Of a DNA stretch of 64,000 nucleotides, positions 1 to 64,000 are shown piece by piece. The notes beneath the pieces are model-generated. The model worked only from the letters and a program-made list of their open reading frames with translations. It did not search any database and had not been told where the DNA came from. The DNA is taken from the NCBI GenBank assembly GCA_022818765.1, contig CP063810.1, positions 124,001 to 188,000 of the forward strand, written 5' to 3'. Made by a program: the position numbers and the translations under genes. Positions within the stretch are counted from its first letter, which is position 1, and every line of letters starts with the position of its first letter. This DNA is from Bordetella sp. (GTDB lineage Bacteria; Pseudomonadota; Gammaproteobacteria; Burkholderiales; Burkholderiaceae_B).

Positions 1-849
1 AAACTTAAATTAAATGATGGGGCTCTAGTTTTTGAACCGGAATCCTCAGAAGCGCTTGGTTTTGGATTCCGTTGTGGTTTTTTAGGTCTGCTACATATGG
101 AAATTGTCCAGGAACGTTTAGAGCGTGAATTTAATATAGATGTTATTATTACTTCTCCATCAGTTACTTATGAAATTGAAAAACAAAATGGAATTATTGA
201 AATAATTCACAACCCTTCTTACATGCCAAAACCTAATGAAATTTTAGATATTAGGGAACCCATAACTAAAATGATCATATTTCTTCCACAAAAATATATA
301 GGATCAGTTATGGAGTTATGTACTAAGAAACGAGGAATCCAGATTGACATGAATTATCATGGTAAGAATGTGAATATAACATATGAAATCCCTTTAGCAG
401 AAATTTTATTAAATTTTTTTGATCGTCTTAAATCTGTTTCTAAAGGATATGCTTCTATGGATTATAAATTTATAGAATACAGATCTGCAAACGTTATTAA
501 AGTTGATTTTCTTCTTAACGACAATAGAATAGATGCCTTGTCAATTATAATTCATCGATCTAATGCTCGTCAAAGAGCTATTTTCTTATTATCTCGTATT
601 TGTAAAATAATACCTCGACAAATGTATGATGTAAAAGTTCAAGCAATGATTGGAAATGAAGTAATTGCTAGGGAAAATATAAAATCATTGCGAAAAAATG
701 TTTTAGCTAAATGCTATGGTGGTGATATTACTAGAAAGAAAAAATTATTGGAGAAACAAAAAGCAGGAAAAAAACGAATGAAACAATTGGGTGGAGTTGA
801 AATTCCAAAAGAAGCATTTTCCGCAATTCTTCAAATTGAAGATCAATAA
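1..849 (+). CDS. lepA: Elongation factor 4 (LepA), C-terminal part
   Basis: The frame is open from the first base of the window, so the gene begins upstream and only its C-terminal part is present. LepA is a ribosome-bound GTPase that back-translocates stalled ribosomes. The G domain is missing here. What remains covers the domain III-V region, with the motif [20 protein letters not shown] just after the edge, followed by the LepA-specific C-terminal domain rich in Lys/Arg ([21 protein letters not shown]) and ending in [10 protein letters not shown]. The ATG at 97 is an internal methionine, not the start. It is followed 26 bp later by lepB, the usual pairing in Proteobacteria. Identification is secure. 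Confidence 0.95.
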
Positions 850-875
850 TTATAATAATTTAAGGAAATAAATTA

Positions 876-1693
876 ATGAGTTGGGACTTTAATTTTATTT
901 TATGTATTTGCACAATTCTCTTAGGCTTTACTTGGATTTTTCATCGATTAATAATCGTCAAACTTAATATATCTTTAAATGCAAATTTTTTAAGTAGAAT
1001 ATTAAATTCTCCATGGCTTGAATATTTAGCAAATACATTTCCAATTTTATTATCTGTATTTATCTTTCGTTCATTTATAATTGAACCATTTCGAATTCCT
1101 TCTGGTTCTATGTTACCTACTTTACAATCTGGTGATTTTATCCTTGTTAATAAATTTATTTATGGAATAAGAAATCCTATTAATGATAAACAAATTTTTC
1201 ATACAAAACAGATTAATAGAGGTGATGTAATAGTATTTCGTTACCCTGTTAACCCACATGTTAATTATGTAAAGCGAGTAATTGGTTTACCTGGAGAAGA
1301 AATAATTTATAAAACAAATAAACAATTATTTGTTAATAATATTTTAATTTCTAATGATTTCAAGGGAATGTACTATGAAAAAGATAGAGAATCATTCATT
1401 ACAAAATATCTGGAGAAATTAGAAAATATTAAGCATGAAATTTTATTAGATAAAAATAATGAATCTAAGATATATCCAATTTATCAATTCCCCAGCATAG
1501 AAAATTGTCATTACTCTCATGAAAGTTTATATTGCAAAATACCAAAGAATCATTATTTTACTATGGGAGATAATCGTGATAATAGTTCTGATAGTCGATA
1601 TTGGGGTTTGTTCCTGATGAAAATATAGTTGGAAAAGCTTTTTTTATATGGATGAATTTTAAAAATATTAATCGGATAGGTTTATTATATTGA
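876..1693 (+). CDS. lepB: Signal peptidase I (LepB), one-base frameshift near the C-terminus
   Basis: LepB is the inner-membrane serine protease that removes signal peptides from exported proteins. Two hydrophobic segments lie near residues 5-27 and 50-67. The catalytic Ser is in PSGSMLPT (about residue 78) and the catalytic Lys in NYVKRVIGLPGE (about residue 133). The box GDNRDNSSDSRYWG is near the end. As written, the frame stops at 1628. Adding one base in the TTT run at about 1605-1608 restores the family ending (WGFVPDENIVGKAFFIWMNF) up to a TGA at 1691-1693, touching rnc. The active-site part is intact, so either the sequence is missing a base or the protein lacks its last strand. Confidence 0.88.
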
Positions 1694-1695
1694 TC

Positions 1696-2382
1696 ATGTG
1701 TCTTAAAAATCTTGAATCTCGTCTTGATTATTTTTTTTATAATATTGATTTGCTAGAATTAGCATTAACACATCGCAGTTATGGATCTGATCATAATGAA
1801 AGATTGGAATTTCTTGGAGATTCAATATTAAATTTTGCAGTTACAACAATGCTGTTTGATCGATATAAAAATATGAACGAAGGTAATTTATCTATAATGC
1901 GAGCTAAATTAGTGAAACAATCATCATTAGAAATGATTGCTAAAAATTTAGATTTATCTACCTATCTAAGATTAGGACAAGGTGAAATAAAAAGTGGAGG
2001 AAATTATCGATCTTCAATTTTAGCTAATGCAGTAGAGGCAATATTTGGAGCAATTTTTAAAGATTCTGGATTTGGGAAATCTTGTGCAGTCATAAAAAAA
2101 CAATACGAATTTCTTATTGATAATTTTCATAATGCTAACTTTGAAAAAGATTCAAAGACACTTTTGCAAGAATTTTTGCAAAGCAAAAAAATTTCCATTC
2201 CAACCTATACCTTAGTTTTAGTTTATGGAAATAATCATGAACAAAATTTTGAAGTAGAATGTGCTATTCCCTCTCTAAATATAAAAGTGAAAGGAGTTGG
2301 TATAACACGGCGAACGGCGGAGCAATCTGCAGCTAAAGATATGTTAAACCTAGTTTCAATATCTAGGCCTACTATTACATAA
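1696..2382 (+). CDS. rnc: Ribonuclease III
   Basis: RNase III is a double-strand-specific endoribonuclease that processes rRNA precursors and structured mRNAs. The N-terminal catalytic domain carries the family signature ERLEFLGDSILN (about residues 35-46) with the metal-binding acidic residues. A second acidic cluster lies in NAVEAIFGAIF. The C-terminal third is a double-stranded RNA-binding domain (LLQEFLQSKK... to ...RRTAEQSAAKDML). The ATG at 1696 is preferred to an in-frame TTG at 1690, which would overlap the restored lepB stop. The order lepB-rnc-era-recO is the standard proteobacterial operon. About 228 residues, a normal length. Confidence 0.95.
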   Translation: MCLKNLESRLDYFFYNIDLLELALTHRSYGSDHNERLEFLGDSILNFAVTTMLFDRYKNMNEGNLSIMRAKLVKQSSLEMIAKNLDLSTYLRLGQGEIKSGGNYRSSILANAVEAIFGAIFKDSGFGKSCAVIKKQYEFLIDNFHNANFEKDSKTLLQEFLQSKKISIPTYTLVLVYGNNHEQNFEVECAIPSLNIKVKGVGITRRTAEQSAAKDMLNLVSISRPTIT

Positions 2383-2399
2383 TTAATCATAACAATTAA

Positions 2400-3257
2400 A
2401 TGAATATTGCCCCGCCGCTGATACGAGCTGGTTTTATTGCTATAGTAGGTAGGCCTAATGTAGGAAAATCTACTCTAAATAATGCTATTGTTGGTAAAAA
2501 AATATCAATTGTTTCAAAAAAAAATCAAACTACTAGAGACCGTATAAACAGCTTTTTAACAAGGAAAAATGAACAATTCATATTTGTTGATACTCCAGGA
2601 TTTCAAACTAAATATGATGGCGATATGAATCGTATCATGAATCAAACAGTTACTAAAGTTATTAACTATGCTGACGTAATATTACATGTTGTAGAAGCAG
2701 GAAAATGGTTAAAAAGCGATACTAATTTAGTACCATTATTAAAAAATAAGAAAAATACTTTACTTGTTATTAATAAAATTGATTTGTTAAAAAATCTTAA
2801 TGAATTGTTTCCTTTCGTTGAAAGGATAAAAATATTGTGTCCTTATGCAGGGATAATACCAATAAGTTCAATTAAGAATTATCAGTTGGAATATCTATTA
2901 AATGAGATTACTGAGATATTACCTAGAAAGGAGAAATTTCCATTTGAAAAAAATATACTTACAGACTGTTCTATACAATTTATGGCTTCTGAATTATTGA
3001 GAGAAAAGATTTTTCGACTTATTGGAGATGAATTACCATATAGTACAACTGTTTCTATTGATCAATGGAATGAAACAAAACATCATGTAAAAATTGTTGC
3101 ATGTGTAATGGTTGGACGAAAAACACATAAGCCTATCCTTTTAGGAAAAGGAGGTAATCATATGAAAAGAATCGCTACAGAAGCTCGTCATGATATTGTT
3201 AAGTTGATTAAAAAATCAGTCTTTTTAGAAATTTATATTAAAGTTAATAAAGGTTGA
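2400..3257 (+). CDS. era: GTPase Era
   Basis: Era is an essential GTPase that binds the 3' end of 16S rRNA during 30S assembly. The N-terminal G domain shows G1 GRPNVGKST (about residues 17-25), G3 DTPGF and G4 NKID. The C-terminal KH domain includes LLGKGGNHMKRIATEAR. The protein ends in IKVNKG, about ten residues sooner than most relatives. The stop TGA sits where the family usually has the Trp of an SGW motif and is followed at once by TAA. The truncation removes only the tail after the KH fold. Start ATG is 17 bp after rnc. Confidence 0.95.
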   Translation: MNIAPPLIRAGFIAIVGRPNVGKSTLNNAIVGKKISIVSKKNQTTRDRINSFLTRKNEQFIFVDTPGFQTKYDGDMNRIMNQTVTKVINYADVILHVVEAGKWLKSDTNLVPLLKNKKNTLLVINKIDLLKNLNELFPFVERIKILCPYAGIIPISSIKNYQLEYLLNEITEILPRKEKFPFEKNILTDCSIQFMASELLREKIFRLIGDELPYSTTVSIDQWNETKHHVKIVACVMVGRKTHKPILLGKGGNHMKRIATEARHDIVKLIKKSVFLEIYIKVNKG

Positions 3258-3280
3258 TAATTAAATAAAAAATTTAATTT

Positions 3281-3919
3281 ATGAATAGAAAATTAAACCA
3301 TAATTTACAAGCAAGTGATGCATATATACTCTATTCCAAGCCATGGCGTGAAACATCTATAATTGTTCAGATCTTTTCTCGAGATTATGGACGCATTTCA
3401 ATGATTGCAAAAGGAGCAAAACAACCATATTCACAATTAAGACCTATTTTATCTACTTTTCAACCTTTAATAATTTCATGGTCTGGAAAAAATGATATTA
3501 AAATCTTAACACGTGCAGAATTAAATGGGATTAGATTTCTTAGCGGATCTTCTTTAATGCCAGCTTGGTATATGAATGAGTTAATTATTAGAATGCTACC
3601 TTTTGAAGATTCTTGTCCAAAATTATTTGATGCTTATGATATTGCTTTGAGAAAACTATCTAGCAAAAACAATATGATAAATAAAAATATATTGCATTTT
3701 TTTGAATGGGTTCTACTTAGAGAAACTGGATATGGAACAGATTTATTAGAAGAACCAAATTTTTTCGATTCTTCTAAATTAAGATTAGAAGCTTTAAAAT
3801 CTATTAATAAACGACTGAAATTAAACTTGAATAATAGAGAATTAAAAACACCTAAACTTTTTAATGAATTAAAAATTTTGCAACAATCAATCTCTATTCG
3901 TTCCAAACAAACTCGCTAA
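3281..3919 (+). CDS. recO: DNA repair protein RecO, shortened
   Basis: RecO helps load RecA onto SSB-coated DNA in the RecFOR pathway. The N-terminal OB-fold region is recognisable (YILYSKPWRETSIIVQIFSRDYGRISMIAKGA, read in two blocks). The middle helical part is short (about 212 residues against roughly 230-260 in relatives), but the characteristic ending is retained (NRELKTPKLFNELKIL). The last 33 bases overlap the convergent BI-1 gene. The position after era is conserved. The shortened middle domain suggests genome reduction, and activity cannot be judged. Confidence 0.85.
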   Translation: MNRKLNHNLQASDAYILYSKPWRETSIIVQIFSRDYGRISMIAKGAKQPYSQLRPILSTFQPLIISWSGKNDIKILTRAELNGIRFLSGSSLMPAWYMNELIIRMLPFEDSCPKLFDAYDIALRKLSSKNNMINKNILHFFEWVLLRETGYGTDLLEEPNFFDSSKLRLEALKSINKRLKLNLNNRELKTPKLFNELKILQQSISIRSKQTR

Positions 3920-4600
3920 AATTATTAAAAGATTTGAAAAAACATTGTAAATATTTAAGTATATTGCTAATGTAGCTGAAATATAATTAGTTTCACCACC
4001 TTTTATTATTCTTTGTAAATCAACTAAAATAAATGCGGAAAATATAGACATTGAAATTACAGAAATAGTTAATACTAGAGCATTTATTTTCATGAAAATA
4101 TTAGCAAGAGCAACAATCAAAATGGCAACTAATCCTATTGATAACCATTTTTGAAAATTAGATAGATCTTTTTTGATTATGCTAGACAATGTTGCCATAA
4201 TGGAAAAAATAGCTGCAGTCCCAGAGAAGGCAATAAAAATTAATTGCTGTCCATTATTCATTCCCAATACAATCCCAATTAATCTGGAGAGCATTATTCC
4301 CATAAAAAATGTAAAACATAATAGAAAAATAATACCCAGACTATTAGTTTTATTTTTTTCTATTGCAAACATTAAAGCAAATGAGCCAAAAATAAAAAGA
4401 ATTGTTGTGATTCCTGGGTTTAACAACATTAATTTATTTATGCTAGATGATAAACCAAATAAAGTGCCAAATATTGAAGGAATTAATGAAATAGTTAATA
4501 AAAAATATGTATTTCTAAGAACTTTATTACTGGAAACCTCTTGAGAGATTGAAGAAAATATTTCATTTTGATTAAACTCGGAAGAACGATAATTTCTCAC
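3887..4600 (-). CDS. Bax inhibitor-1 family integral membrane protein (YccA/YbhL-like)
   Basis: A 237-residue protein with about seven hydrophobic helices from residue 30 onward, preceded by a hydrophilic N-terminus (NQNEIFSSISQEVSSNKVLRNTYFLLTISLIPS). The family-typical end LASLFGTNRD resembles the FG...RD terminus of bacterial BI-1 homologues. In E. coli, YccA modulates the FtsH membrane protease. A transport or stress role is not established here. It lies convergent to recO with a 33-base overlap of coding ends. A single-gene unit followed by holC on the same strand after a 114-base gap. Confidence 0.85.
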   Translation of the reverse strand: MRNYRSSEFNQNEIFSSISQEVSSNKVLRNTYFLLTISLIPSIFGTLFGLSSSINKLMLLNPGITTILFIFGSFALMFAIEKNKTNSLGIIFLLCFTFFMGIMLSRLIGIVLGMNNGQQLIFIAFSGTAAIFSIMATLSSIIKKDLSNFQKWLSIGLVAILIVALANIFMKINALVLTISVISMSIFSAFILVDLQRIIKGGETNYISATLAIYLNIYNVFSNLLIILASLFGTNRD

Positions 4601-4714
4601 AGATAGACCCTCACCCTCAATGTTTTTAGTAAATTTTGAATTAAATAAATCTGAATTCTATTTTATATTAAATTAATTAAATAAATCTACTTTTTTAAGA
4701 TTAATTTTCAACAA

Positions 4715-5167
4715 TTAGATATGATACTCATCATTCGACAATTTATAGGAATGGAGATTATTATTACCGGCTTTATATTCTTTCCATCTTTTTCTAGCAA
4801 AAAATCTATCATCTGGTTCTCTAGATACTATTTCTATTAAATGAATAAAATTAAAGTAATTTGGAGGACATATATCTGATATATTTAGAAGCCAGAACTT
4901 TTCTATTTCAAGTCCGATTATCTTAACAGATTCACTTGGACAAGTATTTGTTAAAATAATTGGAGTATCTTTGGCAAGTCCATCTGTTATAAATACATGT
5001 GGAATAAATGAAATATCGTCAAAAGACCATAACATACGGTTAAATAACCGCATGTTATGGTTATCACAAAAAATGATAAATTTGTACCCTATGGAATAAT
5101 ACTTCTTTATTACATGACAGGCTGCTATTAAACGATTTTCAACATCAAAAATAAAATCAATATGCAT
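4715..5167 (-). CDS. holC: DNA polymerase III chi subunit
   Basis: HolC is the clamp-loader accessory subunit that links DNA polymerase III to SSB. The 150-residue protein has the Rossmann-like start MHIDFIFDVENR and the conserved end EPDDRFFARKRWKEYKAGNNNLHSY (read in two parts), typical of the DDR..AR.R..Y...G signature. It starts three bases after the pepA stop on the same strand. The pepA-holC pairing is common in Proteobacteria and supports the call for this fast-evolving family. Confidence 0.9.
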   Translation of the reverse strand: MHIDFIFDVENRLIAACHVIKKYYSIGYKFIIFCDNHNMRLFNRMLWSFDDISFIPHVFITDGLAKDTPIILTNTCPSESVKIIGLEIEKFWLLNISDICPPNYFNFIHLIEIVSREPDDRFFARKRWKEYKAGNNNLHSYKLSNDEYHI

Positions 5168-5170
5168 GAT

Positions 5171-6688
5171 TTACAATTTTTTCCGACGTTGTTCTGCCTG
5201 ATTAAGAAGAAATTGTAGTAACATAGGTACAGGACGACCTGTAGATCCTTTATTTTTCCCTTTTGTCCAAGCTGTTCCAGCTATATCTAAATGTGCCCAT
5301 CGATATGATGATGTAAATCTAGATAAAAAGCAGGCCGCTGTTACGGAACCAGCACCTGATGAATTGCCAATATTCGCAATATCCGCGAAATTAGATTCAA
5401 GTTGAGTTTGATAATCGTCATCCATTGGCATTTGCCAAACAGGATCCATAATTTGTTTACCAGCTTTTATTAAATCATTTGAAAGATAGGAATCTTTTGA
5501 AAAAAGTCCTGAGTTAACATTTCCTAAAGCTACTACACAAGCACCTGTTAATGTAGCAATGTCAATCACAACTTCTGGACTAAAACGTTTAACATAGGTT
5601 AGAGCATCACACAAAAGTAAGCGACCTTCAGCATCTGTATTGAGAATTTCAATAGTTTGTCCAGACATGCTAGTCACTATATCTCCAGGTTTATTTGCTT
5701 TTCCACTTGGTAAATTTTCGCAAGTTGGAATAATTCCAATGATTTCTTGAGGTAATTTTAATTTTTTAAGAGCATGGAATGTGCCTAACACACTTGCAGC
5801 TCCACACATATCATATTTCATTTCATCCATATGATTAGAAGCTTTTATTGATATGCCTCCCGAATCAAAAGTAACCCCTTTTCCTACTAATATTGTAGGT
5901 CCAATATCAGATTTTTCTTGTTCTTGACTTTTATATCTTAGCACAATGAGAAAAGGAGCTTCATTAGAACCTCTCGCAACAGATAAAAAAGAATTCATGC
6001 CTAACGACTTGATTTTATCATGATCTATAATTTGAACCCTTATAAGATCTGATTCCTGTTCTAATTTAAGAGCTTCTTTACATAGATAAGAAGGAGTACA
6101 AATATTGCTTGGTAAATCTCCAAGAGTCCGAGATAATTCCATTCCAGATGCAATTGCATTTCCTTCTTGGAGACCTATATTTACTTCATGATCATCAATA
6201 GTATTGATTAATTGTGTTATTTTTTTAAGTTTAGGTTTAAGATTAAAATGTTCTTTACTAAATGTTAAACTATAAAAGTAAATTGATTTACCAATTGAAA
6301 TTGCAGATATGCGCGCATAATCACGAATGTTTCTATTGTGAGCATTCAATAGAAAAGTAGATACTCCTTCTGAAACTTTAATATTAACACAAGCTTGTGC
6401 AAATTCCTCCTCAGCATTTGCATGTATTTTCATTGAGTAATCAGATTTATTCCCTAACTTAACAAGAATAATTCTTTTAGCCATAATTCCAGGTATTTTA
6501 TAAAGGATCAAGGTTTTTTGTTCATTAGAAAGAAATTCTGTATTCAAAATATCTCGAATAAATCCATTACTTGCTTGATCAAGCAAATCTGCTATTTTTG
6601 TTAAAAATCCATCTGCATAAATTCCAATACCTAACGCTTCTGTTTTTATTTCATTGGGATGAATGCATATTTTTGTGTTAAGTTCCAT
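5171..6688 (-). CDS. pepA: Cytosol (leucyl) aminopeptidase PepA
   Basis: PepA is a hexameric two-metal aminopeptidase of family M17 that removes N-terminal residues from peptides in the cytoplasm. The diagnostic signature NTDAEGRLLLCDAL is present, preceded by the metal and substrate site VGKGVTFDSGGISIK and by MKYDMCGAASV. The length of 505 residues is normal for the family. It is divergent from lptF, with 43 bases between the starts, a conserved arrangement in Beta- and Gammaproteobacteria. It is followed by holC after 3 bases, so the two genes are probably co-transcribed. Confidence 0.97.
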   Translation of the reverse strand: MELNTKICIHPNEIKTEALGIGIYADGFLTKIADLLDQASNGFIRDILNTEFLSNEQKTLILYKIPGIMAKRIILVKLGNKSDYSMKIHANAEEEFAQACVNIKVSEGVSTFLLNAHNRNIRDYARISAISIGKSIYFYSLTFSKEHFNLKPKLKKITQLINTIDDHEVNIGLQEGNAIASGMELSRTLGDLPSNICTPSYLCKEALKLEQESDLIRVQIIDHDKIKSLGMNSFLSVARGSNEAPFLIVLRYKSQEQEKSDIGPTILVGKGVTFDSGGISIKASNHMDEMKYDMCGAASVLGTFHALKKLKLPQEIIGIIPTCENLPSGKANKPGDIVTSMSGQTIEILNTDAEGRLLLCDALTYVKRFSPEVVIDIATLTGACVVALGNVNSGLFSKDSYLSNDLIKAGKQIMDPVWQMPMDDDYQTQLESNFADIANIGNSSGAGSVTAACFLSRFTSSYRWAHLDIAGTAWTKGKNKGSTGRPVPMLLQFLLNQAEQRRKKL

Positions 6689-6731
6689 AAATATTTATCC
6701 TAATAATCGATGATTTGTATTTCACTTCTTT

Positions 6732-7862
6732 ATGTTAATATTTAAACGATCCATCATTGCTGAAATCATTAGTTATACAGGAATCACATTATTTACATTA
6801 ATTATTATTTGGTTAAGCATATTATTAATGCGTCTACTAGGGGAAGTTTCTAAAGGAAATATTGAAATAGAAATATTAGCTATTTTAGTTAATTTTTCTA
6901 TAATCACAGCTTTACCAATTATTTTAACTATTTCCCTATTTATTTCAATATTAGCTACTGTAACTCGCAATTGTATTGAATCTGAAATGATAATTTGGAT
7001 ATCTAATGGATTATCTCTCTTTAAATGGATTAATCCAATTTTAACAGTTTCTCTGCCAATTGCATTACTTGTTGCAGCATTAACTTTAATAATTTCCCCA
7101 TGGTCATATGATCAAATAAATAAATATCGAAACTATTATGGATCTCATTCTCAGTTTTCTAAATTACCTAAAGATGAATTTATTGAATTTGATTGTGGAA
7201 AAGGAGTACTGTTTATAGAAAATGCTATAAATGATAGCGATATGAGCAAAGAATATGAATCTCAGAATATTTTTGTAAAAATTTCTGATTATGAAGGTTT
7301 ATCCATTTTATCTGCAAAACATTTACAATATGATATAAACCAAAATAATGAGAGTTCTTCTTTTATTTTAAGTCAAGGACATCGATATGATATAAAACTA
7401 AAATCTAATGAAGCACGAATAATTCATTTTGATAAGTATATTTTTCCTTTATATCAAAAACTTCCAATAATTGTTAAAACCGATAAAAAGAATGAAGCTG
7501 TTGATAGATCTTTCAAAAATATATCAACAGCTTCATTAATTAAAAATTATACAAAACCAGCTCAAGCACAAATTATATGGAGAATCTCTATTCCATTAGC
7601 TACAATAAATCTAGCGATTTTAGCAATTCCATTGGGATCAATTCACTTCAGTAATAAAATTTCAGGACAGGTATGTAATTTTTTAATTGCAACCTTAATT
7701 AGTCTGATTTATATAAATTTGATTAATTTTTCTTGTATATGGATTAGTTCTGGAAAGATTAAATTTTATTATGGATTCTTAGTGCATATAGCATTATCTT
7801 TAGCATCTTTTTTATTGATATTGATTTCTTTATATAAAAAACAGTTATTAATTAAAGGTTAA
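6732..7862 (+). CDS. lptF: LPS export permease LptF
   Basis: LptF and LptG form the transmembrane part of the LptB2FG transporter that extracts lipopolysaccharide from the inner membrane. The 376-residue protein has the family plan: helices near residues 10-30, 50-75 and 95-118, a large periplasmic beta-jellyroll domain (about 130-270), then three helices in the last 100 residues. It begins MLIFKRSIIAEIISYTGITL. In relatives lptG follows directly. Here the next gene is selD on the opposite strand, and no lptG is seen in the window. Confidence 0.9.
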   Translation: MLIFKRSIIAEIISYTGITLFTLIIIWLSILLMRLLGEVSKGNIEIEILAILVNFSIITALPIILTISLFISILATVTRNCIESEMIIWISNGLSLFKWINPILTVSLPIALLVAALTLIISPWSYDQINKYRNYYGSHSQFSKLPKDEFIEFDCGKGVLFIENAINDSDMSKEYESQNIFVKISDYEGLSILSAKHLQYDINQNNESSSFILSQGHRYDIKLKSNEARIIHFDKYIFPLYQKLPIIVKTDKKNEAVDRSFKNISTASLIKNYTKPAQAQIIWRISIPLATINLAILAIPLGSIHFSNKISGQVCNFLIATLISLIYINLINFSCIWISSGKIKFYYGFLVHIALSLASFLLILISLYKKQLLIKG

Positions 7863-7901
7863 AGAGAATTAATTTTAAAAAACTAAATTCTTTAAAAATT
7901 T

Positions 7902-8945
7902 TTATATAAACTCTACAACATTTTCACCTGAGATCACTTCTCCAATAATGTTAGCGTCTGAAAAACCTTCATTATGTAATATTTTTAAAACTTCATTAGA
8001 TGAACCTTCTGTACAAACTATTAATAACCCACCAGAAGTCTGAGGATCAGTTAATAATGTTTTTTCAATTATACTAATAGGTTTATTCGAATGTACAAAA
8101 TTTTTATATGTATCCCAATTTTTTTTTGATGCGCCAGTAATGCATCCCATTTTTGCGAATTTTTGTGCATTTTTTAACACAGGAATACGAGAGAATTGAA
8201 TTCGAGCCATTAATTTGGAGCTTTGGATTATTTCTAACAAATGACCTAATAAACCAAATCCTGTTACATCTGTCATAGCTAAAACAGTTTTCATTTTACT
8301 TAAAATTATACCAGGATAATTCAACTGGGTTGTTGATTTTAACATATAATGGTAACTATCTTCATCGAGCAAATTTTTTTTAAGTGCATTGGATAATATG
8401 CCAACACCTAAACCTTTGCTTAAAATTAAGATAGACCCGTTTTTTGCTTTAGAATTTTTCTTGATATAGTTTGGATTAATTAATCCATTGACAGAAAGTC
8501 CATAAATTGGCTCTTTTGAATTAATACTATGCCCTCCTGCTATAGGAATATTTGCTTTATTACAAATAAATTCTCCACCTTGTAGAACAGAATTAATAAT
8601 GTTATTAGGCAATATTTCTATTGGCATTCCAACAATGGCTAAAGCCATAATAGGATTACCTCCCATAGCATAAATATCAGATATTGCATTAGTAGCAGAA
8701 ATCTGTCCAAAATCATAAGGATTATTAACTATTGGAGTGAAAAAATCAGTTGTAGAAATTAGGGCTTGCTTAGAATTTAAACTATAAATCGCTGCATCGT
8801 CTGATGTTTCATTACCAACTAACAAATTTGGATATTTTTTAGAATTCTGAGTAGAATTAGATAGCAATCTTGATAACATGTCTGAAGATAATTTACATCC
8901 ACAACCACCACTATCTGAAAGAGACATTAAACTAGGAATAAACAT
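7902..8945 (-). CDS. selD: Selenide, water dikinase (selenophosphate synthetase)
   Basis: SelD makes selenophosphate, the selenium donor for Sec-tRNA, from selenide and ATP. The N-terminal catalytic loop reads SGGCGCKLS, so the catalytic residue is Cys rather than Sec. DDAAIY, the ATP/metal region TTDFFTPIVNNPYDFG and the C-terminal DPQTSGGLL are all typical. The length of 347 residues is normal. It is the last gene of the selenium island and ends 39 bases from the convergent lptF. The tRNA-Sec gene lies 43 bases upstream, consistent with co-transcription. Confidence 0.96.
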   Translation of the reverse strand: MFIPSLMSLSDSGGCGCKLSSDMLSRLLSNSTQNSKKYPNLLVGNETSDDAAIYSLNSKQALISTTDFFTPIVNNPYDFGQISATNAISDIYAMGGNPIMALAIVGMPIEILPNNIINSVLQGGEFICNKANIPIAGGHSINSKEPIYGLSVNGLINPNYIKKNSKAKNGSILILSKGLGVGILSNALKKNLLDEDSYHYMLKSTTQLNYPGIILSKMKTVLAMTDVTGFGLLGHLLEIIQSSKLMARIQFSRIPVLKNAQKFAKMGCITGASKKNWDTYKNFVHSNKPISIIEKTLLTDPQTSGGLLIVCTEGSSNEVLKILHNEGFSDANIIGEVISGENVVEFI

Positions 8946-8988
8946 TTTTTCAAAATTTTAAATCATAAAAATGAAGAATAGTTATATT

Positions 8989-9087
8989 TGGCGGAGGATA
9001 GCAGGAGTCGAACCTACCTAGGAAAGCTTTAAAATTCCCTTGCTGAATTTGAAGTTCAGTCGTGCCACCGGGTACGATATATCCTCC
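8989..9087 (-). tRNA. selC: tRNA-Sec (anticodon UCA)
   Basis: The reverse complement folds as a selenocysteine tRNA. It has an 8-bp acceptor stem GGAGGATA/TATCCTCC, discriminator G and an encoded CCA. The anticodon arm is CTGAA-CTTCAAA-TTCAG with anticodon TCA, and there is a long variable arm and a T-arm with GTTCGAC. The 99-nt length including CCA and the 8-bp acceptor are the hallmarks of bacterial tRNA-Sec. It sits inside the selenium operon between selB and selD on the same strand. It decodes the UGA in fdoG. Confidence 0.97.
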
Positions 9088-9126
9088 TGGGATCTTTTAA
9101 ACTCAATTCATCAAACATTATAAGAT

Positions 9127-9184
9127 AAATTTTCAGAAATAAAATCTCAATATGAAAATATTGAGATTTTATTTCTGAAAATTT
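9127..9184. repeat. Perfect 27-bp inverted repeat at the selB/selC junction
   Basis: The arms 9127-9153 and 9158-9184 are exactly complementary and separated by the four bases GAAA. The right arm contains the selB stop codon (9169-9171) and its last codons. In the selB transcript this would form a very long, mostly A-U hairpin beginning inside the end of the gene. There is no strong U tract on the minus strand after it, so it is not a textbook terminator. It could be an mRNA 3'-end stabiliser or processing site, or a bidirectional terminator (a T-rich tract follows on the plus strand). Confidence 0.9.
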
Positions 9185-11112
9185 TGTTTTTTATTCTCAT
9201 CATATATTTGAAAAATAGTTTGATCTTTGATTAAATGAACATTATTTAACCGTCTTGTATACCCAATTTTATTAAAAAATTCCAAGATTTGTATCGTATG
9301 CTTACGTCCAATATGTATTGAATCACGGAAAATAGCAGGTGTTACATTCCCATATTTTAAACATAAAGAAAACATCAATTTTGCTAGAGATATTATCTGT
9401 GTTTTATGATAAAATAAATCAGGTAAAATTTGAATGATATCTCCCTGACGCATAAGTTTTTTAAAAAATTTTCTAATATAATCCTCGTTTTTACATAATT
9501 TTGTTGCTATATAACGAACCCATGATGGATTTTTATTATTGATAATAAGAGAAAGACATTCTTTTGCTAAATTCAATTCTTCATTGTTCAATGAAGAATT
9601 ATGAGTTGACTTATATATCCATGGACCATTTTGAGAAACATAACCATCAGCTAAAAGTGTTTTTAATAAAATTTTCCAAAGTCCATCTAATCTAATAATT
9701 TGACGAAATTGTGCTGAATTTAATCCAGGTTCATCTGGATATTTATTATGAAATTCAGTTAAAGCTTCAAGAGCTTGATTGCATAATGAATTCCAATGCG
9801 AAGACAGAATAAAAACTTTTTGATTTTCAAGAAAAGTATCTATACATAAAATATTTTCACTTTGGAAACAATCATTACAATAAGAATAACCAAGCAATCT
9901 TTCTAAAAAAATTTTTTTTATCCCAAAAACTGAATTTTTCATAAGAGATTCTAAACCCATTCCATCTAAAAAAATCTTTATAGAATTTAACCATTCTAAA
10001 CGTTCATATGAACGTCTTTTGCGAATTGAAGCATTACTGTCTAAGACACGACCTCCTCCAATTGTAGAATTAGCCTGAGCATTTCTAGCAATGAAATAAT
10101 CACCGGGCATGCTACAAACGGGAGAATCAAATACCAATTGTACTTTAGTGATTTCCCCAGGTTTTACGGAATTATTAATTAGAGGAATAACACGGGCCAT
10201 GTGATGACCTGCGCCTAAATGAATATGAAGAAGAGTTCTATCATGCAAAAATAGTTTTGCGGAACTTAAAAGGTGAAACTCAACATCAATATTGGCAGAC
10301 GGTAAAAAACATTGGGGATCAGCTATCCAATTTCCACGACTTACTTCAGTTTTCTCAATATCTATTAAATTTAATGCACATCGTTGCCCAACATGTACAA
10401 TATCACTTTTTTTATTTTCAGAATGAATACTTCGCACACGTAATTTCTTACCGTTTGGCATTAAATTGAGATCTATATTTTTGTTATTTTTTATATTTAT
10501 TTGCCCAGAATAAACAGTCCCTGTAACTATCGTTCCTTTACCAATTAATGTAAAAGAACGATCAACAGCCAGTCTGAAAAATTTATTCATATTTTTTTCT
10601 GATGGATTTTTCGCATTCTCTATTAAAAATTTTCGCAGAGAAAAAATTCCTTTATCATTTTCTTTAAGAGAATTAACATTAAAAATATAAGAATTTTTCA
10701 AAAATGATTTGAATGTTAGAGCTTTAATTTCTTCATGAATTTTATTTATTTTTGTTGTATTGACCTTATCTGTTTTTGTTATAACAATGGACCCTTTTGA
10801 AATACCCAATAATTTTAAAATATTAAAGTGCTCATGTGTTTGAGGCATTATTCCATCGTCAGCAGCTACTACTAGCAAGGCAAAATCAATACCTCCAATG
10901 CCAGCCAACATAGTTTTTATAAACTTCTCATGTCCGGGTACATCAATAAAACTAATTGTATTATCAATAGAATAAGGCATATACGCATATCCTAATTCTA
11001 TTGATAATCCACGTCTTTTTTCCTCTATCAGTCTATCTGTGTTTACACCGGTAAGAGCTCTAACTAAAGCACTTTTTCCATGATCAATATGTCCTGCAGT
11101 ACCAACAATCAT
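9169..11112 (-). CDS. selB: Selenocysteine-specific elongation factor SelB
   Basis: SelB delivers Sec-tRNA to the ribosome at UGA codons marked by a SECIS hairpin. The N-terminal GTPase domain shows G1 GTAGHIDHGKS (residues 4-14), G3 DVPGHEKF and G4 TKTDK. EF-Tu-like domains II and III follow. The C-terminal half (from about residue 380) is the winged-helix array that binds SECIS RNA, ending with a family-like VTPAIFRDSIHIGRKHTIQILEFFNKIGYTRR region. The length of 647 residues is normal. The start is 10 bases after the selA stop, so translation is probably coupled. The stop lies in a long inverted repeat. Confidence 0.96.
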   Translation of the reverse strand: MIVGTAGHIDHGKSALVRALTGVNTDRLIEEKRRGLSIELGYAYMPYSIDNTISFIDVPGHEKFIKTMLAGIGGIDFALLVVAADDGIMPQTHEHFNILKLLGISKGSIVITKTDKVNTTKINKIHEEIKALTFKSFLKNSYIFNVNSLKENDKGIFSLRKFLIENAKNPSEKNMNKFFRLAVDRSFTLIGKGTIVTGTVYSGQINIKNNKNIDLNLMPNGKKLRVRSIHSENKKSDIVHVGQRCALNLIDIEKTEVSRGNWIADPQCFLPSANIDVEFHLLSSAKLFLHDRTLLHIHLGAGHHMARVIPLINNSVKPGEITKVQLVFDSPVCSMPGDYFIARNAQANSTIGGGRVLDSNASIRKRRSYERLEWLNSIKIFLDGMGLESLMKNSVFGIKKIFLERLLGYSYCNDCFQSENILCIDTFLENQKVFILSSHWNSLCNQALEALTEFHNKYPDEPGLNSAQFRQIIRLDGLWKILLKTLLADGYVSQNGPWIYKSTHNSSLNNEELNLAKECLSLIINNKNPSWVRYIATKLCKNEDYIRKFFKKLMRQGDIIQILPDLFYHKTQIISLAKLMFSLCLKYGNVTPAIFRDSIHIGRKHTIQILEFFNKIGYTRRLNNVHLIKDQTIFQIYDENKKQNFQK

Positions 11113-11122
11113 GCAAAATTAT

Positions 11123-12538
11123 CTACTCCATCAATTGATTGATAAAAATTTCTTTTTCAGAAAATTCTAAACAACGCATATCTAACCAAATAGCATTATC
11201 AGAAATACGGCCTATAATAGGATATGATAAATTTTTAAACTTTTTTTCTAAAGAATGAATAGCTAACTTCTTTAGCTTTCCTTTGTTATTCGAACGGATT
11301 ATGAATCCATAACTAGGTAATTTTTCAATTGGGAAAGTACCACTACCAATTTGGCTAAACATTGAAATAACTTCAATAAAATAATTAGAGCCAACAAATT
11401 TTTGTAATATAGGTTTTATCAATTCAGATATTTGTTGAATATCCTCTTGAGATCTTGTTAACAACCTTAAAGTAGGTAATGTTTGATCTAAAAATTCTGG
11501 TGTTTTATATAAATTTAATACAGATTCAAGTGCTGCAATAATTAATTTATTAACTCTTAATATTCGTTTTAAAGGATTTTTTTTGATTTTTGAAATCAGA
11601 TTTGCGCGTCCGACTAATAATCCAGCCTGTGGACCACCAAGTAGTTTATCTCCACTAAATGTGACTAAATCAGCTCCCAATTTTAATATTTCTTTTACGG
11701 TTTTTTCTTTAGGAAGTCCCCACTTAGCAAAATCGAGAAGTAAACCACTACCTAAATCAACAGATACAGGTATATTTGCACTATGTCCTATATGTACTAT
11801 GTTTTCTAAACAAACACTTTTTGTAAAACCTGATATTTTGTAATTGCTACAATTTATTTTCATAATCATAGCTGTATGTTCCGTTATTGCATTTTTATAA
11901 TCTATTTCATGTGTGCAGTTTGTCGTGCCAACTTCTATAAGTCGAACTCCTGCGCTCTTCATAATATCTGGAATCCGAAATGTTCCACCAATTTCTACTA
12001 ATTCTCCACGTGAAACAATGACCTCTCTTCTTTTTCCTAACGTATTTAACATTAGAAAAACGGCGGCAGCATTATTATTAACGATCGTAGCCGATTCTGC
12101 TTCTGTTAATTTACAGAGCAAATCTTCCAATAAAAGATCTCGATCGCCTCGTTTTCCATTGTCCAAATCAAATTCTAAATTTATTGGAAAATTGGAAATT
12201 CTAACTATTGCATCTATTGCTTCATTTGGTAATAAAGCTCGTCCAAAGTTTGTATGTAGAACAGTTCCTGTTAGGTTAAAAATTTTTTTTAATTTAGATT
12301 GATTTTCAGATTTAATATTTTTTTCAATACTATTAAATATATGATTCACATCAAGATGTTCATTTGTTAAATTTCCATTCTTAGCTTTTACTCTTAAATT
12401 AGAAAAATAACTTCTCAAAAATTCTTTTATGAGAGTTTTGCCATAATCTTTTTCTAAAACTTTGAAATAATCTGTCTGGATCAATCGTCCTAATGATGGA
12501 ATTTTTGAAGCTGCATTTTTAAATTTCTGTTTCAACAT
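11123..12538 (-). CDS. selA: L-seryl-tRNA(Sec) selenium transferase SelA
   Basis: SelA is the PLP-dependent decameric enzyme that turns seryl-tRNA(Sec) into selenocysteyl-tRNA(Sec), using selenophosphate from SelD. The PLP lysine lies in TFSGDKLLGGPQAG. The family N-terminus (IPSLGRLIQTDYF) and FNLTGTVLHTNFGRALL are conserved, as are NNNAAAVFLMLNT and RGELVEIGGTFRIPDIM. The length of 471 residues is typical. It lies between fdhE and selB on one strand, an order found in other Burkholderiales. Confidence 0.97.
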   Translation of the reverse strand: MLKQKFKNAASKIPSLGRLIQTDYFKVLEKDYGKTLIKEFLRSYFSNLRVKAKNGNLTNEHLDVNHIFNSIEKNIKSENQSKLKKIFNLTGTVLHTNFGRALLPNEAIDAIVRISNFPINLEFDLDNGKRGDRDLLLEDLLCKLTEAESATIVNNNAAAVFLMLNTLGKRREVIVSRGELVEIGGTFRIPDIMKSAGVRLIEVGTTNCTHEIDYKNAITEHTAMIMKINCSNYKISGFTKSVCLENIVHIGHSANIPVSVDLGSGLLLDFAKWGLPKEKTVKEILKLGADLVTFSGDKLLGGPQAGLLVGRANLISKIKKNPLKRILRVNKLIIAALESVLNLYKTPEFLDQTLPTLRLLTRSQEDIQQISELIKPILQKFVGSNYFIEVISMFSQIGSGTFPIEKLPSYGFIIRSNNKGKLKKLAIHSLEKKFKNLSYPIIGRISDNAIWLDMRCLEFSEKEIFINQLME

Positions 12539-12543
12539 GAATC

Positions 12544-12567
12544 AATTTTAATTGAATTATTAAAATT
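12544..12567. repeat. Small AT palindrome at the fdhE/selA junction
   Basis: Nine complementary bases (12544-12552 with 12559-12567) flank a six-base spacer. The right arm reaches the fdhE stop codon. It would give a weak hairpin in the transcript. It is notable only because two other junctions of the same operon carry much longer perfect palindromes. In DNA this AT-rich, a repeat of this size can occur by chance. Confidence 0.5.
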
Positions 12568-13486
12568 AAATATAAAGAAAAGGATTATTACTAGAACGAG
12601 TATAACCATCGTCATTCATTAGGATATCAAGAGATATACTTGATAAATCATCTGCTATTGGATCAACATAAGGATCTTTTTCTTGAAGAAAGATTTTTCG
12701 ATAAGTATAACATTGATTACAAGATTCAGCTTTTATCCATTCCGATTTTTTTTCTATAAAACTATAATTAATACTTTTAGTAGATTCACAATTACTACAT
12801 TTGACACGAACTAAATGCCACTCTGTCGAACATAATGAACAAGATAAATAGCGATGATTATCCATATTTCCACCAATTCGAATAACACTACCTATTGGTA
12901 AAGAACCACAGAATGGACATAATATAGATCTTGAAATTGGTAACTGATTAGGCTTAAAATTACTCAAAAGCGATACCCAATATACTTGTAATGCAGCCAT
13001 GATCAAAGGAGCTGCAGCAGCAAAATCTTTATTTATATTACCATTTCCTTGAATTAAAAGAGAATCGGCAATATCATTAAATTTTTTTAAATCGTTTTGT
13101 ATTAAACGTTTCAAATTTTTACATGTATCGATTACCAAATTAGGTATATTTGCCGATTCGTACATTATAATGTTCAGTATAGAATTTTGTATATTTATCC
13201 AATAGAAATGTCGATTCCAAATAGATATTTCACAAGGTGGAACAGAATAATGATTATCTGGAATGATTCCAATTTTTTGCCGATTTAATTGATTTAAAAC
13301 AATATGTTGAGCTTCACTTAATTTAATCATTAATGAGAGGTAATCTGAGAAGATATTATCTTGAACCAATTTTTGAAATCGAGATGCACGATAAGAAAAA
13401 AGAGTATCAATATTTGGTATAATAGTTAGAGGAAATTGATTATGATCAAGAGTTTCTATCTCTCCTCGTGAAAGAATTCTCTGCAT
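12566..13486 (-). CDS. fdhE: Formate dehydrogenase accessory protein FdhE
   Basis: FdhE is a cytoplasmic iron-binding protein needed for maturation of the membrane-bound formate dehydrogenases. It is not part of the final enzyme. The C-terminal half carries four paired-cysteine motifs, CPFCGSLP, CSLCSTEW, CSNCESTKS and CNQCYTY, the family signature. The start was placed at 13486 (MQRILSRGEIETLDH) because GGAG lies seven bases upstream. An in-frame ATG at 13534 lies inside a palindrome and has no such site. About 306 residues, as usual. It lies between fdoI and selA. No fdhD is seen in the window. Confidence 0.93.
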   Translation of the reverse strand: MQRILSRGEIETLDHNQFPLTIIPNIDTLFSYRASRFQKLVQDNIFSDYLSLMIKLSEAQHIVLNQLNRQKIGIIPDNHYSVPPCEISIWNRHFYWINIQNSILNIIMYESANIPNLVIDTCKNLKRLIQNDLKKFNDIADSLLIQGNGNINKDFAAAAPLIMAALQVYWVSLLSNFKPNQLPISRSILCPFCGSLPIGSVIRIGGNMDNHRYLSCSLCSTEWHLVRVKCSNCESTKSINYSFIEKKSEWIKAESCNQCYTYRKIFLQEKDPYVDPIADDLSSISLDILMNDDGYTRSSNNPFLYI

Positions 13487-13524
13487 TAAAATCTCCAAAA
13501 ATACTGCATAACTTTTATCTTTAT

Positions 13525-13559
13525 AAAAACACAAATAATTTAAAATTATTTGTGTTTTT
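13525..13559. repeat. Perfect 17-bp inverted repeat between fdoI and fdhE
   Basis: The arms 13525-13541 and 13543-13559 are exactly complementary around a single base. The palindrome includes a run reading AACACAAATAATTT and its complement, so it is not simply alternating A/T. It lies 39 bases upstream of the fdhE start and 52 bases after the fdoI end. A transcript hairpin here could separate expression of the structural genes from the maturation genes. There is no clear U tract on the minus strand. Confidence 0.85.
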
Positions 13560-13610
13560 GAAATTTAAAAAACCAAAGTCTATGATGCTTCCAAGCCCAT
13601 CCGTAAGTCA

Positions 13611-14174
13611 CTACCCCTTCATCATAGCAGTAATAGATCCTTTTACCCAAATTGCTGCATAAATATGAACAATAACCGAGCAGATTAGAATTAATGCAGC
13701 ACAAGCATGTGAAAGAGCAGAGAAACGAATCATTGAAATATTAAAGTAGCTAGAAAAATATGAACGCCATATTATTAGTCCACTAAATAAAAGAATTAAC
13801 ATACATAATATAAGTACATAATAAAGCGATTTTTGACCAAAATTGTATTTATCTATTTTAGGTAAATTATCTTCTTTATTAAGAAGAACATCTCCAATAT
13901 GCATTGCCCATTCAATATCATAGGATTCAATTTTATTATCTTTCCATAAATTAATTACAAAAGATAAAAAACTTACAAACATAATAATCCCAAAAAATGG
14001 ATGTAAAATGCGTGTCCAAACGCCACCTCCAAATATATTATTGATCCAAAAAAAATATGGATAAAATAAGGCTAAACCTGATAAAGAGGCGATTATAAAA
14101 CTTATAGCAGTGATCCAATGTTTGGTTCGTTCATTGGCATTATAGCGTTGAATAAATATATTTTTATTATTCAT
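13611..14174 (-). CDS. fdoI: Formate dehydrogenase cytochrome b556 (gamma) subunit
   Basis: The gamma subunit anchors the formate dehydrogenase complex in the inner membrane. It passes electrons through two b-type hemes to quinone. Four hydrophobic helices are visible (roughly residues 18-40, 55-75, 115-135 and 155-178), with conserved histidines in [17 protein letters not shown] and ALSHACAAL and near the end in [13 protein letters not shown]. The start at 14174 ([20 protein letters not shown]) overlaps the fdoH stop by eight bases and has GGAG upstream. A longer in-frame start at 14222 lies deep in fdoH. Confidence 0.93.
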
Positions 14175-15066
14175 AATTAGTATTTCTCCGAGATGCTTTT
14201 TCATCTTCTTCACTAACTTCATTTGGTCCTATACGAATATAATGGAAAAAACCAGACAAGATTGTCATAATCATCATTATCATTCCAATAGGTTTTGCAA
14301 AACCTTTCCAAATTGATACCATTGGACTAATTCTTGGATTTTTAGGCAAACCATGATAAAGATCTGGTTGATCAGCATGATGCAATACATACATAACATG
14401 TGTCCCCTTTACACCATCAGGATTGTAAAGCCCTGCATTTTGAAATCCACGAGATTTTAAATCTACAATTCTCTCATTTGCTTGTTGTATCATATCTGTT
14501 TTAGTTCCAAATTCAATTGCACCTGTTGGACATACTTTAGCACAAGCAGGTGCTTGTCCAACAGCAACCCGGTCCGAACACAAAGTACATTTATATGCCT
14601 TTTTATCTTTCTTTGAAATTCTAGGAATATTGAAAGGACATCCTGTTATACAATAACCACATCCAATACAATTTTCCTCATAGAAATCTACAATACCATT
14701 ATTCTGTTGAATAATAGCTCCTGGTGAAGGGCATGCTTTTAAACATCCAGGATCTTCACAATGCATACAGCCATCTTTTCTAATTAACCATTCGAGATTA
14801 CCATCTTCGTTTTCATATTCTGAAAAACGCATAACAGTCCATGAATTTTCAGTTAAATCAGAAGGATTATCATAGATCCCGACATTTTCTCCAACTTCAT
14901 CTCGCAAATCATTCCATTCCATACAAGCAACTTGACATGCTTTACATCCTATGCACTTGGAAACATCAATCAGTTTAGCAACACTACCTGTATATGTAGT
15001 GCGAATGTTAGGGGATTGAGTAGTAGTTGCAGATTTCCTTTTTAGATCAGAAAATTGCATTGACAT
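14167..15066 (-). CDS. fdoH: Formate dehydrogenase iron-sulfur (beta) subunit
   Basis: The beta subunit carries four [4Fe-4S] clusters that move electrons from the molybdopterin/tungsten subunit to cytochrome b. Four Cys groups are present: [44 protein letters not shown] and [21 protein letters not shown] (the last read in two blocks). A single membrane helix lies near the end ([17 protein letters not shown]). The start at 15066 ([15 protein letters not shown]) has AGGAG seven bases upstream, overlapping the fdoG stop. The ATG at 15093 would lie inside fdoG. About 299 residues, typical. Confidence 0.95.
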
Positions 15067-15076
15067 GGATATGCTC

Positions 15077-18000
15077 CTAATAAAATTTCTCAACTTTTAC
15101 AAGAAAAGATTTAAATTCTGGTGTTTGAGTATTAGCATCACCTACAAAAGGAGTCAAAGTGTTTGCAAGAAAACCTCTTCGAGTTAAACCAACAAATCCC
15201 CAATGAATTGGTATACCTATTTGATGTACCTTTCTTCCTTCTATACAAAGAGATTTAATGCGTTTAGTTATCAATGCAATTGCTTTAATATAACCTCTAT
15301 TAGAAGAAACGATTATTTTGGAACCGCGCAATATTCCCAATTCTCTTGCTAAATCTTCACCTATTTCAACAAATTGTTGTGGTTGTATAATTGAATTGAG
15401 TCTGACATTTTTTGTCCAATAATGAAAATGTTCTGTTAATCGATAAGTTGTAGCAACATAAGGAAAATCTGATGAATTTCCCAATTGAGAAAAATCATCC
15501 TTAAATAATCGTGCAGTAGGATTGCTAATAACAGCAGGAAAATTTGGATGTAATGGGTTATAATTTAATGGATTTTCGAACGGTTCATAATGTTCTGGAA
15601 ATGGGCCTTCTTCCATATCTTTGCAAGCAAAAAACCTAGCAACACCTTCTGGATTCATAATAAATGGCCCAGATCCAATATTTGGTCCTTCGTAAATGTT
15701 AAAATCTGGAATATCTGCACCTAACCATTTTTCTCCATTCCAATGTATAATTTTTCTATTGATATCAAATGGTTTACCTGATAAATCACACGATGCTCGA
15801 TTATAGAGAATGCGCTGATTTCCAGGCCAAGCCCAAGCCCAATTCAAAGTTTGACCCATTCCTGTTGGATCACTGTTATCACGTCGGGCCATTAAATTTC
15901 CATTTTCTGACCAACAACCAGTAAAAATCCAACAACCACTTAAAGTTGAACCATCATCTCGAAGTTCTTCCCAAGAAGATAATTGCTCACCAGCTTTTCG
16001 AATAACGATATTCTTATTTTCTATATCAGATAAAGCACGTCCGGAATATTCTTTTGCTAATTCAATAGCTGAAGGATCATTAGGTTTTGAATATGGCCAA
16101 AAAAGATTGATAATTGGATCAGGATAAGATCCTCCTTCTTTTTCATATATTTCACGAATTTTTCGAAATAATGTTGCCATAATTTCAATATCACTTTTAG
16201 CCTCCCTGGTGGATCTGCTGCTTTCCAATGCCATTGTAACCAACGACATGAATTTACTAAGGCACCTTCTTCCTCAGCAAAACAGGTTGTTGGCAATCGA
16301 AATACTTCAGTTTGAATCTTTGAAGAATCTACATTGTTAAATTCACCATAATTTTTCCAAAAATCGGATGTTTCTGTAGTTAATGGATCCATTACAATTA
16401 AAAATTTCAATTTAGAAAATGCTTGTAACATTTTATTTTTATTCGGAACAGAAGCTAATGGATTAAATCCCTGAGCTATATAACCATTCATTTTACCTTT
16501 ATGCATTAATTCATACGTCTGAAGCATATCGTAGTTTTTATCAAGCTTAGGTAAATAGTTAAATGCCCAATTATTTTTTTCTGTAGCTGATTTTCCCCAC
16601 CAAGCTTTCATGAGACTGACATGAAATTTGGAATAATTTTTCCAACAGTTACTCTGATTTGGAAGTAACGATTCTTTAGTTCTATGAACTATATAATCTT
16701 CATAATTTTGTTCAGATTCTCTCGGTAAAGTCATATATCCTGGTAATAAATTTGACATTAAACCCAAATCTGTTAAACCTTGAATGTTAGAATGACCACG
16801 CAAAGCATTGACCCCACCTCCTGCCATTCCAATATTACCCAATAGCAATTGCATCATAGCACCAGTTCTTATAATCTGAGATCCAATTGAATGTTGAGTC
16901 CATCCTAAAGCATATAAAATAGTAGCAACGCGTGTTTCACAAGCCGTTGATGATAGAATTTCACAAACTTGTAGAAATTTTTTTTCAGGAGTTCCGCAAA
17001 CCGAATTTACAAGTGATGAAGTGTATCGTTTATAATGATTTTTTAAAAGTTGATAAACAGATTGAGGATTTGTTAAAAAAGGATCTCTTTTAACATACCC
17101 ATCTTCATCTTTCTGATATTCCCAGGAGGACTTATCATATGAACGTTTTTCGAATTGATACCCAGAATAAAGACCGTCATTAAATTTAAAATCCTTACTA
17201 ACTAAAAATTGAAAATCAGTATAATTTTTCACGTATTCATGATGAATTTTATTGTTAGTTAATAAATAATTAATTATTCCTCCCAGGAATACTATATCTG
17301 TTCCGGTTCGAATAGGAACATAATAATCAGCAACTGATGCTGAACGTGTAAATCGTGGATCTACTACAATTAATTTAGCTCCATTATGAGCTTTTGCTTC
17401 TGTTACCCATTTAAAACCGCATGGGTGCGCTTCTGCAGCATTTCCCCCCATAATTAGTATTACGTCAGCATTCTTAATATCAACCCAATGATTTGTCATT
17501 GACCCTCTGCCAAACGTCGGGGCAAGACCTGCCACCGTCGGTGCATGTCAAACACGGGCTTGATTATCAAAAGCTAACATGCCCATACTTCTCACAATTT
17601 TGTGGGTCATATACCCTACTTCATTACCTGCTGCAGAAGTAGCTAGCATACCAGTTGTTACCCATCTGTTAACTATTTTACCTTCTGGAGTTTTTGAAAC
17701 GAAATTCTCATCTCTATCATTTTTTAATAATCGGGATATCCGTTCAAAAGCGTAATTCCAAGAAATTCGTTTCCATTCTTTTGAACCTGGAGCACGATAT
17801 TCTGGATATTTTAAACGATTTGGACTATGGATAAAATCCAGTAAGCCAGCACCTTTTGGACAAAGTGTACCTCGATTGACAGGATGATCAGGATCCCCTT
17901 CTATATGAACAACACTAGAATGAGCATTTTTTGCACGATCTCCTAAACTATAAATCAAAATTCCACAAGCAACTGAGCAATAAGGACAAGTATTTCGAGT

Positions 18001-18141
18001 TTCTGTCATTTTTGTAAGTTTATATTGACGAAGCTCAGCAGAAGCTTTTTTAGGCCAAAACCCAAGCAAGGATATACTCGAACTTGATAATGTAGCACCT
18101 GTTATTTTAAAAAATTGTCTTCTATTTATTTTAGACAGCAT
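15077..18141 (-). CDS. fdoG: Selenocysteine-containing formate dehydrogenase, major (alpha) subunit, with one-base frameshift
   Basis: The alpha subunit oxidises formate to CO2 at a bis-MGD molybdenum/tungsten site on the periplasmic side. The N-terminus has a Tat signal ([13 protein letters not shown]) and a [4Fe-4S] site ([12 protein letters not shown]...CPKGAG). The frame meets an in-frame TGA at 17548-17550, directly after DNQARV and followed by [21 protein letters not shown]. This is exactly the Sec position of the family, and a SECIS hairpin follows. A separate one-base loss in the GGG run at 16204-16206 breaks the frame after [10 protein letters not shown]. Restoring one G gives [20 protein letters not shown]. 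The restored length, about 1021 residues, matches the family. Confidence 0.93.
17510..17550 (-). promoter_or_regulatory. SECIS element with the selenocysteine UGA of fdoG
   Basis: On the minus strand the UGA (17548-17550) is followed by a hairpin whose tip is GGCA-GGUCU-UGCC (loop at 17525-17529). The GGUCU loop is the element recognised by SelB in bacterial fdhF/fdnG/fdoG SECIS hairpins, and its distance from the UGA is in the usual range. The lower stem is imperfect by eye. With selA, selB, selC and selD all downstream, recoding of this codon is well supported. Confidence 0.9.
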
Positions 18142-18314
18142 ATAAAAAATCCAAAAATTTCTTGTTAGATAAATAAGTTATATCTAATAAATGAAAATAA
18201 AAATAAGGCTATTTTGATTAATTATCTCAATAACTTATTCTATGTTAAATAAAAACTTTTTTGCCTTATATATTTAATAATAATTGTGATATTTATTTAC
18301 TATATTTTACTAAA

Positions 18315-19199
18315 TTAAAATTTTTTAAAAATACAAGGCATCTGTTCAATTAAAGATGAATAACCTATTAAAGTATTTGGCCATTTTAAACTCCATCCGC
18401 TTTTTCGAAGTAATGCATTGCTAAGCTTTTTATTATTTAATCTGGATAAAGATTTAGTAAAAGAAATATTTGAAACACCAAGCTTTTTCGCACAATATTG
18501 ATAGAGAATATTTAATGGTAATGGAGTATTATCGGTACAAATATAACAAGAATGTTCAATTGTGGGTTTGTTTACTAAATGTTCAACAGCACTTACAACA
18601 TCATCAATATATATTCGATTAGTCCAAATATTATTATTATTAATTATATAATTCTGAGAAGAATTTAGAGAAGATACTAATCCTTTCAAAAATCCAAGAT
18701 ATTCTGGTCCATAAATTCCTGATAATCTTAATGAAACTGTTGGAATATATAGTTGTTTTAGAAATTCTTCTGCTTCTAATAAAATTTTTCCGTTAAATTT
18801 AACGGGTTTAGGTAGAGTATTTTCGTTCACCCATGAACCATTAAAATCACCATATACTGATGCGGATGATATAAAAATAAACCGTATTAGATAAGACGCA
18901 TCTAAAGTTTTAATTAATTTTTTTAAACCCTCTATAAAAACTTTTCGATATGATATCTCTGTATATTCATCTGGTGAAACACAATATATAACAAAATTAA
19001 TTTTTGAAGGAAATGAAGAATTTATTAATTCTAAATTTTCTAAATCTCCTTTTAAAAAGGAAAAAGCCTTGTTTTTTAAACAAATTAAAGATCTATTAAA
19101 TACCCAAATTTGATATTTATTTTTAAGCAACTGAGAAACAATCCTTGATCCAAGTTTTCCATAACCTATAACAAGAACTCTCTTTGTTGAATAATTCAT
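18315..19199 (-). CDS. NAD-dependent epimerase/dehydratase family protein (YeeZ-like)
   Basis: A 294-residue extended short-chain dehydrogenase-like protein. The nucleotide-binding motif is VLVIGYGKLGSRI at the N-terminus. SSASVYGDFNGSWVNENT corresponds to the Ser/Tyr region, and SLRLSGIYGPEYLG is typical of YeeZ and related sugar-nucleotide epimerase-like proteins. The substrate is not known for this family. Closest similarity by motif is to E. coli YeeZ, annotated as an NAD-dependent epimerase. It is preceded by a 252-base gap from gor containing a long palindrome, so it is probably a separate unit. Confidence 0.82.
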   Translation of the reverse strand: MNYSTKRVLVIGYGKLGSRIVSQLLKNKYQIWVFNRSLICLKNKAFSFLKGDLENLELINSSFPSKINFVIYCVSPDEYTEISYRKVFIEGLKKLIKTLDASYLIRFIFISSASVYGDFNGSWVNENTLPKPVKFNGKILLEAEEFLKQLYIPTVSLRLSGIYGPEYLGFLKGLVSSLNSSQNYIINNNNIWTNRIYIDDVVSAVEHLVNKPTIEHSCYICTDNTPLPLNILYQYCAKKLGVSNISFTKSLSRLNNKKLSNALLRKSGWSLKWPNTLIGYSSLIEQMPCIFKKF

Positions 19200-19324
19200 T
19201 TAATGGTTTATTAAAACTTTAATTTATATTTTTTATAAGATATGTGATGTAAGTAATCAGGATTACAGATTGAGAATTTCAAAAATTTTGGCATGAACAT
19301 ATATTTAATTTTATTTCTTTTTAC

Positions 19325-19357
19325 ATTTATATACAATTTTTAAAATTGTATATAAAT
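19325..19357. repeat. Perfect 16-bp inverted repeat between gor and the YeeZ-like gene
   Basis: The arms 19325-19340 and 19342-19357 are exactly complementary around one base. The sequence is almost entirely A/T with one C/G pair per arm. On the minus strand it lies downstream of gor and upstream of the YeeZ-like gene. No clear U tract follows in either direction. It may act as a 3' hairpin for gor, but chance formation is easier in DNA this AT-rich. Confidence 0.7.
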
Positions 19358-19451
19358 TGCTCTTAAATTCTTTTGTTTTAAATCTTAGTTATTTCTTGAA
19401 AAGATTAAATCTTGATATTTCAAATCATGAAAATAAAAATTTTGTATTACT

Positions 19452-20807
19452 TTACTGACCTATTGTTCGAAGACAAACAAATTCTTCAGCCAAAGTAGGA
19501 TGTATAGCCATTGTATCATCGAAGTCTTTTTTTGTTGCCCCCATTTTGATTGCAATTGATATTCCTTGTAAAATTTCGCCTGCATATGGACCGACCATAT
19601 GGCAACCTAGAACTTTATCAGTATGCTTATTAACAATTATTTTTACTAAAGTTTTCTCAATATTGTTGGTTAAACTAAGTTTTAATGGTTTGAATTTAGA
19701 TTCAAAAATAGATACTTCATAACCTTTATTTCGAGCTTCTTTTTCGGTATAGCCGATAGTAGCTACATTTGGTATGCTAAATACAGCTGTAGGGATAAAA
19801 TTATAATCAACAGGATGATAGTCTTTTTGGTTGAATAATTTTTTAGCAAGAGCCGAACCTTCAGCTATTGCTACGGGTGTTAAACGGGAATGACCAGTCA
19901 CATCACCAATTGCAAATATTGTAGGATCGGAAGTTTGATTAAAATCATTCACTTGTACAAAACCATGATGATCAAGAATTACATTAGTATTTTCTAATCC
20001 TAGTTCATCTAGCATTGGACGCCGACCTGTTGCATATAATATAGAATTAGTTTCTATTTTCTCGCCATTTTTTAAATAAACATATAGGAGATCATTTGAA
20101 TGTTTTTCAATGCGAGTTATATCTGTATTAAAATGTAAATCAATTCCTTTAATTAAGAATTCATCTCTTAAATGCTCTCTAACACTTTGATCAAATCCAC
20201 GCAAAAAAATAGATCCTCGATATATTTGAGAAATTCTTACATTTAAATTCTTAAAAATAGAAGCAAATTCAACTGCTATATAACCACCGCCAACAATAAT
20301 CATATGTTTAGGAAGTTTTGGAAGAAAAAATATTTCATTAGAAGTAATAGAATTTTCTATTCCTGAAATATTTGGAACAAAAGGCCAGCTACCAGTTGAA
20401 ATTAAAATGTTAGCAGCTCGAATTTTCTTATTTCCTACAATAACCGTATTTGAATCTATAAATCTCGCATGTTCCTCGTATAAGATTACTCCAGATTTTT
20501 CTAATAAAGAACGATAAATATTATTTAATCGTTTTATTTCTAAATTTTTATTTTCAATTAATTTATTCCAATTAAAACTTAAATAGTTTGAACTCCAACC
20601 AAAACCAGCCGCATTTTTAAACTCATCAGCATAAGTTGCACTATATGCAAATAGTTTTTTAGGTATACATCCTACATTAACACATGTTCCTCCAAGAGAA
20701 TTTTTTTCTGCTATAGCAACACGAGCACCAAATTCTGCAGAAAATCGGGCGGCTCTAACACCACCAGAACCTGCGCCAATTACAAAAAGATCTACATCGA
20801 AGTCCAT
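19452..20807 (-). CDS. gor: Glutathione reductase
   Basis: Gor is an FAD enzyme that reduces glutathione disulfide with NADPH. The FAD motif is VIGAGSGGVRAARFSAEFG near the N-terminus. The redox-active pair is in GGTCVNVGCIPKK, and the NADPH motif is IIVGGGYIAVEFASIF. The C-terminal dimerisation domain ends in HPTLAEEFVCLR, with the catalytic His. The N-terminal sequence RFSAEFGARVAIAEK and the CVNVGC spacing favour glutathione reductase over lipoamide dehydrogenase. The length of 451 residues is normal. It complements the transhydrogenase at 52749-55618, which can supply NADPH. Confidence 0.95.
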   Translation of the reverse strand: MDFDVDLFVIGAGSGGVRAARFSAEFGARVAIAEKNSLGGTCVNVGCIPKKLFAYSATYADEFKNAAGFGWSSNYLSFNWNKLIENKNLEIKRLNNIYRSLLEKSGVILYEEHARFIDSNTVIVGNKKIRAANILISTGSWPFVPNISGIENSITSNEIFFLPKLPKHMIIVGGGYIAVEFASIFKNLNVRISQIYRGSIFLRGFDQSVREHLRDEFLIKGIDLHFNTDITRIEKHSNDLLYVYLKNGEKIETNSILYATGRRPMLDELGLENTNVILDHHGFVQVNDFNQTSDPTIFAIGDVTGHSRLTPVAIAEGSALAKKLFNQKDYHPVDYNFIPTAVFSIPNVATIGYTEKEARNKGYEVSIFESKFKPLKLSLTNNIEKTLVKIIVNKHTDKVLGCHMVGPYAGEILQGISIAIKMGATKKDFDDTMAIHPTLAEEFVCLRTIGQ

Positions 20808-21281
20808 TTTTGAATTCTTCTTTAAAATAATTTTTATTGTTGATAAAAAAATTTAAATTTTAATTATAATCGGTTCATTCTAATATTAGATATCTTAGCA
20901 AATTATAATCTTTTGAGAATTTATTTTCTATATTTAAAGTAAACAATCCAATATGTAAAAAAATTGATTTTTAAGAATCTCAAGAAATTAATTAGATTCA
21001 AAAAAATCTATAATAACTATGCTAGGTTTATTGAATGTAAATCATTATTTTTTCAAAAGATTTTAAATCTTATTAAATATCCAATTCTTAAACATTAAAC
21101 TCATCCTCTACGATTATTTAAAATAATATAATTTTTTTCAAAAAAGTTGAATCTAGAGAATTTTTTACAATTTGATATTTAATTTTTGATAAATAAAACT
21201 ATTCGTTTAAATTGATTAGATCATTAATGTTAATTGTTTCATAACAAACAATTTTCTTCATTGTATGTTTCATAGAAATTT
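20808..21281. other. 474-base gene-free spacer
   Basis: No coding frame, RNA gene or promoter is recognisable between the starts of gor and the end of the MATE gene. The stretch is almost pure A/T with scattered stops in all frames. Near the MATE end, an 8-bp hairpin (21232-21239 with 21246-21253, loop CATAAC) follows that gene on the minus strand. It may be the residue of a deleted gene, but no protein similarity is visible. Confidence 0.6.
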
Positions 21282-22664
21282 TTAATATCTGATTAAATTT
21301 AAAGATTCACGAAGAATCCAACGTCGAATCATGAGGATTGAAACTATATTGACTCCTATAACCAAACCAATCCAGATTCCAGTACCACGAAAATTTGTAT
21401 ATAATGCTAAAATTGCACTGGTTGGGAGACCTATTACCCAGTAACCAAAAGCTGCATATAACATAGGTATTCGAGTATCATGAAGTCCTCTAAGAATTCC
21501 AGCTCCTACAACCTGTAAACCATCTATTGTTTGGAAAACAGCAGAAAAAAATAAATAATGAATTGCAAGATATAAGACATCGATATTATCTAAATTTTTT
21601 ATATCAATAAAAACTGAAATTAAAGATTCTGGTTTAAGTAACATAAAAGTTGCTGAAAAAATCATAAAAGTAGAACTTAACAAGAATGCACTCCACCCAG
21701 ATTTATTTATGCTGGCTAAGTTTCCTGACCCATATGCATATCCAACGCGAATAGTAGCCGCCTGTGCTATTCCATAGGGAATCATAAATGCAGCACTAGT
21801 TATTTGAATAGCTATTGTATGAGCTGCCAATTCATTTTCCCCTAACCATCCCATTAAAAATGCTGCTGAATTGAAGATTGTAGCTTCAAAAGTTGTTGTA
21901 ATTGCTATAGGCATCCCTAGTTTCCAAAGTGAAATTAGTCTATCTCGATTTATTTTTAAGATATTTCCAAATACATAATAACGACGAAATTGTTTATCTA
22001 TAAGTATGACTACTACCATTCCTAGGAAAAGAAAAAGACTCGCCAATGTAGTAGCTAAACCAGAACCTACTAATCCTAAAGCTGGAAAACCCAGATAGCC
22101 AAAAACCAATATCCAATTACCAAAAATATTAACTAAAATACCAATTACAGTAACAATAAAAGCCCATCGAGGTCTTTGTAATGCAGCCATAAAGGACCTT
22201 AATACCAAATAACCTAAAAAAGTAGGCATTGCCCACATCATCGCACGTAGATAATGACCTGCCATTTTTGCAAGTTCATTTTGTTGATGTATCGCAAGAA
22301 GCAATTTTTCTCCATTCCATAATACAAAACAAGTAGGAATAGAAATAATAAGAGACGTCCAGAGTCCTTGTTGAACTATACTCCTAATCTCTTTTAAAGA
22401 GCGCTTACGTTCTCCTAAAACACGAGCCATCATAGGTGCAGTTGTTGTCACTAAACCCAATCCAAAAAAAGCAAATATAGTATAGAGATTAGCTCCTAAT
22501 GATGCAGCTGCTAATGCCTGTGAACCAAGTTTCCCAATAAAAATGACATCCGTTATTGTCATGGCCATCTGTGCTAGACTAGTCAGAATTAATGGAAAAC
22601 TTAGAAAAATTGTAGCTAAGATTTCACGTTTCCAAGAAGATTGATTGTATAGATTTTTCGACAT
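21282..22664 (-). CDS. MATE family multidrug/toxin exporter (NorM-like)
   Basis: An inner-membrane Na+ or H+ driven exporter with about twelve hydrophobic helices over 460 residues. Family-typical blocks are [24 protein letters not shown] at the start (read in two parts), [19 protein letters not shown] and the repeat-2 equivalent [21 protein letters not shown]. The start ATG at 22664 ([10 protein letters not shown]) is chosen because AGGA lies a few bases upstream. A TTG at 22691 would extend it by nine residues without such a site. Substrates cannot be told from the sequence. Confidence 0.9.
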
Positions 22665-22891
22665 ATTGTTCCTGATATTAATTAAGCTCAAATATTAAGG
22701 CTTTATCGAATTTAATCATATCTAAATTAGTTGGTTTAAATTACTTTTGGATGCAAATAAATTTATAATTTTTTTACAGATTCAGGAAATCATAACTGAA
22801 ATTTTAATTCAATATAATTTTGTTTAATTATTTAATGTTATATAACTTATCATTTTATTATTTTTTATTTTTCTATATGGAGATTTGCTAG

Positions 22892-24754
22892 ATGAGTAGT
22901 ACATCGTCAGAAAAAGGTATTATATCTTTCACTATTCCTGATTATGTTAGACACCGTAAACTGATTGAATGGATTTCTAATATTGTTCAATTAACTAAAC
23001 CAGAAAAAGTATTTTGGTGTGATGGAAGTCAAGAAGAATATAATCAACTATGCGAACAATTAGTTCAAAATGGTACCATGGTAAAACTAAATCCAAATAA
23101 ACGTCCTAACTCATTTTTAGCACGTTCAGAACCTTCTGACGTTGCAAGAGTAGAAAATTGTACTTACATATGTTCCGAAAAAAAAGATGATGCTGGCCCT
23201 ATGAATAATTGGTTGCCTCCATCAGAAATGCGCAGAAAACTTAACAAGTTATTTTCTGGATGTATGAAAGGTCGAACTTTATATGTAATTCCATTTTCAA
23301 TGGGACCATTTGGTTCTTCTATTTCACATATTGGAATTGAACTTACAGACAGTCCTTATGTAGTAGTAAATATGCGTATGATGACACGCATGGGTCGTGA
23401 AGCTTATAATTTCTTGGGAGAAAATGGAGAATTTATTCCTTGCATTCATAGTGTTGGAAGTCCATTAATTAATGGAAAAAAAGACGTTCCATGGCCATGT
23501 AATGAAACTAAATATATTGTTCATTACCCTGAAACTCGAGAGATTTGGAGTTTTGGTTCGGGATATGGAGGCAATGCTTTATTAGGTAAGAAATGTTTTG
23601 CTCTTCGCATTGCATCAAATATGGGTCATGATCAAGGTTGGTTAGCTGAGCATATGTTAATTCTTGGCGTTATATCTCCACAAGGACGAAAATATCATAT
23701 TGCAGCAGCTTTTCCATCAGCTTGTGGAAAAACTAATTTTGCTATGTTAATTCCACCTCAAGGAATGGATGGTTGGAAAGTTACAACAATTGGAGATGAT
23801 ATCGCTTGGATAAAACCAGAAAAAAATGGTGCATTGCGAGCTATCAATCCAGAAGCTGGATATTTTGGTGTCGCGCCAGGAACAAATGAAAAAACAAATT
23901 ATAATGCAATGGCTACATTAAAATCTAATGTTATTTTTACTAACGTTGCTTTAACTGATGAAGGTGATGTATGGTGGGAAGGAATGACAGATGATCTGCC
24001 TTCTCATTTAATTGATTGGCAAGGAAAACATTGGACTCCTGAGATTTTTAAAAATACTGGTCGAAAAGCTGCTCACCCGAATTCAAGATTCACAGTTTCA
24101 GCTTCTCAATGTCCATCTATAGATCCTAATTGGGAAGATCCAAATGGTGTTGTAATTGATGCTTTCATTTTTGGTAGTCGAAGGTCAAATACCATTCCAC
24201 TTGTTAGTGAAGCAAGGAATTGGGTTGAAGGTATTTATATGGCAGCTACTATGGGTTCTGAAACTACATCTGCTGCCATTGGAAACCAAAAACAAGGTAC
24301 TGTTCGGAGAGATCCTTTTGCTATGCTGCCATTTTGTGGTTATAACATGAATGATTATTTCAATCATTGGCTTAAATTAGGAAAACAAATTCAAGCTAAT
24401 GGTGGAAAGCTTCCTAAAATTTATTATGTAAACTGGTTTCGAAAAGATATTAATGGAAAATTTATATGGCCAGGTTTTGGTGATAACATGCGAGTTTTAA
24501 GATGGATACTTGGTCGAATTCAGGGAGAATCAAAAGGATTTGATCAATTGTTTGGAATCTCACCTAGTTATCAAGATATGGATTGGACAGGATTAGAATT
24601 CACCCCTGAGCAATTTGAAAAAGTTATATCAATTGATAAAAAATCTTGGGAAAATGAACTAATTTCACATGATGAATTATTTGACAAACTCTTTAAAAAA
24701 ATTCCGGAAGATCTTTTAAGAGTACGTGAAAAAATTGGTTGTCGGTTAAAGTAA
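22892..24754 (+). CDS. pckG: Phosphoenolpyruvate carboxykinase (GTP)
   Basis: PckG converts oxaloacetate and GTP to phosphoenolpyruvate, the entry step of gluconeogenesis. The GTP-type kinase P-loop reads [13 protein letters not shown], and the active-site segment TIGDDIAWI follows it. The sequence [27 protein letters not shown] (read in two parts) and the C-terminal nucleotide region [14 protein letters not shown] are typical of the GTP form and unlike the ATP form (pckA). 620 residues, normal. GGAG precedes the ATG. A terminator-like hairpin follows. Together with fbp it supports growth on organic or amino acids rather than sugars. Confidence 0.96.
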
Positions 24755-24790
24755 TAAAAATGATTATTCTTTTTTTTTAATGGAAAAGTA

Positions 24791-24839
24791 AAATAGAGTA
24801 AGTGGAACAGAATTTCAATTCTTCCCTTACTCTGTTTTT
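24791..24839 (+). terminator. Rho-independent terminator after pckG
   Basis: A hairpin built from TAGAGTAAG-T-GGAA and TTCC-C-TTACTCTG, with one mismatch, is followed directly by a run of T. It lies 37 bases after the pckG stop and 15 bases before the stop of the convergent yicC gene, so it probably ends the pckG transcript. Confidence 0.8.
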
Positions 24840-24853
24840 AAACAAAGAAGATA

Positions 24854-25777
24854 TCATTCAATGTTTTGAGATTGTTCTCTCATTTTTTCAATTAAAAGCT
24901 TTAAATCTATAGACGATTGTGTAATTTTTGAATCTGCTGATTTTGAGCCTAATGTATTAACTTCACGATTCATCTCTTGAAATAAAAAATCAAGATGTTT
25001 TCCAATACTTGTTTTTGTATTTTTATTTTCAATTGATGAAACTAAATGAAAAAGTTCTTTTAAATGAGAACGCAATCTTCCTAATTCTTCTTCTATATCC
25101 AAGCGAAGAGATTGAAAACTAGTTTCTTGCAATATGCGTTCACTTAATTCTTTTCCATTTATATAATTAAAACCTTCAGGAAAAATTGTTTCGATTTTTT
25201 TTCGAAACTTATTTGCTAATTTTTCGTAATAATTTTCTAAAAAAATTGGAAAAAAATCTTCGATACTAGTAATAATTTTTTCTATTTCAATAGCATTGTT
25301 ATAAATTAAAACAATTAAGTTCTTTCCTTCTCGAGAACGGATATTTTTTAATTGTTGAAGTGCTAATTTAATAACCTGTATACATGATTTTTCGGAATTG
25401 TTAATTTGCTCTTTATTATGTTCTTTATCACTATCAGAAACGATATCTAGAACTTCTATTAAGCTGGGTGCTTTAATATCTGGAATAACTTTTCTTGCAA
25501 CTTGCAATTGACTTGATATGTTTAATAACAAACTATGATTAACAATTTTAAGATTTCTAGGTTTTTTCATAAATAAAAAAACTCTAAGCTCAATTTTTCC
25601 TCTTGACAGTTCATTGGATAAAATCTCTCGAATTAATGTTTCCATATACAAAAATTCATCTGGTAGGCAAATTTTTAGATCCAAGAATCGTCCATTTACA
25701 CTTCGAATCTCAGCAATAAAATTTCCATACTCAGTATTAATTGAAGAACGCCCGAAGGCAGTCATGCTATTAGCCAT
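24854..25777 (-). CDS. yicC: YicC family endoribonuclease
   Basis: YicC proteins are endoribonucleases implicated in small-RNA and stress-response turnover. The family start MTAFGRSSINTEYGNFIAEIRSVNGRFLDLKI (read in blocks) and the C-terminal LDFLFQEMNREVNTLGSKS are diagnostic. 307 residues, slightly longer than E. coli YicC. The start at 25777 gives MANSMTAFG, as in relatives. It is divergent from rph, a neighbourhood conserved in Proteobacteria. Confidence 0.93.
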   Translation of the reverse strand: MANSMTAFGRSSINTEYGNFIAEIRSVNGRFLDLKICLPDEFLYMETLIREILSNELSRGKIELRVFLFMKKPRNLKIVNHSLLLNISSQLQVARKVIPDIKAPSLIEVLDIVSDSDKEHNKEQINNSEKSCIQVIKLALQQLKNIRSREGKNLIVLIYNNAIEIEKIITSIEDFFPIFLENYYEKLANKFRKKIETIFPEGFNYINGKELSERILQETSFQSLRLDIEEELGRLRSHLKELFHLVSSIENKNTKTSIGKHLDFLFQEMNREVNTLGSKSADSKITQSSIDLKLLIEKMREQSQNIE

Positions 25778-25950
25778 ATTATGTGATTTTTATATGAGAA
25801 AAAATTAATTATGAAAACATATTAGGATTAAAAAAATTAAATTAATTTAATTTAAAAATGACAGATTTTCATAAGAATTATGGCAAAATGAATTGAAATT
25901 GCAAATAAGTTTTAAAACAAAATTTTTTGACTATTAAAGATACTTGATAT

Positions 25951-26691
25951 ATGTTTAATTTTAAAGATGTTAAAGAACAACGTCTAGACGGAAGAGTTTA
26001 TAGTGAATTGCGTCCATTTGAATTACACCGTAATTTTTCATCCCATGCTGAAGGTTCTGTTTTAGTTAAATTAGGTGAAACATGCGTATTATGTACAGCT
26101 AGTATTTCAAACAAAAAACCTTCCTTCGTAAGAGATAATGAAGGATGGATTACAGCCCAATATAGCATGCTTCCTGGTTCTGTGCATAATAGAATTGAAA
26201 GAGAAGTGATTATTGGCAAACAAACAGGTAGAACACAAGAAATTCAGCGTTTAATAGGTCGAAGTTTGCGATCTGCAATTAATTTAAAATCTTTATGTGG
26301 ATTTTCTTTATCCATAGATTGTGATGTGTTAAAAGCAGATGGAGGGACACGTTGTGCTAGCATTACAGGATCTTGGGTAGCAGCAGTTGATGCAATAAAT
26401 GTTTTAATAAAACGTGGAAATATAAAAGAGAATCCAATAAAAAATGCTATAGCTAGTATTTCTATAGGAATTTTAAATAACCAAATTATTCTAGATATGG
26501 ATTATCATGAAGATTCTCAATGTGAAGTTGATATGAATGTGGTTATGAATGATAATGGTAATATAGTTGAACTACAAGGAACAGGGGAAAGATCTAATTT
26601 TTCTAGAAAAGATTTACAGAAAATGTTAGACATAGCAGAAAATGGGATTAAATATTTAATTTGTGAACAAAAAAAAGCATTAAAAATTTAG
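25951..26691 (+). CDS. rph: Ribonuclease PH
   Basis: RNase PH is a phosphorolytic 3' exoribonuclease that trims tRNA precursors. Family motifs are RLDGRVYSELRPFELHRNF, SMLPGSVHNR (phosphate/substrate region), EIQRLIGRSLRSAINL and DCDVLKADGGTRCASITGSW with the catalytic Asp. 246 residues, normal. It is divergent from yicC and upstream of folC on the plus strand. Some relatives have rdgB and hemN after rph. They are not in this window. Confidence 0.95.
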   Translation: MFNFKDVKEQRLDGRVYSELRPFELHRNFSSHAEGSVLVKLGETCVLCTASISNKKPSFVRDNEGWITAQYSMLPGSVHNRIEREVIIGKQTGRTQEIQRLIGRSLRSAINLKSLCGFSLSIDCDVLKADGGTRCASITGSWVAAVDAINVLIKRGNIKENPIKNAIASISIGILNNQIILDMDYHEDSQCEVDMNVVMNDNGNIVELQGTGERSNFSRKDLQKMLDIAENGIKYLICEQKKALKI

Positions 26692-26738
26692 GCATTTTCT
26701 TTCTAAAAAATTTATCTTAAAGTCAATTGGAAATTACC

Positions 26739-28049
26739 ATGGACTATATTCCATTCTCCGGGTCTGATTATAGTTTGTCTGAATGGTTGGACTATTTAGA
26801 AAAATTCAATAAAAAACAAATAAATTTAGGTTTGCAAAGAGTTCAAGCTATCTTGAATAAATTGAATCTAAATCAACATTCAATTAAATTTATTGTAGGA
26901 GGAACAAATGGTAAAGGATCTACTTGTGCAATGCTGGAGGCTATTTTTCTGTCAGCTGGTTATAAGGTAGGACTTTATACTTCTCCTCATTTTATAAAAT
27001 TTAATGAAAGGGCTCGCATTAATGGTGAGTTTGCAACAGATGTAGATTTAATTGAACAATTTTTAGCAATTAATGCATTATGCAAAAAACATTTTCTTAC
27101 TTATTTTGAATTTACAACTCTATCAATTCTTCGTTTATTTGCTCAGTTAAAATTGGATATTATAATATTAGAGGTAGGATTAGGAGGCCGTTTAGATGCT
27201 GTAAATGCTATTAATCCAGATTGTTCTATTATTACTAACATTGGTATTGACCATACCAAATGGTTAGGATCTTCAAGAGAAGAGATAGGTCTAGAAAAAT
27301 CATATATTAGCAGATCCGGAAAACCAATTATTTGTGGCGATTCTAATCCACCTCAGTCATTATTAAATAATATAAGATCTATAAATGCTAATTTATGGCT
27401 TTTTGAAAAAAATTTCAATTTTTCATACAATCGTCAACAATGGAATTATATTGGATATGAACAGAAAAGAAATGCCTTACCTTATCCTACACTCCGTGGG
27501 AAGCACCAATTATTAAATGCAACAATAGCTTTAGCTGCTATTGAATCTACAAAATCTCTCATATCGATTCCGCAACATTCAGTTCGTCAAGGACTGATTC
27601 GTGCATCTATACCTGGCCGTTTCCAAATTTTACCTACTAACAATAGCAGTCCCACTGTAGTATTAGATGTAGCCCATAATCCACATGCTGCGGAAATTTT
27701 AGCAAAAAATTTAGATACAATGGGATATTATCCTTGCACTTATGCCATATTTGGAATGTTAAATGATAAGGATGTAATAGGCGTGATTCAAAAACTTGGA
27801 ATATATATTGACCATTGGTATTGTGTAAATCTTCCAGATCCTAGAGGTATTTCTGCAAATATTTTATCAAATAAAGTAAGACAATATTTATTAAATGTAA
27901 ATTTATTTAAAAATAGAACGGTTCAAGAAGTTTCTTTTGATCCTAAAGAAACCTTATCTTTATTGCAAAAAAATGCATTTGCAAATGATAGAATTGTCAT
28001 ATTCGGATCTTTTCATACTGTAGCTCCAATTTTACCAACAATTATTTAA
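26739..28049 (+). CDS. folC: Bifunctional folylpolyglutamate/dihydrofolate synthase
   Basis: FolC adds glutamate to folates and, in the bifunctional form, joins dihydropteroate and glutamate. The ATP loop reads GGTNGKGSTCAML. Also typical are TSPHFIKFNERARING and LEVGLGGRLDAVNAI with the Mur-ligase-like centre ITNIGIDHTKWLG. The C-terminal domain carries VVLDVAHNPHAAEIL. About 437 residues. The start ATG at 26739 is preferred to an in-frame TTG at 26727. In Burkholderiales it sits between accD and a SPOR gene. The SPOR part of that order is kept here. Confidence 0.94.
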   Translation: MDYIPFSGSDYSLSEWLDYLEKFNKKQINLGLQRVQAILNKLNLNQHSIKFIVGGTNGKGSTCAMLEAIFLSAGYKVGLYTSPHFIKFNERARINGEFATDVDLIEQFLAINALCKKHFLTYFEFTTLSILRLFAQLKLDIIILEVGLGGRLDAVNAINPDCSIITNIGIDHTKWLGSSREEIGLEKSYISRSGKPIICGDSNPPQSLLNNIRSINANLWLFEKNFNFSYNRQQWNYIGYEQKRNALPYPTLRGKHQLLNATIALAAIESTKSLISIPQHSVRQGLIRASIPGRFQILPTNNSSPTVVLDVAHNPHAAEILAKNLDTMGYYPCTYAIFGMLNDKDVIGVIQKLGIYIDHWYCVNLPDPRGISANILSNKVRQYLLNVNLFKNRTVQEVSFDPKETLSLLQKNAFANDRIVIFGSFHTVAPILPTII

Positions 28050-28113
28050 AGAATTAAATTTCAATAATGCTTACAAAACATCTCTGTATTTTGTTCTGAG
28101 AGAGACTTTTAAA

Positions 28114-28827
28114 ATGAAATTATTCAATCGAAATAGATTTGAAACTAAATTTCAAGATAGTAACTCAAAAAGAAATCATTCTATTTTGATCGGAAATAAT
28201 TTTGATAATCCTAGGATAAAAGCAAGGCGAAAACTTATTGGAATGTTTATTATAATCATTTTTACGATTTCAATTCTTCCTAAAATTTTCGACGCTGAAG
28301 TTTCAAAAATTGGTAAGGATATTAATATTAATATAAAAGAGAAAAATTTTAAGGAAAAATTAAAAATTAATTTGAATAAACCTGATAATGTTCTTCAGAA
28401 AAAAATAAATGATTCAAAATCTACACATATTGAGGATAATATAGAAATAGGGCTAGTAGAACAAAAATCTAATAAGATAAGTGTTTTAAATAAAAATATT
28501 GAAAAGCAACGTTCTGATGATGGTAAAAGAGCTTTAGCTTTATTAGAAGGCCGAATTATTTTTGAAGAAAAAAATACTATTAACCCCAATAATAGGGGAA
28601 AGTTTATCTTGCAGATTGCAACTTATGATTACGAAGAAGAAGCACAGTTATGTTTTGATAAACTATTTCATATTGGTATAAATGAAATATTTATTGCAAA
28701 AGATAATTTCTATGGACAAGTTCAATTTCATGTGCGTGCAGGACCATTTTCTTCTCAAGACTTAGCTAATAATGTGAATTCTCAATTAAAAATCCTTGGT
28801 TATAATAATAACTTAATTATAAAGTGA
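28114..28827 (+). CDS. SPOR-domain cell-division protein (DedD-like)
   Basis: The 237-residue protein has a cytoplasmic basic N-terminus, one membrane helix (about residues 42-58, IGMFIIIIFTISILPKIFD) and a low-complexity Lys/Asn-rich periplasmic linker. A C-terminal SPOR domain (about 160-237, GKFILQIATYDYEEEAQLCFDKLF) binds denuded peptidoglycan at the septum. The arrangement folC-SPOR-cvpA is conserved in Betaproteobacteria, which supports the DedD-like call. The stop overlaps the GTG start of cvpA by four bases. Confidence 0.87.
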   Translation: MKLFNRNRFETKFQDSNSKRNHSILIGNNFDNPRIKARRKLIGMFIIIIFTISILPKIFDAEVSKIGKDININIKEKNFKEKLKINLNKPDNVLQKKINDSKSTHIEDNIEIGLVEQKSNKISVLNKNIEKQRSDDGKRALALLEGRIIFEEKNTINPNNRGKFILQIATYDYEEEAQLCFDKLFHIGINEIFIAKDNFYGQVQFHVRAGPFSSQDLANNVNSQLKILGYNNNLIIK

Positions 28828-29309
28828 CTATTTTCGACATTGCTATCATAACAATATTATTTCTATCATTCATATTAGGAGTGGTTAGAGGCTTTATAAA
28901 GGAGATTTTTTCTCTATTATCCTATAGCTTGGCTGCTTTAGGAACATTTTGGTATGGAACTTATATTTCCGGTTTTTTTGAATTTTATATAGAAAACTTA
29001 TCTCTTCGTTTAATAATTGCTTATTTATTAACCTTTATCTCTATCTTAGTTTCAATTAGTATAATTGGTATGATTTCAGGAACCTTGATTCGTGCTATTG
29101 GATTATCTACAATTGATCATGGACTAGGTGGAGTTTTCGGTTTAATTCGTGGAATGCTCATAATAATAGCATTAATTCTCCTTAGCGAATATACCTCTTT
29201 TTCTGAAGAATTATGGTGGAAAAATGCAATGTTTTCAAATTTAGCAACTGAAATTACCAATCAGGTTAAACTAATGGTACCTCAATCTTTAAAAAAATTG
29301 CTTTTATAA
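28824..29309 (+). CDS. cvpA: CvpA family membrane protein
   Basis: A 161-residue inner-membrane protein with about four helices, beginning TIFDIAIITILFLSFILGVVRGFIKE, the conserved CvpA start. CvpA was first linked to colicin V production and is now associated with envelope and bile resistance. The GTG start overlaps the SPOR gene stop (GTGA). In relatives purF follows. Here the next gene is dsbB on the other strand, so the usual cvpA-purF link is broken. Confidence 0.9.
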   Translation: MTIFDIAIITILFLSFILGVVRGFIKEIFSLLSYSLAALGTFWYGTYISGFFEFYIENLSLRLIIAYLLTFISILVSISIIGMISGTLIRAIGLSTIDHGLGGVFGLIRGMLIIIALILLSEYTSFSEELWWKNAMFSNLATEITNQVKLMVPQSLKKLLL

Positions 29310-29345
29310 AAATCTATAAATTCGATCAGTGTCAGTTTGCTGAAC

Positions 29346-29855
29346 TCAAAATTTCAATATCAGAATGAGTTTTGTACACACTAATAATAGAAGAATAATG
29401 TAAACACCAAAATTCCAAATTGGATAATTTATACCAATTAAAGTAAAAGAGCTATCTGAGCAAGAGCTTTGAATTTGAAATAACCATGGAATCATTATAT
29501 CAAATTTAAAAAAATTTATTAGCCAGTCTCCAAATGTTGCATTACATGACAATAGATTGTCAACATTATATTGTTTCCAAGAACCTATAAAACCTGAAAT
29601 GCTCAATATCAATATTGATATTGGAGAAATAAACAAATTATAAAGAGAATGTTTGTTAAATAAAATAGATAAAAAACTAATTATGAAAATAGTTGAAAAA
29701 ATTAATCGATGTGTTATGCACCAAGCACAAGGCTGTACATTAAAAACATGCTGAGAAATAAGAACTACAGCTAAAGAAAAAAAACACAAAAAAGCTATTA
29801 ATAATAAAATCTGATCTTGCCTTTTCAGAACAATAAGCTTTACTATATTTATCAT
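29346..29855 (-). CDS. dsbB: Disulfide bond formation protein B
   Basis: DsbB is the inner-membrane quinone-linked oxidase that re-oxidises DsbA. Four helices can be seen over 169 residues. The first cysteine pair is in QPCAWCITHR, as in the family CxxC. The second periplasmic loop has LLSCNATFG and, further on, SSCSDSS. It is convergent with cvpA. No dsbA is seen in the window. The short, diverged sequence is typical of reduced genomes. Confidence 0.87.
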   Translation of the reverse strand: MINIVKLIVLKRQDQILLLIAFLCFFSLAVVLISQHVFNVQPCAWCITHRLIFSTIFIISFLSILFNKHSLYNLFISPISILILSISGFIGSWKQYNVDNLLSCNATFGDWLINFFKFDIMIPWLFQIQSSCSDSSFTLIGINYPIWNFGVYIILLLLVCTKLILILKF

Positions 29856-29931
29856 AGAGAGTTAAATGTTGTTGTTAAATAACAATCTGAATATGATCTT
29901 TTTAATGATGGGTTTATATCTATCATAATAT

Positions 29932-30738
29932 CTAATTAGAATTTCTAATAAAATCAGGAGGCAGTGGAGTATTCGGTGATGTTGTTAATACTTCATATCC
30001 TGTTTTTGTAACATAGATCGTATGTTCCCATTGAGCAGATAAACTTCTATCTTTTGTAACTATTGTCCATTTATCAGGAAGATATTTAATATTCTTCTGA
30101 CCTGCATTAATCATTGGCTCAATTGTAAAAAGCATTCCAGAACTTAATATTTCTCCTGTTCCAGGTTTACCATAATGCAATATTTGTGGACTCTCATGAA
30201 AATTTAAACCTATTCCATGGCCACAAAATTCACGAACAACAGAAAATCCAGAATTTTCAGCATGATTTTGAATAGCAAATCCTATATCTCCAAGTTTAGA
30301 ACCAGGGCGAACTTTTTCAATTCCTTTCCACATACATTCATATGTAATTTGGCTTAATCGCTTTGATAGAATTGATTGATCTCCAACATGAAACATTCTA
30401 CTAGTATCACCAAACCAACCATCTTTAATAATTGTTACATCTATATTCAGCGAATCTCCATTTTTCAATTCTCTATTATTTGGAATACCATGACATATTT
30501 GATGATTGATTGAAGTACAAATAACCCCTGGAAAAGGAGGATAGCCTGGCGGTGCATATCCCAATGTTGCAGATTTAACTTTTAATTCATCTGTTAAATA
30601 TTCTAAGCAAAGCTGATTGAGCTTGGCTGTTGTGATTCCAACTCTTACATATGGAGTAATAAAATCCAATATCTTAGCTGCATTTTGGCAAGCAGATCGC
30701 ATTTTATCTAGATCTCTCTGACTTGTGATTATTCCCAT
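29932..30738 (-). CDS. map: Methionine aminopeptidase, type I
   Basis: Map removes the initiator methionine from new proteins. The pita-bread fold metal ligands are present in LNIDVTIIKDGWFGDTSRMF (two Asp), EFCGHGIGLNFHESP (His), LFTIEPMI (Glu) and QWEHTIYVT (Glu). 268 residues, normal. It is divergent from rpsB across a 429-base spacer, the usual map/rpsB arrangement in Proteobacteria. Confidence 0.96.
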   Translation of the reverse strand: MGIITSQRDLDKMRSACQNAAKILDFITPYVRVGITTAKLNQLCLEYLTDELKVKSATLGYAPPGYPPFPGVICTSINHQICHGIPNNRELKNGDSLNIDVTIIKDGWFGDTSRMFHVGDQSILSKRLSQITYECMWKGIEKVRPGSKLGDIGFAIQNHAENSGFSVVREFCGHGIGLNFHESPQILHYGKPGTGEILSSGMLFTIEPMINAGQKNIKYLPDKWTIVTKDRSLSAQWEHTIYVTKTGYEVLTTSPNTPLPPDFIRNSN

Positions 30739-31056
30739 TCAATATTTGTATTTTCAAAAAACATTATGGTTCAACATTTATATATCTATTATTATACTAA
30801 TAATTTATATAGAATCTTTTATTATTTATTGATTTTCTAAATATTATTGATTTTTACTTAAATTGTTCTTGATCTAATTGTTATTAGACAACTCAAAAAA
30901 CAAAAGGGAACAGAATTATTCCACTACATAAAAACATATTAATTTAAAAATGTTGGTTTACTCAATTAAAAATTAACAATTCATTTTTACAAAAGAAAAA
31001 TATTTAAATTTTTCATTTATATAAAAATAAAGGTAAAATGACAATACTAATTTTTC
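30739..31056. other. Map/rpsB intergenic spacer, upstream part
   Basis: About 318 bases of A/T-rich sequence between the map start and the rpsB promoter. Nothing beyond probable divergent promoter sequence for map is visible. No RNA gene or coding frame is recognised. Confidence 0.5.
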
Positions 31057-31086
31057 TTGAAAATTTTTCTTGAATAATTTTATAAA
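31057..31086 (+). promoter_or_regulatory. Probable sigma-70 promoter of the rpsB operon
   Basis: A -35 like TTGAAA (31057-31062) is followed after 17-18 bases by TTATAA/TATAAA (31080-31086). The predicted start falls at about 31091-31093, exactly where the leader hairpin begins. This fits a short structured 5' leader. Confidence 0.6.
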
Positions 31087-31091
31087 ATATC

Positions 31092-31158
31092 GCGACATGT
31101 TACCTAAGGGTGATGATTACTCATGAATGATCATGTCGCAAGAAATTAACCCTAGGAG
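31092..31158 (+). promoter_or_regulatory. Candidate rpsB leader RNA: hairpin plus pseudoknot over the ribosome site
   Basis: GCGACATG (31092-31099) pairs perfectly with CATGTCGC (31132-31139), closing a 32-base loop. Within that loop CCTA-A-GGGT (31103-31111) is complementary, apart from one bulged A, to ACCCTAGG (31149-31156). The latter contains the first bases of the Shine-Dalgarno GGAG (31155-31158) of rpsB. The result would be a pseudoknot hiding the ribosome site. S2 autoregulates rpsB-tsf through its leader in E. coli, so an S2-binding role is plausible here. The fold itself is drawn by eye. Confidence 0.6.
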
Positions 31159-31167
31159 TAATATTTT

Positions 31168-31923
31168 ATGTCTCTTATGCGCGAAATGTTAGAAGCAGGT
31201 GCTCACTTTGGACATCAGAAACGTTATTGGAATCCAAAGATGGCTCCTTATATTTTTGGTGATCGAAATAATATTCATATTATTAACTTGGAAAAAACAG
31301 TAGAAAAATACCTAGATGCAATAAAATATGTTAAGCAAATAGCGACACAAGGACAAAATATTTTGTTTGTTGGAACAAAGCGAGCTGCTCGTGATTCTAT
31401 TCAAACAGAAGCTTCTCGCTGTAATATGCCCTATGTTAATTCTCGCTGGCTTGGAGGAATGCTAACTAATTTTAAAACAGTAAAAGCTTCTATTAAACGA
31501 TTAAAAGAAATGGAACATTTGATTGAAAGCGGTGGTATAGATCAAATGACAAAAAAAGAAGGTCTTTTATTTAATCGGGAATTAGAAAAATTGAATAAAT
31601 CTATTGGTGGAATTAAAGAACTTTCATCTCTTCCTAATGCATTATTTATAATAGATGTAGGCTATCATAAAATAGCGGTTTCTGAAGCTAACGCTTTAGG
31701 TATACCAGTTTTAGCTATTGTTGATACTAATCATTCTCCTGATGGAATTGATTATGCTATACCTGCAAATGATGACTCAACTAAGACTATTTCCTTATTT
31801 ACAAAAGGTATTGCTGATGCAATATTAGAAAGCAATAAGGCAAAATTACATAATTTAAAAGAAGATCTTAATGATAACATTGAAGAATTTGTTGAAATTC
31901 AAAATAAAGAGAAATCAATATAA
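31168..31923 (+). CDS. rpsB: 30S ribosomal protein S2
   Basis: S2 is a late-binding protein of the small ribosomal subunit. Family blocks are [22 protein letters not shown] at the start (read in two parts), [36 protein letters not shown] and [25 protein letters not shown]. 251 residues, normal. GGAG precedes the ATG. It is first in an operon with tsf, pyrH and frr. Confidence 0.98.
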
Positions 31924-32003
31924 TATGTATTCAAAAATGATTTACTTATTAAATTATAAGTTTTTCACTTTACATAAATTTACTAAAAAATTGGAAAATT
32001 TAA

Positions 32004-32868
32004 ATGATTGAAATTACAGCTTCCTTGGTTAAAAGATTACGAGAAAAAACTGATGCTCCTATGATGGAATGTAAAAAAGCGTTAATCGAAGCTTCTGGAA
32101 GCATTGATCGTGCTGAAGAATTATTACATATTAATTTTGGAAAAAAGTAAATAAAAAATCAGATCGTATTGCTAAAGAAGGTTAATATGCGCTTATATTT
32201 CAGATTCTTCTAACATAGGATCGATAGTTGAAGTCAATTGTGAGACAGATTTCGTTTCTAAGAATGAAAAATTTATTTATTTTGCTGAAAATTTGGCAAA
32301 AATAGTTACTGAGAAAAACCCGCGTGATATAGAAAATTTGCTTAATATTTCTTTGAATACAGGAACAGTAAAAGATTTACTTGCTACTTTAGTTGGCAAA
32401 ATTGGTGAGAATATTTCAATTCGTCGGTTTCATCGCATTGAAACGAATTATTCTTTAATACATTATGTTCATAATGGAAAGATGGGGGTTTTATTAGATT
32501 TTAAAGGTCCAAATAAAATCGGAAAAGATTTAGCTATGCATATAGCTGCGTCTAAACCTAGAGCTTTAAATAAAGAAGAGGTAAGTTTAGAAGAGATTGA
32601 TTATGAACGTTCATTAGCGGAACAAAAAGCGATACAAGCTGGTAAAACTGGAAAAATTTTTGAAAAAATTGTTGAAGGATCTGTTCAAAAATTTCTTCAA
32701 GAGGTAGTTTTAACATCACAACCTTTTGTTAAAAATCCTAAAAAAACAGTTGGAGAAATACTTAAAGAATATAATACATCAGTTTATAAATTTATATTTT
32801 ATATTGTTGGAGATGGGATTAAAAAAACTGATGAAAATTTCCTTCTTACAAAGTTCAAAAGTAATTAA
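32004..32868 (+). CDS. tsf: Elongation factor Ts, two one-base frameshifts
   Basis: EF-Ts is the essential nucleotide exchange factor of EF-Tu. Reading starts [27 protein letters not shown] (in blocks) and reaches INFGKK, then TAA at 32150. Adding one A to the AAAAAA run at about 32142-32147 gives [16 protein letters not shown] second missing T in GGTTAATATG (about 32181-32184) then yields [25 protein letters not shown], with the TDFVSKNE motif. The rest reads through to 32868 (ADP-loop, C-terminal core). The first site, A-AAA-AAG in frame, is a canonical -1 slippery heptamer. The second is not. Restored length, about 289 residues, is typical. Confidence 0.9.
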
Positions 32869-32894
32869 TAATATCCAATATTCGTTAAATTTTT

Positions 32895-33610
32895 ATGAAA
32901 AAGGTTTGTATAAACGTATCCTACTTAAACTTTCTGGCGAAGCTTTAATGGGTCCAAATGCATTTGGTATAGATCATACAACTATTATGCGAATGGCTGA
33001 TGAAATCGCTGAGATTGTCTCTTTAAAAATAGAGCTTGCAATTGTTATTGGAGGAGGCAATATTTTTCGAGGAGTAGCTCCTGGGGCTCAGGGTATGGAC
33101 CGTGCAACAGCTGATTATATAGGTATGATGGCTACTATTATGAATTCTCTTGCGTTGCAAGATGCTTTGAAACATAAGGGAATTGATACACGAGTTCAAT
33201 CAGCACTTAATATAGATCAAGTGGTTGAACCTTATATAAGACCTAAAGCTTTACGTTATCTCGAAGAAGGAAGGATAGTCATTTTTGCAGCGGGAACAGG
33301 TAATCCATTTTTTACAACTGATACTGCAGCTGCTCTTCGTGGTGCAGAAATGGGAGTTGAGATTGTGCTTAAAGCAACAAGGGTTGATGGAATTTATAAT
33401 ACAGATCCTAAAAAAGGCCTTGCTATTATGCGATATTCAAATATTACTTTTGATGAAGTTATTATTCAGCGTCTTGCAGTTATGGATGCTACTGCTTTTG
33501 CTTTATGTCGAGATAGAAAATTGCCAATTAAAATATTTTCGATTAACAAGTTGGGAGCACTTAAACGTGTAGTTATAGGTGAAGATGAAGGTACATTGGT
33601 ACATGTATAA
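32895..33610 (+). CDS. pyrH: UMP kinase; start probably lost to a one-base deletion
   Basis: UMP kinase converts UMP to UDP in pyrimidine nucleotide synthesis. The amino-acid-kinase fold is clear: [59 protein letters not shown] and [13 protein letters not shown]. No ATG is in frame just before YKR. ATG at 32895 followed by AAAAA is one base short; with six A it reads [15 protein letters not shown]. The alternatives are TTG at 32906 or an overlong frame running back into tsf from 32726. The coding body is intact. Confidence 0.93.
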
Positions 33611-33621
33611 AAGGAAAATTA

Positions 33622-34182
33622 ATGGCAACATTCGACATTTTTAATTTAACTGAATCTAAAATGAATCAATCAATAAATTCATTTAAAATTAATCTTTCTA
33701 AAATTCGGACTGATCGTGCGCATGCAGGTATTTTTGATCATATTCGTGTAAATTATCATGGTTCAGTTTTACCACTCACAAAGATTGCTCATATTAGTGT
33801 TATTGATATGAGAACTGTGAGTATTCGTGCATATGAAAAAAATATGAACCCAACTATTGAAAAATCAATTCGAGAATCAAATTTGGATCTGAATCCAAGA
33901 TATACAGGATCTGAGATTGTCATTCCCTTTCCAATACTAACTCAAGATCGACGTCATGAATTGTTAAAATTAGTTAAGAAAGAAGCAGAAGGAGTAAGAA
34001 TTTCTATTCGGAATTCTCGGCGAGAAGCCAATGAATCTCTAAAAAAATTAGTAAAAGAAAAATTGATATCTGAAGATCATGAGCGTAAATCTCAAAATGA
34101 AATTCAAAAATTAACAAATCGATTTATAGAGAATATTGAAAATATCACTAGTCAAAAAGAATCTGAAATTGTATCTATTTAA
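33622..34182 (+). CDS. frr: Ribosome recycling factor
   Basis: RRF splits post-termination ribosomes together with EF-G. Helical arm and signature segments include KINLSKIRTDRAHAGIFDHIRVNYHG and the end-region LVKKEAEGVRISIRNSRREANESLKKL (each read in blocks). 186 residues, exactly the family length. The gene starts 11 bases after pyrH, and the rpsB-tsf-pyrH-frr order is nearly universal in Proteobacteria. Confidence 0.97.
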   Translation: MATFDIFNLTESKMNQSINSFKINLSKIRTDRAHAGIFDHIRVNYHGSVLPLTKIAHISVIDMRTVSIRAYEKNMNPTIEKSIRESNLDLNPRYTGSEIVIPFPILTQDRRHELLKLVKKEAEGVRISIRNSRREANESLKKLVKEKLISEDHERKSQNEIQKLTNRFIENIENITSQKESEIVSI

Positions 34183-34283
34183 TAAAATTTAAATTTCTGT
34201 ATTAAATTGGTTATGAAAATTTTAAAACTTCTTTAATGTTGTTTATTTAATTAACCATCAAATTTTTAAATGTTCACTTTTAA

Positions 34284-35048
34284 ATGTGCACTAATTCAGC
34301 TAAGTCCATTTCAGATAATCAAGCAATCCCAAAACATGTTGCCATAATAATGGATGGTAATGGTCGTTGGGCAACTCGAAGATTCTTACCTCGAACTTCA
34401 GGACATGAAAAAGGAATAGATTCAATACTTCAAATCGTTCACTCTTGTAAGAATTTAGGAGTTAAATATTTAACATTATTTGCTTTTAGTTCTGAAAACT
34501 GGCGTAGACCTGAAAAAGAAATTTCAATCTTAATGAATTTGTTTATGAAAACATTAGAATCTGAAATTGGTGAATTAGCAAGAAAAGGAATACGTTTAAA
34601 TATTATTGGAGATATATCAGGCTTTGATTATAAATTGCAAGAATCAATTTTAAATGCACAAAATAAAACTATTACAAATCATCAAATGTATTTAACAATT
34701 GCTGCAAATTATGGTGGACGATGGGATATATTGCAAGCAATGCAATCTCTTTTATTAACAGAGCCTCTTTTAGCAAAAAATCCAAAACTTATTAATGAAA
34801 AAAATTTATCTCGTTATTTGGCTATGTCATGGGCTCCCGAACCAGATCTTTTTATTCGAACAGGAGGAGAAAAACGCATCTCAAATTTTCTAATTTGGCA
34901 ATTAGCATACACTGAATTATATTTCACGAATATTTTCTGGCCAGATTTTAATGCTAAAGAACTAGAAATGATTTTTGAATGGTATCGAAATCGTGAAAGA
35001 AGATTTGGTCGAACTAGTGAACAGCTTGTGAAAAATTCCATCATATAA
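34284..35048 (+). CDS. uppS: Isoprenyl (undecaprenyl) diphosphate synthase
   Basis: UppS condenses isopentenyl diphosphate to the C55 lipid carrier used for peptidoglycan and LPS assembly. The catalytic segment [16 protein letters not shown] is near the N-terminus, [13 protein letters not shown] follows, and the C-terminal [27 protein letters not shown] (read in blocks) is diagnostic. 254 residues, normal. It is followed by cdsA and dxr, as is usual. Confidence 0.96.
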
Positions 35049-35069
35049 TTTTATACCAATTTACTAAAA

Positions 35070-35914
35070 ATGTTGAAAAAACGAATTTTAAGCTCTACAT
35101 TTTTGCTGATTATTTTAATTGGAACATTATCGATTGATAATCGTAAATTATTTCCAATTTTTTTAGCATTAATAACTGCTATATCAATATGGGAATGGTC
35201 TTGTCTAACATTGTCTCATTTTTTAAAACAGTATTTATCCTTACCTGTTTCCATCCTATTTTTTATTGGAATGTTAATTCTTATAAATAATTGGTTTTCA
35301 GGAGGAAATTTTTTAGTAAGGCAAGAAATGTTTTTAATGTTATTAACAGATTTTATCTGGGTTTTTTTTGTAATTCCTAGTGTTTTTTTAGGAAATATTA
35401 AAACAAATAGGGAAACTTCAATCTGGTTTTTTTTTGGGTTATTAGCAAATTTTGTTTGTTGGTCTTTACTAACTTTAAATTACCTAAACAGAGGTACTTG
35501 GTTTATTATCTCTTTACTTGGATTAGTATGGGTTGTGGATGTTCTTGCTTATTTTTTAGGAAAATTTTTTGGTAAAAAAAATTATCTCCAAAAATTAGCC
35601 CTGGAAAAACCATAATTGGAGCATATAGCGGTATATTTGGAGCTGTTATTTGGATATGGATAAGTAGTGCTTATGAGGGAAGCTTTGCGAATTTTCTTAT
35701 TCAAAAGTGGGATTTTTTTCCATCTCTTTTTATTGCTTTTATCTTAGGTGGTTTATCTGTTATAGGTGACCTGTTTGGATCATTAATTAAACGTAGAGTT
35801 AATCAAAAAGATTCTGGTATATTGTTGCCAGGACATGGAGGTTTTTATGATCGAATTGATGGGATTTTACCTGTTGTCCCTATAGCGTTGTTATTGATTG
35901 GAGGATTTCTTTGA
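35070..35914 (+). CDS. cdsA: CDP-diglyceride synthase (phosphatidate cytidylyltransferase), one-base frameshift
   Basis: CdsA makes CDP-diacylglycerol, the precursor of all phospholipids, in the inner membrane. The intact first part shows about six hydrophobic helices and VWVVDVLAYFLGKFFGKK. At about 35587-35595 one base is missing in CTCCAAAAATT. Restoring it gives PKISPGKTIIGAYSG, the conserved core, and the frame then runs through the family signature region LGGLSVIGDLFGSLIKRRVNQKDSG to TGA at 35912-35914. As written the frame stops at 35615. Restored length about 282 residues. The end overlaps the TTG start of dxr. Confidence 0.9.
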
Positions 35915-37122
35915 AAGATTATCAACGCATTCTTATTCTTGGTTCTACAGGATCCATTGGTGAAAATACATTAAACGTTATTTCTCGTCATCCGGATAAA
36001 TTATCGGTATCTGGTTTAAGTGCAAATACTCGAATAAACCGTCTAGCAGAACAAGCAGCTCTTTATAAAGCGAATTTTGTAATCGTTCCAGATCAACATG
36101 CAAGAGAAAATTTTATAAATTTTTGGAATAAATTTTCAGATAATCATCCTTTGCCAGAAATTTATGTTGGTAAACAAGCGCTTGTTGAATGTGCAACTGG
36201 CTCTTCTTATGATACAGTCATGATTGCAATTGTCGGTATTGCAGGATTGCCTGCAGCAATGGCAGCAGCTCAATCATCAAAACGCATATTGCTTGCCAAT
36301 AAGGAAATATTAGTTTCTGCAGGAAAAGTTTTTTTAAAATCAATTGATGAAAATAATTCGGAATTGTTACCTATTGATAGTGAACATAATGCTATTTTTC
36401 AATGTTTACAAAGAGAAAGAAAGCTAATTCAGAAAAGAGAGAAATTAAATTCTTATGTAAATCGTTTACTGCTTACTGCTTCAGGAGGACCTTTTAGAAA
36501 ATTTAGTATACAAGAACTTGAGTTAATTAAACCAGAACAAGCTTGTTTACATCCAAATTGGAATATGGGAAAAAAAATATCAATTGATTCATCTACTATG
36601 ATGAATAAGGGATTAGAAGTAATTGAAGCCCATTGGTTATTTTCAATGCCTGTAAATAAAATTCACGTTGTGATCCATCCCCAAAGTATAATTCATTCAA
36701 TGGTTGAATATATTGACGGATCAATAATTGCCCAATTGGGACAGCCAGATATGCGAATACCTATAGCTTATTCTTTAGGCTTTCCAGATAGATTAAATAG
36801 CGGTGTTAATTTTTTAGATTTAGTAGATATTGGCCGTTTGGATTTTAAAAAAATTGACCTGGAACGTTTTCCATGTCTCTCCTTATCTATTGATGCTTTA
36901 AACACTGGACAAGAAGCTTGTACAGTTTTAAATGCAGCTAATGAAGTTGCTGTAGATAGATTTTTAAAAGGAAAAATACGTTATACTTCAATCCCTCATA
37001 TAATAGAATCTTCTTTAAATTGGTTTTCTCGTCAATTTGCGATTAAAATTTCAAATTTAGAAGATGTAATGGATTTAGATAAAAATACACGTGAATTTGC
37101 AAACAATTTCAATGTGATTTAA
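35911..37122 (+). CDS. dxr: 1-deoxy-D-xylulose 5-phosphate reductoisomerase
   Basis: Dxr performs the second step of the MEP isoprenoid pathway, using NADPH. The nucleotide motif is ILGSTGSIGENTLNVI. Active-site segments LLANKEILVSAG, LLPIDSEHNAIFQCL, LTASGGPFRKF, HPNWNMGKKISIDSSTMMNKGLE and INVVIHPQSIIHSMVEY-like VVIHPQSIIHSMVEY are all present. 403 residues, normal. TTG start at 35911, with GGAGG seven bases upstream, overlapping the cdsA stop by four bases. Confidence 0.97.
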   Translation: MKDYQRILILGSTGSIGENTLNVISRHPDKLSVSGLSANTRINRLAEQAALYKANFVIVPDQHARENFINFWNKFSDNHPLPEIYVGKQALVECATGSSYDTVMIAIVGIAGLPAAMAAAQSSKRILLANKEILVSAGKVFLKSIDENNSELLPIDSEHNAIFQCLQRERKLIQKREKLNSYVNRLLLTASGGPFRKFSIQELELIKPEQACLHPNWNMGKKISIDSSTMMNKGLEVIEAHWLFSMPVNKIHVVIHPQSIIHSMVEYIDGSIIAQLGQPDMRIPIAYSLGFPDRLNSGVNFLDLVDIGRLDFKKIDLERFPCLSLSIDALNTGQEACTVLNAANEVAVDRFLKGKIRYTSIPHIIESSLNWFSRQFAIKISNLEDVMDLDKNTREFANNFNVI

Positions 37123-37144
37123 GTCAAACCTTGAGATAAATATT

Positions 37145-38476
37145 ATGTTTTTTACTTTAATTTCCTTTTTCGTTGCTATTGGAATACTTGTTACCTTTCA
37201 TGAATTAGGGCACTATTGTGCCGCACGTTTATGTGGTGTTCGAATTCTTCGATTTTCTATTGGATTTGGTAAAGTTCTTGCCAAATATACAGATAATCAT
37301 CAAACAGAATGGGTTTTATCTTTAATTCCGCTTGGTGGATATATTAAAATGCAAGAGGGATCTTCTGATTCAAAGGAAGATGATCCTTGTTCTTCTTTTA
37401 CTAGCCAATCAGTATATCGACGGTTTTTTATCGTTTCAGCTGGACCTATATCTAATTTTATATTTGCTGTGATGCTTTGTACTATTCTTAATTTGAGTGG
37501 AATACAAGAACCAGCAGCTATTTTAGCTGACCCTCCTATTAGTACAATTGCTTATAAATCTGGTTTTCAAAAAGGAGATGTGATTCAATCTATTAATGAA
37601 AAGTCAATATTTTCTTGGAAAGATGCAGATCAGGAACTTTCAAAATTATTGTTTTCTAAAAAAATTATCAAAGTTTCGGTTAAAGATTGTTATGGATTTT
37701 CAAGAAATATTAATATAGACACTGATCTCTATAATATTAATCCATCTGAAAATAATATTGCTCAGAAAAATGGTTTTTTATTATCAGCTGGAAAATCTTT
37801 TATACATTCTGTTAAACCTAATGATATAGCTGATATAGCTGGTTTAAGGAAAGGTGATTTAATTACCTCAATTTCTTCAGTTCATTATCCTGATCCAGCT
37901 AGTTTTACTAAAATTATTCAAGATAATATAGGTTTGCCAATTGAGATTGGCATTGATCGGAGAGGAGAAACAATACATGTTGTACTAATACCTATAAATC
38001 AAATTATCAACCAGGTAGAAGTAGGGCATATTGGTGTTGAGATTGAAACGAGATTTCCAATGATAACTACTCGCTATAGTTTTCTTCAAAGTATTAACCA
38101 TGCGCTTACATATACTAGTAATACAGCATTTTCATATTTAAAGATGATAGGAAAGATGGTAACAGGCAAAGTTTCTGTAAACAATATTGGTGGACCATTG
38201 ACAATAGCTAGTCATGCTGGGCAAACCGCTCGTTTTGGTTTATCTAATTATATTTCTTATTTAGCGTTTATTAGTATTAGTTTAGGAGTATTAAATTTAT
38301 TGCCTATACCTATGTTAGATGGGGGATATTTATTTTATTATTTGATTGAAATTCTTCGAGGTTATCCTGTTTCAGACAAATTCATGATGATAACGCAACG
38401 ATTAGGGTTGTTTATCTTGATTATTATAACGAGCTTGGCCTTATTTAATGATTTTTCAAGAATATTATTCTATTAA
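37145..38476 (+). CDS. rseP: Site-2 metalloprotease RseP
   Basis: RseP cleaves transmembrane segments, including anti-sigma-E RseA and leftover signal peptides. The zinc motif HELGH lies in the first helix, and the third zinc-ligand block LLPIPMLDGGYLF in the C-terminal half. Two PDZ domains lie between (about residues 115-205 and 206-290), with AGLRKGDLITSISS in the second. Helices are near residues 1-20, 98-118, 370-395 and 420-440. 443 residues, normal. It is adjacent to bamA, as in most Proteobacteria. Confidence 0.95.
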   Translation: MFFTLISFFVAIGILVTFHELGHYCAARLCGVRILRFSIGFGKVLAKYTDNHQTEWVLSLIPLGGYIKMQEGSSDSKEDDPCSSFTSQSVYRRFFIVSAGPISNFIFAVMLCTILNLSGIQEPAAILADPPISTIAYKSGFQKGDVIQSINEKSIFSWKDADQELSKLLFSKKIIKVSVKDCYGFSRNINIDTDLYNINPSENNIAQKNGFLLSAGKSFIHSVKPNDIADIAGLRKGDLITSISSVHYPDPASFTKIIQDNIGLPIEIGIDRRGETIHVVLIPINQIINQVEVGHIGVEIETRFPMITTRYSFLQSINHALTYTSNTAFSYLKMIGKMVTGKVSVNNIGGPLTIASHAGQTARFGLSNYISYLAFISISLGVLNLLPIPMLDGGYLFYYLIEILRGYPVSDKFMMITQRLGLFILIIITSLALFNDFSRILFY

Positions 38477-38556
38477 TAAAATTAAGCGATCTAAATTAAA
38501 AAAATTACAATAAATATGATCAAATTTATTTTTAAAAAATTTTTAAAGGTTGAAGC

Positions 38557-40892
38557 ATGTGCTCATGGTATCGATTGAGCTATAGGAATTTATTTTTAAT
38601 AAATGTAATAATTTTTACATTGTTTAAAACAGCATTAGCATCTGAATTAAATCCATTTGTTATACGCGATATAAAAATACAAGGAATAAAAAGAGTAGAA
38701 CGTGAAACAGTTTTTACTTATTTGCCAATAAAAATCGGGAATACTTTTTCTAATATTGAATCAAAAAATGTAATTCATAAACTTTATGAAACAGGATTTT
38801 TTAAAAATATAGAAATAAAAATTCAAAATGATGTAGTGTGGATTTTTCTTGAAGAAAATCCAGTAATTTTTTCAGTTAATTTTAATAAAATTAAAGCATT
38901 CGATCTTCAAACAATCATAAATGTTTCAAATAATTTAGGATTTAATGAAGGAAAAATATTTAATGATTCTATTTTAAAACAAGTTGAAACAGCTATAAAA
39001 GAACAGTATCTAAGAAAAGGATATTACAATTCTAATGTAGTATCTACAACAAACAGGATTTCGAATAACCGAATTAGCGTTGATTTTAATATATTAGAAG
39101 GTCCTTTAGCAAAAATTAATCAAATAAAAATTTTTGGAAACAATAATTTTACAGAAAAACAATTGTTGAGTTTATTTAAACTTAAAAAATCTAATTTATT
39201 CAACAATTATATGAATTCTAATGAATATTCTATTGAGAAATTGACAATTGATATCGAAAGTCTTCGGTCTTTTTATTTGGAACAAGGCTATTTAGAATTT
39301 TCAGTAAAATATAAAACGATCCTATCGCCACACTGTAAAAAGATTGATATTGAAATCACTATACATGAAGGCAATATTTATAAAATTCGAAAAATAGATA
39401 TTAATGTTGATTTATTCAATTTGAATATTAATAAGATTAATAAATTGTTGCTTATCAAAGAAGGAGAAATCTTTAATTCCATGCAAATCCAATCTTCTAT
39501 TAATTATATTAAAGATTATCTAAATCAATTAGGGTATGCATTTGCAAATGTAAATTTTAATCAAACTTTGGATCGTTCTAAATATGAAACCGATGTTGTG
39601 TTTAATATTGATTGTGGTTATCAGATTTACATAAATAAAATTAATATTACAGGTAACTTTCGGACTCGAGATACAGTAATTCGGAGAGAATTACAACAAC
39701 AAGAATCCAGTGTTTATAATTCTAAAGCTATTGAAAGATCTTATGAAAGAATTGCCCGTTTAGGTTTTTTTGATGAAATCAAATTTAATACTCAATTAAT
39801 TTCTGATACTATCAATCATGTTGATCTAAACATAAAAGTTAAAGAAAAACCTACAGGTATTATTAATCTTGGTATTGGGTATGGATCATCTGAAAAGATG
39901 ACTTTTTCCACAGGAATTAGCGAAGATAATATCTTTGGTAGAGGTTCTAATTTAACTTTAAATTTAAATACAAGTCGATCAAACCGAATATTAGCTTTTG
40001 CTTATACAGACCCTATTTTACTAAAGAAAGAGTTGGTTTAAGTACATCAGTTAGTCATCAAATAACGGATCCATCGACTATTCATGGTAGTAGTGGAGAG
40101 TTTTATTTGAATGGTTCAGTTGCTAATGTTTATTTAAATTTTCCGATTTATTCATTTGATAAAATGCATATTGGTGTTGCATTAGAACGAAATAAAATTT
40201 CTATTCATAAAAATACACCATTAAAGTATTGTAACTTTATTAATCAATATGGAGAAATAACTAAAAATTTTATAATTAATGCGGGTTTTTCAATTGATAC
40301 AAGAAATAATTTACTAATTCCCACCAAAGGTTTTTATCAACAAGTAATGGCTGATATATCTATGTTAGATTTAAAATATTATAAAATTTCAGCTAATTTT
40401 CAATATTATTTGACTTTTTTGAAGAACTATACATTTGCTATAAATGCTATAGCTGATTATGGAGCTAGTTATAGCAAAAAAGATTTTCCTATTATCAAGA
40501 ACATATATTTAGGTGGTATAGGTACTATTCGTGGTTTTGAAGGATCATCAATTGGACCAAAAGATGCGAAAACTGGAAATTATTTAGGAGGTTCTCGACG
40601 AATTGTAACTAATATTCAATTTTATATTCCTACTTTAAATTTCCCAGATAGCAATAAATTTCGTTTATTTTTATTCAGTGATGCAGGTTGCATTTATAGT
40701 CAAAACGATTCTTGTAATCTGTCTTCATTTGAAAAAAATCACAATTTTTACGATTGGAGATTTTCAGCTGGTATAGGATTTTCTTGGAAATCTCCAATTG
40801 GTCCAATGCAATTTTCTTATGGTTATCCTTTAAATAAGAGAAATGATGATAAAATACAAAATTTTCAATTCCAAATTGGAACAGGTTTCTGA
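38557..40892 (+). CDS. bamA: Outer membrane assembly factor BamA, one-base frameshift
   Basis: BamA is the essential Omp85 protein that folds beta-barrel proteins into the outer membrane. It has a signal peptide (about residues 1-29, ending TALAS), five POTRA repeats to about residue 420, then a 16-strand barrel. As written the frame ends at 40041, early in the barrel. One missing T near 40014 in ACCCTATTTTAC gives DPYFTKERVGLSTSVSH and continues to the usual features YLGGIGTIRGFEGSSIGP (loop 6 RGF motif) and the C-terminal QFQIGTGF with terminal Phe. Restored length about 778 residues. Confidence 0.92.
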
Positions 40893-40984
40893 ACAAATGA
40901 AGATAAAGATATTACTATTAAAATTATTTAAAAAAGATTTATAATATCAGCTTACCAAGTGTAGAATTTAACATAGAATAAACA

Positions 40985-41560
40985 ATGTTAAGTCAATTTA
41001 AAATTTTTAACAGTAATTTCAAGATTATTATTCATATGATTTCATTCATATCATCTATTTTTAGAAAATTTTTAATATCAATAATTTTCTTTTTAAGTAG
41101 TTCTATAATTTTAATTAATTATTCCATTGCAGAAAATATTAAGATTGGTTTTATCAATATAGAACGTATTTTAAATGAATCGGTTCCTGCTAAAATTGTT
41201 CAAACAAAAATTGAATTAGAATTCAAAAAGCGGGATGAAGAATTACAAGATTTAAATAATAATTTATCTTCTCAGTTACAGTTATTTGATAAAAATTCGC
41301 TGATTATGACTGAAAGCGATCGTCTTAAACAACAACGTATTTTAAACAATCTTGATATTGAATTACAGAGAAAACGAAATGAATTTCAAGAGGATTTAAA
41401 TCGTCGTCGAAATGAAGAGTTTTCATCAATTTTAATAAAAGCAAATGACAGCATTAAACATATTGCTGAAAAAGAAAATTATGATCTTATAATTCAAGAT
41501 GCTGTAACAGTAAACACAAGAATCGATATTACTGATCAAGTAATTAAAAGTTTAGAATAA
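40985..41560 (+). CDS. skp: Periplasmic chaperone Skp/OmpH
   Basis: Skp binds unfolded outer-membrane proteins in the periplasm. A long hydrophobic signal segment (about residues 24-48) ends near SIAENIKIGFINIERIL, the start of the mature protein. The rest is mostly alpha-helical and charged, the coiled-coil tentacles, ending near NYDLIIQDAVTVN. 191 residues with a slightly long N-terminus. A later ATG at about 41036 would give a more usual signal peptide. Between bamA and lpxD, as usual. Confidence 0.9.
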   Translation: MLSQFKIFNSNFKIIIHMISFISSIFRKFLISIIFFLSSSIILINYSIAENIKIGFINIERILNESVPAKIVQTKIELEFKKRDEELQDLNNNLSSQLQLFDKNSLIMTESDRLKQQRILNNLDIELQRKRNEFQEDLNRRRNEEFSSILIKANDSIKHIAEKENYDLIIQDAVTVNTRIDITDQVIKSLE

Positions 41561-41568
41561 AAATATTC

Positions 41569-42671
41569 ATGCCATTTTTACTAGAAATAGATCAAGCCTC
41601 AGTCTTGATAAATTACTTTGTTCAATAGATACAAATGGAATAGAATGGGAGATTATATTATCGGATTCTAGACCATTACCGAAAATAAGAGGTATTGCAA
41701 GTTTATCAAATGCTCTTAATGAAGAGATTACTTTTTTAAGTAATGCAAAATATCGAAAATTTCTTTCAGATACTAAGGCTGGTGCTGTTATTCTTTCAGA
41801 AAAAGTTCTGCAAGATTTATCTAAAGATCAACAAAACCTTTCTTATCCTTTAGTTTTAACTACAAATCCCTATTTATTATATGCTCGTCTAGCTCAATGG
41901 TTTGAAAAAAATTTAAACCTTGAGAAAATTGAATATATAGATCCATCTGCAACTATTGCATCAAGTGCTATTATTGGCAAAAATGTTAGAATTTATGCCA
42001 ATTGTGTGATTGGATCAGAAGCCTGTATTGGAGAAGGATGCATATTGGAACCATTTTGTGTAATTGGACCTAATTGTAAAGTAGGATCTAATTGTCATTT
42101 TTATCCTAGGGTGACTTTATATAAAAATGTATTTGTGGGTAAAAGAACAATTTTACATAGTGGTGTAGTATTAGGATCAGATGGATTTGGATATGCATCA
42201 AATTTCAAATCAGAGAATGAAAATAACCAGATCTGGGAAAAAATACCACAATTTGGACGAGTTATTATAGGTAATGATGTTGAAATTGGAGCCAATACAA
42301 CTATAGATAGAGGAGCTCTTGATGATACAGTGCTAGGTAATGGAGTTAAATTAGATAACTTGATTATGGTTGGTCATAATGTAAAAATAAAGGATCACAC
42401 TGCCATAGCTGCTTGTGTTGGTATTGCTGGATCAACTAGTATTGGACAATATTGCACAATTGGTGGAGCAGCTATGATATCTGGACATTTAATCTTAGTT
42501 GATCATGTTCATGTTTCTGGAGGTACAGCGGTAATTTCAGATATTTTAGAATCAGGTCAATACACTGGTATTTATCCATTTTCAAAACATTCTATTTGGA
42601 AGAAGAACATAGCAGTTTTACTAAAATTAGGACAATTACGCCAAAATTTATTTCCATTGGAGAAAAAATAA
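41569..42671 (+). CDS. lpxD: UDP-3-O-acylglucosamine N-acyltransferase LpxD, one-base frameshift
   Basis: LpxD adds the second hydroxyacyl chain in lipid A synthesis. The ATG at 41569 begins [10 protein letters not shown], and the frame stops after about 20 codons. One missing A at 41601 restores [19 protein letters not shown] and the uridine-binding domain [26 protein letters not shown]. The long C-terminal half is a left-handed beta-helix of hexapeptide repeats ([17 protein letters not shown]... [21 protein letters not shown]), carrying the catalytic His. Ends in a helical C-terminus at 42671. Restored length about 367 residues. Confidence 0.92.
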
Positions 42672-42723
42672 TGCAGGACAAGGAACATGTGGATATAGGA
42701 TTTATGGTTTGGGAAGTATAGAA

Positions 42724-43179
42724 ATGGAACTCACTATCGACCAAATTAAGGCAAGACTTCCACATAGGTATCCTATGTTGTTAATAGATCGTGTTCTGGA
42801 AATCAAACCTGGAAAATCTATTATTGCTATTAAAAATGTTTCTATTAACGAGCCTTTCTTTGAAGGTCATTTTCCTCATTTTTCAGTAATGCCAGGAGTC
42901 TTAATTATAGAAGCTATGGCCCAAGCAGCTGCTTTATTTTCATTTGATGCAAGAAATTTAAATTTAAACATAGATAGAGCAAAAACAGCTTATTATTTAG
43001 TTGGTGTTAATGATGCACGTTTTCGAAAGCCTGTAGTTCCTGGAGATCAATTACGCCTTGAAGTAGAAGCAGAACGTTTAGGGCAGTCTATTTGTAAATA
43101 TAGAGCACGAGCATTCATTTGTGACAAAATTGCTGCAGAAGCAAAACTAATGTGTGCTGTTCGTGATTTGGAAGAGTAA
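42724..43179 (+). CDS. fabZ: 3-hydroxyacyl-[ACP] dehydratase FabZ
   Basis: FabZ dehydrates hydroxyacyl-ACP in fatty acid synthesis and competes with LpxA/LpxD for hydroxyacyl chains. The hot-dog fold active site is in [13 protein letters not shown] and [26 protein letters not shown] (read in blocks), with catalytic His and Glu. The start ATG at 42724 has GGAAG at a good distance. A TTG at 42709 would add five residues. About 151 residues. Its stop overlaps the lpxA start by one base. Confidence 0.95.
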
Positions 43180-43973
43180 TGTCTGAGAAAATTCACCATA
43201 CAGCTATTATAGATTCAAATGCTCAAATTGATAGCTCAGTAATAATTGGTCCTTATAGTATCATTGGCTCAGGAGTATGTATTGGAGCAGGAACAAAAAT
43301 AGGACCTCATTGTATAATTGATGGAAAGACCATAATTGGAAAGGAAAATATCTTTTATCGATTTTGTTCTATAGGAGGTATGCCTCAGGATAAAAAATAT
43401 AATGGAGAACAAACTAATTTAATTATTGGTAATCGAAATACAGTCCGCGAGTTCTCAACATTCAATACTGGAACTGTCCAAGATAGAGGTGTTACTTCTA
43501 TTGGAAATGATAATTGGATAATGGCTTATGTACATATTGCACATGATTGTCACATTGGAAATAATACGATTTTGGCAAATTCAGTTCAATTAGGCGGGCA
43601 TGTTCATGTCGGCGATTGGGCTATTGCTGGAGGTTTAACAGGCGTTCATCAGTTCTCTAAACTTGGTGCACATAGTATGACTGGTGGAAATAGTTCACTA
43701 ATGCAAGATGCATTGCCATTTGTTTTATGTGCAGGCAACCCATGCAAGCCAGTTGGAATTAATGCGGAAGGTTTAAGACGTCGTGGATTTTCGCATACTG
43801 TAATATCAGCAATCCGTGTTGCTTATAAAATAATTTATAGAAATGGTTTATCATTGGATAGAGCTCGTATTGAATTACAAAATTATCAGAAATCTTGCCC
43901 AGAAATAGAATCTTATTTGCAAATAATTTTAGATTTCTTAGATCAATCCCATCGTGGAATTATACGACCATGA
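43179..43973 (+). CDS. lpxA: UDP-N-acetylglucosamine acyltransferase LpxA
   Basis: LpxA is the first enzyme of lipid A synthesis, moving a hydroxyacyl chain from ACP to UDP-GlcNAc. Hexapeptide repeats form a beta-helix from residue 5 on (IDSNAQIDSSVIIGPYSIIGSG). The family motifs IGGMPQDKKYNGE, STFNTGTVQDRG and MAYVHIAHDCHIGNN (catalytic His) and the C-terminal helical part INAEGLRRRGFS are present. 264 residues, normal. It overlaps lpxB by four bases (ATGA). Confidence 0.97.
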   Translation: MSEKIHHTAIIDSNAQIDSSVIIGPYSIIGSGVCIGAGTKIGPHCIIDGKTIIGKENIFYRFCSIGGMPQDKKYNGEQTNLIIGNRNTVREFSTFNTGTVQDRGVTSIGNDNWIMAYVHIAHDCHIGNNTILANSVQLGGHVHVGDWAIAGGLTGVHQFSKLGAHSMTGGNSSLMQDALPFVLCAGNPCKPVGINAEGLRRRGFSHTVISAIRVAYKIIYRNGLSLDRARIELQNYQKSCPEIESYLQIILDFLDQSHRGIIRP

Positions 43974-45174
43974 AAAATATCTGTATAGGAATGGTTGCTG
44001 GTGAATCATCTGGAGATTTATTAACATCACACATCATTGGAGAAATTCAAAAAAAATTACCTGAAAATTCCATATATGAAGGAATTGGTGGTTCTCATAT
44101 GCAAAACTGTGGTTTTAAATCATTATATTCAATGGAGACATTATCAAAATTTGGTTATATTGATGTAATAAAATGCTTACCAAAGCTTTTATATATATAT
44201 TTTGCAATAAAAAATAGATGGTTTAGGAAAAGACCAAATTTATTTATTGGGATTGATTCACCGGATTTTAATCTTCGACTTGAATTTCAGTTAAAAAAAT
44301 TAGGTATACCTACTTTGCATTTTGTGAGTCCTTCTATATGGGCATGGCGTTATGAAAGAATTCATAAAATTCGAAGAGCAGTTTCTCATATTTTTGTTTT
44401 ATTTCCTTTTGAAGAAAGAATTTATATAAACGAAGGGATTTCTGTTTCTTATGTCGGTCATCCATTAGCAAATATTATTCCTATAAAGCCAAATCAAAAT
44501 TCTTCGCGAAAATTGTTGAATGTTAACAAAAATTCGAAGGTTCTTGCTATTCTTCCAGGAAGTCGATCTTCAGAGATTAAATTATTAGCACCAAAATTTC
44601 TACAAGCGGCACAATTACTTCAACAATGGAATCCTAATTTGTTATTTCTCGTGCCTATGATAAATAAGATTCGTCGCATAGAATTCGAAAAAATTTTAAA
44701 AAAATATCCAGTTCCTGGTCTTAGATGTATTGATCAAGAAGATGTTCCTCGTTTTAAATTAAATCATGAGGTTTATCCATTTCATGGCCTGTTATAGAAT
44801 CAAGTAATGCTGTTTTAGTTGCAAGTGGAACAGCCACTCTTGAAGTAGCTTTATATAAAAAGCCCATGGTTATTTCTTATATATTATCACCATTAATGTA
44901 TCGTTTCATGCGTTGGAAATTTGGAAAAAGATTTCCAAATTTACCTTGGATTGGATTGCCAAATATATTATCTGGGAAATTTATTGTTCCTGAAGTGTTA
45001 CAAGAACAGGCAACACCTGAAAAACTTGCTAAAGCTACATGGTTAATGCTAAATGATAAAAAAAGAAAGAAAACAATCCAGAAATATTTCATTAATATTC
45101 ACAAAAAATTACTGATGAATACATCTACATTAATTGCGGATAAGGTATTGGAAATCATCAAAAAAAATTCATGA
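43970..45174 (+). CDS. lpxB: Lipid-A-disaccharide synthase LpxB, one-base frameshift
   Basis: LpxB joins lipid X and UDP-diacylglucosamine in lipid A synthesis, at the inner face of the membrane. The start MKNICIGMVAGESSGDLL and the segments GIGGSHMQNCGF, IDSPDFNLRL, HFVSPSIWAWR and LPGSRSSEI are typical. One C is missing near 44788-44789 in ATGGCCTGTTATAG. With it, the reading is PVIESSNAVLVASGTATLEVAL, the conserved acceptor-site region, then MVISYILSPL to TGA at 45174. As written the frame ends at 44797. Restored length about 401 residues. Confidence 0.92.
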
Positions 45175-45184
45175 AAAATTATTA

Positions 45185-46209
45185 TTAGTTATATAAATAA
45201 CAATTTTGAATATAATCAACCTCATTTTTAGAACCTAAAATTAGACTCGTTCTTTGATGCAACATTGTTGGATTAATGCTTAATATTCTTTTACTATCAC
45301 TTATTGATTTTCCCCTGCTTGTTCGATTATGAAGCTAATAGGATTCGCTTCATACATGAGTCGAAGTTTGCCTGGCTCATTTGGATTCCTTTTATCCCAC
45401 GGGTATAAAAATATTCCACCTCGCATCAGAATTCGATGAACATCAGCTACCATAGAAGCAATCCAACGCATATTATAATTTTTTCTAAATGGACCTGTTT
45501 CACCTGCAATGCAATTTCTTATATAACTAGAAATTTTGTCATCCCAATGTCTCATGTTTGATGTATTGATTGAAAATTCTTGAGTATCTTCTGGAATAAT
45601 GATTTCATTATGAGTCATGATCCATGAATCAACTTCTCGATCTAAAGTAAAAATTACAATACCGGTTCCAACTGTAAAAACAAACTGACTTTGTGGTCCA
45701 TAAATCGCATAACCAGCAGCAACTTGATTATCACCTGATTGTAAAAAATCTTTTTCCGTAGTAAGCATAGCATTTCCTAACATTTTTGAAGATGAATGAG
45801 GAATACTTAAAATGGAAAATATTGTTCCAATAGAAGAATTCGTATTTATATTGGAAGAGCCATCAAGCGGATCAAATAAAAGCAAATATTTACCTTTTGA
45901 ATAATGGTTAGGAATTAGATAAACATTTTCCATCTCTTCAGAAGCGATTCCTGCTAGACATTCTAACTGCTCGTTCGTTTCTAACAGAATTTGATTGGCC
46001 ATTACATCTAATTTCTTTTGTACCTCTCCATGAAAATTTTTCGAATTTACATTATCTAAAATACCACTGATCTTTCCTCTGCTTACTAAATAGCTGATAA
46101 TTTTACAAGAATTAGAAATCATCTCTATTAGAGAACATAATTCTGAATCAATTGATGAAGATTGTTGTTTTATTTCAGTTAAGTAATGATTTATTGTCAT
46201 TTGATTCAA
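45185..46209 (-). CDS. fbp: Fructose-1,6-bisphosphatase class I, hidden one-base frameshift near the end
   Basis: Fbp hydrolyses fructose 1,6-bisphosphate in gluconeogenesis. The metal site [25 protein letters not shown] (read in blocks) and [17 protein letters not shown]...GGIFLYP are conserved. As written, the frame ends at 45301 after IIEQAGENQ. Adding one G to the GGGG run (plus-strand CCCC 45312-45315) gives [38 protein letters not shown] to TAA at 45185-45187, matching the normal family ending. Restored length about 341 residues. The start overlaps the pepN stop by four bases. Confidence 0.92.
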
Positions 46210-48923
46210 AATTCAACTTCTCCTTCATAAGAAAACTCTAAAGTTTTAAAAATAACTTCAGAAACATTTTTGGAAAGATTTGGGTAATTATATAAATATT
46301 CCAAAGATTTTTTCATAGGGTATCGAAATTTATCTGTAAAATAAGACCAATTATCAAATGCTCTTGCTAATCTTGACGCAATTTCTGGGTTAATTTTATC
46401 TAATATTAGAACTTGTTCTATCCAATATTCATATCCAGATCCATCCGATTGATGGATGCCATATGTGTTATGCATACAAAATTGAAAAATTACAGAACGG
46501 ACTCTATTAGGATTATGCCAATCAAATTTAGGATGATTCATTAGTTTGCGAATTTTTTTAACATCTGTATTACGCCCTCTAGCTTGTAAAGAAAACCATT
46601 TATCAATAACTAATGGATCATGATTCCATTTTTCATAAAACCTTTCTAAAGCATCTATAGCTAGATCTTCATTGTAAAAATTTATTAGCAGAGAAAGAGC
46701 TGCAATACGATCTGTCATATTATCAGATTTTTCATATTGTTTTTGAGCTAAAATTTTTCCATTTGAATTATCTGAAGCTACTAAGTAATATAATGCCAAA
46801 TTTTTTAGTGCGCGATAGCCTGCTGAAATATAACTGTAAGTGACATTATCATTTTTATAGTTATTAATATTATTAAAAATCCTTTCCCATAAATTAGATA
46901 GTTTATTTCCAATAATAGATTCAAGAATTTCAATAGCTTTTAATAAAGAAGGTGTATCTATTGGTTTCATATATTTAGATAATGTTTTTTCTTCGGGCAA
47001 AGATAAAATCCGTGCACGATATGAAGGATCTAAAGTTGAATCAGTTAATAACTGTTCCCATATTTTAATAAATTTATTATTCACTAATATTGGATTTTGA
47101 GTTATTTGTTTTGCAAGATTTAAAATCTTATGACTTGCTAATTTATTAACTGATTCCCAACGGGAAAATAAATCTTTATCATGTAAACAGAGCAGATACA
47201 ATTCAGATTCGGTATATGAATAATCAACAGTTATAGGAGCTGAGAAATTTCTTAACAAAGAAGGAATTGGCTTGTCAGATATATCCTCAAAAACCCATCG
47301 TTGTATAGGTTTTGAGAGCTCTAATAATACTGTTTCACTTGGTGGAGAACCTTTTAGAATTAAAGGTATAGAATTTCCTTGATGATCTAAAAAACCAATA
47401 GAAAATGGTATATGATAAGGTTTTTTATTGTTGATTTTATTTTGTTCAATACCAACAGGTTTACAACTTTGTTCAAGTGTTATAACACAACTTTTTTTTA
47501 TTTTACAATGATCTATTGTTACCTTGACTTTTGGAGTTCCTGCTTGCAAATACCATTGATGAAAGGCAGATAAATTTTTTCCTGGGTTGTATTTAATATA
47601 AAAAAATTCCATGATATTTAAAAAATCATCACAGGTTGCAGCTTTTCCATCATACTTTCGGAAATATTCTTTCATTCCTTCTAAAAATCTTACATTTCCA
47701 AGTAATGTATGAAGCATTCTTATTACCTCAGCTCCCTTTTCATAAATAGTTTCTGTATAGAAATTGCTAATTTCTGAATAACTTTCAGGACGAATAGGAT
47801 GAGCTAAAGGACTTTCATCTTCAGCAAACTGTTCAGCCCGTAAATTTATAACATTATCAATTCTCTTGACTGCATATACACTATTAGCAAAAGAACCTTC
47901 AAAATCAGAAGCGGCTATAGCTGCACTGAATTGTTGATCTCGAAAAACTGTTAATCCTTCTTTTAAACTAAGTTGAAACCAATCTCGGCAGGTTATTCTA
48001 TTTCCAGTCCAATTATGAAAATATTCATGCCCAATAACAGATTGTATATTTTCATAATCACTATCTGTTGCAGTCTCAGAATTTGCTAAGACATAAGCCG
48101 AATTAAATATATTTAAACCTTTATTTTCCATAGCCCCCATATTAAAATCATGAACTGATACGATCATGAAACGTTCCAAATCTAGCTCTAAACCATAATA
48201 TTTTTCATCCCATTGAATTGCTTGAATTAAAGAATCTAAAGCCCATTGAGTTTTATTAGTCGAATCCGGAGAACTATATATTTGAAGTAATATATTTCGA
48301 TTTTTATAATTATTAAGATAAGTTTCATTAACTATATAATTCCCAGCAACAAGAGCAAACAAATAACAAGGTTTTGGGAATGGATCGTACCATTGAACTT
48401 CTTGACGACCATCAGATAATATTTCTTTTTTGATTAGGTTTCCATTCGAAAGCAAGATAGGAAAATCTTTTGATGCTCTAATAGTCACTCTATATCGAGA
48501 TAGAACATCTGGACGATCTGCAAACCATGTAATTCGACGAAAACCTTCTGGTTCGCACTGTGTAATAAAATTACCTTTAGAGATATATAACCCCATCAAA
48601 ACGGAGTTGATATTTGGTTTGCATTGACTAACAATTTTCATTGTTGCTTTTTTAGGAAAATTATGAATGCTTAAGGTTTTAGATGTTAAAGTATATTGAT
48701 TATTATTTAATAATTTTCCATTTACCGATAAAGAAATTAATTCTAAATCCTCTCCATTTAGATGCAAAATATTGTCAAAGGAATCTAATTTGCAACAAAT
48801 ATCCATAATATTGCATACACGAGTAATTTCAGGAGATAAATCGAATGTTAAATTCACATTTTCTATCTTATAAGGATAGGCCTTATAATCTTTTCGGTAG
48901 ATAGTATCTAAGGAAGTTTTCAT
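46206..48923 (-). CDS. pepN: Aminopeptidase N (alanyl aminopeptidase)
   Basis: PepN is the main cytoplasmic M1 zinc aminopeptidase. The zinc motif [11 protein letters not shown] (HExxH) with the second Glu in [13 protein letters not shown], and the substrate motif [12 protein letters not shown], are present. The N-terminal domain contains [22 protein letters not shown] (read in blocks), as in proteobacterial PepN. The C-terminal helical domain runs to the end. 905 residues, normal. It is upstream of fbp with a four-base overlap, a pairing seen in other Burkholderiales. Confidence 0.97.
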
Positions 48924-49093
48924 AAATATAAATATATGTTTTTAGGTAAAAATAGGTTTGTTAATGCTTATTTAATTAGTGTATTCTGCGAGACTAAATG
49001 ATTGTCACTTAAGTTTATAATTCATTCTTCAATGAGATTCATTTAAAATTGAGACAATAATTAAAAGTAATTTTATTTCAAAAAAATCAATTA

Positions 49094-49945
49094 ATGAAAA
49101 ATCTAGCTTATAATAACTATACTATGTTTAATACCAATATTGGTTCTTTTTCAATAGCTGCATTACAAATGGTCAGCACACAAAATGTTTTGGAAAATCT
49201 TAATCAAGCAAGAGAGTTAATTGAACAAACAGTTCTAAGTGGAGCAAAACTGATAGCATTGCCTGAATATTTCTGTTTTATGGGATATCTTGAAACTGAT
49301 AAATTAACAATCAGAGAAAAAGAAGGGGTTGGCATTGTTCAAAATTTTTTATTAGAACAAGCAGTTAAACATGAAATTTGGATAGTAGGAGGTACCATAC
49401 CTTTAATTTGTCCAGAAGATCCTGGAAAGATCTTTAATACAACTATTGTATATTCACCTAATGGTAAACAAATAGTTCGTTACGATAAAATACATTTATT
49501 CAAATTTAGATCAGGTATTGAATATCATGATGAATCTTCTGTTGTTCAATCTGGTTATGAAGTAAAAGTATTTGATAGTCCCATTGGGAAAATTGGTTTA
49601 TCTATTTGTTATGATTTACGCTTTCCAGAATTATATAGAGCTATGGGTCCAGTTCAGCTTATAATTGTTCCCGCTGCTTTTACATATGAAACAGGTAAAT
49701 CACATTGGGAATTCCTTATTCGTGCTCGTGCCATCGAAAATCAATGTTATGTTTTAGCTCCCGCGCAAGGTGGTTTGCATCCTAATGGGCGTCGAACTTG
49801 GGGACATACTATGTTAGTTGATCCATGGGGGGAAATAATTCATTTGCTTTCAGAAGGTCAAGGTTTCATAATTGGCAATGTAGAACTTGACCGGATTATG
49901 GAAGTCCGAACAAAATTACCTTCATTAAATCATCGTGTACTTTAA
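49094..49945 (+). CDS. Carbon-nitrogen hydrolase (Nit family; omega-amidase/deaminated glutathione amidase type)
   Basis: A nitrilase-superfamily amidase with the catalytic Glu in ALPEYF, Lys in YDKIHLFKF and Cys in LSICYDLRFPELYRAMG. Proteobacterial members near tldD resemble Nit1, which hydrolyses deaminated glutathione, or omega-amidases. The exact substrate cannot be read here. About 283 residues. The first 14 residues (MKNLAYNNYTMFNT) are extra compared with relatives, so the start may be slightly later. It is followed 9 bases later by tldD. Confidence 0.88.
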   Translation: MKNLAYNNYTMFNTNIGSFSIAALQMVSTQNVLENLNQARELIEQTVLSGAKLIALPEYFCFMGYLETDKLTIREKEGVGIVQNFLLEQAVKHEIWIVGGTIPLICPEDPGKIFNTTIVYSPNGKQIVRYDKIHLFKFRSGIEYHDESSVVQSGYEVKVFDSPIGKIGLSICYDLRFPELYRAMGPVQLIIVPAAFTYETGKSHWEFLIRARAIENQCYVLAPAQGGLHPNGRRTWGHTMLVDPWGEIIHLLSEGQGFIIGNVELDRIMEVRTKLPSLNHRVL

Positions 49946-49954
49946 TTTTAAAAA

Positions 49955-51430
49955 ATGAAAACTATTAATAATTCTCTAACATCTTTATCTATTGCAAAAT
50001 CGCTTTTATTAGATCCATGTGAAATCACTGAGACTCATATTTCTCAAGTAATAAATGAGATTTTCTTAAAAAGAATTGATTATGCAGATTTATATTTTCA
50101 ATATGCACGAAGTGAAAATTGGAATCTCGAAGAAGGAATTGTAAAAACGGGTAATTATTGTATTAATAGAGGAGTTGGAATTCGAGCAATTAGCGGGGAA
50201 AAAACTGCTTTTGCTTATTCTGATTCATTATCACCTGATATATTATCAGCATCAGCAAAAACTGTACGTTCCATTGCACAACATAATTCTTCTGGAACAG
50301 AAAAATTAATTTCCCAAAATTCTTATAATATAGAAAATGATCAGAAATATTATAAATCTTTGGATCCATTAAAAACATTAAATACTTTAGATAAAGTAAA
50401 TTTACTAAAACGTATTGATAAAATAGCTCGTTCTTATGATGCAAGAATAGTTCAAGTTATGGCAAATCTTAATATTAATTATGAGGCTATTTTAATTGCA
50501 AATAGTGATGGCAAGTTAATTTCTGATATTAGACCATTAGTTCGTTTATCTTTAACCGTTATAGCACAACATAACGGGCGTCGTGAAATTGGTCATGCTG
50601 GAGGTGGAGGTCGTGTTAGCTTGATGTATTTTTCAGACGAAGTTTTAAAAGAATATATTGAACATGCTGTTCATGAAGCAATCATTAATTTAGAAGCACG
50701 TGCTGCACCAGCAGGTGAAATGACCGTTGTTTTAGGAGCTGGTTGGCCTGGAATATTATTACATGAAGCTGTTGGTCATGGTCTTGAAGGTGACTTCAAC
50801 AGAAAAGGATCTAGCATTTTTTCAGAATCTATTGGTAAGAAAGTAGCAGCCAGTGGCGTCACAGTTATTGATAATGGAACTTTACCTAATCGGCGAGGTT
50901 CTTTAAATATTGACGATGAAGGAAACTCAACTCAGTCTAACATTCTGATAGAAGATGGAATTTTATGTAATTATATGCAAGATACTTTAAATGCACGATT
51001 AATGAAAAAATCTATTACTGGAAATGGTCGTCGTCAATCTTATGCTCATTTACCGATGCCTAGAATGACAAATACATATATGCTTGGAGGTAATATACAT
51101 CCTAGTGAGATTATTGATTCAGTGCAAAAGGGATTATATGCGGTTAATTTTAGCGGAGGTCAAGTAGATATTACAAATGGAAAATTTGTTTTCTCAGCAT
51201 CTGAAGCCTATATGATAGAACATGGAAAAATTACCTATCCTGTAAAAGGAGCTACTATTATAGGTAATGGACCAGAAATTATGAAAAAAATTTCTATGGT
51301 TGGTAATGATTTAAAACTTGATAGTGGCATAGGTACTTGTGGAAAAGAAGGACAGAGTGTTCCCGTTGGAGTTGGTCTTCCTACATTAAGGATTAATGGT
51401 TTAACTGTTGGAGGTACAGGAGAAAGTTAA
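49955..51430 (+). CDS. tldD: Metalloprotease TldD
   Basis: TldD with its partner TldE (PmbA) forms a zinc protease that cleaves unfolded peptides and matures some microcins. The metal motif HEAVGHGLEGDFNRKGSS includes HExxxH, and a downstream Cys-containing block is near the end (GTCGKEGQSVPVGVGLPTLRI). 491 residues, normal. The partner gene is not in the window. The order nit-tldD-aroG is a Burkholderiales arrangement. Confidence 0.95.
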   Translation: MKTINNSLTSLSIAKSLLLDPCEITETHISQVINEIFLKRIDYADLYFQYARSENWNLEEGIVKTGNYCINRGVGIRAISGEKTAFAYSDSLSPDILSASAKTVRSIAQHNSSGTEKLISQNSYNIENDQKYYKSLDPLKTLNTLDKVNLLKRIDKIARSYDARIVQVMANLNINYEAILIANSDGKLISDIRPLVRLSLTVIAQHNGRREIGHAGGGGRVSLMYFSDEVLKEYIEHAVHEAIINLEARAAPAGEMTVVLGAGWPGILLHEAVGHGLEGDFNRKGSSIFSESIGKKVAASGVTVIDNGTLPNRRGSLNIDDEGNSTQSNILIEDGILCNYMQDTLNARLMKKSITGNGRRQSYAHLPMPRMTNTYMLGGNIHPSEIIDSVQKGLYAVNFSGGQVDITNGKFVFSASEAYMIEHGKITYPVKGATIIGNGPEIMKKISMVGNDLKLDSGIGTCGKEGQSVPVGVGLPTLRINGLTVGGTGES

Positions 51431-51589
51431 TTGCTAAAATTTGTATTGCTTGTAAAGCAACATCGGGGTTTTTTTATAGATGATAGGCATCATGAAAATA
51501 AATTTATGCATCTAGCGCATAAAAAGCATATTTAAAAAATTGAAAAACATCAAACAATTTTTAATATATAAACACTTGGAGTCACTCAA

Positions 51590-52683
51590 ATGCTAACTAA
51601 TACCGATGATCTTCGAATCTGTAAGATTAAAGAATTAAATCCACCTGTACATATTATGCGCGAGTTTTCTTGCACTCCTGAAGTTTTTAAAACAGTGTGT
51701 TCTGCGCGGTATGCAATTCATAAAATCTTACATGGAATGGATGATCGGTTAATTGTTATAGTTGGGCCTTGCTCAATCCATGACATACATGCTGCATTAG
51801 AATATGCAAATCGCTTAAGAGATGTTAGATTCAATCTGATTGATAATCTTGAGATTATTATGCGTGTTTATTTTGAAAAACCTCGTACTACTGTTGGTTG
51901 GAAAGGTTTAATAAATGATCCTGATCTTGATGGAACTTTTCATATAAATAAAGGTATACGAATAGCAAGGGAATTATTATTAGATATAAACAGGCTTGGA
52001 TTGCCAGCTGGATGTGAATTTTTAGATATGATTACCCCACAATATATTGCAGATCTTGTTTCTTGGGGAGGAATTGGCGCTCGAACTACTGAAAGTCAAA
52101 TCCATCGTGAATTAGCATCTGGTTTATCGTCACCAGTAGGATTTAAAAATGGAACAGATGGCAATATACAAATTGCTATTGATGCAATAAAAGCAGCTTC
52201 TCAACCTCATCATTTTTTATCAGTAACAAAAGGGGTCATTCTGCAATTTTTTCTACAGAAGGCAATGAAGATTGCCATATTATTCTACGTGGTGGAAAAG
52301 AGCCAAATTATGATGCAAAGAGTATAGACTTAGCAAGTCAAGAAATGGAAGAATTTAAATTATCTCCTAAGATTATGATAGATGCCAGTCATGCAAATAG
52401 CAAAAAAAATCCAGAAAATCAATCCTTGGTAATAGAAAATATTGCAGAGCAAATATCTCAAAAAGGGGAATTAAGAATTATTGGAGTTATGATAGAAAGC
52501 CATTTACGTGCTGGTCGACAAGATCTTATAAATGGAAAATCATTAATATATGGAAAAAGCATAACGGATGCTTGTATAAATTGGAGTGAAACAACTGTGA
52601 TTTTGGAAAAATTAGCTGCAGCAGTTGATTTAAGACGTCAACGTCAATTAAAAACATATAAAAAGCAATTAGCAGCTAGATAA
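51590..52683 (+). CDS. aroG: 3-deoxy-7-phosphoheptulonate synthase (class I), one-base frameshift
   Basis: AroG joins phosphoenolpyruvate and erythrose 4-phosphate in the first shikimate-pathway step. Active-site blocks are IVGPCSIHDIHAALEYANRL, MRVYFEKPRTTVGWKGLINDPDLDG, AGCEFLDMITPQYIADLVSWGGIGARTTESQIHRELASG and GFKNGTDGN (each long block read in parts). As written, the frame ends at 52327. One G missing in the GGGG run (52232-52235) restores KGGHSAIFSTEGNEDCHIILRGG and KIMIDASHANSKK, ending at 52683. Restored length about 365 residues. GGAG precedes the ATG. A hairpin follows the gene. Confidence 0.92.
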
Positions 52684-52693
52684 ATATGTAACT

Positions 52694-52741
52694 TATCAAG
52701 CGAGTAAGTAATAAATTACCAAAATTTCTACTCGCTTGATA
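52694..52741. terminator. Hairpin between convergent aroG and pntB
   Basis: TATCAAGCGAGTA (52694-52706) and TACTCGCTTGATA (52729-52741) are perfect 13-bp complements with a 22-base loop. The stem is richer in G/C than its surroundings and lies exactly between two convergent genes, so it probably serves as a bidirectional terminator. No long U tract follows. Confidence 0.65.
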
Positions 52742-52748
52742 GTTATAT

Positions 52749-54176
52749 TTAATCAATAAATTTAATCATTTCTTCAATTACCTTTTTTGAATCTCCAAAA
52801 ACCATCATAGTATTATCCATATAGAATAATTCATTTTCTAATGCAGAATAACCTGTAGCCATAGATCTTTTATTTACTATGACTGTACGAGCCTTGTATG
52901 CTTCTAATATAGGCATTCCTGCAATAGGAGAAGCAGGATCATTTTTTGCTGCAGGATTAACAACATCATTTGCCCCAAGTACAAGAGCTACATCAGTTTG
53001 TGAAAATTCACTATTTATTTCCTCCATCTCAAATACTTGATCATAGGAGACTTCAGCTTCAGCAAGAAGAACATTCATATGACCTGGCATGCGACCAGCT
53101 ACAGTATGTATAGCATATTTAACTCTTATACCTTTTTTCGAAAGCCTATCTGCTAATTCTTTAAGAGAATGTTGAGCACGTGAGACAGCTAGACCATATC
53201 CAGGGATAATAGTTACACTTTCAGCATTGCTCATTAAAAATGCAACATCTTCAGGACTGCCTGATTTTACACTACGATTTTCTCCTATTGAATTTTCTTT
53301 CGAATATTCATTTGTCGATCCAAAACCACCTAGGACAACATTTAAGAACGAACGGTTCATGGCTTTACACATTATGTAAGAAAGAATTGCACCAGATGAT
53401 CCTACTAATGAGCCTGAGATTATTAACATAGGATTATTTAACGAAAATCCTATTCCAGCAGCAGCCCAACCTGAGTAACTATTCAGCATCGAGACAAGAA
53501 CTGGCATATCAGCACCACCTATAGGAATAATCATTAGTACCCCTAATAAAAAAGAACCTATCATCATACATAAGAAAGGTATCCATGATTGGTTCAAAAT
53601 AAAATAGACACCTAAAATAATAATTCCACACGCTAATATTAAATTAATTAAATGTTGATTTTTAAAAATCACTGGCTTTGAACTAAAAAGTCTGAATTTA
53701 TAAGATCCTGATAATTTTCCAAAAGCAATTATTGAACCGGAAAATGTTACAGCTCCTATAAAAGTTCCAGCAAAAAGTTCAAATCTATTCCAAATCGGAA
53801 TTAATCCATTTAAAGAAATAGAGAAAGCATTCGGTTCAGAAATAATAGCAATAGCAATAGCTACAGATGCTAAACCTGTCATACTATGCATTAAAGCTAC
53901 TAATTCTGGCATTTTTGTCATTTCAATATTTTTTGTCAAAAATATACCAATCGTTCCCCCAATAAGAAGACTTAAACAAATCCAAATGAAAACTTTAAAA
54001 TACAGTTCTTGATTTACTAAATTAATGATCATAGCAATGGTTGTTAATATAGCTATTGCCATGCCAACCATTCCAAAAACATTTCCTAATCTAGATGTAG
54101 TTGGATGAGATAATCCTTTAAGGGCCTGAATAAAACAAATTGAAGCCACCAAATACATAAGAGTAACTAAGTTCAT
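52749..54176 (-). CDS. pntB: NAD(P) transhydrogenase beta subunit
   Basis: PntB holds the NADP(H)-binding domain III and much of the membrane proton channel of the transhydrogenase that makes NADPH from NADH and NADP+. Eight or more hydrophobic helices fill residues 1-265. Domain III begins near residue 295, with the motif VTIIPGYGLAVSRAQHSLKEL and the VALVLGANDVVNPAA segment. 475 residues, normal. It overlaps the pntAb stop by four bases (ATGA). It supplies NADPH for gor and biosynthesis. Confidence 0.96.
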   Translation of the reverse strand: MNLVTLMYLVASICFIQALKGLSHPTTSRLGNVFGMVGMAIAILTTIAMIINLVNQELYFKVFIWICLSLLIGGTIGIFLTKNIEMTKMPELVALMHSMTGLASVAIAIAIISEPNAFSISLNGLIPIWNRFELFAGTFIGAVTFSGSIIAFGKLSGSYKFRLFSSKPVIFKNQHLINLILACGIIILGVYFILNQSWIPFLCMMIGSFLLGVLMIIPIGGADMPVLVSMLNSYSGWAAAGIGFSLNNPMLIISGSLVGSSGAILSYIMCKAMNRSFLNVVLGGFGSTNEYSKENSIGENRSVKSGSPEDVAFLMSNAESVTIIPGYGLAVSRAQHSLKELADRLSKKGIRVKYAIHTVAGRMPGHMNVLLAEAEVSYDQVFEMEEINSEFSQTDVALVLGANDVVNPAAKNDPASPIAGMPILEAYKARTVIVNKRSMATGYSALENELFYMDNTMMVFGDSKKVIEEMIKFID

Positions 54177-54496
54177 GACTTTATCGACTCCTTTAAAGGC
54201 TTTTTAATTTTTTTCTTGAACATTTCTAGCATTCGCTTGGTAACTAAGAAACCTCCAAACATATTGATAGCAGCAAAAATTACAGCCATAATACCCATTA
54301 TACGAGCTAATAAGCTATCTTCGGTTAATCCTACTGCTAACATTCCTCCAACAATGATTATTGCTGATATAGCATTTGTCACTGCCATAAGTGGAGTATG
54401 CAAGGCAGGAGTCACATTCCAAACGATGTGGTAACCTACATAAATAGCTAATACAAAGATAATTAAATTAATGATTGTAGGACTGATAGCTTCCAT
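54173..54496 (-). CDS. pntAB: NAD(P) transhydrogenase alpha subunit, membrane part (PntAb)
   Basis: A 107-residue protein with three hydrophobic helices (about residues 7-25, 34-55 and 60-82) that forms part of the proton channel. In organisms with split alpha subunits this is a separate gene, as here. Typical segments are VWNVTPALHTPLMAVTNAISAIIIVG (read in blocks) and FGGFLVTKRMLEMFKKK. It lies between pntAa and pntB with tight spacing, so the three form one operon. Confidence 0.93.
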   Translation of the reverse strand: MEAISPTIINLIIFVLAIYVGYHIVWNVTPALHTPLMAVTNAISAIIIVGGMLAVGLTEDSLLARIMGIMAVIFAAINMFGGFLVTKRMLEMFKKKIKKPLKESIKS

Positions 54497-54499
54497 ATT

Positions 54500-55618
54500 C
54501 TAGTTACTCCGCAAAAGTTTTCCATCAGAACACATTAAACAAGATTTTATAATTTCATCATCATGTTCAATCTTTAATGAACTGTCTTTATTTGAAATTA
54601 ATTTCACAAAATTAAATATATTATTTGCATATAACATAGATGAATCCGTTGCGATCATAGAGGGTAAATTTGTTAAACCGACTAACGTAATTCCATACTT
54701 TTCAACAACTTTATCACATTCTGTTAATTTACAGTTTCCACCATATTCTGCGGCCATATCTATTAATACTGATCCAGGTTTCATAGATTTCACTGTTTCT
54801 TCAGAAATTAAGTTTGGAGCTGGTTTTCCTGGAATAAGAGCTGTAGTAATAATAATATCAGAAGATTTGCATCTTTCAGAAACTAACATTAATTGTCTCT
54901 TGATCCAACTACTTGGCATAATTTGAGCATATCCTCCTTTTCCTTGAGCTATCTCACGTTCATTATCAGTTTCAAAAGGTACATCGATAAATTTTGCACC
55001 CAATGATTCTACCTGTTCTTTTGCTACTGGCCGCACATCTGATGCTTCAACAATAGCTCCCATACGTTTTGCTGTTGCTATTGCTTGTAATCCTGCAACT
55101 CCAGCACCAATAATAAGAACACGAGCGGCTTTCAATGTACCTCCAGCAGTCATCATCATTGGAACAATTCGTTTATAATAATGTATCGCAAGCAAAACAG
55201 ATTTATATCCAGCAAGATTAGCTTGAGACGAAAGTACATCCATGCCCTGGGCTCGTGTAATTCTCGGTATAGATTCTAGTGAAAAGGCTGTTAAACCTGT
55301 TTGTGCAATTCTTTCTAATTTTTCAGAATCAAAAGGACTTAGCATACTCACCAATACACTATTGGGTTTCATAATTTTTAATTCAGAATCGTCTGGAGCA
55401 TGTACTTTTAATATTAATTCACACGTTAATGAATCTTCTTTTTTTCCTATTTGCGCTCCTGCTTTTACATAATCATCGTTAGAAAAATTAGCCATTATCC
55501 CAGCATCTTTTTCGATTATAACAATATGTTTTTGAGAAACATATTTTTTTGCTACTTCTGGAGTAATTGCTACTCGAGCTTCTTGCTTGTAAATCTCCCT
55601 AGGTATTCCGATGTGCAT
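54500..55618 (-). CDS. pntAA: NAD(P) transhydrogenase alpha subunit, NAD-binding part (PntAa)
   Basis: This is the soluble domain I that binds NAD(H). Family motifs are MHIGIPREIYKQEARVAITPE at the start (read in two parts), the nucleotide motif VLIIGAGVAGLQAIATAKRMGA, and GKPAPNLISEETVKSMKPGSVLIDMAAEYGGNC (read in blocks). The start ATG at 55618 has GAGGA just upstream. A TTG at 55630 would add four residues. About 372 residues, normal for the split form. Confidence 0.95.
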   Translation of the reverse strand: MHIGIPREIYKQEARVAITPEVAKKYVSQKHIVIIEKDAGIMANFSNDDYVKAGAQIGKKEDSLTCELILKVHAPDDSELKIMKPNSVLVSMLSPFDSEKLERIAQTGLTAFSLESIPRITRAQGMDVLSSQANLAGYKSVLLAIHYYKRIVPMMMTAGGTLKAARVLIIGAGVAGLQAIATAKRMGAIVEASDVRPVAKEQVESLGAKFIDVPFETDNEREIAQGKGGYAQIMPSSWIKRQLMLVSERCKSSDIIITTALIPGKPAPNLISEETVKSMKPGSVLIDMAAEYGGNCKLTECDKVVEKYGITLVGLTNLPSMIATDSSMLYANNIFNFVKLISNKDSSLKIEHDDEIIKSCLMCSDGKLLRSN

Positions 55619-55768
55619 AGAATTCCTCAAATTAGAAAATTATTTAAAAATGTATTAGATTAAATCAAAACTAGGAGGTTATACTTTTTTTGCTTAAATG
55701 TAAAAATATAGCACTTCAGAATCTAACATGTTAAATTCTAATCTGCAAAGTTTCAAAATATATTTATT

Positions 55769-56872
55769 ATGTCAAAAATTCATTTTAAGAAAGGTCGAGT
55801 TGTTGTTGGAATGTCAGGAGGGGTGGATTCTTCTATTTCTGCTTGGTGCTTAAAACAACAAGGTTATGAAGTTGTTGGTTTATTTATGAAGAATTGGCAA
55901 GAAAATTTAAATACTTGTTCAACAAAAGATGATTTGCTTGATGCTATTAGCGTAGCAGATTTTATTGGTATAGAATTTGAATGTGTAGATTTTACATCAC
56001 AATATAAAGATCGTGTATTTAAAAATTTTCTATCAGAATACTCTATTGGTCGAACTCCAAATCCGGATGTATTCTGCAATTCTGAAATTAAATTTCAATC
56101 ATTTATGGAATATGCTTTTACAAAATTAAAGGCTGATTATATTGCTACCGGACATTATGCACAGATTCAATCTGAAAAAAGCAAAAGAGTAAAATTGCTC
56201 AAAGCAATTGATGAAAGCAAAGATCAAAGTTATTTCTTGTATCGATTAAATCAAAGTCAATTATTGCATACAATTTTTCCTCTAGGAAAAATTTTGAAAA
56301 ACCAAGTTCGCAAAATAGCTAAAGAAATTGGTTTACATAATGCTAAAAAAAAAGATTCTACTGGCATATGTTTTATTGGAAAAAGATCTTTTAGAGAATT
56401 TCTTAAAAATTACATTCCATTAAATCCAGGGCCTATTTTAAATTCGAACAAAAAAAAAATAGGTAATCATGAAGGATTACATTTTTATACAATTGGGCAA
56501 AGAAAAGGTTTAGGAATCGGAGGGATTAAAGAATATCAATTAGAAAATAACCAACACAGAGCTTGGTATGTTGCCTCCAAAGATTTTGAAAAAAATATTT
56601 TGTTTATTGTTCAAGGACAAGAACATCCATGGTTATTTTCAAGAAGTTTATTAGCTAGTCAGATAACCTGGATAAAGGGTACTCCACCAAAAGATTCTGA
56701 ATACAAAGCAAAAATACGATTTCGCCAAAAAGATGTAGATTGTTTCCTTAAAAAAATTGATAATGAATCATTTCAGTTAAAATTTGGTGAACCACAATGG
56801 GCAGTCACACCTGGGCAATCAGTCGTAATTTACAATAAAAGTACCTGTTTAGGTGGAGGAATTATCTGCTAA
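55769..56872 (+). CDS. mnmA: tRNA 2-thiouridylase MnmA
   Basis: MnmA puts sulfur at U34 of tRNA-Lys, -Glu and -Gln. The ATP motif GMSGGVDSSISAW, the catalytic Cys in NPDVFCNSEIKF and the second catalytic Cys in STGICFIGKRSFREFL are present. The C-terminal part has GQRKGLGIGG and ATPGQSVV-like TPGQSVVIYN. 367 residues, normal. It is upstream of purB with a 67-base gap, as in many Betaproteobacteria. Confidence 0.95.
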   Translation: MSKIHFKKGRVVVGMSGGVDSSISAWCLKQQGYEVVGLFMKNWQENLNTCSTKDDLLDAISVADFIGIEFECVDFTSQYKDRVFKNFLSEYSIGRTPNPDVFCNSEIKFQSFMEYAFTKLKADYIATGHYAQIQSEKSKRVKLLKAIDESKDQSYFLYRLNQSQLLHTIFPLGKILKNQVRKIAKEIGLHNAKKKDSTGICFIGKRSFREFLKNYIPLNPGPILNSNKKKIGNHEGLHFYTIGQRKGLGIGGIKEYQLENNQHRAWYVASKDFEKNILFIVQGQEHPWLFSRSLLASQITWIKGTPPKDSEYKAKIRFRQKDVDCFLKKIDNESFQLKFGEPQWAVTPGQSVVIYNKSTCLGGGIIC

Positions 56873-56939
56873 ATTTTATTTTATATAAAAATCGGTTTTA
56901 ATTTTTAATTGAGAACTATAAAATATACGAATTATTAAT

Positions 56940-58316
56940 ATGAAAATTAATAGCAAGCTAAATGAATTGAATGCAATTTCTCCATTAGATGGTCGTTATT
57001 TACCAGCTGTAAAAAATTTGCAAGTTTATTTTTCTGAAGCAAGTCTAATTTTTCACAGAGTTGAAGTAGAAATAACATGGTTGCTGTTTTTATCGGATTC
57101 AGGAATTCCTGAATTTCCACCTCTTTCCAAAAAATCTAAAAGTCATCTTTTAGATTTAGTAAAAGATTTTTCTGAGTCAAATGCAAAACATATCAAAAAA
57201 ATCGAGAAAAGTTTGAATCATGACGTTAAAGCAGTAGAATATTGGATAAAGGAAAATATTTCAAATGATCATGACTTGTTGAAAGTATCAGGGTTTATAC
57301 ATTTTTCTTGTACTTCTGATGATATTAACAATACTTCATATGCTTTGATATTATCTCGCGCTTTAAAATTTCTTATTATTCCAATAATCTCTAAATTAGT
57401 TCAGAAATTAAAGAAATTATCAATCCAATATGCAGATCAACCAATGCTATCTCGCACTCATGGCCAGCCTGCAAGTCCGACTACAATAGGTAAAGAATTT
57501 GCTAATTTTACTTATCGTTTAAAAAACGCATTAAACGATATCAATTCAATAAAACCTATGGCAAAACTAAATGGAGCTACTGGAAACTATAATGCTCATT
57601 TATCAGCTTGTCCTGAAATTAATTGGCCTGCACTAAGCAAGCGTGTTTTAAACAGTTTAGGACTTGTACAAAATCAATATACAACACAAATAGAACCGCA
57701 TGATTGGATGTGTGCTTTGTTTGATGCTGTTGCACGATTGAACTCAATCATTATTGATTTAAATAGAGATATATGGGGATATTTTTCCCTTGGATATTTT
57801 GTACAAATCCCCAAAACCCATGAAATAGGATCTTCCACTATGCCTCATAAAGTAAATCCTATTGATTTCGAAAATTCAGAAGGAAACCTTGGTCTGGCAA
57901 ATTCTATTCTTCGACATATGTCAGAAAAATTACCTATATCTCGTTGGCAAAGAGATTTAACTGATTCAACTGTTTTGAGAAATATAGGAGTTGCATTTGG
58001 ACACTGTATCTTGGCATGGAAAGCTTGTTTCCGTGGATTAAACAAAATCAAAATCAATGAAATTATCATTAATAATGAAATTGATGAATGTTGGGAAGTG
58101 TTAGCTGAACCTATTCAAACTGTCATGCGAAGGTATGGTCTTTTTGAACCTTATGAACAACTCAAGGAGTTAACTAGAGGTAAGAAAGTAAATAAAGAGC
58201 TTATTCAAAATTTTATTCAAGAATTAAACCTTCCGATTAACGCAAAAGAACAATTGGCAAGTATGACTCCGCGTTCCTATATTGGTTTAGCAAATGACTT
58301 TGCTAAAATAATTTAG
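56940..58316 (+). CDS. purB: Adenylosuccinate lyase
   Basis: PurB acts twice in purine synthesis, releasing fumarate from SAICAR and from adenylosuccinate. The catalytic-loop signature GSSTMPHKVNPIDFENSEGN is present, along with FIHFSCTSDDINNTSYAL and LSRTHGQPASPTTIGKEF. The N-terminus (NELNAISPLDGRYLP) is the long proteobacterial form. 458 residues, normal. ATG start. Confidence 0.97.
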   Translation: MKINSKLNELNAISPLDGRYLPAVKNLQVYFSEASLIFHRVEVEITWLLFLSDSGIPEFPPLSKKSKSHLLDLVKDFSESNAKHIKKIEKSLNHDVKAVEYWIKENISNDHDLLKVSGFIHFSCTSDDINNTSYALILSRALKFLIIPIISKLVQKLKKLSIQYADQPMLSRTHGQPASPTTIGKEFANFTYRLKNALNDINSIKPMAKLNGATGNYNAHLSACPEINWPALSKRVLNSLGLVQNQYTTQIEPHDWMCALFDAVARLNSIIIDLNRDIWGYFSLGYFVQIPKTHEIGSSTMPHKVNPIDFENSEGNLGLANSILRHMSEKLPISRWQRDLTDSTVLRNIGVAFGHCILAWKACFRGLNKIKINEIIINNEIDECWEVLAEPIQTVMRRYGLFEPYEQLKELTRGKKVNKELIQNFIQELNLPINAKEQLASMTPRSYIGLANDFAKII

Positions 58317-58341
58317 ATTGAAAATAATTAATTCCATAATT

Positions 58342-58418
58342 TGGTAGCGCATCCCTGGTTCGAACAGGGGACCTCCGGATTATGATTCCGTTGCTCTAAC
58401 CTGCTGAGCTAATGCGCC
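58342..58418 (-). tRNA. tRNA-Met (anticodon CAU)
   Basis: The reverse complement folds into a cloverleaf with acceptor GGCGCAT/ATGCGCT (G1-U72 wobble), a D-arm with GCTCAGCAGGTTAGAGC, anticodon arm ACGGA-ATCATAA-TCCGG with CAT, T-arm CCCTG-TTCGAAC-CAGGG and an encoded CCA. G1 pairs with U72, unlike initiator tRNA, so an elongator Met tRNA is most likely. A lysidine-modified Ile tRNA has the same anticodon and cannot be wholly excluded. Confidence 0.9.
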
Positions 58419-58682
58419 TTTCAATCTTTCTATAAAAGTTTAATCCTCTAAACATACTTTCCAATTGTAGCATACATCCATAGATGATTATAACTCTTAA
58501 TTGTGAATCGCATGTTTGAAAAATTCAATCAAATGAAATTTTCTTAACTAAATAATTTTAATAAATGCATTTTAAATATTGTATATTTAGTTTATTTGGA
58601 TTTTGAAGTTATTTTCAGTTAAGATATCAAAGTAAAAAATCAATGCTATTCTAAATAATTATTGAATTGAATTATAAAAAAT

Positions 58683-58767
58683 GCCCAGGTGGCGAAACTG
58701 GTATACGCGCATGGTTCAGGTCTATGTACTGAAAAGTTTGGAGGTTCAAATCCTCTCCTGGGCACCA
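58683..58767 (+). tRNA. tRNA-Leu (anticodon CAG)
   Basis: Acceptor GCCCAGG/CCTGGGC with A73 and encoded CCA. The anticodon arm is CATGG-TTCAGGT-CTATG with anticodon CAG. It has a variable arm of class II and T-arm GAGG-TTCAAAT-CCTC. Length 85 with CCA. It lies between tRNA-Met (opposite strand) and rnr. Confidence 0.94.
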
Positions 58768-58904
58768 AATTACATAAATAATTCACTTGTTGTTATTAAT
58801 CTGAATTAATGTTATTAATCTGAGTTAAATTAGAAATATCAAAAAAATTATATGAATAATTGAAAATTCAAAGTAATAAAAATATGTAACTAGGATCTTT
58901 AACA

Positions 58905-61172
58905 TTGGTAAAACGATCAAATAACAATAGTAGTAAAATATATACTTCTTCAAATTCAAAGAAATTATTTAATATTTTGAATGAAATTCCTTCACGTGAA
59001 CTAATCTTAAAAATACTACGTCAATCTCAAAAACCACTTTCATATTTGAAACTTGTAGAAAATTTAAACCTTCAAAAAGAGTCTCAATTAGGATTTGAAC
59101 GACGTTTGTCTGCTATGGAAAGAGATGGACAATTATCAATAAATTCTAATGGAATTTTATTGTCAAATAAACGTTTTATATCAGGAACAGTCGAAGGACA
59201 TCGAGAAGGTTTTGGATTTTTAATACGCGACGATAATGAATCTGATTTATTCCTTTCTCATCAAGAAATGTTAAAAGTTTTACATGGAGATAAAGTATTA
59301 GTAAAAATTAATACTAAAAATAGAAATAAATTTTCTGGGACTATTATAGAAGTTTTAAATCATCGGAATATTAAGATAGTTGGCTATTTACATTTGGAAA
59401 ATCATCAAAAAAAATTTGTTCCTGAAGATCCACGCATTAGGCAAGATATTTTAGTTCCTTCTTATGAAGGAGAAAAGAATGGTCAATATATAACGGTAGA
59501 AATTATTAAATATCCAACACGATATCATAAACCTTTTGGACGTGTTTATGAAATATTGGGAGAAAGTAATGAGCCTGGTATTGAAGTCAAGGTCTCCATT
59601 CGGAAATTTAATATACCAGAAAAATTTTCTGGGAAAACTATTAATCAGGCAAATTTGATACCAGAATCGGTAATTGAAACAGATTTAATTGACAGAATTG
59701 ATTTGCGACATATGCCATTTATAACTATTGATGGTGATGATTCATTAGACTTTGATGATGCGGTCTACTGCGAACCATTAAAATCGAATATTAATTCTCA
59801 AAAATCGTCTAATTGGCGATTAATAGTAGCTATTTCAGATGTTAGTCATTATGTTAAAGAGAATTCTCTAATAGATTATGAAGCTGTAATAAGAGGAACA
59901 AGTATTTATTTTCCGAATCGGGTTGTTCCTATGTTGCCAGAAATATTATCTAATAATATATGCTCATTATGTCCAAATGTTGATCGGTTAGTTCTTGTCT
60001 GCGACATGGTCATATCTTCTCATGTTGAAGAAATAGGTTCTATTATATCGTATAAATTTTATAATGCTGTTATTAATTCTTATGCTAGGACTACTTATAA
60101 ATATGTCTATAAAATTTTGTTGCAAAATAAAGAACAATCTGAAAAAACAAACGATCAATTATTTTCATTGATTGACAATTTACATAAAGTATATCTTTTG
60201 CTTGCAGAAGCTAGAAAAAGAAGAGGAGCAATAGATTTCGACAAAAATGAACCTAAAATAATATATGATAAATTTGGACGAATCGAAAATATACTGATTG
60301 AAAATCGAAACGATATAGAACGATTGATAGAAGAATGCATGCTTGCAGCTAATATGTGTGCTGCTGAATTTATAACATCTAAAGGTCATTCAAATTTATA
60401 TCGTGTACATGAAAGGCCATCAAAAAATCGTTTAAATTTATTGAAAGGCTTTTTAAAATACCTAAACTTGGAAATATCAGGAGGAGAACAACCTCACGCA
60501 AAAAATTATAGCGATTTTCTAGATTCTGTTCGACATAGATCTGACTTTAATATCATACAATCTGCATGTTTGCGATCTATGCAACAGGCTTTATATACAC
60601 CTAAAAATATTGGTCATTTTGGTTTAGCATGTGCTAATTATAGTCATTTTACATCACCAATCCGACGTTATTCGGATTTATTAACTCATCGAATTATTAA
60701 ATCAATATTAATTAATAAAAGTTATGTTCCAAATTTTGAAAGATACAATCTTCAAGAAATATTTCCAGATTGGAGTAGAAAAAAATCTATATGGGAAAAT
60801 CTAGGTTTTCTATTATCAACTAGTGAAAAAAGAGCAGATGACGCATCGCGTGATGTGATAGCTTGGTTAAAATGTTGGTTTGTTAAAGAACGGGTTAAAG
60901 AAGATTTCTGCGGAATAATCTCTGGAGTAACTAATTTTGGAATTTTTGTAACACTTGATAATGTACATATAGAAGGTCTTATTCATCTTTCCAATCTAGG
61001 AAATGAGAATTTTATATTTAATGATGTTTCAAAAAAATTATATGGGATTCAAACAGGATATTGTTATAGTTTGGCTGATCGAGTAAAAGTCCAGATTTCT
61101 CAAGTTGATTTAAGCACAAGAAGAATTAAGTTACACCTCATCACGCACAACAAATCAATGATTACAAAGTAA
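58905..61172 (+). CDS. rnr: Ribonuclease R
   Basis: RNase R is a 3' exoribonuclease that degrades structured RNA. The N-terminal helix-turn-helix-like region (about residues 20-80) is followed by cold-shock domains, the RNB domain from about residue 265 (DGDDSLDFDDAVYCE with the catalytic Asp) and SPIRRYSDLLTHR. An S1 domain lies near the end (FCGIISGVTNFGIFVTLDNVHIEGLIH, read in two parts). The TTG start at 58905 has AGGA upstream, and no ATG is near. 755 residues, slightly shorter at the C-terminus than E. coli RNase R. Confidence 0.95.
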   Translation: MVKRSNNNSSKIYTSSNSKKLFNILNEIPSRELILKILRQSQKPLSYLKLVENLNLQKESQLGFERRLSAMERDGQLSINSNGILLSNKRFISGTVEGHREGFGFLIRDDNESDLFLSHQEMLKVLHGDKVLVKINTKNRNKFSGTIIEVLNHRNIKIVGYLHLENHQKKFVPEDPRIRQDILVPSYEGEKNGQYITVEIIKYPTRYHKPFGRVYEILGESNEPGIEVKVSIRKFNIPEKFSGKTINQANLIPESVIETDLIDRIDLRHMPFITIDGDDSLDFDDAVYCEPLKSNINSQKSSNWRLIVAISDVSHYVKENSLIDYEAVIRGTSIYFPNRVVPMLPEILSNNICSLCPNVDRLVLVCDMVISSHVEEIGSIISYKFYNAVINSYARTTYKYVYKILLQNKEQSEKTNDQLFSLIDNLHKVYLLLAEARKRRGAIDFDKNEPKIIYDKFGRIENILIENRNDIERLIEECMLAANMCAAEFITSKGHSNLYRVHERPSKNRLNLLKGFLKYLNLEISGGEQPHAKNYSDFLDSVRHRSDFNIIQSACLRSMQQALYTPKNIGHFGLACANYSHFTSPIRRYSDLLTHRIIKSILINKSYVPNFERYNLQEIFPDWSRKKSIWENLGFLLSTSEKRADDASRDVIAWLKCWFVKERVKEDFCGIISGVTNFGIFVTLDNVHIEGLIHLSNLGNENFIFNDVSKKLYGIQTGYCYSLADRVKVQISQVDLSTRRIKLHLITHNKSMITK

Positions 61173-61204
61173 TTTCTTATTTTTCTAAACATAGAGTACA
61201 AATA

Positions 61205-61951
61205 ATGTCTGGTTCTGAAATATTAACAAGTTTTCATACAGTAATATCTAGATTAAAGAATGCTCCAGAATCTGTTAATAGAATTTATATTGATAGTGCT
61301 CGGCGCGATAAAAGAATGATTAATTTTATTAATCAAGCAAAGCAAATAGGATGTAATTTATATTTTGTTAAAACAGAACGAATCAAAAATTTGATTAAGC
61401 ATGATCGCCATAATGGCGTTGTTGCATTTTGTTCAAAAATTCGATTTGTAGAAAAAAATATAGATGAAATATTAACAGTTAGTAAGTATCCTCCTCTGTT
61501 ATTAATATTAGATGGAATTACAGATCCTCATAACTTAGGAGCTTGTTTGCGCTCAGCTGAAGCGGCAGGAGTGAATGCTGTAATTGCTCCACGAAACAGA
61601 TCTGCAAATCTTAATAGTGAAATTGTAAATCATGTATCTTGTGGAGCATCGGATTCTATTCCATACATGATAGTTACTAATCTAGCGAGTATGTTGCGAA
61701 CATTAAAAGAAAGAGGTATTCAATTGGTTGGAACTGATGATAAAGCAAGTGAAAATTTGTATCAAATCAATGCATGTCAACCAATTGCATGGATCATGGG
61801 TTCTGAAAATGGAGGTTTGCGAAGATTAACTCGTGAAATTTGTGATAAATTAATCTCTATTCCAATGTTAGGTTCAGTTGAAAATTTAAATGTGAGTGTT
61901 GCTAGCGCAGTATGTTTATATGAGAGTGTACGACAACGTTTTTATATTTAA
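61205..61951 (+). CDS. rlmB: 23S rRNA 2'-O-methyltransferase RlmB
   Basis: RlmB methylates G2251 of 23S rRNA. It belongs to the SpoU family of knotted methyltransferases. Motif 1 is LILDGITDPHNLGACLRSAEAAG, motif 2 IPWIMGSENGG-like PIAWIMGSENGGLRRL, and motif 3 IPMLGSVENLNVSVASAVCLYE, all present. 248 residues, normal. It is downstream of rnr by 32 bases, the rnr-rlmB order found in Proteobacteria. Confidence 0.95.
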   Translation: MSGSEILTSFHTVISRLKNAPESVNRIYIDSARRDKRMINFINQAKQIGCNLYFVKTERIKNLIKHDRHNGVVAFCSKIRFVEKNIDEILTVSKYPPLLLILDGITDPHNLGACLRSAEAAGVNAVIAPRNRSANLNSEIVNHVSCGASDSIPYMIVTNLASMLRTLKERGIQLVGTDDKASENLYQINACQPIAWIMGSENGGLRRLTREICDKLISIPMLGSVENLNVSVASAVCLYESVRQRFYI

Positions 61952-62016
61952 TTTCACTATAAACAAAGTAAATTTTTCTAAAAAACATCATCTCTTTAAT
62001 TTCTTGCTATTTTTCC

Positions 62017-62047
62017 TTGACAGCAATGCATGATAAAGGCCTAATAT
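62017..62047 (+). promoter_or_regulatory. Probable promoter of hupB
   Basis: A perfect -35 TTGACA (62017-62022) is followed after 19 bases by TAATAT (62042-62047). The spacing is a little long. The leader to hupB would be about 65 bases. The only consensus TTGACA noticed close to a gene start in this window. Confidence 0.5.
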
Positions 62048-62118
62048 GCTCTTATATTGGCTAATTATACAATTAATTGATTGTTATAAAATTAACAGTG
62101 CCTTTTAGGGGTTTATTA

Positions 62119-62391
62119 ATGAATAAAGCTGAGATTATTAATCATATTGCTAGCGAAGCTGATATTTCTAAAGCGGAAGCAGCTCGTTCGCTTGATGCTA
62201 TAATTGGTATAATCAAAGTGACTCTAAGTCGAGGAGAAACAGTTACTTTAGTTGGATTTGGATCATTTTCTGTGTCAATTCGCTCTGCTCGATCTGGACG
62301 CAATCCTCGAACTGGTGAGATTATTCATATCAAAGAATCAAAAATTCCAAAATTCAAACCAGGACAAATGCTAAAAGATATTGTTAATTAA
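62119..62391 (+). CDS. hupB: DNA-binding protein HU
   Basis: HU is an abundant nucleoid protein that bends DNA. The 90-residue protein starts MNKAEIINHIASEADISKAEA and has the DNA-binding arm GFGSFSVSIRSARSGRNPRTGEIIHIKES (read in blocks). The start ATG at 62119 has AGGGG upstream. A longer frame from 62077 would add 14 residues not found in relatives. The N-terminus and the arm fit HU rather than IHF. It is followed by tRNA-Val 21 bases later. Confidence 0.94.
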   Translation: MNKAEIINHIASEADISKAEAARSLDAIIGIIKVTLSRGETVTLVGFGSFSVSIRSARSGRNPRTGEIIHIKESKIPKFKPGQMLKDIVN

Positions 62392-62412
62392 TTTTTATTA
62401 AAAATTTATAGA

Positions 62413-62485
62413 AGGTGCTTAGCTCAGTAGGTAGAGCGACGTTTTTACAGAGCGTATGTCACAGGTTCGATTCCTGTAGCACCTA
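62413..62485 (+). tRNA. tRNA-Val (anticodon UAC)
   Basis: Acceptor AGGTGCT/AGCACCT, D-arm GCTCAGTAGGTAGAGC, anticodon arm ACGTT-TTTACAG-AGCGT with TAC, T-arm ACAGG-TTCGATT-CCTGT and A73. The genome continues CCG, so the 3' CCA is not fully encoded, unlike the three other tRNAs here. It lies between hupB and argG. Confidence 0.93.
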
Positions 62486-62494
62486 CCGTTTTTT

Positions 62495-63841
<1,347 letters not shown>

Positions 63842-63957
63842 TTATAAATTCTTATATATTGATAATCTGAAATTAAATATTAAACATAATAAATGTGCCA
63901 TGGAAAAGTAAAAAATACAATGAACATTTTTGATTTTTATAGATTTTTAATTTAAAT

Positions 63958-64000
63958 TTAACCAATTAAAAGAAATTCCATTAAAGCTTTTTGCACATGC
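63958..64000 (-). CDS. argF: Ornithine carbamoyltransferase, last codons only
   Basis: The minus strand at the right edge reads HVQKALMEFLLIG and then TAA (63958-63960). This matches the C-terminal ending of beta-proteobacterial ArgF (HVQKALMEF-type), and argF directly precedes argG in Burkholderiales. Only about 13 codons lie within the window, so the call rests on this short match plus position. Confidence 0.7.
   Translation of the reverse strand, partial: HVQKALMEFLLIG

Follow-up and report, generated by a model that had tools for sequence, protein, structure and literature searches.

What is the folded RNA just upstream of rpsB in this strongly reduced genome, and how might it act on the gene for ribosomal protein S2? 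In the window (by which we mean the whole 64-kb stretch of DNA that was analysed), the initial annotation had proposed an S2-controlled leader of a distinct, undescribed version, with a hairpin loop pairing to bases further downstream. We found that the folded RNA is a real, strongly conserved regulatory leader. It belongs, in diverged form, to the known rpsB motif and is no new type of switch. Autoregulation by S2 is its likely function, as judged from sequence comparison.

The hairpin and the loop-to-downstream pseudoknot were borne out by the sequence (Table 1). The P1 stem consists of 8 bp and two outer pairs (31090-31091 with 31142-31143) past an AA bulge at 31140-31141. Between the loop bases CCTAAGGGT (31103-31111) and ACCCTAGG (31149-31156), 8 pairs with one bulged A are possible. 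An 8-bp stem comparable to GCGACATG/CATGTCGC appeared in 26 of 20,000 dinucleotide shuffles of positions 31061-31167, and such a stem together with a 5-bp GC-rich pseudoknot in none. We see only a 4-bp candidate for P3 in the window, read by eye and unscored by the model; family-wide, P3 covaries. Nested folding of the leader was stronger than that of shuffled sequences (z = -2.6); the nested optimum puts the GGGU bases in a local hairpin, and a second hairpin takes up the Shine-Dalgarno sequence. The motif match ends 8 nt upstream of the rpsB start codon, ATG at 31168.

Table 1. Features of the rpsB leader and of the selenocysteine cluster (window coordinates).
Feature	Position	Strand	Basis or remark
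rpsB-motif leader element, whole covariance-model match	31085-31159	+	sole match of held-out model R1
Outer P1 pairs, UC	31090-31091	+	UC/GA conserved in family relatives; window register read from sequence
P1 stem, 5' strand GCGACATG	31092-31099	+	sequence; P1 covariation (57 leaders)
Possible pseudoknot extension CCU (bulged A31106) to AGG 31154-31156	31103-31105	+	possible by sequence; family support at chance level
Pseudoknot core, 5' strand AGGGU	31107-31111	+	near-invariant in family; compensatory changes across order
Likely P3 hairpin AUGA-UUAC-UCAU, weak here	31113-31124	+	placed by eye; unscored by model; P3 covaries in relatives
P1 stem, 3' strand CATGTCGC	31132-31139	+	sequence; P1 covariation (57 leaders)
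Outer P1 pairs, 3' side GA (of conserved AAGA)	31142-31143	+	conserved in relatives
Pseudoknot core, 3' strand ACCCU	31149-31153	+	near-invariant in family; compensatory changes across order
Shine-Dalgarno GGAG, 1 nt past pseudoknot core	31155-31158	+	sequence; spacing common to family
rpsB, ribosomal protein S2 (uS2)	31168-31923	+	TIGR01011, 322 bits, E 4.4e-97; ORF
selD-like	7902-8945	-	named from sequence appearance only
tRNA-Sec	8989-9087	-	
selB	9169-11112	-	TIGR00475, 397.5 bits
selA-like	11123-12538	-	named from sequence appearance only

The distribution of the fold was determined with R1, a covariance model of 79 positions made from 13 free-living members of the window's family, with the window genome and the other reduced genomes left out. 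R1 produced one match in the 64-kb window (35.9 bits, E = 4.1e-7) and the same single match in the whole 866-kb genome (E = 5.5e-6). Among relatives, R1 matched 223 of the 269 genomes of the window's family, in 38 of its 43 genera. All eight other reduced genomes (0.7-0.8 Mb, of another genus, g8) were matched as well. The architecture is not restricted to the reduced genome: it was present in free-living and reduced family members. Across the order, R1 matched 25 of 300 genomes at E <= 0.01; it models the version of the window's family, and many other families of the order carry an E. coli-like version. A scan of broader genome contigs yielded gammaproteobacteria and more distant phyla, with no near relatives among them.

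We also read the leaders of rpsB, a gene located in the window genome and in almost every one of 60 relatives. In nearly all relatives, a long stem encloses a loop with [A/G/T]GGGTG or AGGTG, and AACC[C/T] follows after the stem. The layout of the family is TCGC-P1-(linker)-AGGGTG-P3-P1'-CAAGA-CCAACCCT-N-GGAG. The leaders of many other families of the order, of E. coli and of other gammaproteobacteria are nearer to CACAC-P1 ... P1'-GUGGAGG-YUUAACCC, with the Shine-Dalgarno sequence farther off. Four genomes of genus g24 (L189, L190, L194, L195) have a common ACCCUGUGGAG version; its core can be lengthened by further pairs (CAUAGGGU/ACCCUGUG) toward the Shine-Dalgarno sequence.

Compensatory changes, which had been named as a check on both helices, were observed within the family for P1 and P3 and across the order for the pseudoknot. 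For the set of 57 leaders, in an alignment fitted to the model, which favours structure, 93.3% of the pair cells of P1, P3 and the pseudoknot were standard pairs compared to 73.3% after shuffling, and the covariation score was 0.578 compared to 0.215. Two-sided changes were seen at 16 pairs, among them 9 of the 10 P1 pairs and all 5 P3 pairs, and the signal collapsed when the register was slid by one base. The picture was unchanged in an independent MAFFT alignment of 13 sequences.

Within the family, the pseudoknot is invariant except for A-U/G-U exchanges. Covariation at this level is therefore uninformative, and the pseudoknot was tested at the level of the order. Here we found paired variants such as AAGGU/ACCUU (L004, L028, L061), UGGGU/ACCCA (L002), GACAGGGU/ACCCUGUC (L062) and, with one mismatch, GUU-GGGGU/ACCCAAAC (L056). 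The fourth pair was kept in 55 of 55 leaders through GC to AU changes, which none of 5000 shuffles equalled. The pairs over the five outer positions, counted with fixed anchors since automatic anchoring misplaced about 10 leaders, totalled 199, whereas shuffling gave 167 on average and at most 187; these counts are not exact probabilities because related sequences can inflate them.

Could the copy in the window be a functionless relic in a decaying genome? Its score of 35.9 bits is among the lowest in the family, where values reach 82.5 bits, P3 is weak, the internal loop is two bases shorter, and tsf is disrupted. On the other hand, P1 and the pseudoknot are intact inside an intergenic stretch of 20% GC, and the fold persists in the eight other reduced genomes through sequence changes that preserve pairing. 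We consider a relic very improbable.

The gene tsf (EF-Ts), downstream of rpsB at 32004-32868, is frame-disrupted in the assembly near A-rich runs. Its N-terminal part was matched at 32004-32129 and the remainder at 32206-32841 in another frame; no second copy of tsf was found in the genome. The break could be either a sequencing error or real decay. On its minus strand, at 7902-12538, the window of this reduced genome also carries a selenocysteine cluster (Table 1).

With respect to identity, the window has the defining parts of the rpsB motif: location in the rpsB leader, P1 enclosing a loop, and the AGGGU/ACCCU pseudoknot. Meyer et al. (2009, PMC2704228) described this motif, pseudoknot included, in most Alpha- and Gammaproteobacteria and in a few Betaproteobacteria; therefore neither the pseudoknot nor the occurrence in Betaproteobacteria is new. 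The public model of the E. coli rpsB leader, t44 (RF00127), scored 83.5 bits in E. coli, where the match has GGGGUG and AACCCC downstream. In the window t44 gave no match, even at E up to 10, so that the leader is below the 44-bit cut-off and is not a t44 in the sense of Rfam. None of 61 Burkholderiales genomes reached the gathering score of 44 bits either (best 42.1 bits), and sub-threshold t44 matches were located at the rpsB leader of several relatives in the order. In several of the relatives t44 and R1 matched the same leader (e.g., L012/G060 and L007/G043), and the E. coli-like version and that of the window's family are thus linked. No other ribosomal-protein leader of Rfam reached its cut-off in the region or in the whole window. 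A weak S15 match, under the cut-off, was seen at 30605-30697, away from the leader.

A family trait emerged in the spacing of the Shine-Dalgarno sequence. It starts 0-3 nt past the pseudoknot core in 33 of 35 family genomes, compared to 0-9 nt (median 4) in other families of the order and 6-14 nt in 18 of 19 gammaproteobacterial leaders. The initial annotation had the Shine-Dalgarno sequence masked by base pairing. Extending the pairing into it is indeed possible for 40 of 46 leaders; with the linker bases shuffled, however, 39.0 would be expected, and we rejected such pairing as a conserved feature, being at chance level. Taken together, the spacing counts and the chance-level extension make adjacency a trait of the family and leave masking by base pairs unsupported. 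Steric masking is plausible because the pseudoknot abuts the Shine-Dalgarno sequence in the window's family.

The start of the transcript had been predicted at 31092, at the base of the stem. A promoter consensus scan found promoter-like sites at chance level in the AT-rich stretch and none ending at the stem. In several free-living relatives, the best promoter-like site was a common TAGAATTATAGGCTTTC block with a recurrent TAGAAT, and the start predicted from it precedes the motif by a variable 24-90 nt. For these two reasons, a start at 31092 is open to doubt, and the leader probably extends further than such a start implies.

The main rival to translational control by S2 is an early transcription stop or RNA processing, which would release a leader RNA of about 80 nt at the expense of full-length rpsB mRNA. 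It draws on B. pertussis, a species that we take to belong to the window's group. There, a ~80-nt RNA named BprB was tied to rpsB transcription on Northern blots in 2011; its authors connected BprB to Meyer's motif and read the result as inhibited transcription (PMC3110155). The size of BprB agrees with the 79-position motif. However, no intrinsic terminator was found in 30750-31200, the structure ends at the Shine-Dalgarno sequence without a U-run directly 3' of a stem, and the control in E. coli is translational (PMC10931766). We regard this alternative as unlikely. In Burkholderia pseudomallei, a candidate RNA was down-regulated along with the S2 gene (PMC5719362); nothing further on S2 control in betaproteobacteria was found in the literature searched.

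Translational feedback by S2 is the reading we prefer. As a whole, it is probable that the 5' leader of rpsB(-tsf), as a diverged rpsB motif, would in its S2-bound fold block rpsB translation and lower tsf expression by coupling. Excess S2, helped in E. coli by S1, would bind the fold of P1, P3 and the GGGU-ACCC pseudoknot and stabilise it. The stabilised fold would then stop ribosomes from docking at the adjacent Shine-Dalgarno sequence by crowding and not by base pairing, with less S2 and, through coupling, less EF-Ts as the outcome. Crowding would be the simplest form of such a block because just one base separates the end of the pseudoknot from the Shine-Dalgarno sequence in the family. 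The rpsA gene for S1 is present in the window genome. The use of both GGGU and the Shine-Dalgarno sequence by the nested optimum and the disruption of the tsf frame count against this explanation. As for the initial annotation, its conserved, covarying pseudoknot leader stands, and control by S2 is the best reading of it.

According to a review (PMC10931766), rpsB-tsf of E. coli is repressed via the leader by S2 in excess together with S1; the review calls the mechanism unclear and puts the ribosome-binding site outside the operator. Blocked docking may therefore not be the mode of the ancestral element. The more specific proposal, that the family's S2 leader is a pseudoknot switch next to the Shine-Dalgarno sequence through which S2 would repress by directly blocking ribosome docking, unlike in E. 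coli, is tentative, and we would give it somewhat less than an even chance.

Highly expressed operons can have protective 5' stems, and a conserved structure by itself proves no ligand. The leader might thus be a fixed element that stabilises the mRNA or enhances translation (as a 5' clamp or by spacing the ribosome-binding site) and is insensitive to S2. This is quite unlikely given that the letters of the pseudoknot are near-invariant from Gammaproteobacteria to the window's family, more than a clamp requires, and that the homologous E. coli leader responds to S2 (PMC10931766).

The leader is of interest to specialists in that the version adjacent to the Shine-Dalgarno sequence is fixed in the family, persists in reduced genomes and is absent from the public model. 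Strongly reduced genomes have retained a probable feedback leader of a ribosomal protein, and with compensatory changes. The t44 model misses a whole betaproteobacterial lineage (0 of 61 genomes pass), though a recognisable rpsB motif is present in nearly all of them; a betaproteobacterial covariance model would recover the rpsB leaders that are lost. The adjacent layout could also offer an easier test of how S2 represses than E. coli does.

Compared with known systems, the leader is mostly not the undescribed version that had been suggested, the architecture having been published in 2009 (PMC2704228) and BprB in 2011 (PMC3110155). Like BprB, it is an rpsB-linked betaproteobacterial RNA, and the ~80 nt of BprB come close to the 79 positions of the motif model. 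It shares with the rpsB motif of Meyer et al. the position directly 5' of rpsB, the P1 stem, the variable inner stems with P2 often short or absent, and junction bases that pair with a 3' extension past P1. With t44 it has the gene in common, and the stem, the GGGGUG loop and the downstream AACCCC come in the same order. In contrast to E. coli, where P1 ends in CACAC/GUGGAG, P1 in the window's family ends in TC/GA with a GC/AA internal loop, which is an AA bulge in the window. Finally, the pseudoknot adjoins the Shine-Dalgarno sequence in the window's family, a difference from the motif of Meyer et al. as well as from t44; the gammaproteobacterial Shine-Dalgarno sequence lies mostly 6-14 nt beyond the pseudoknot core.
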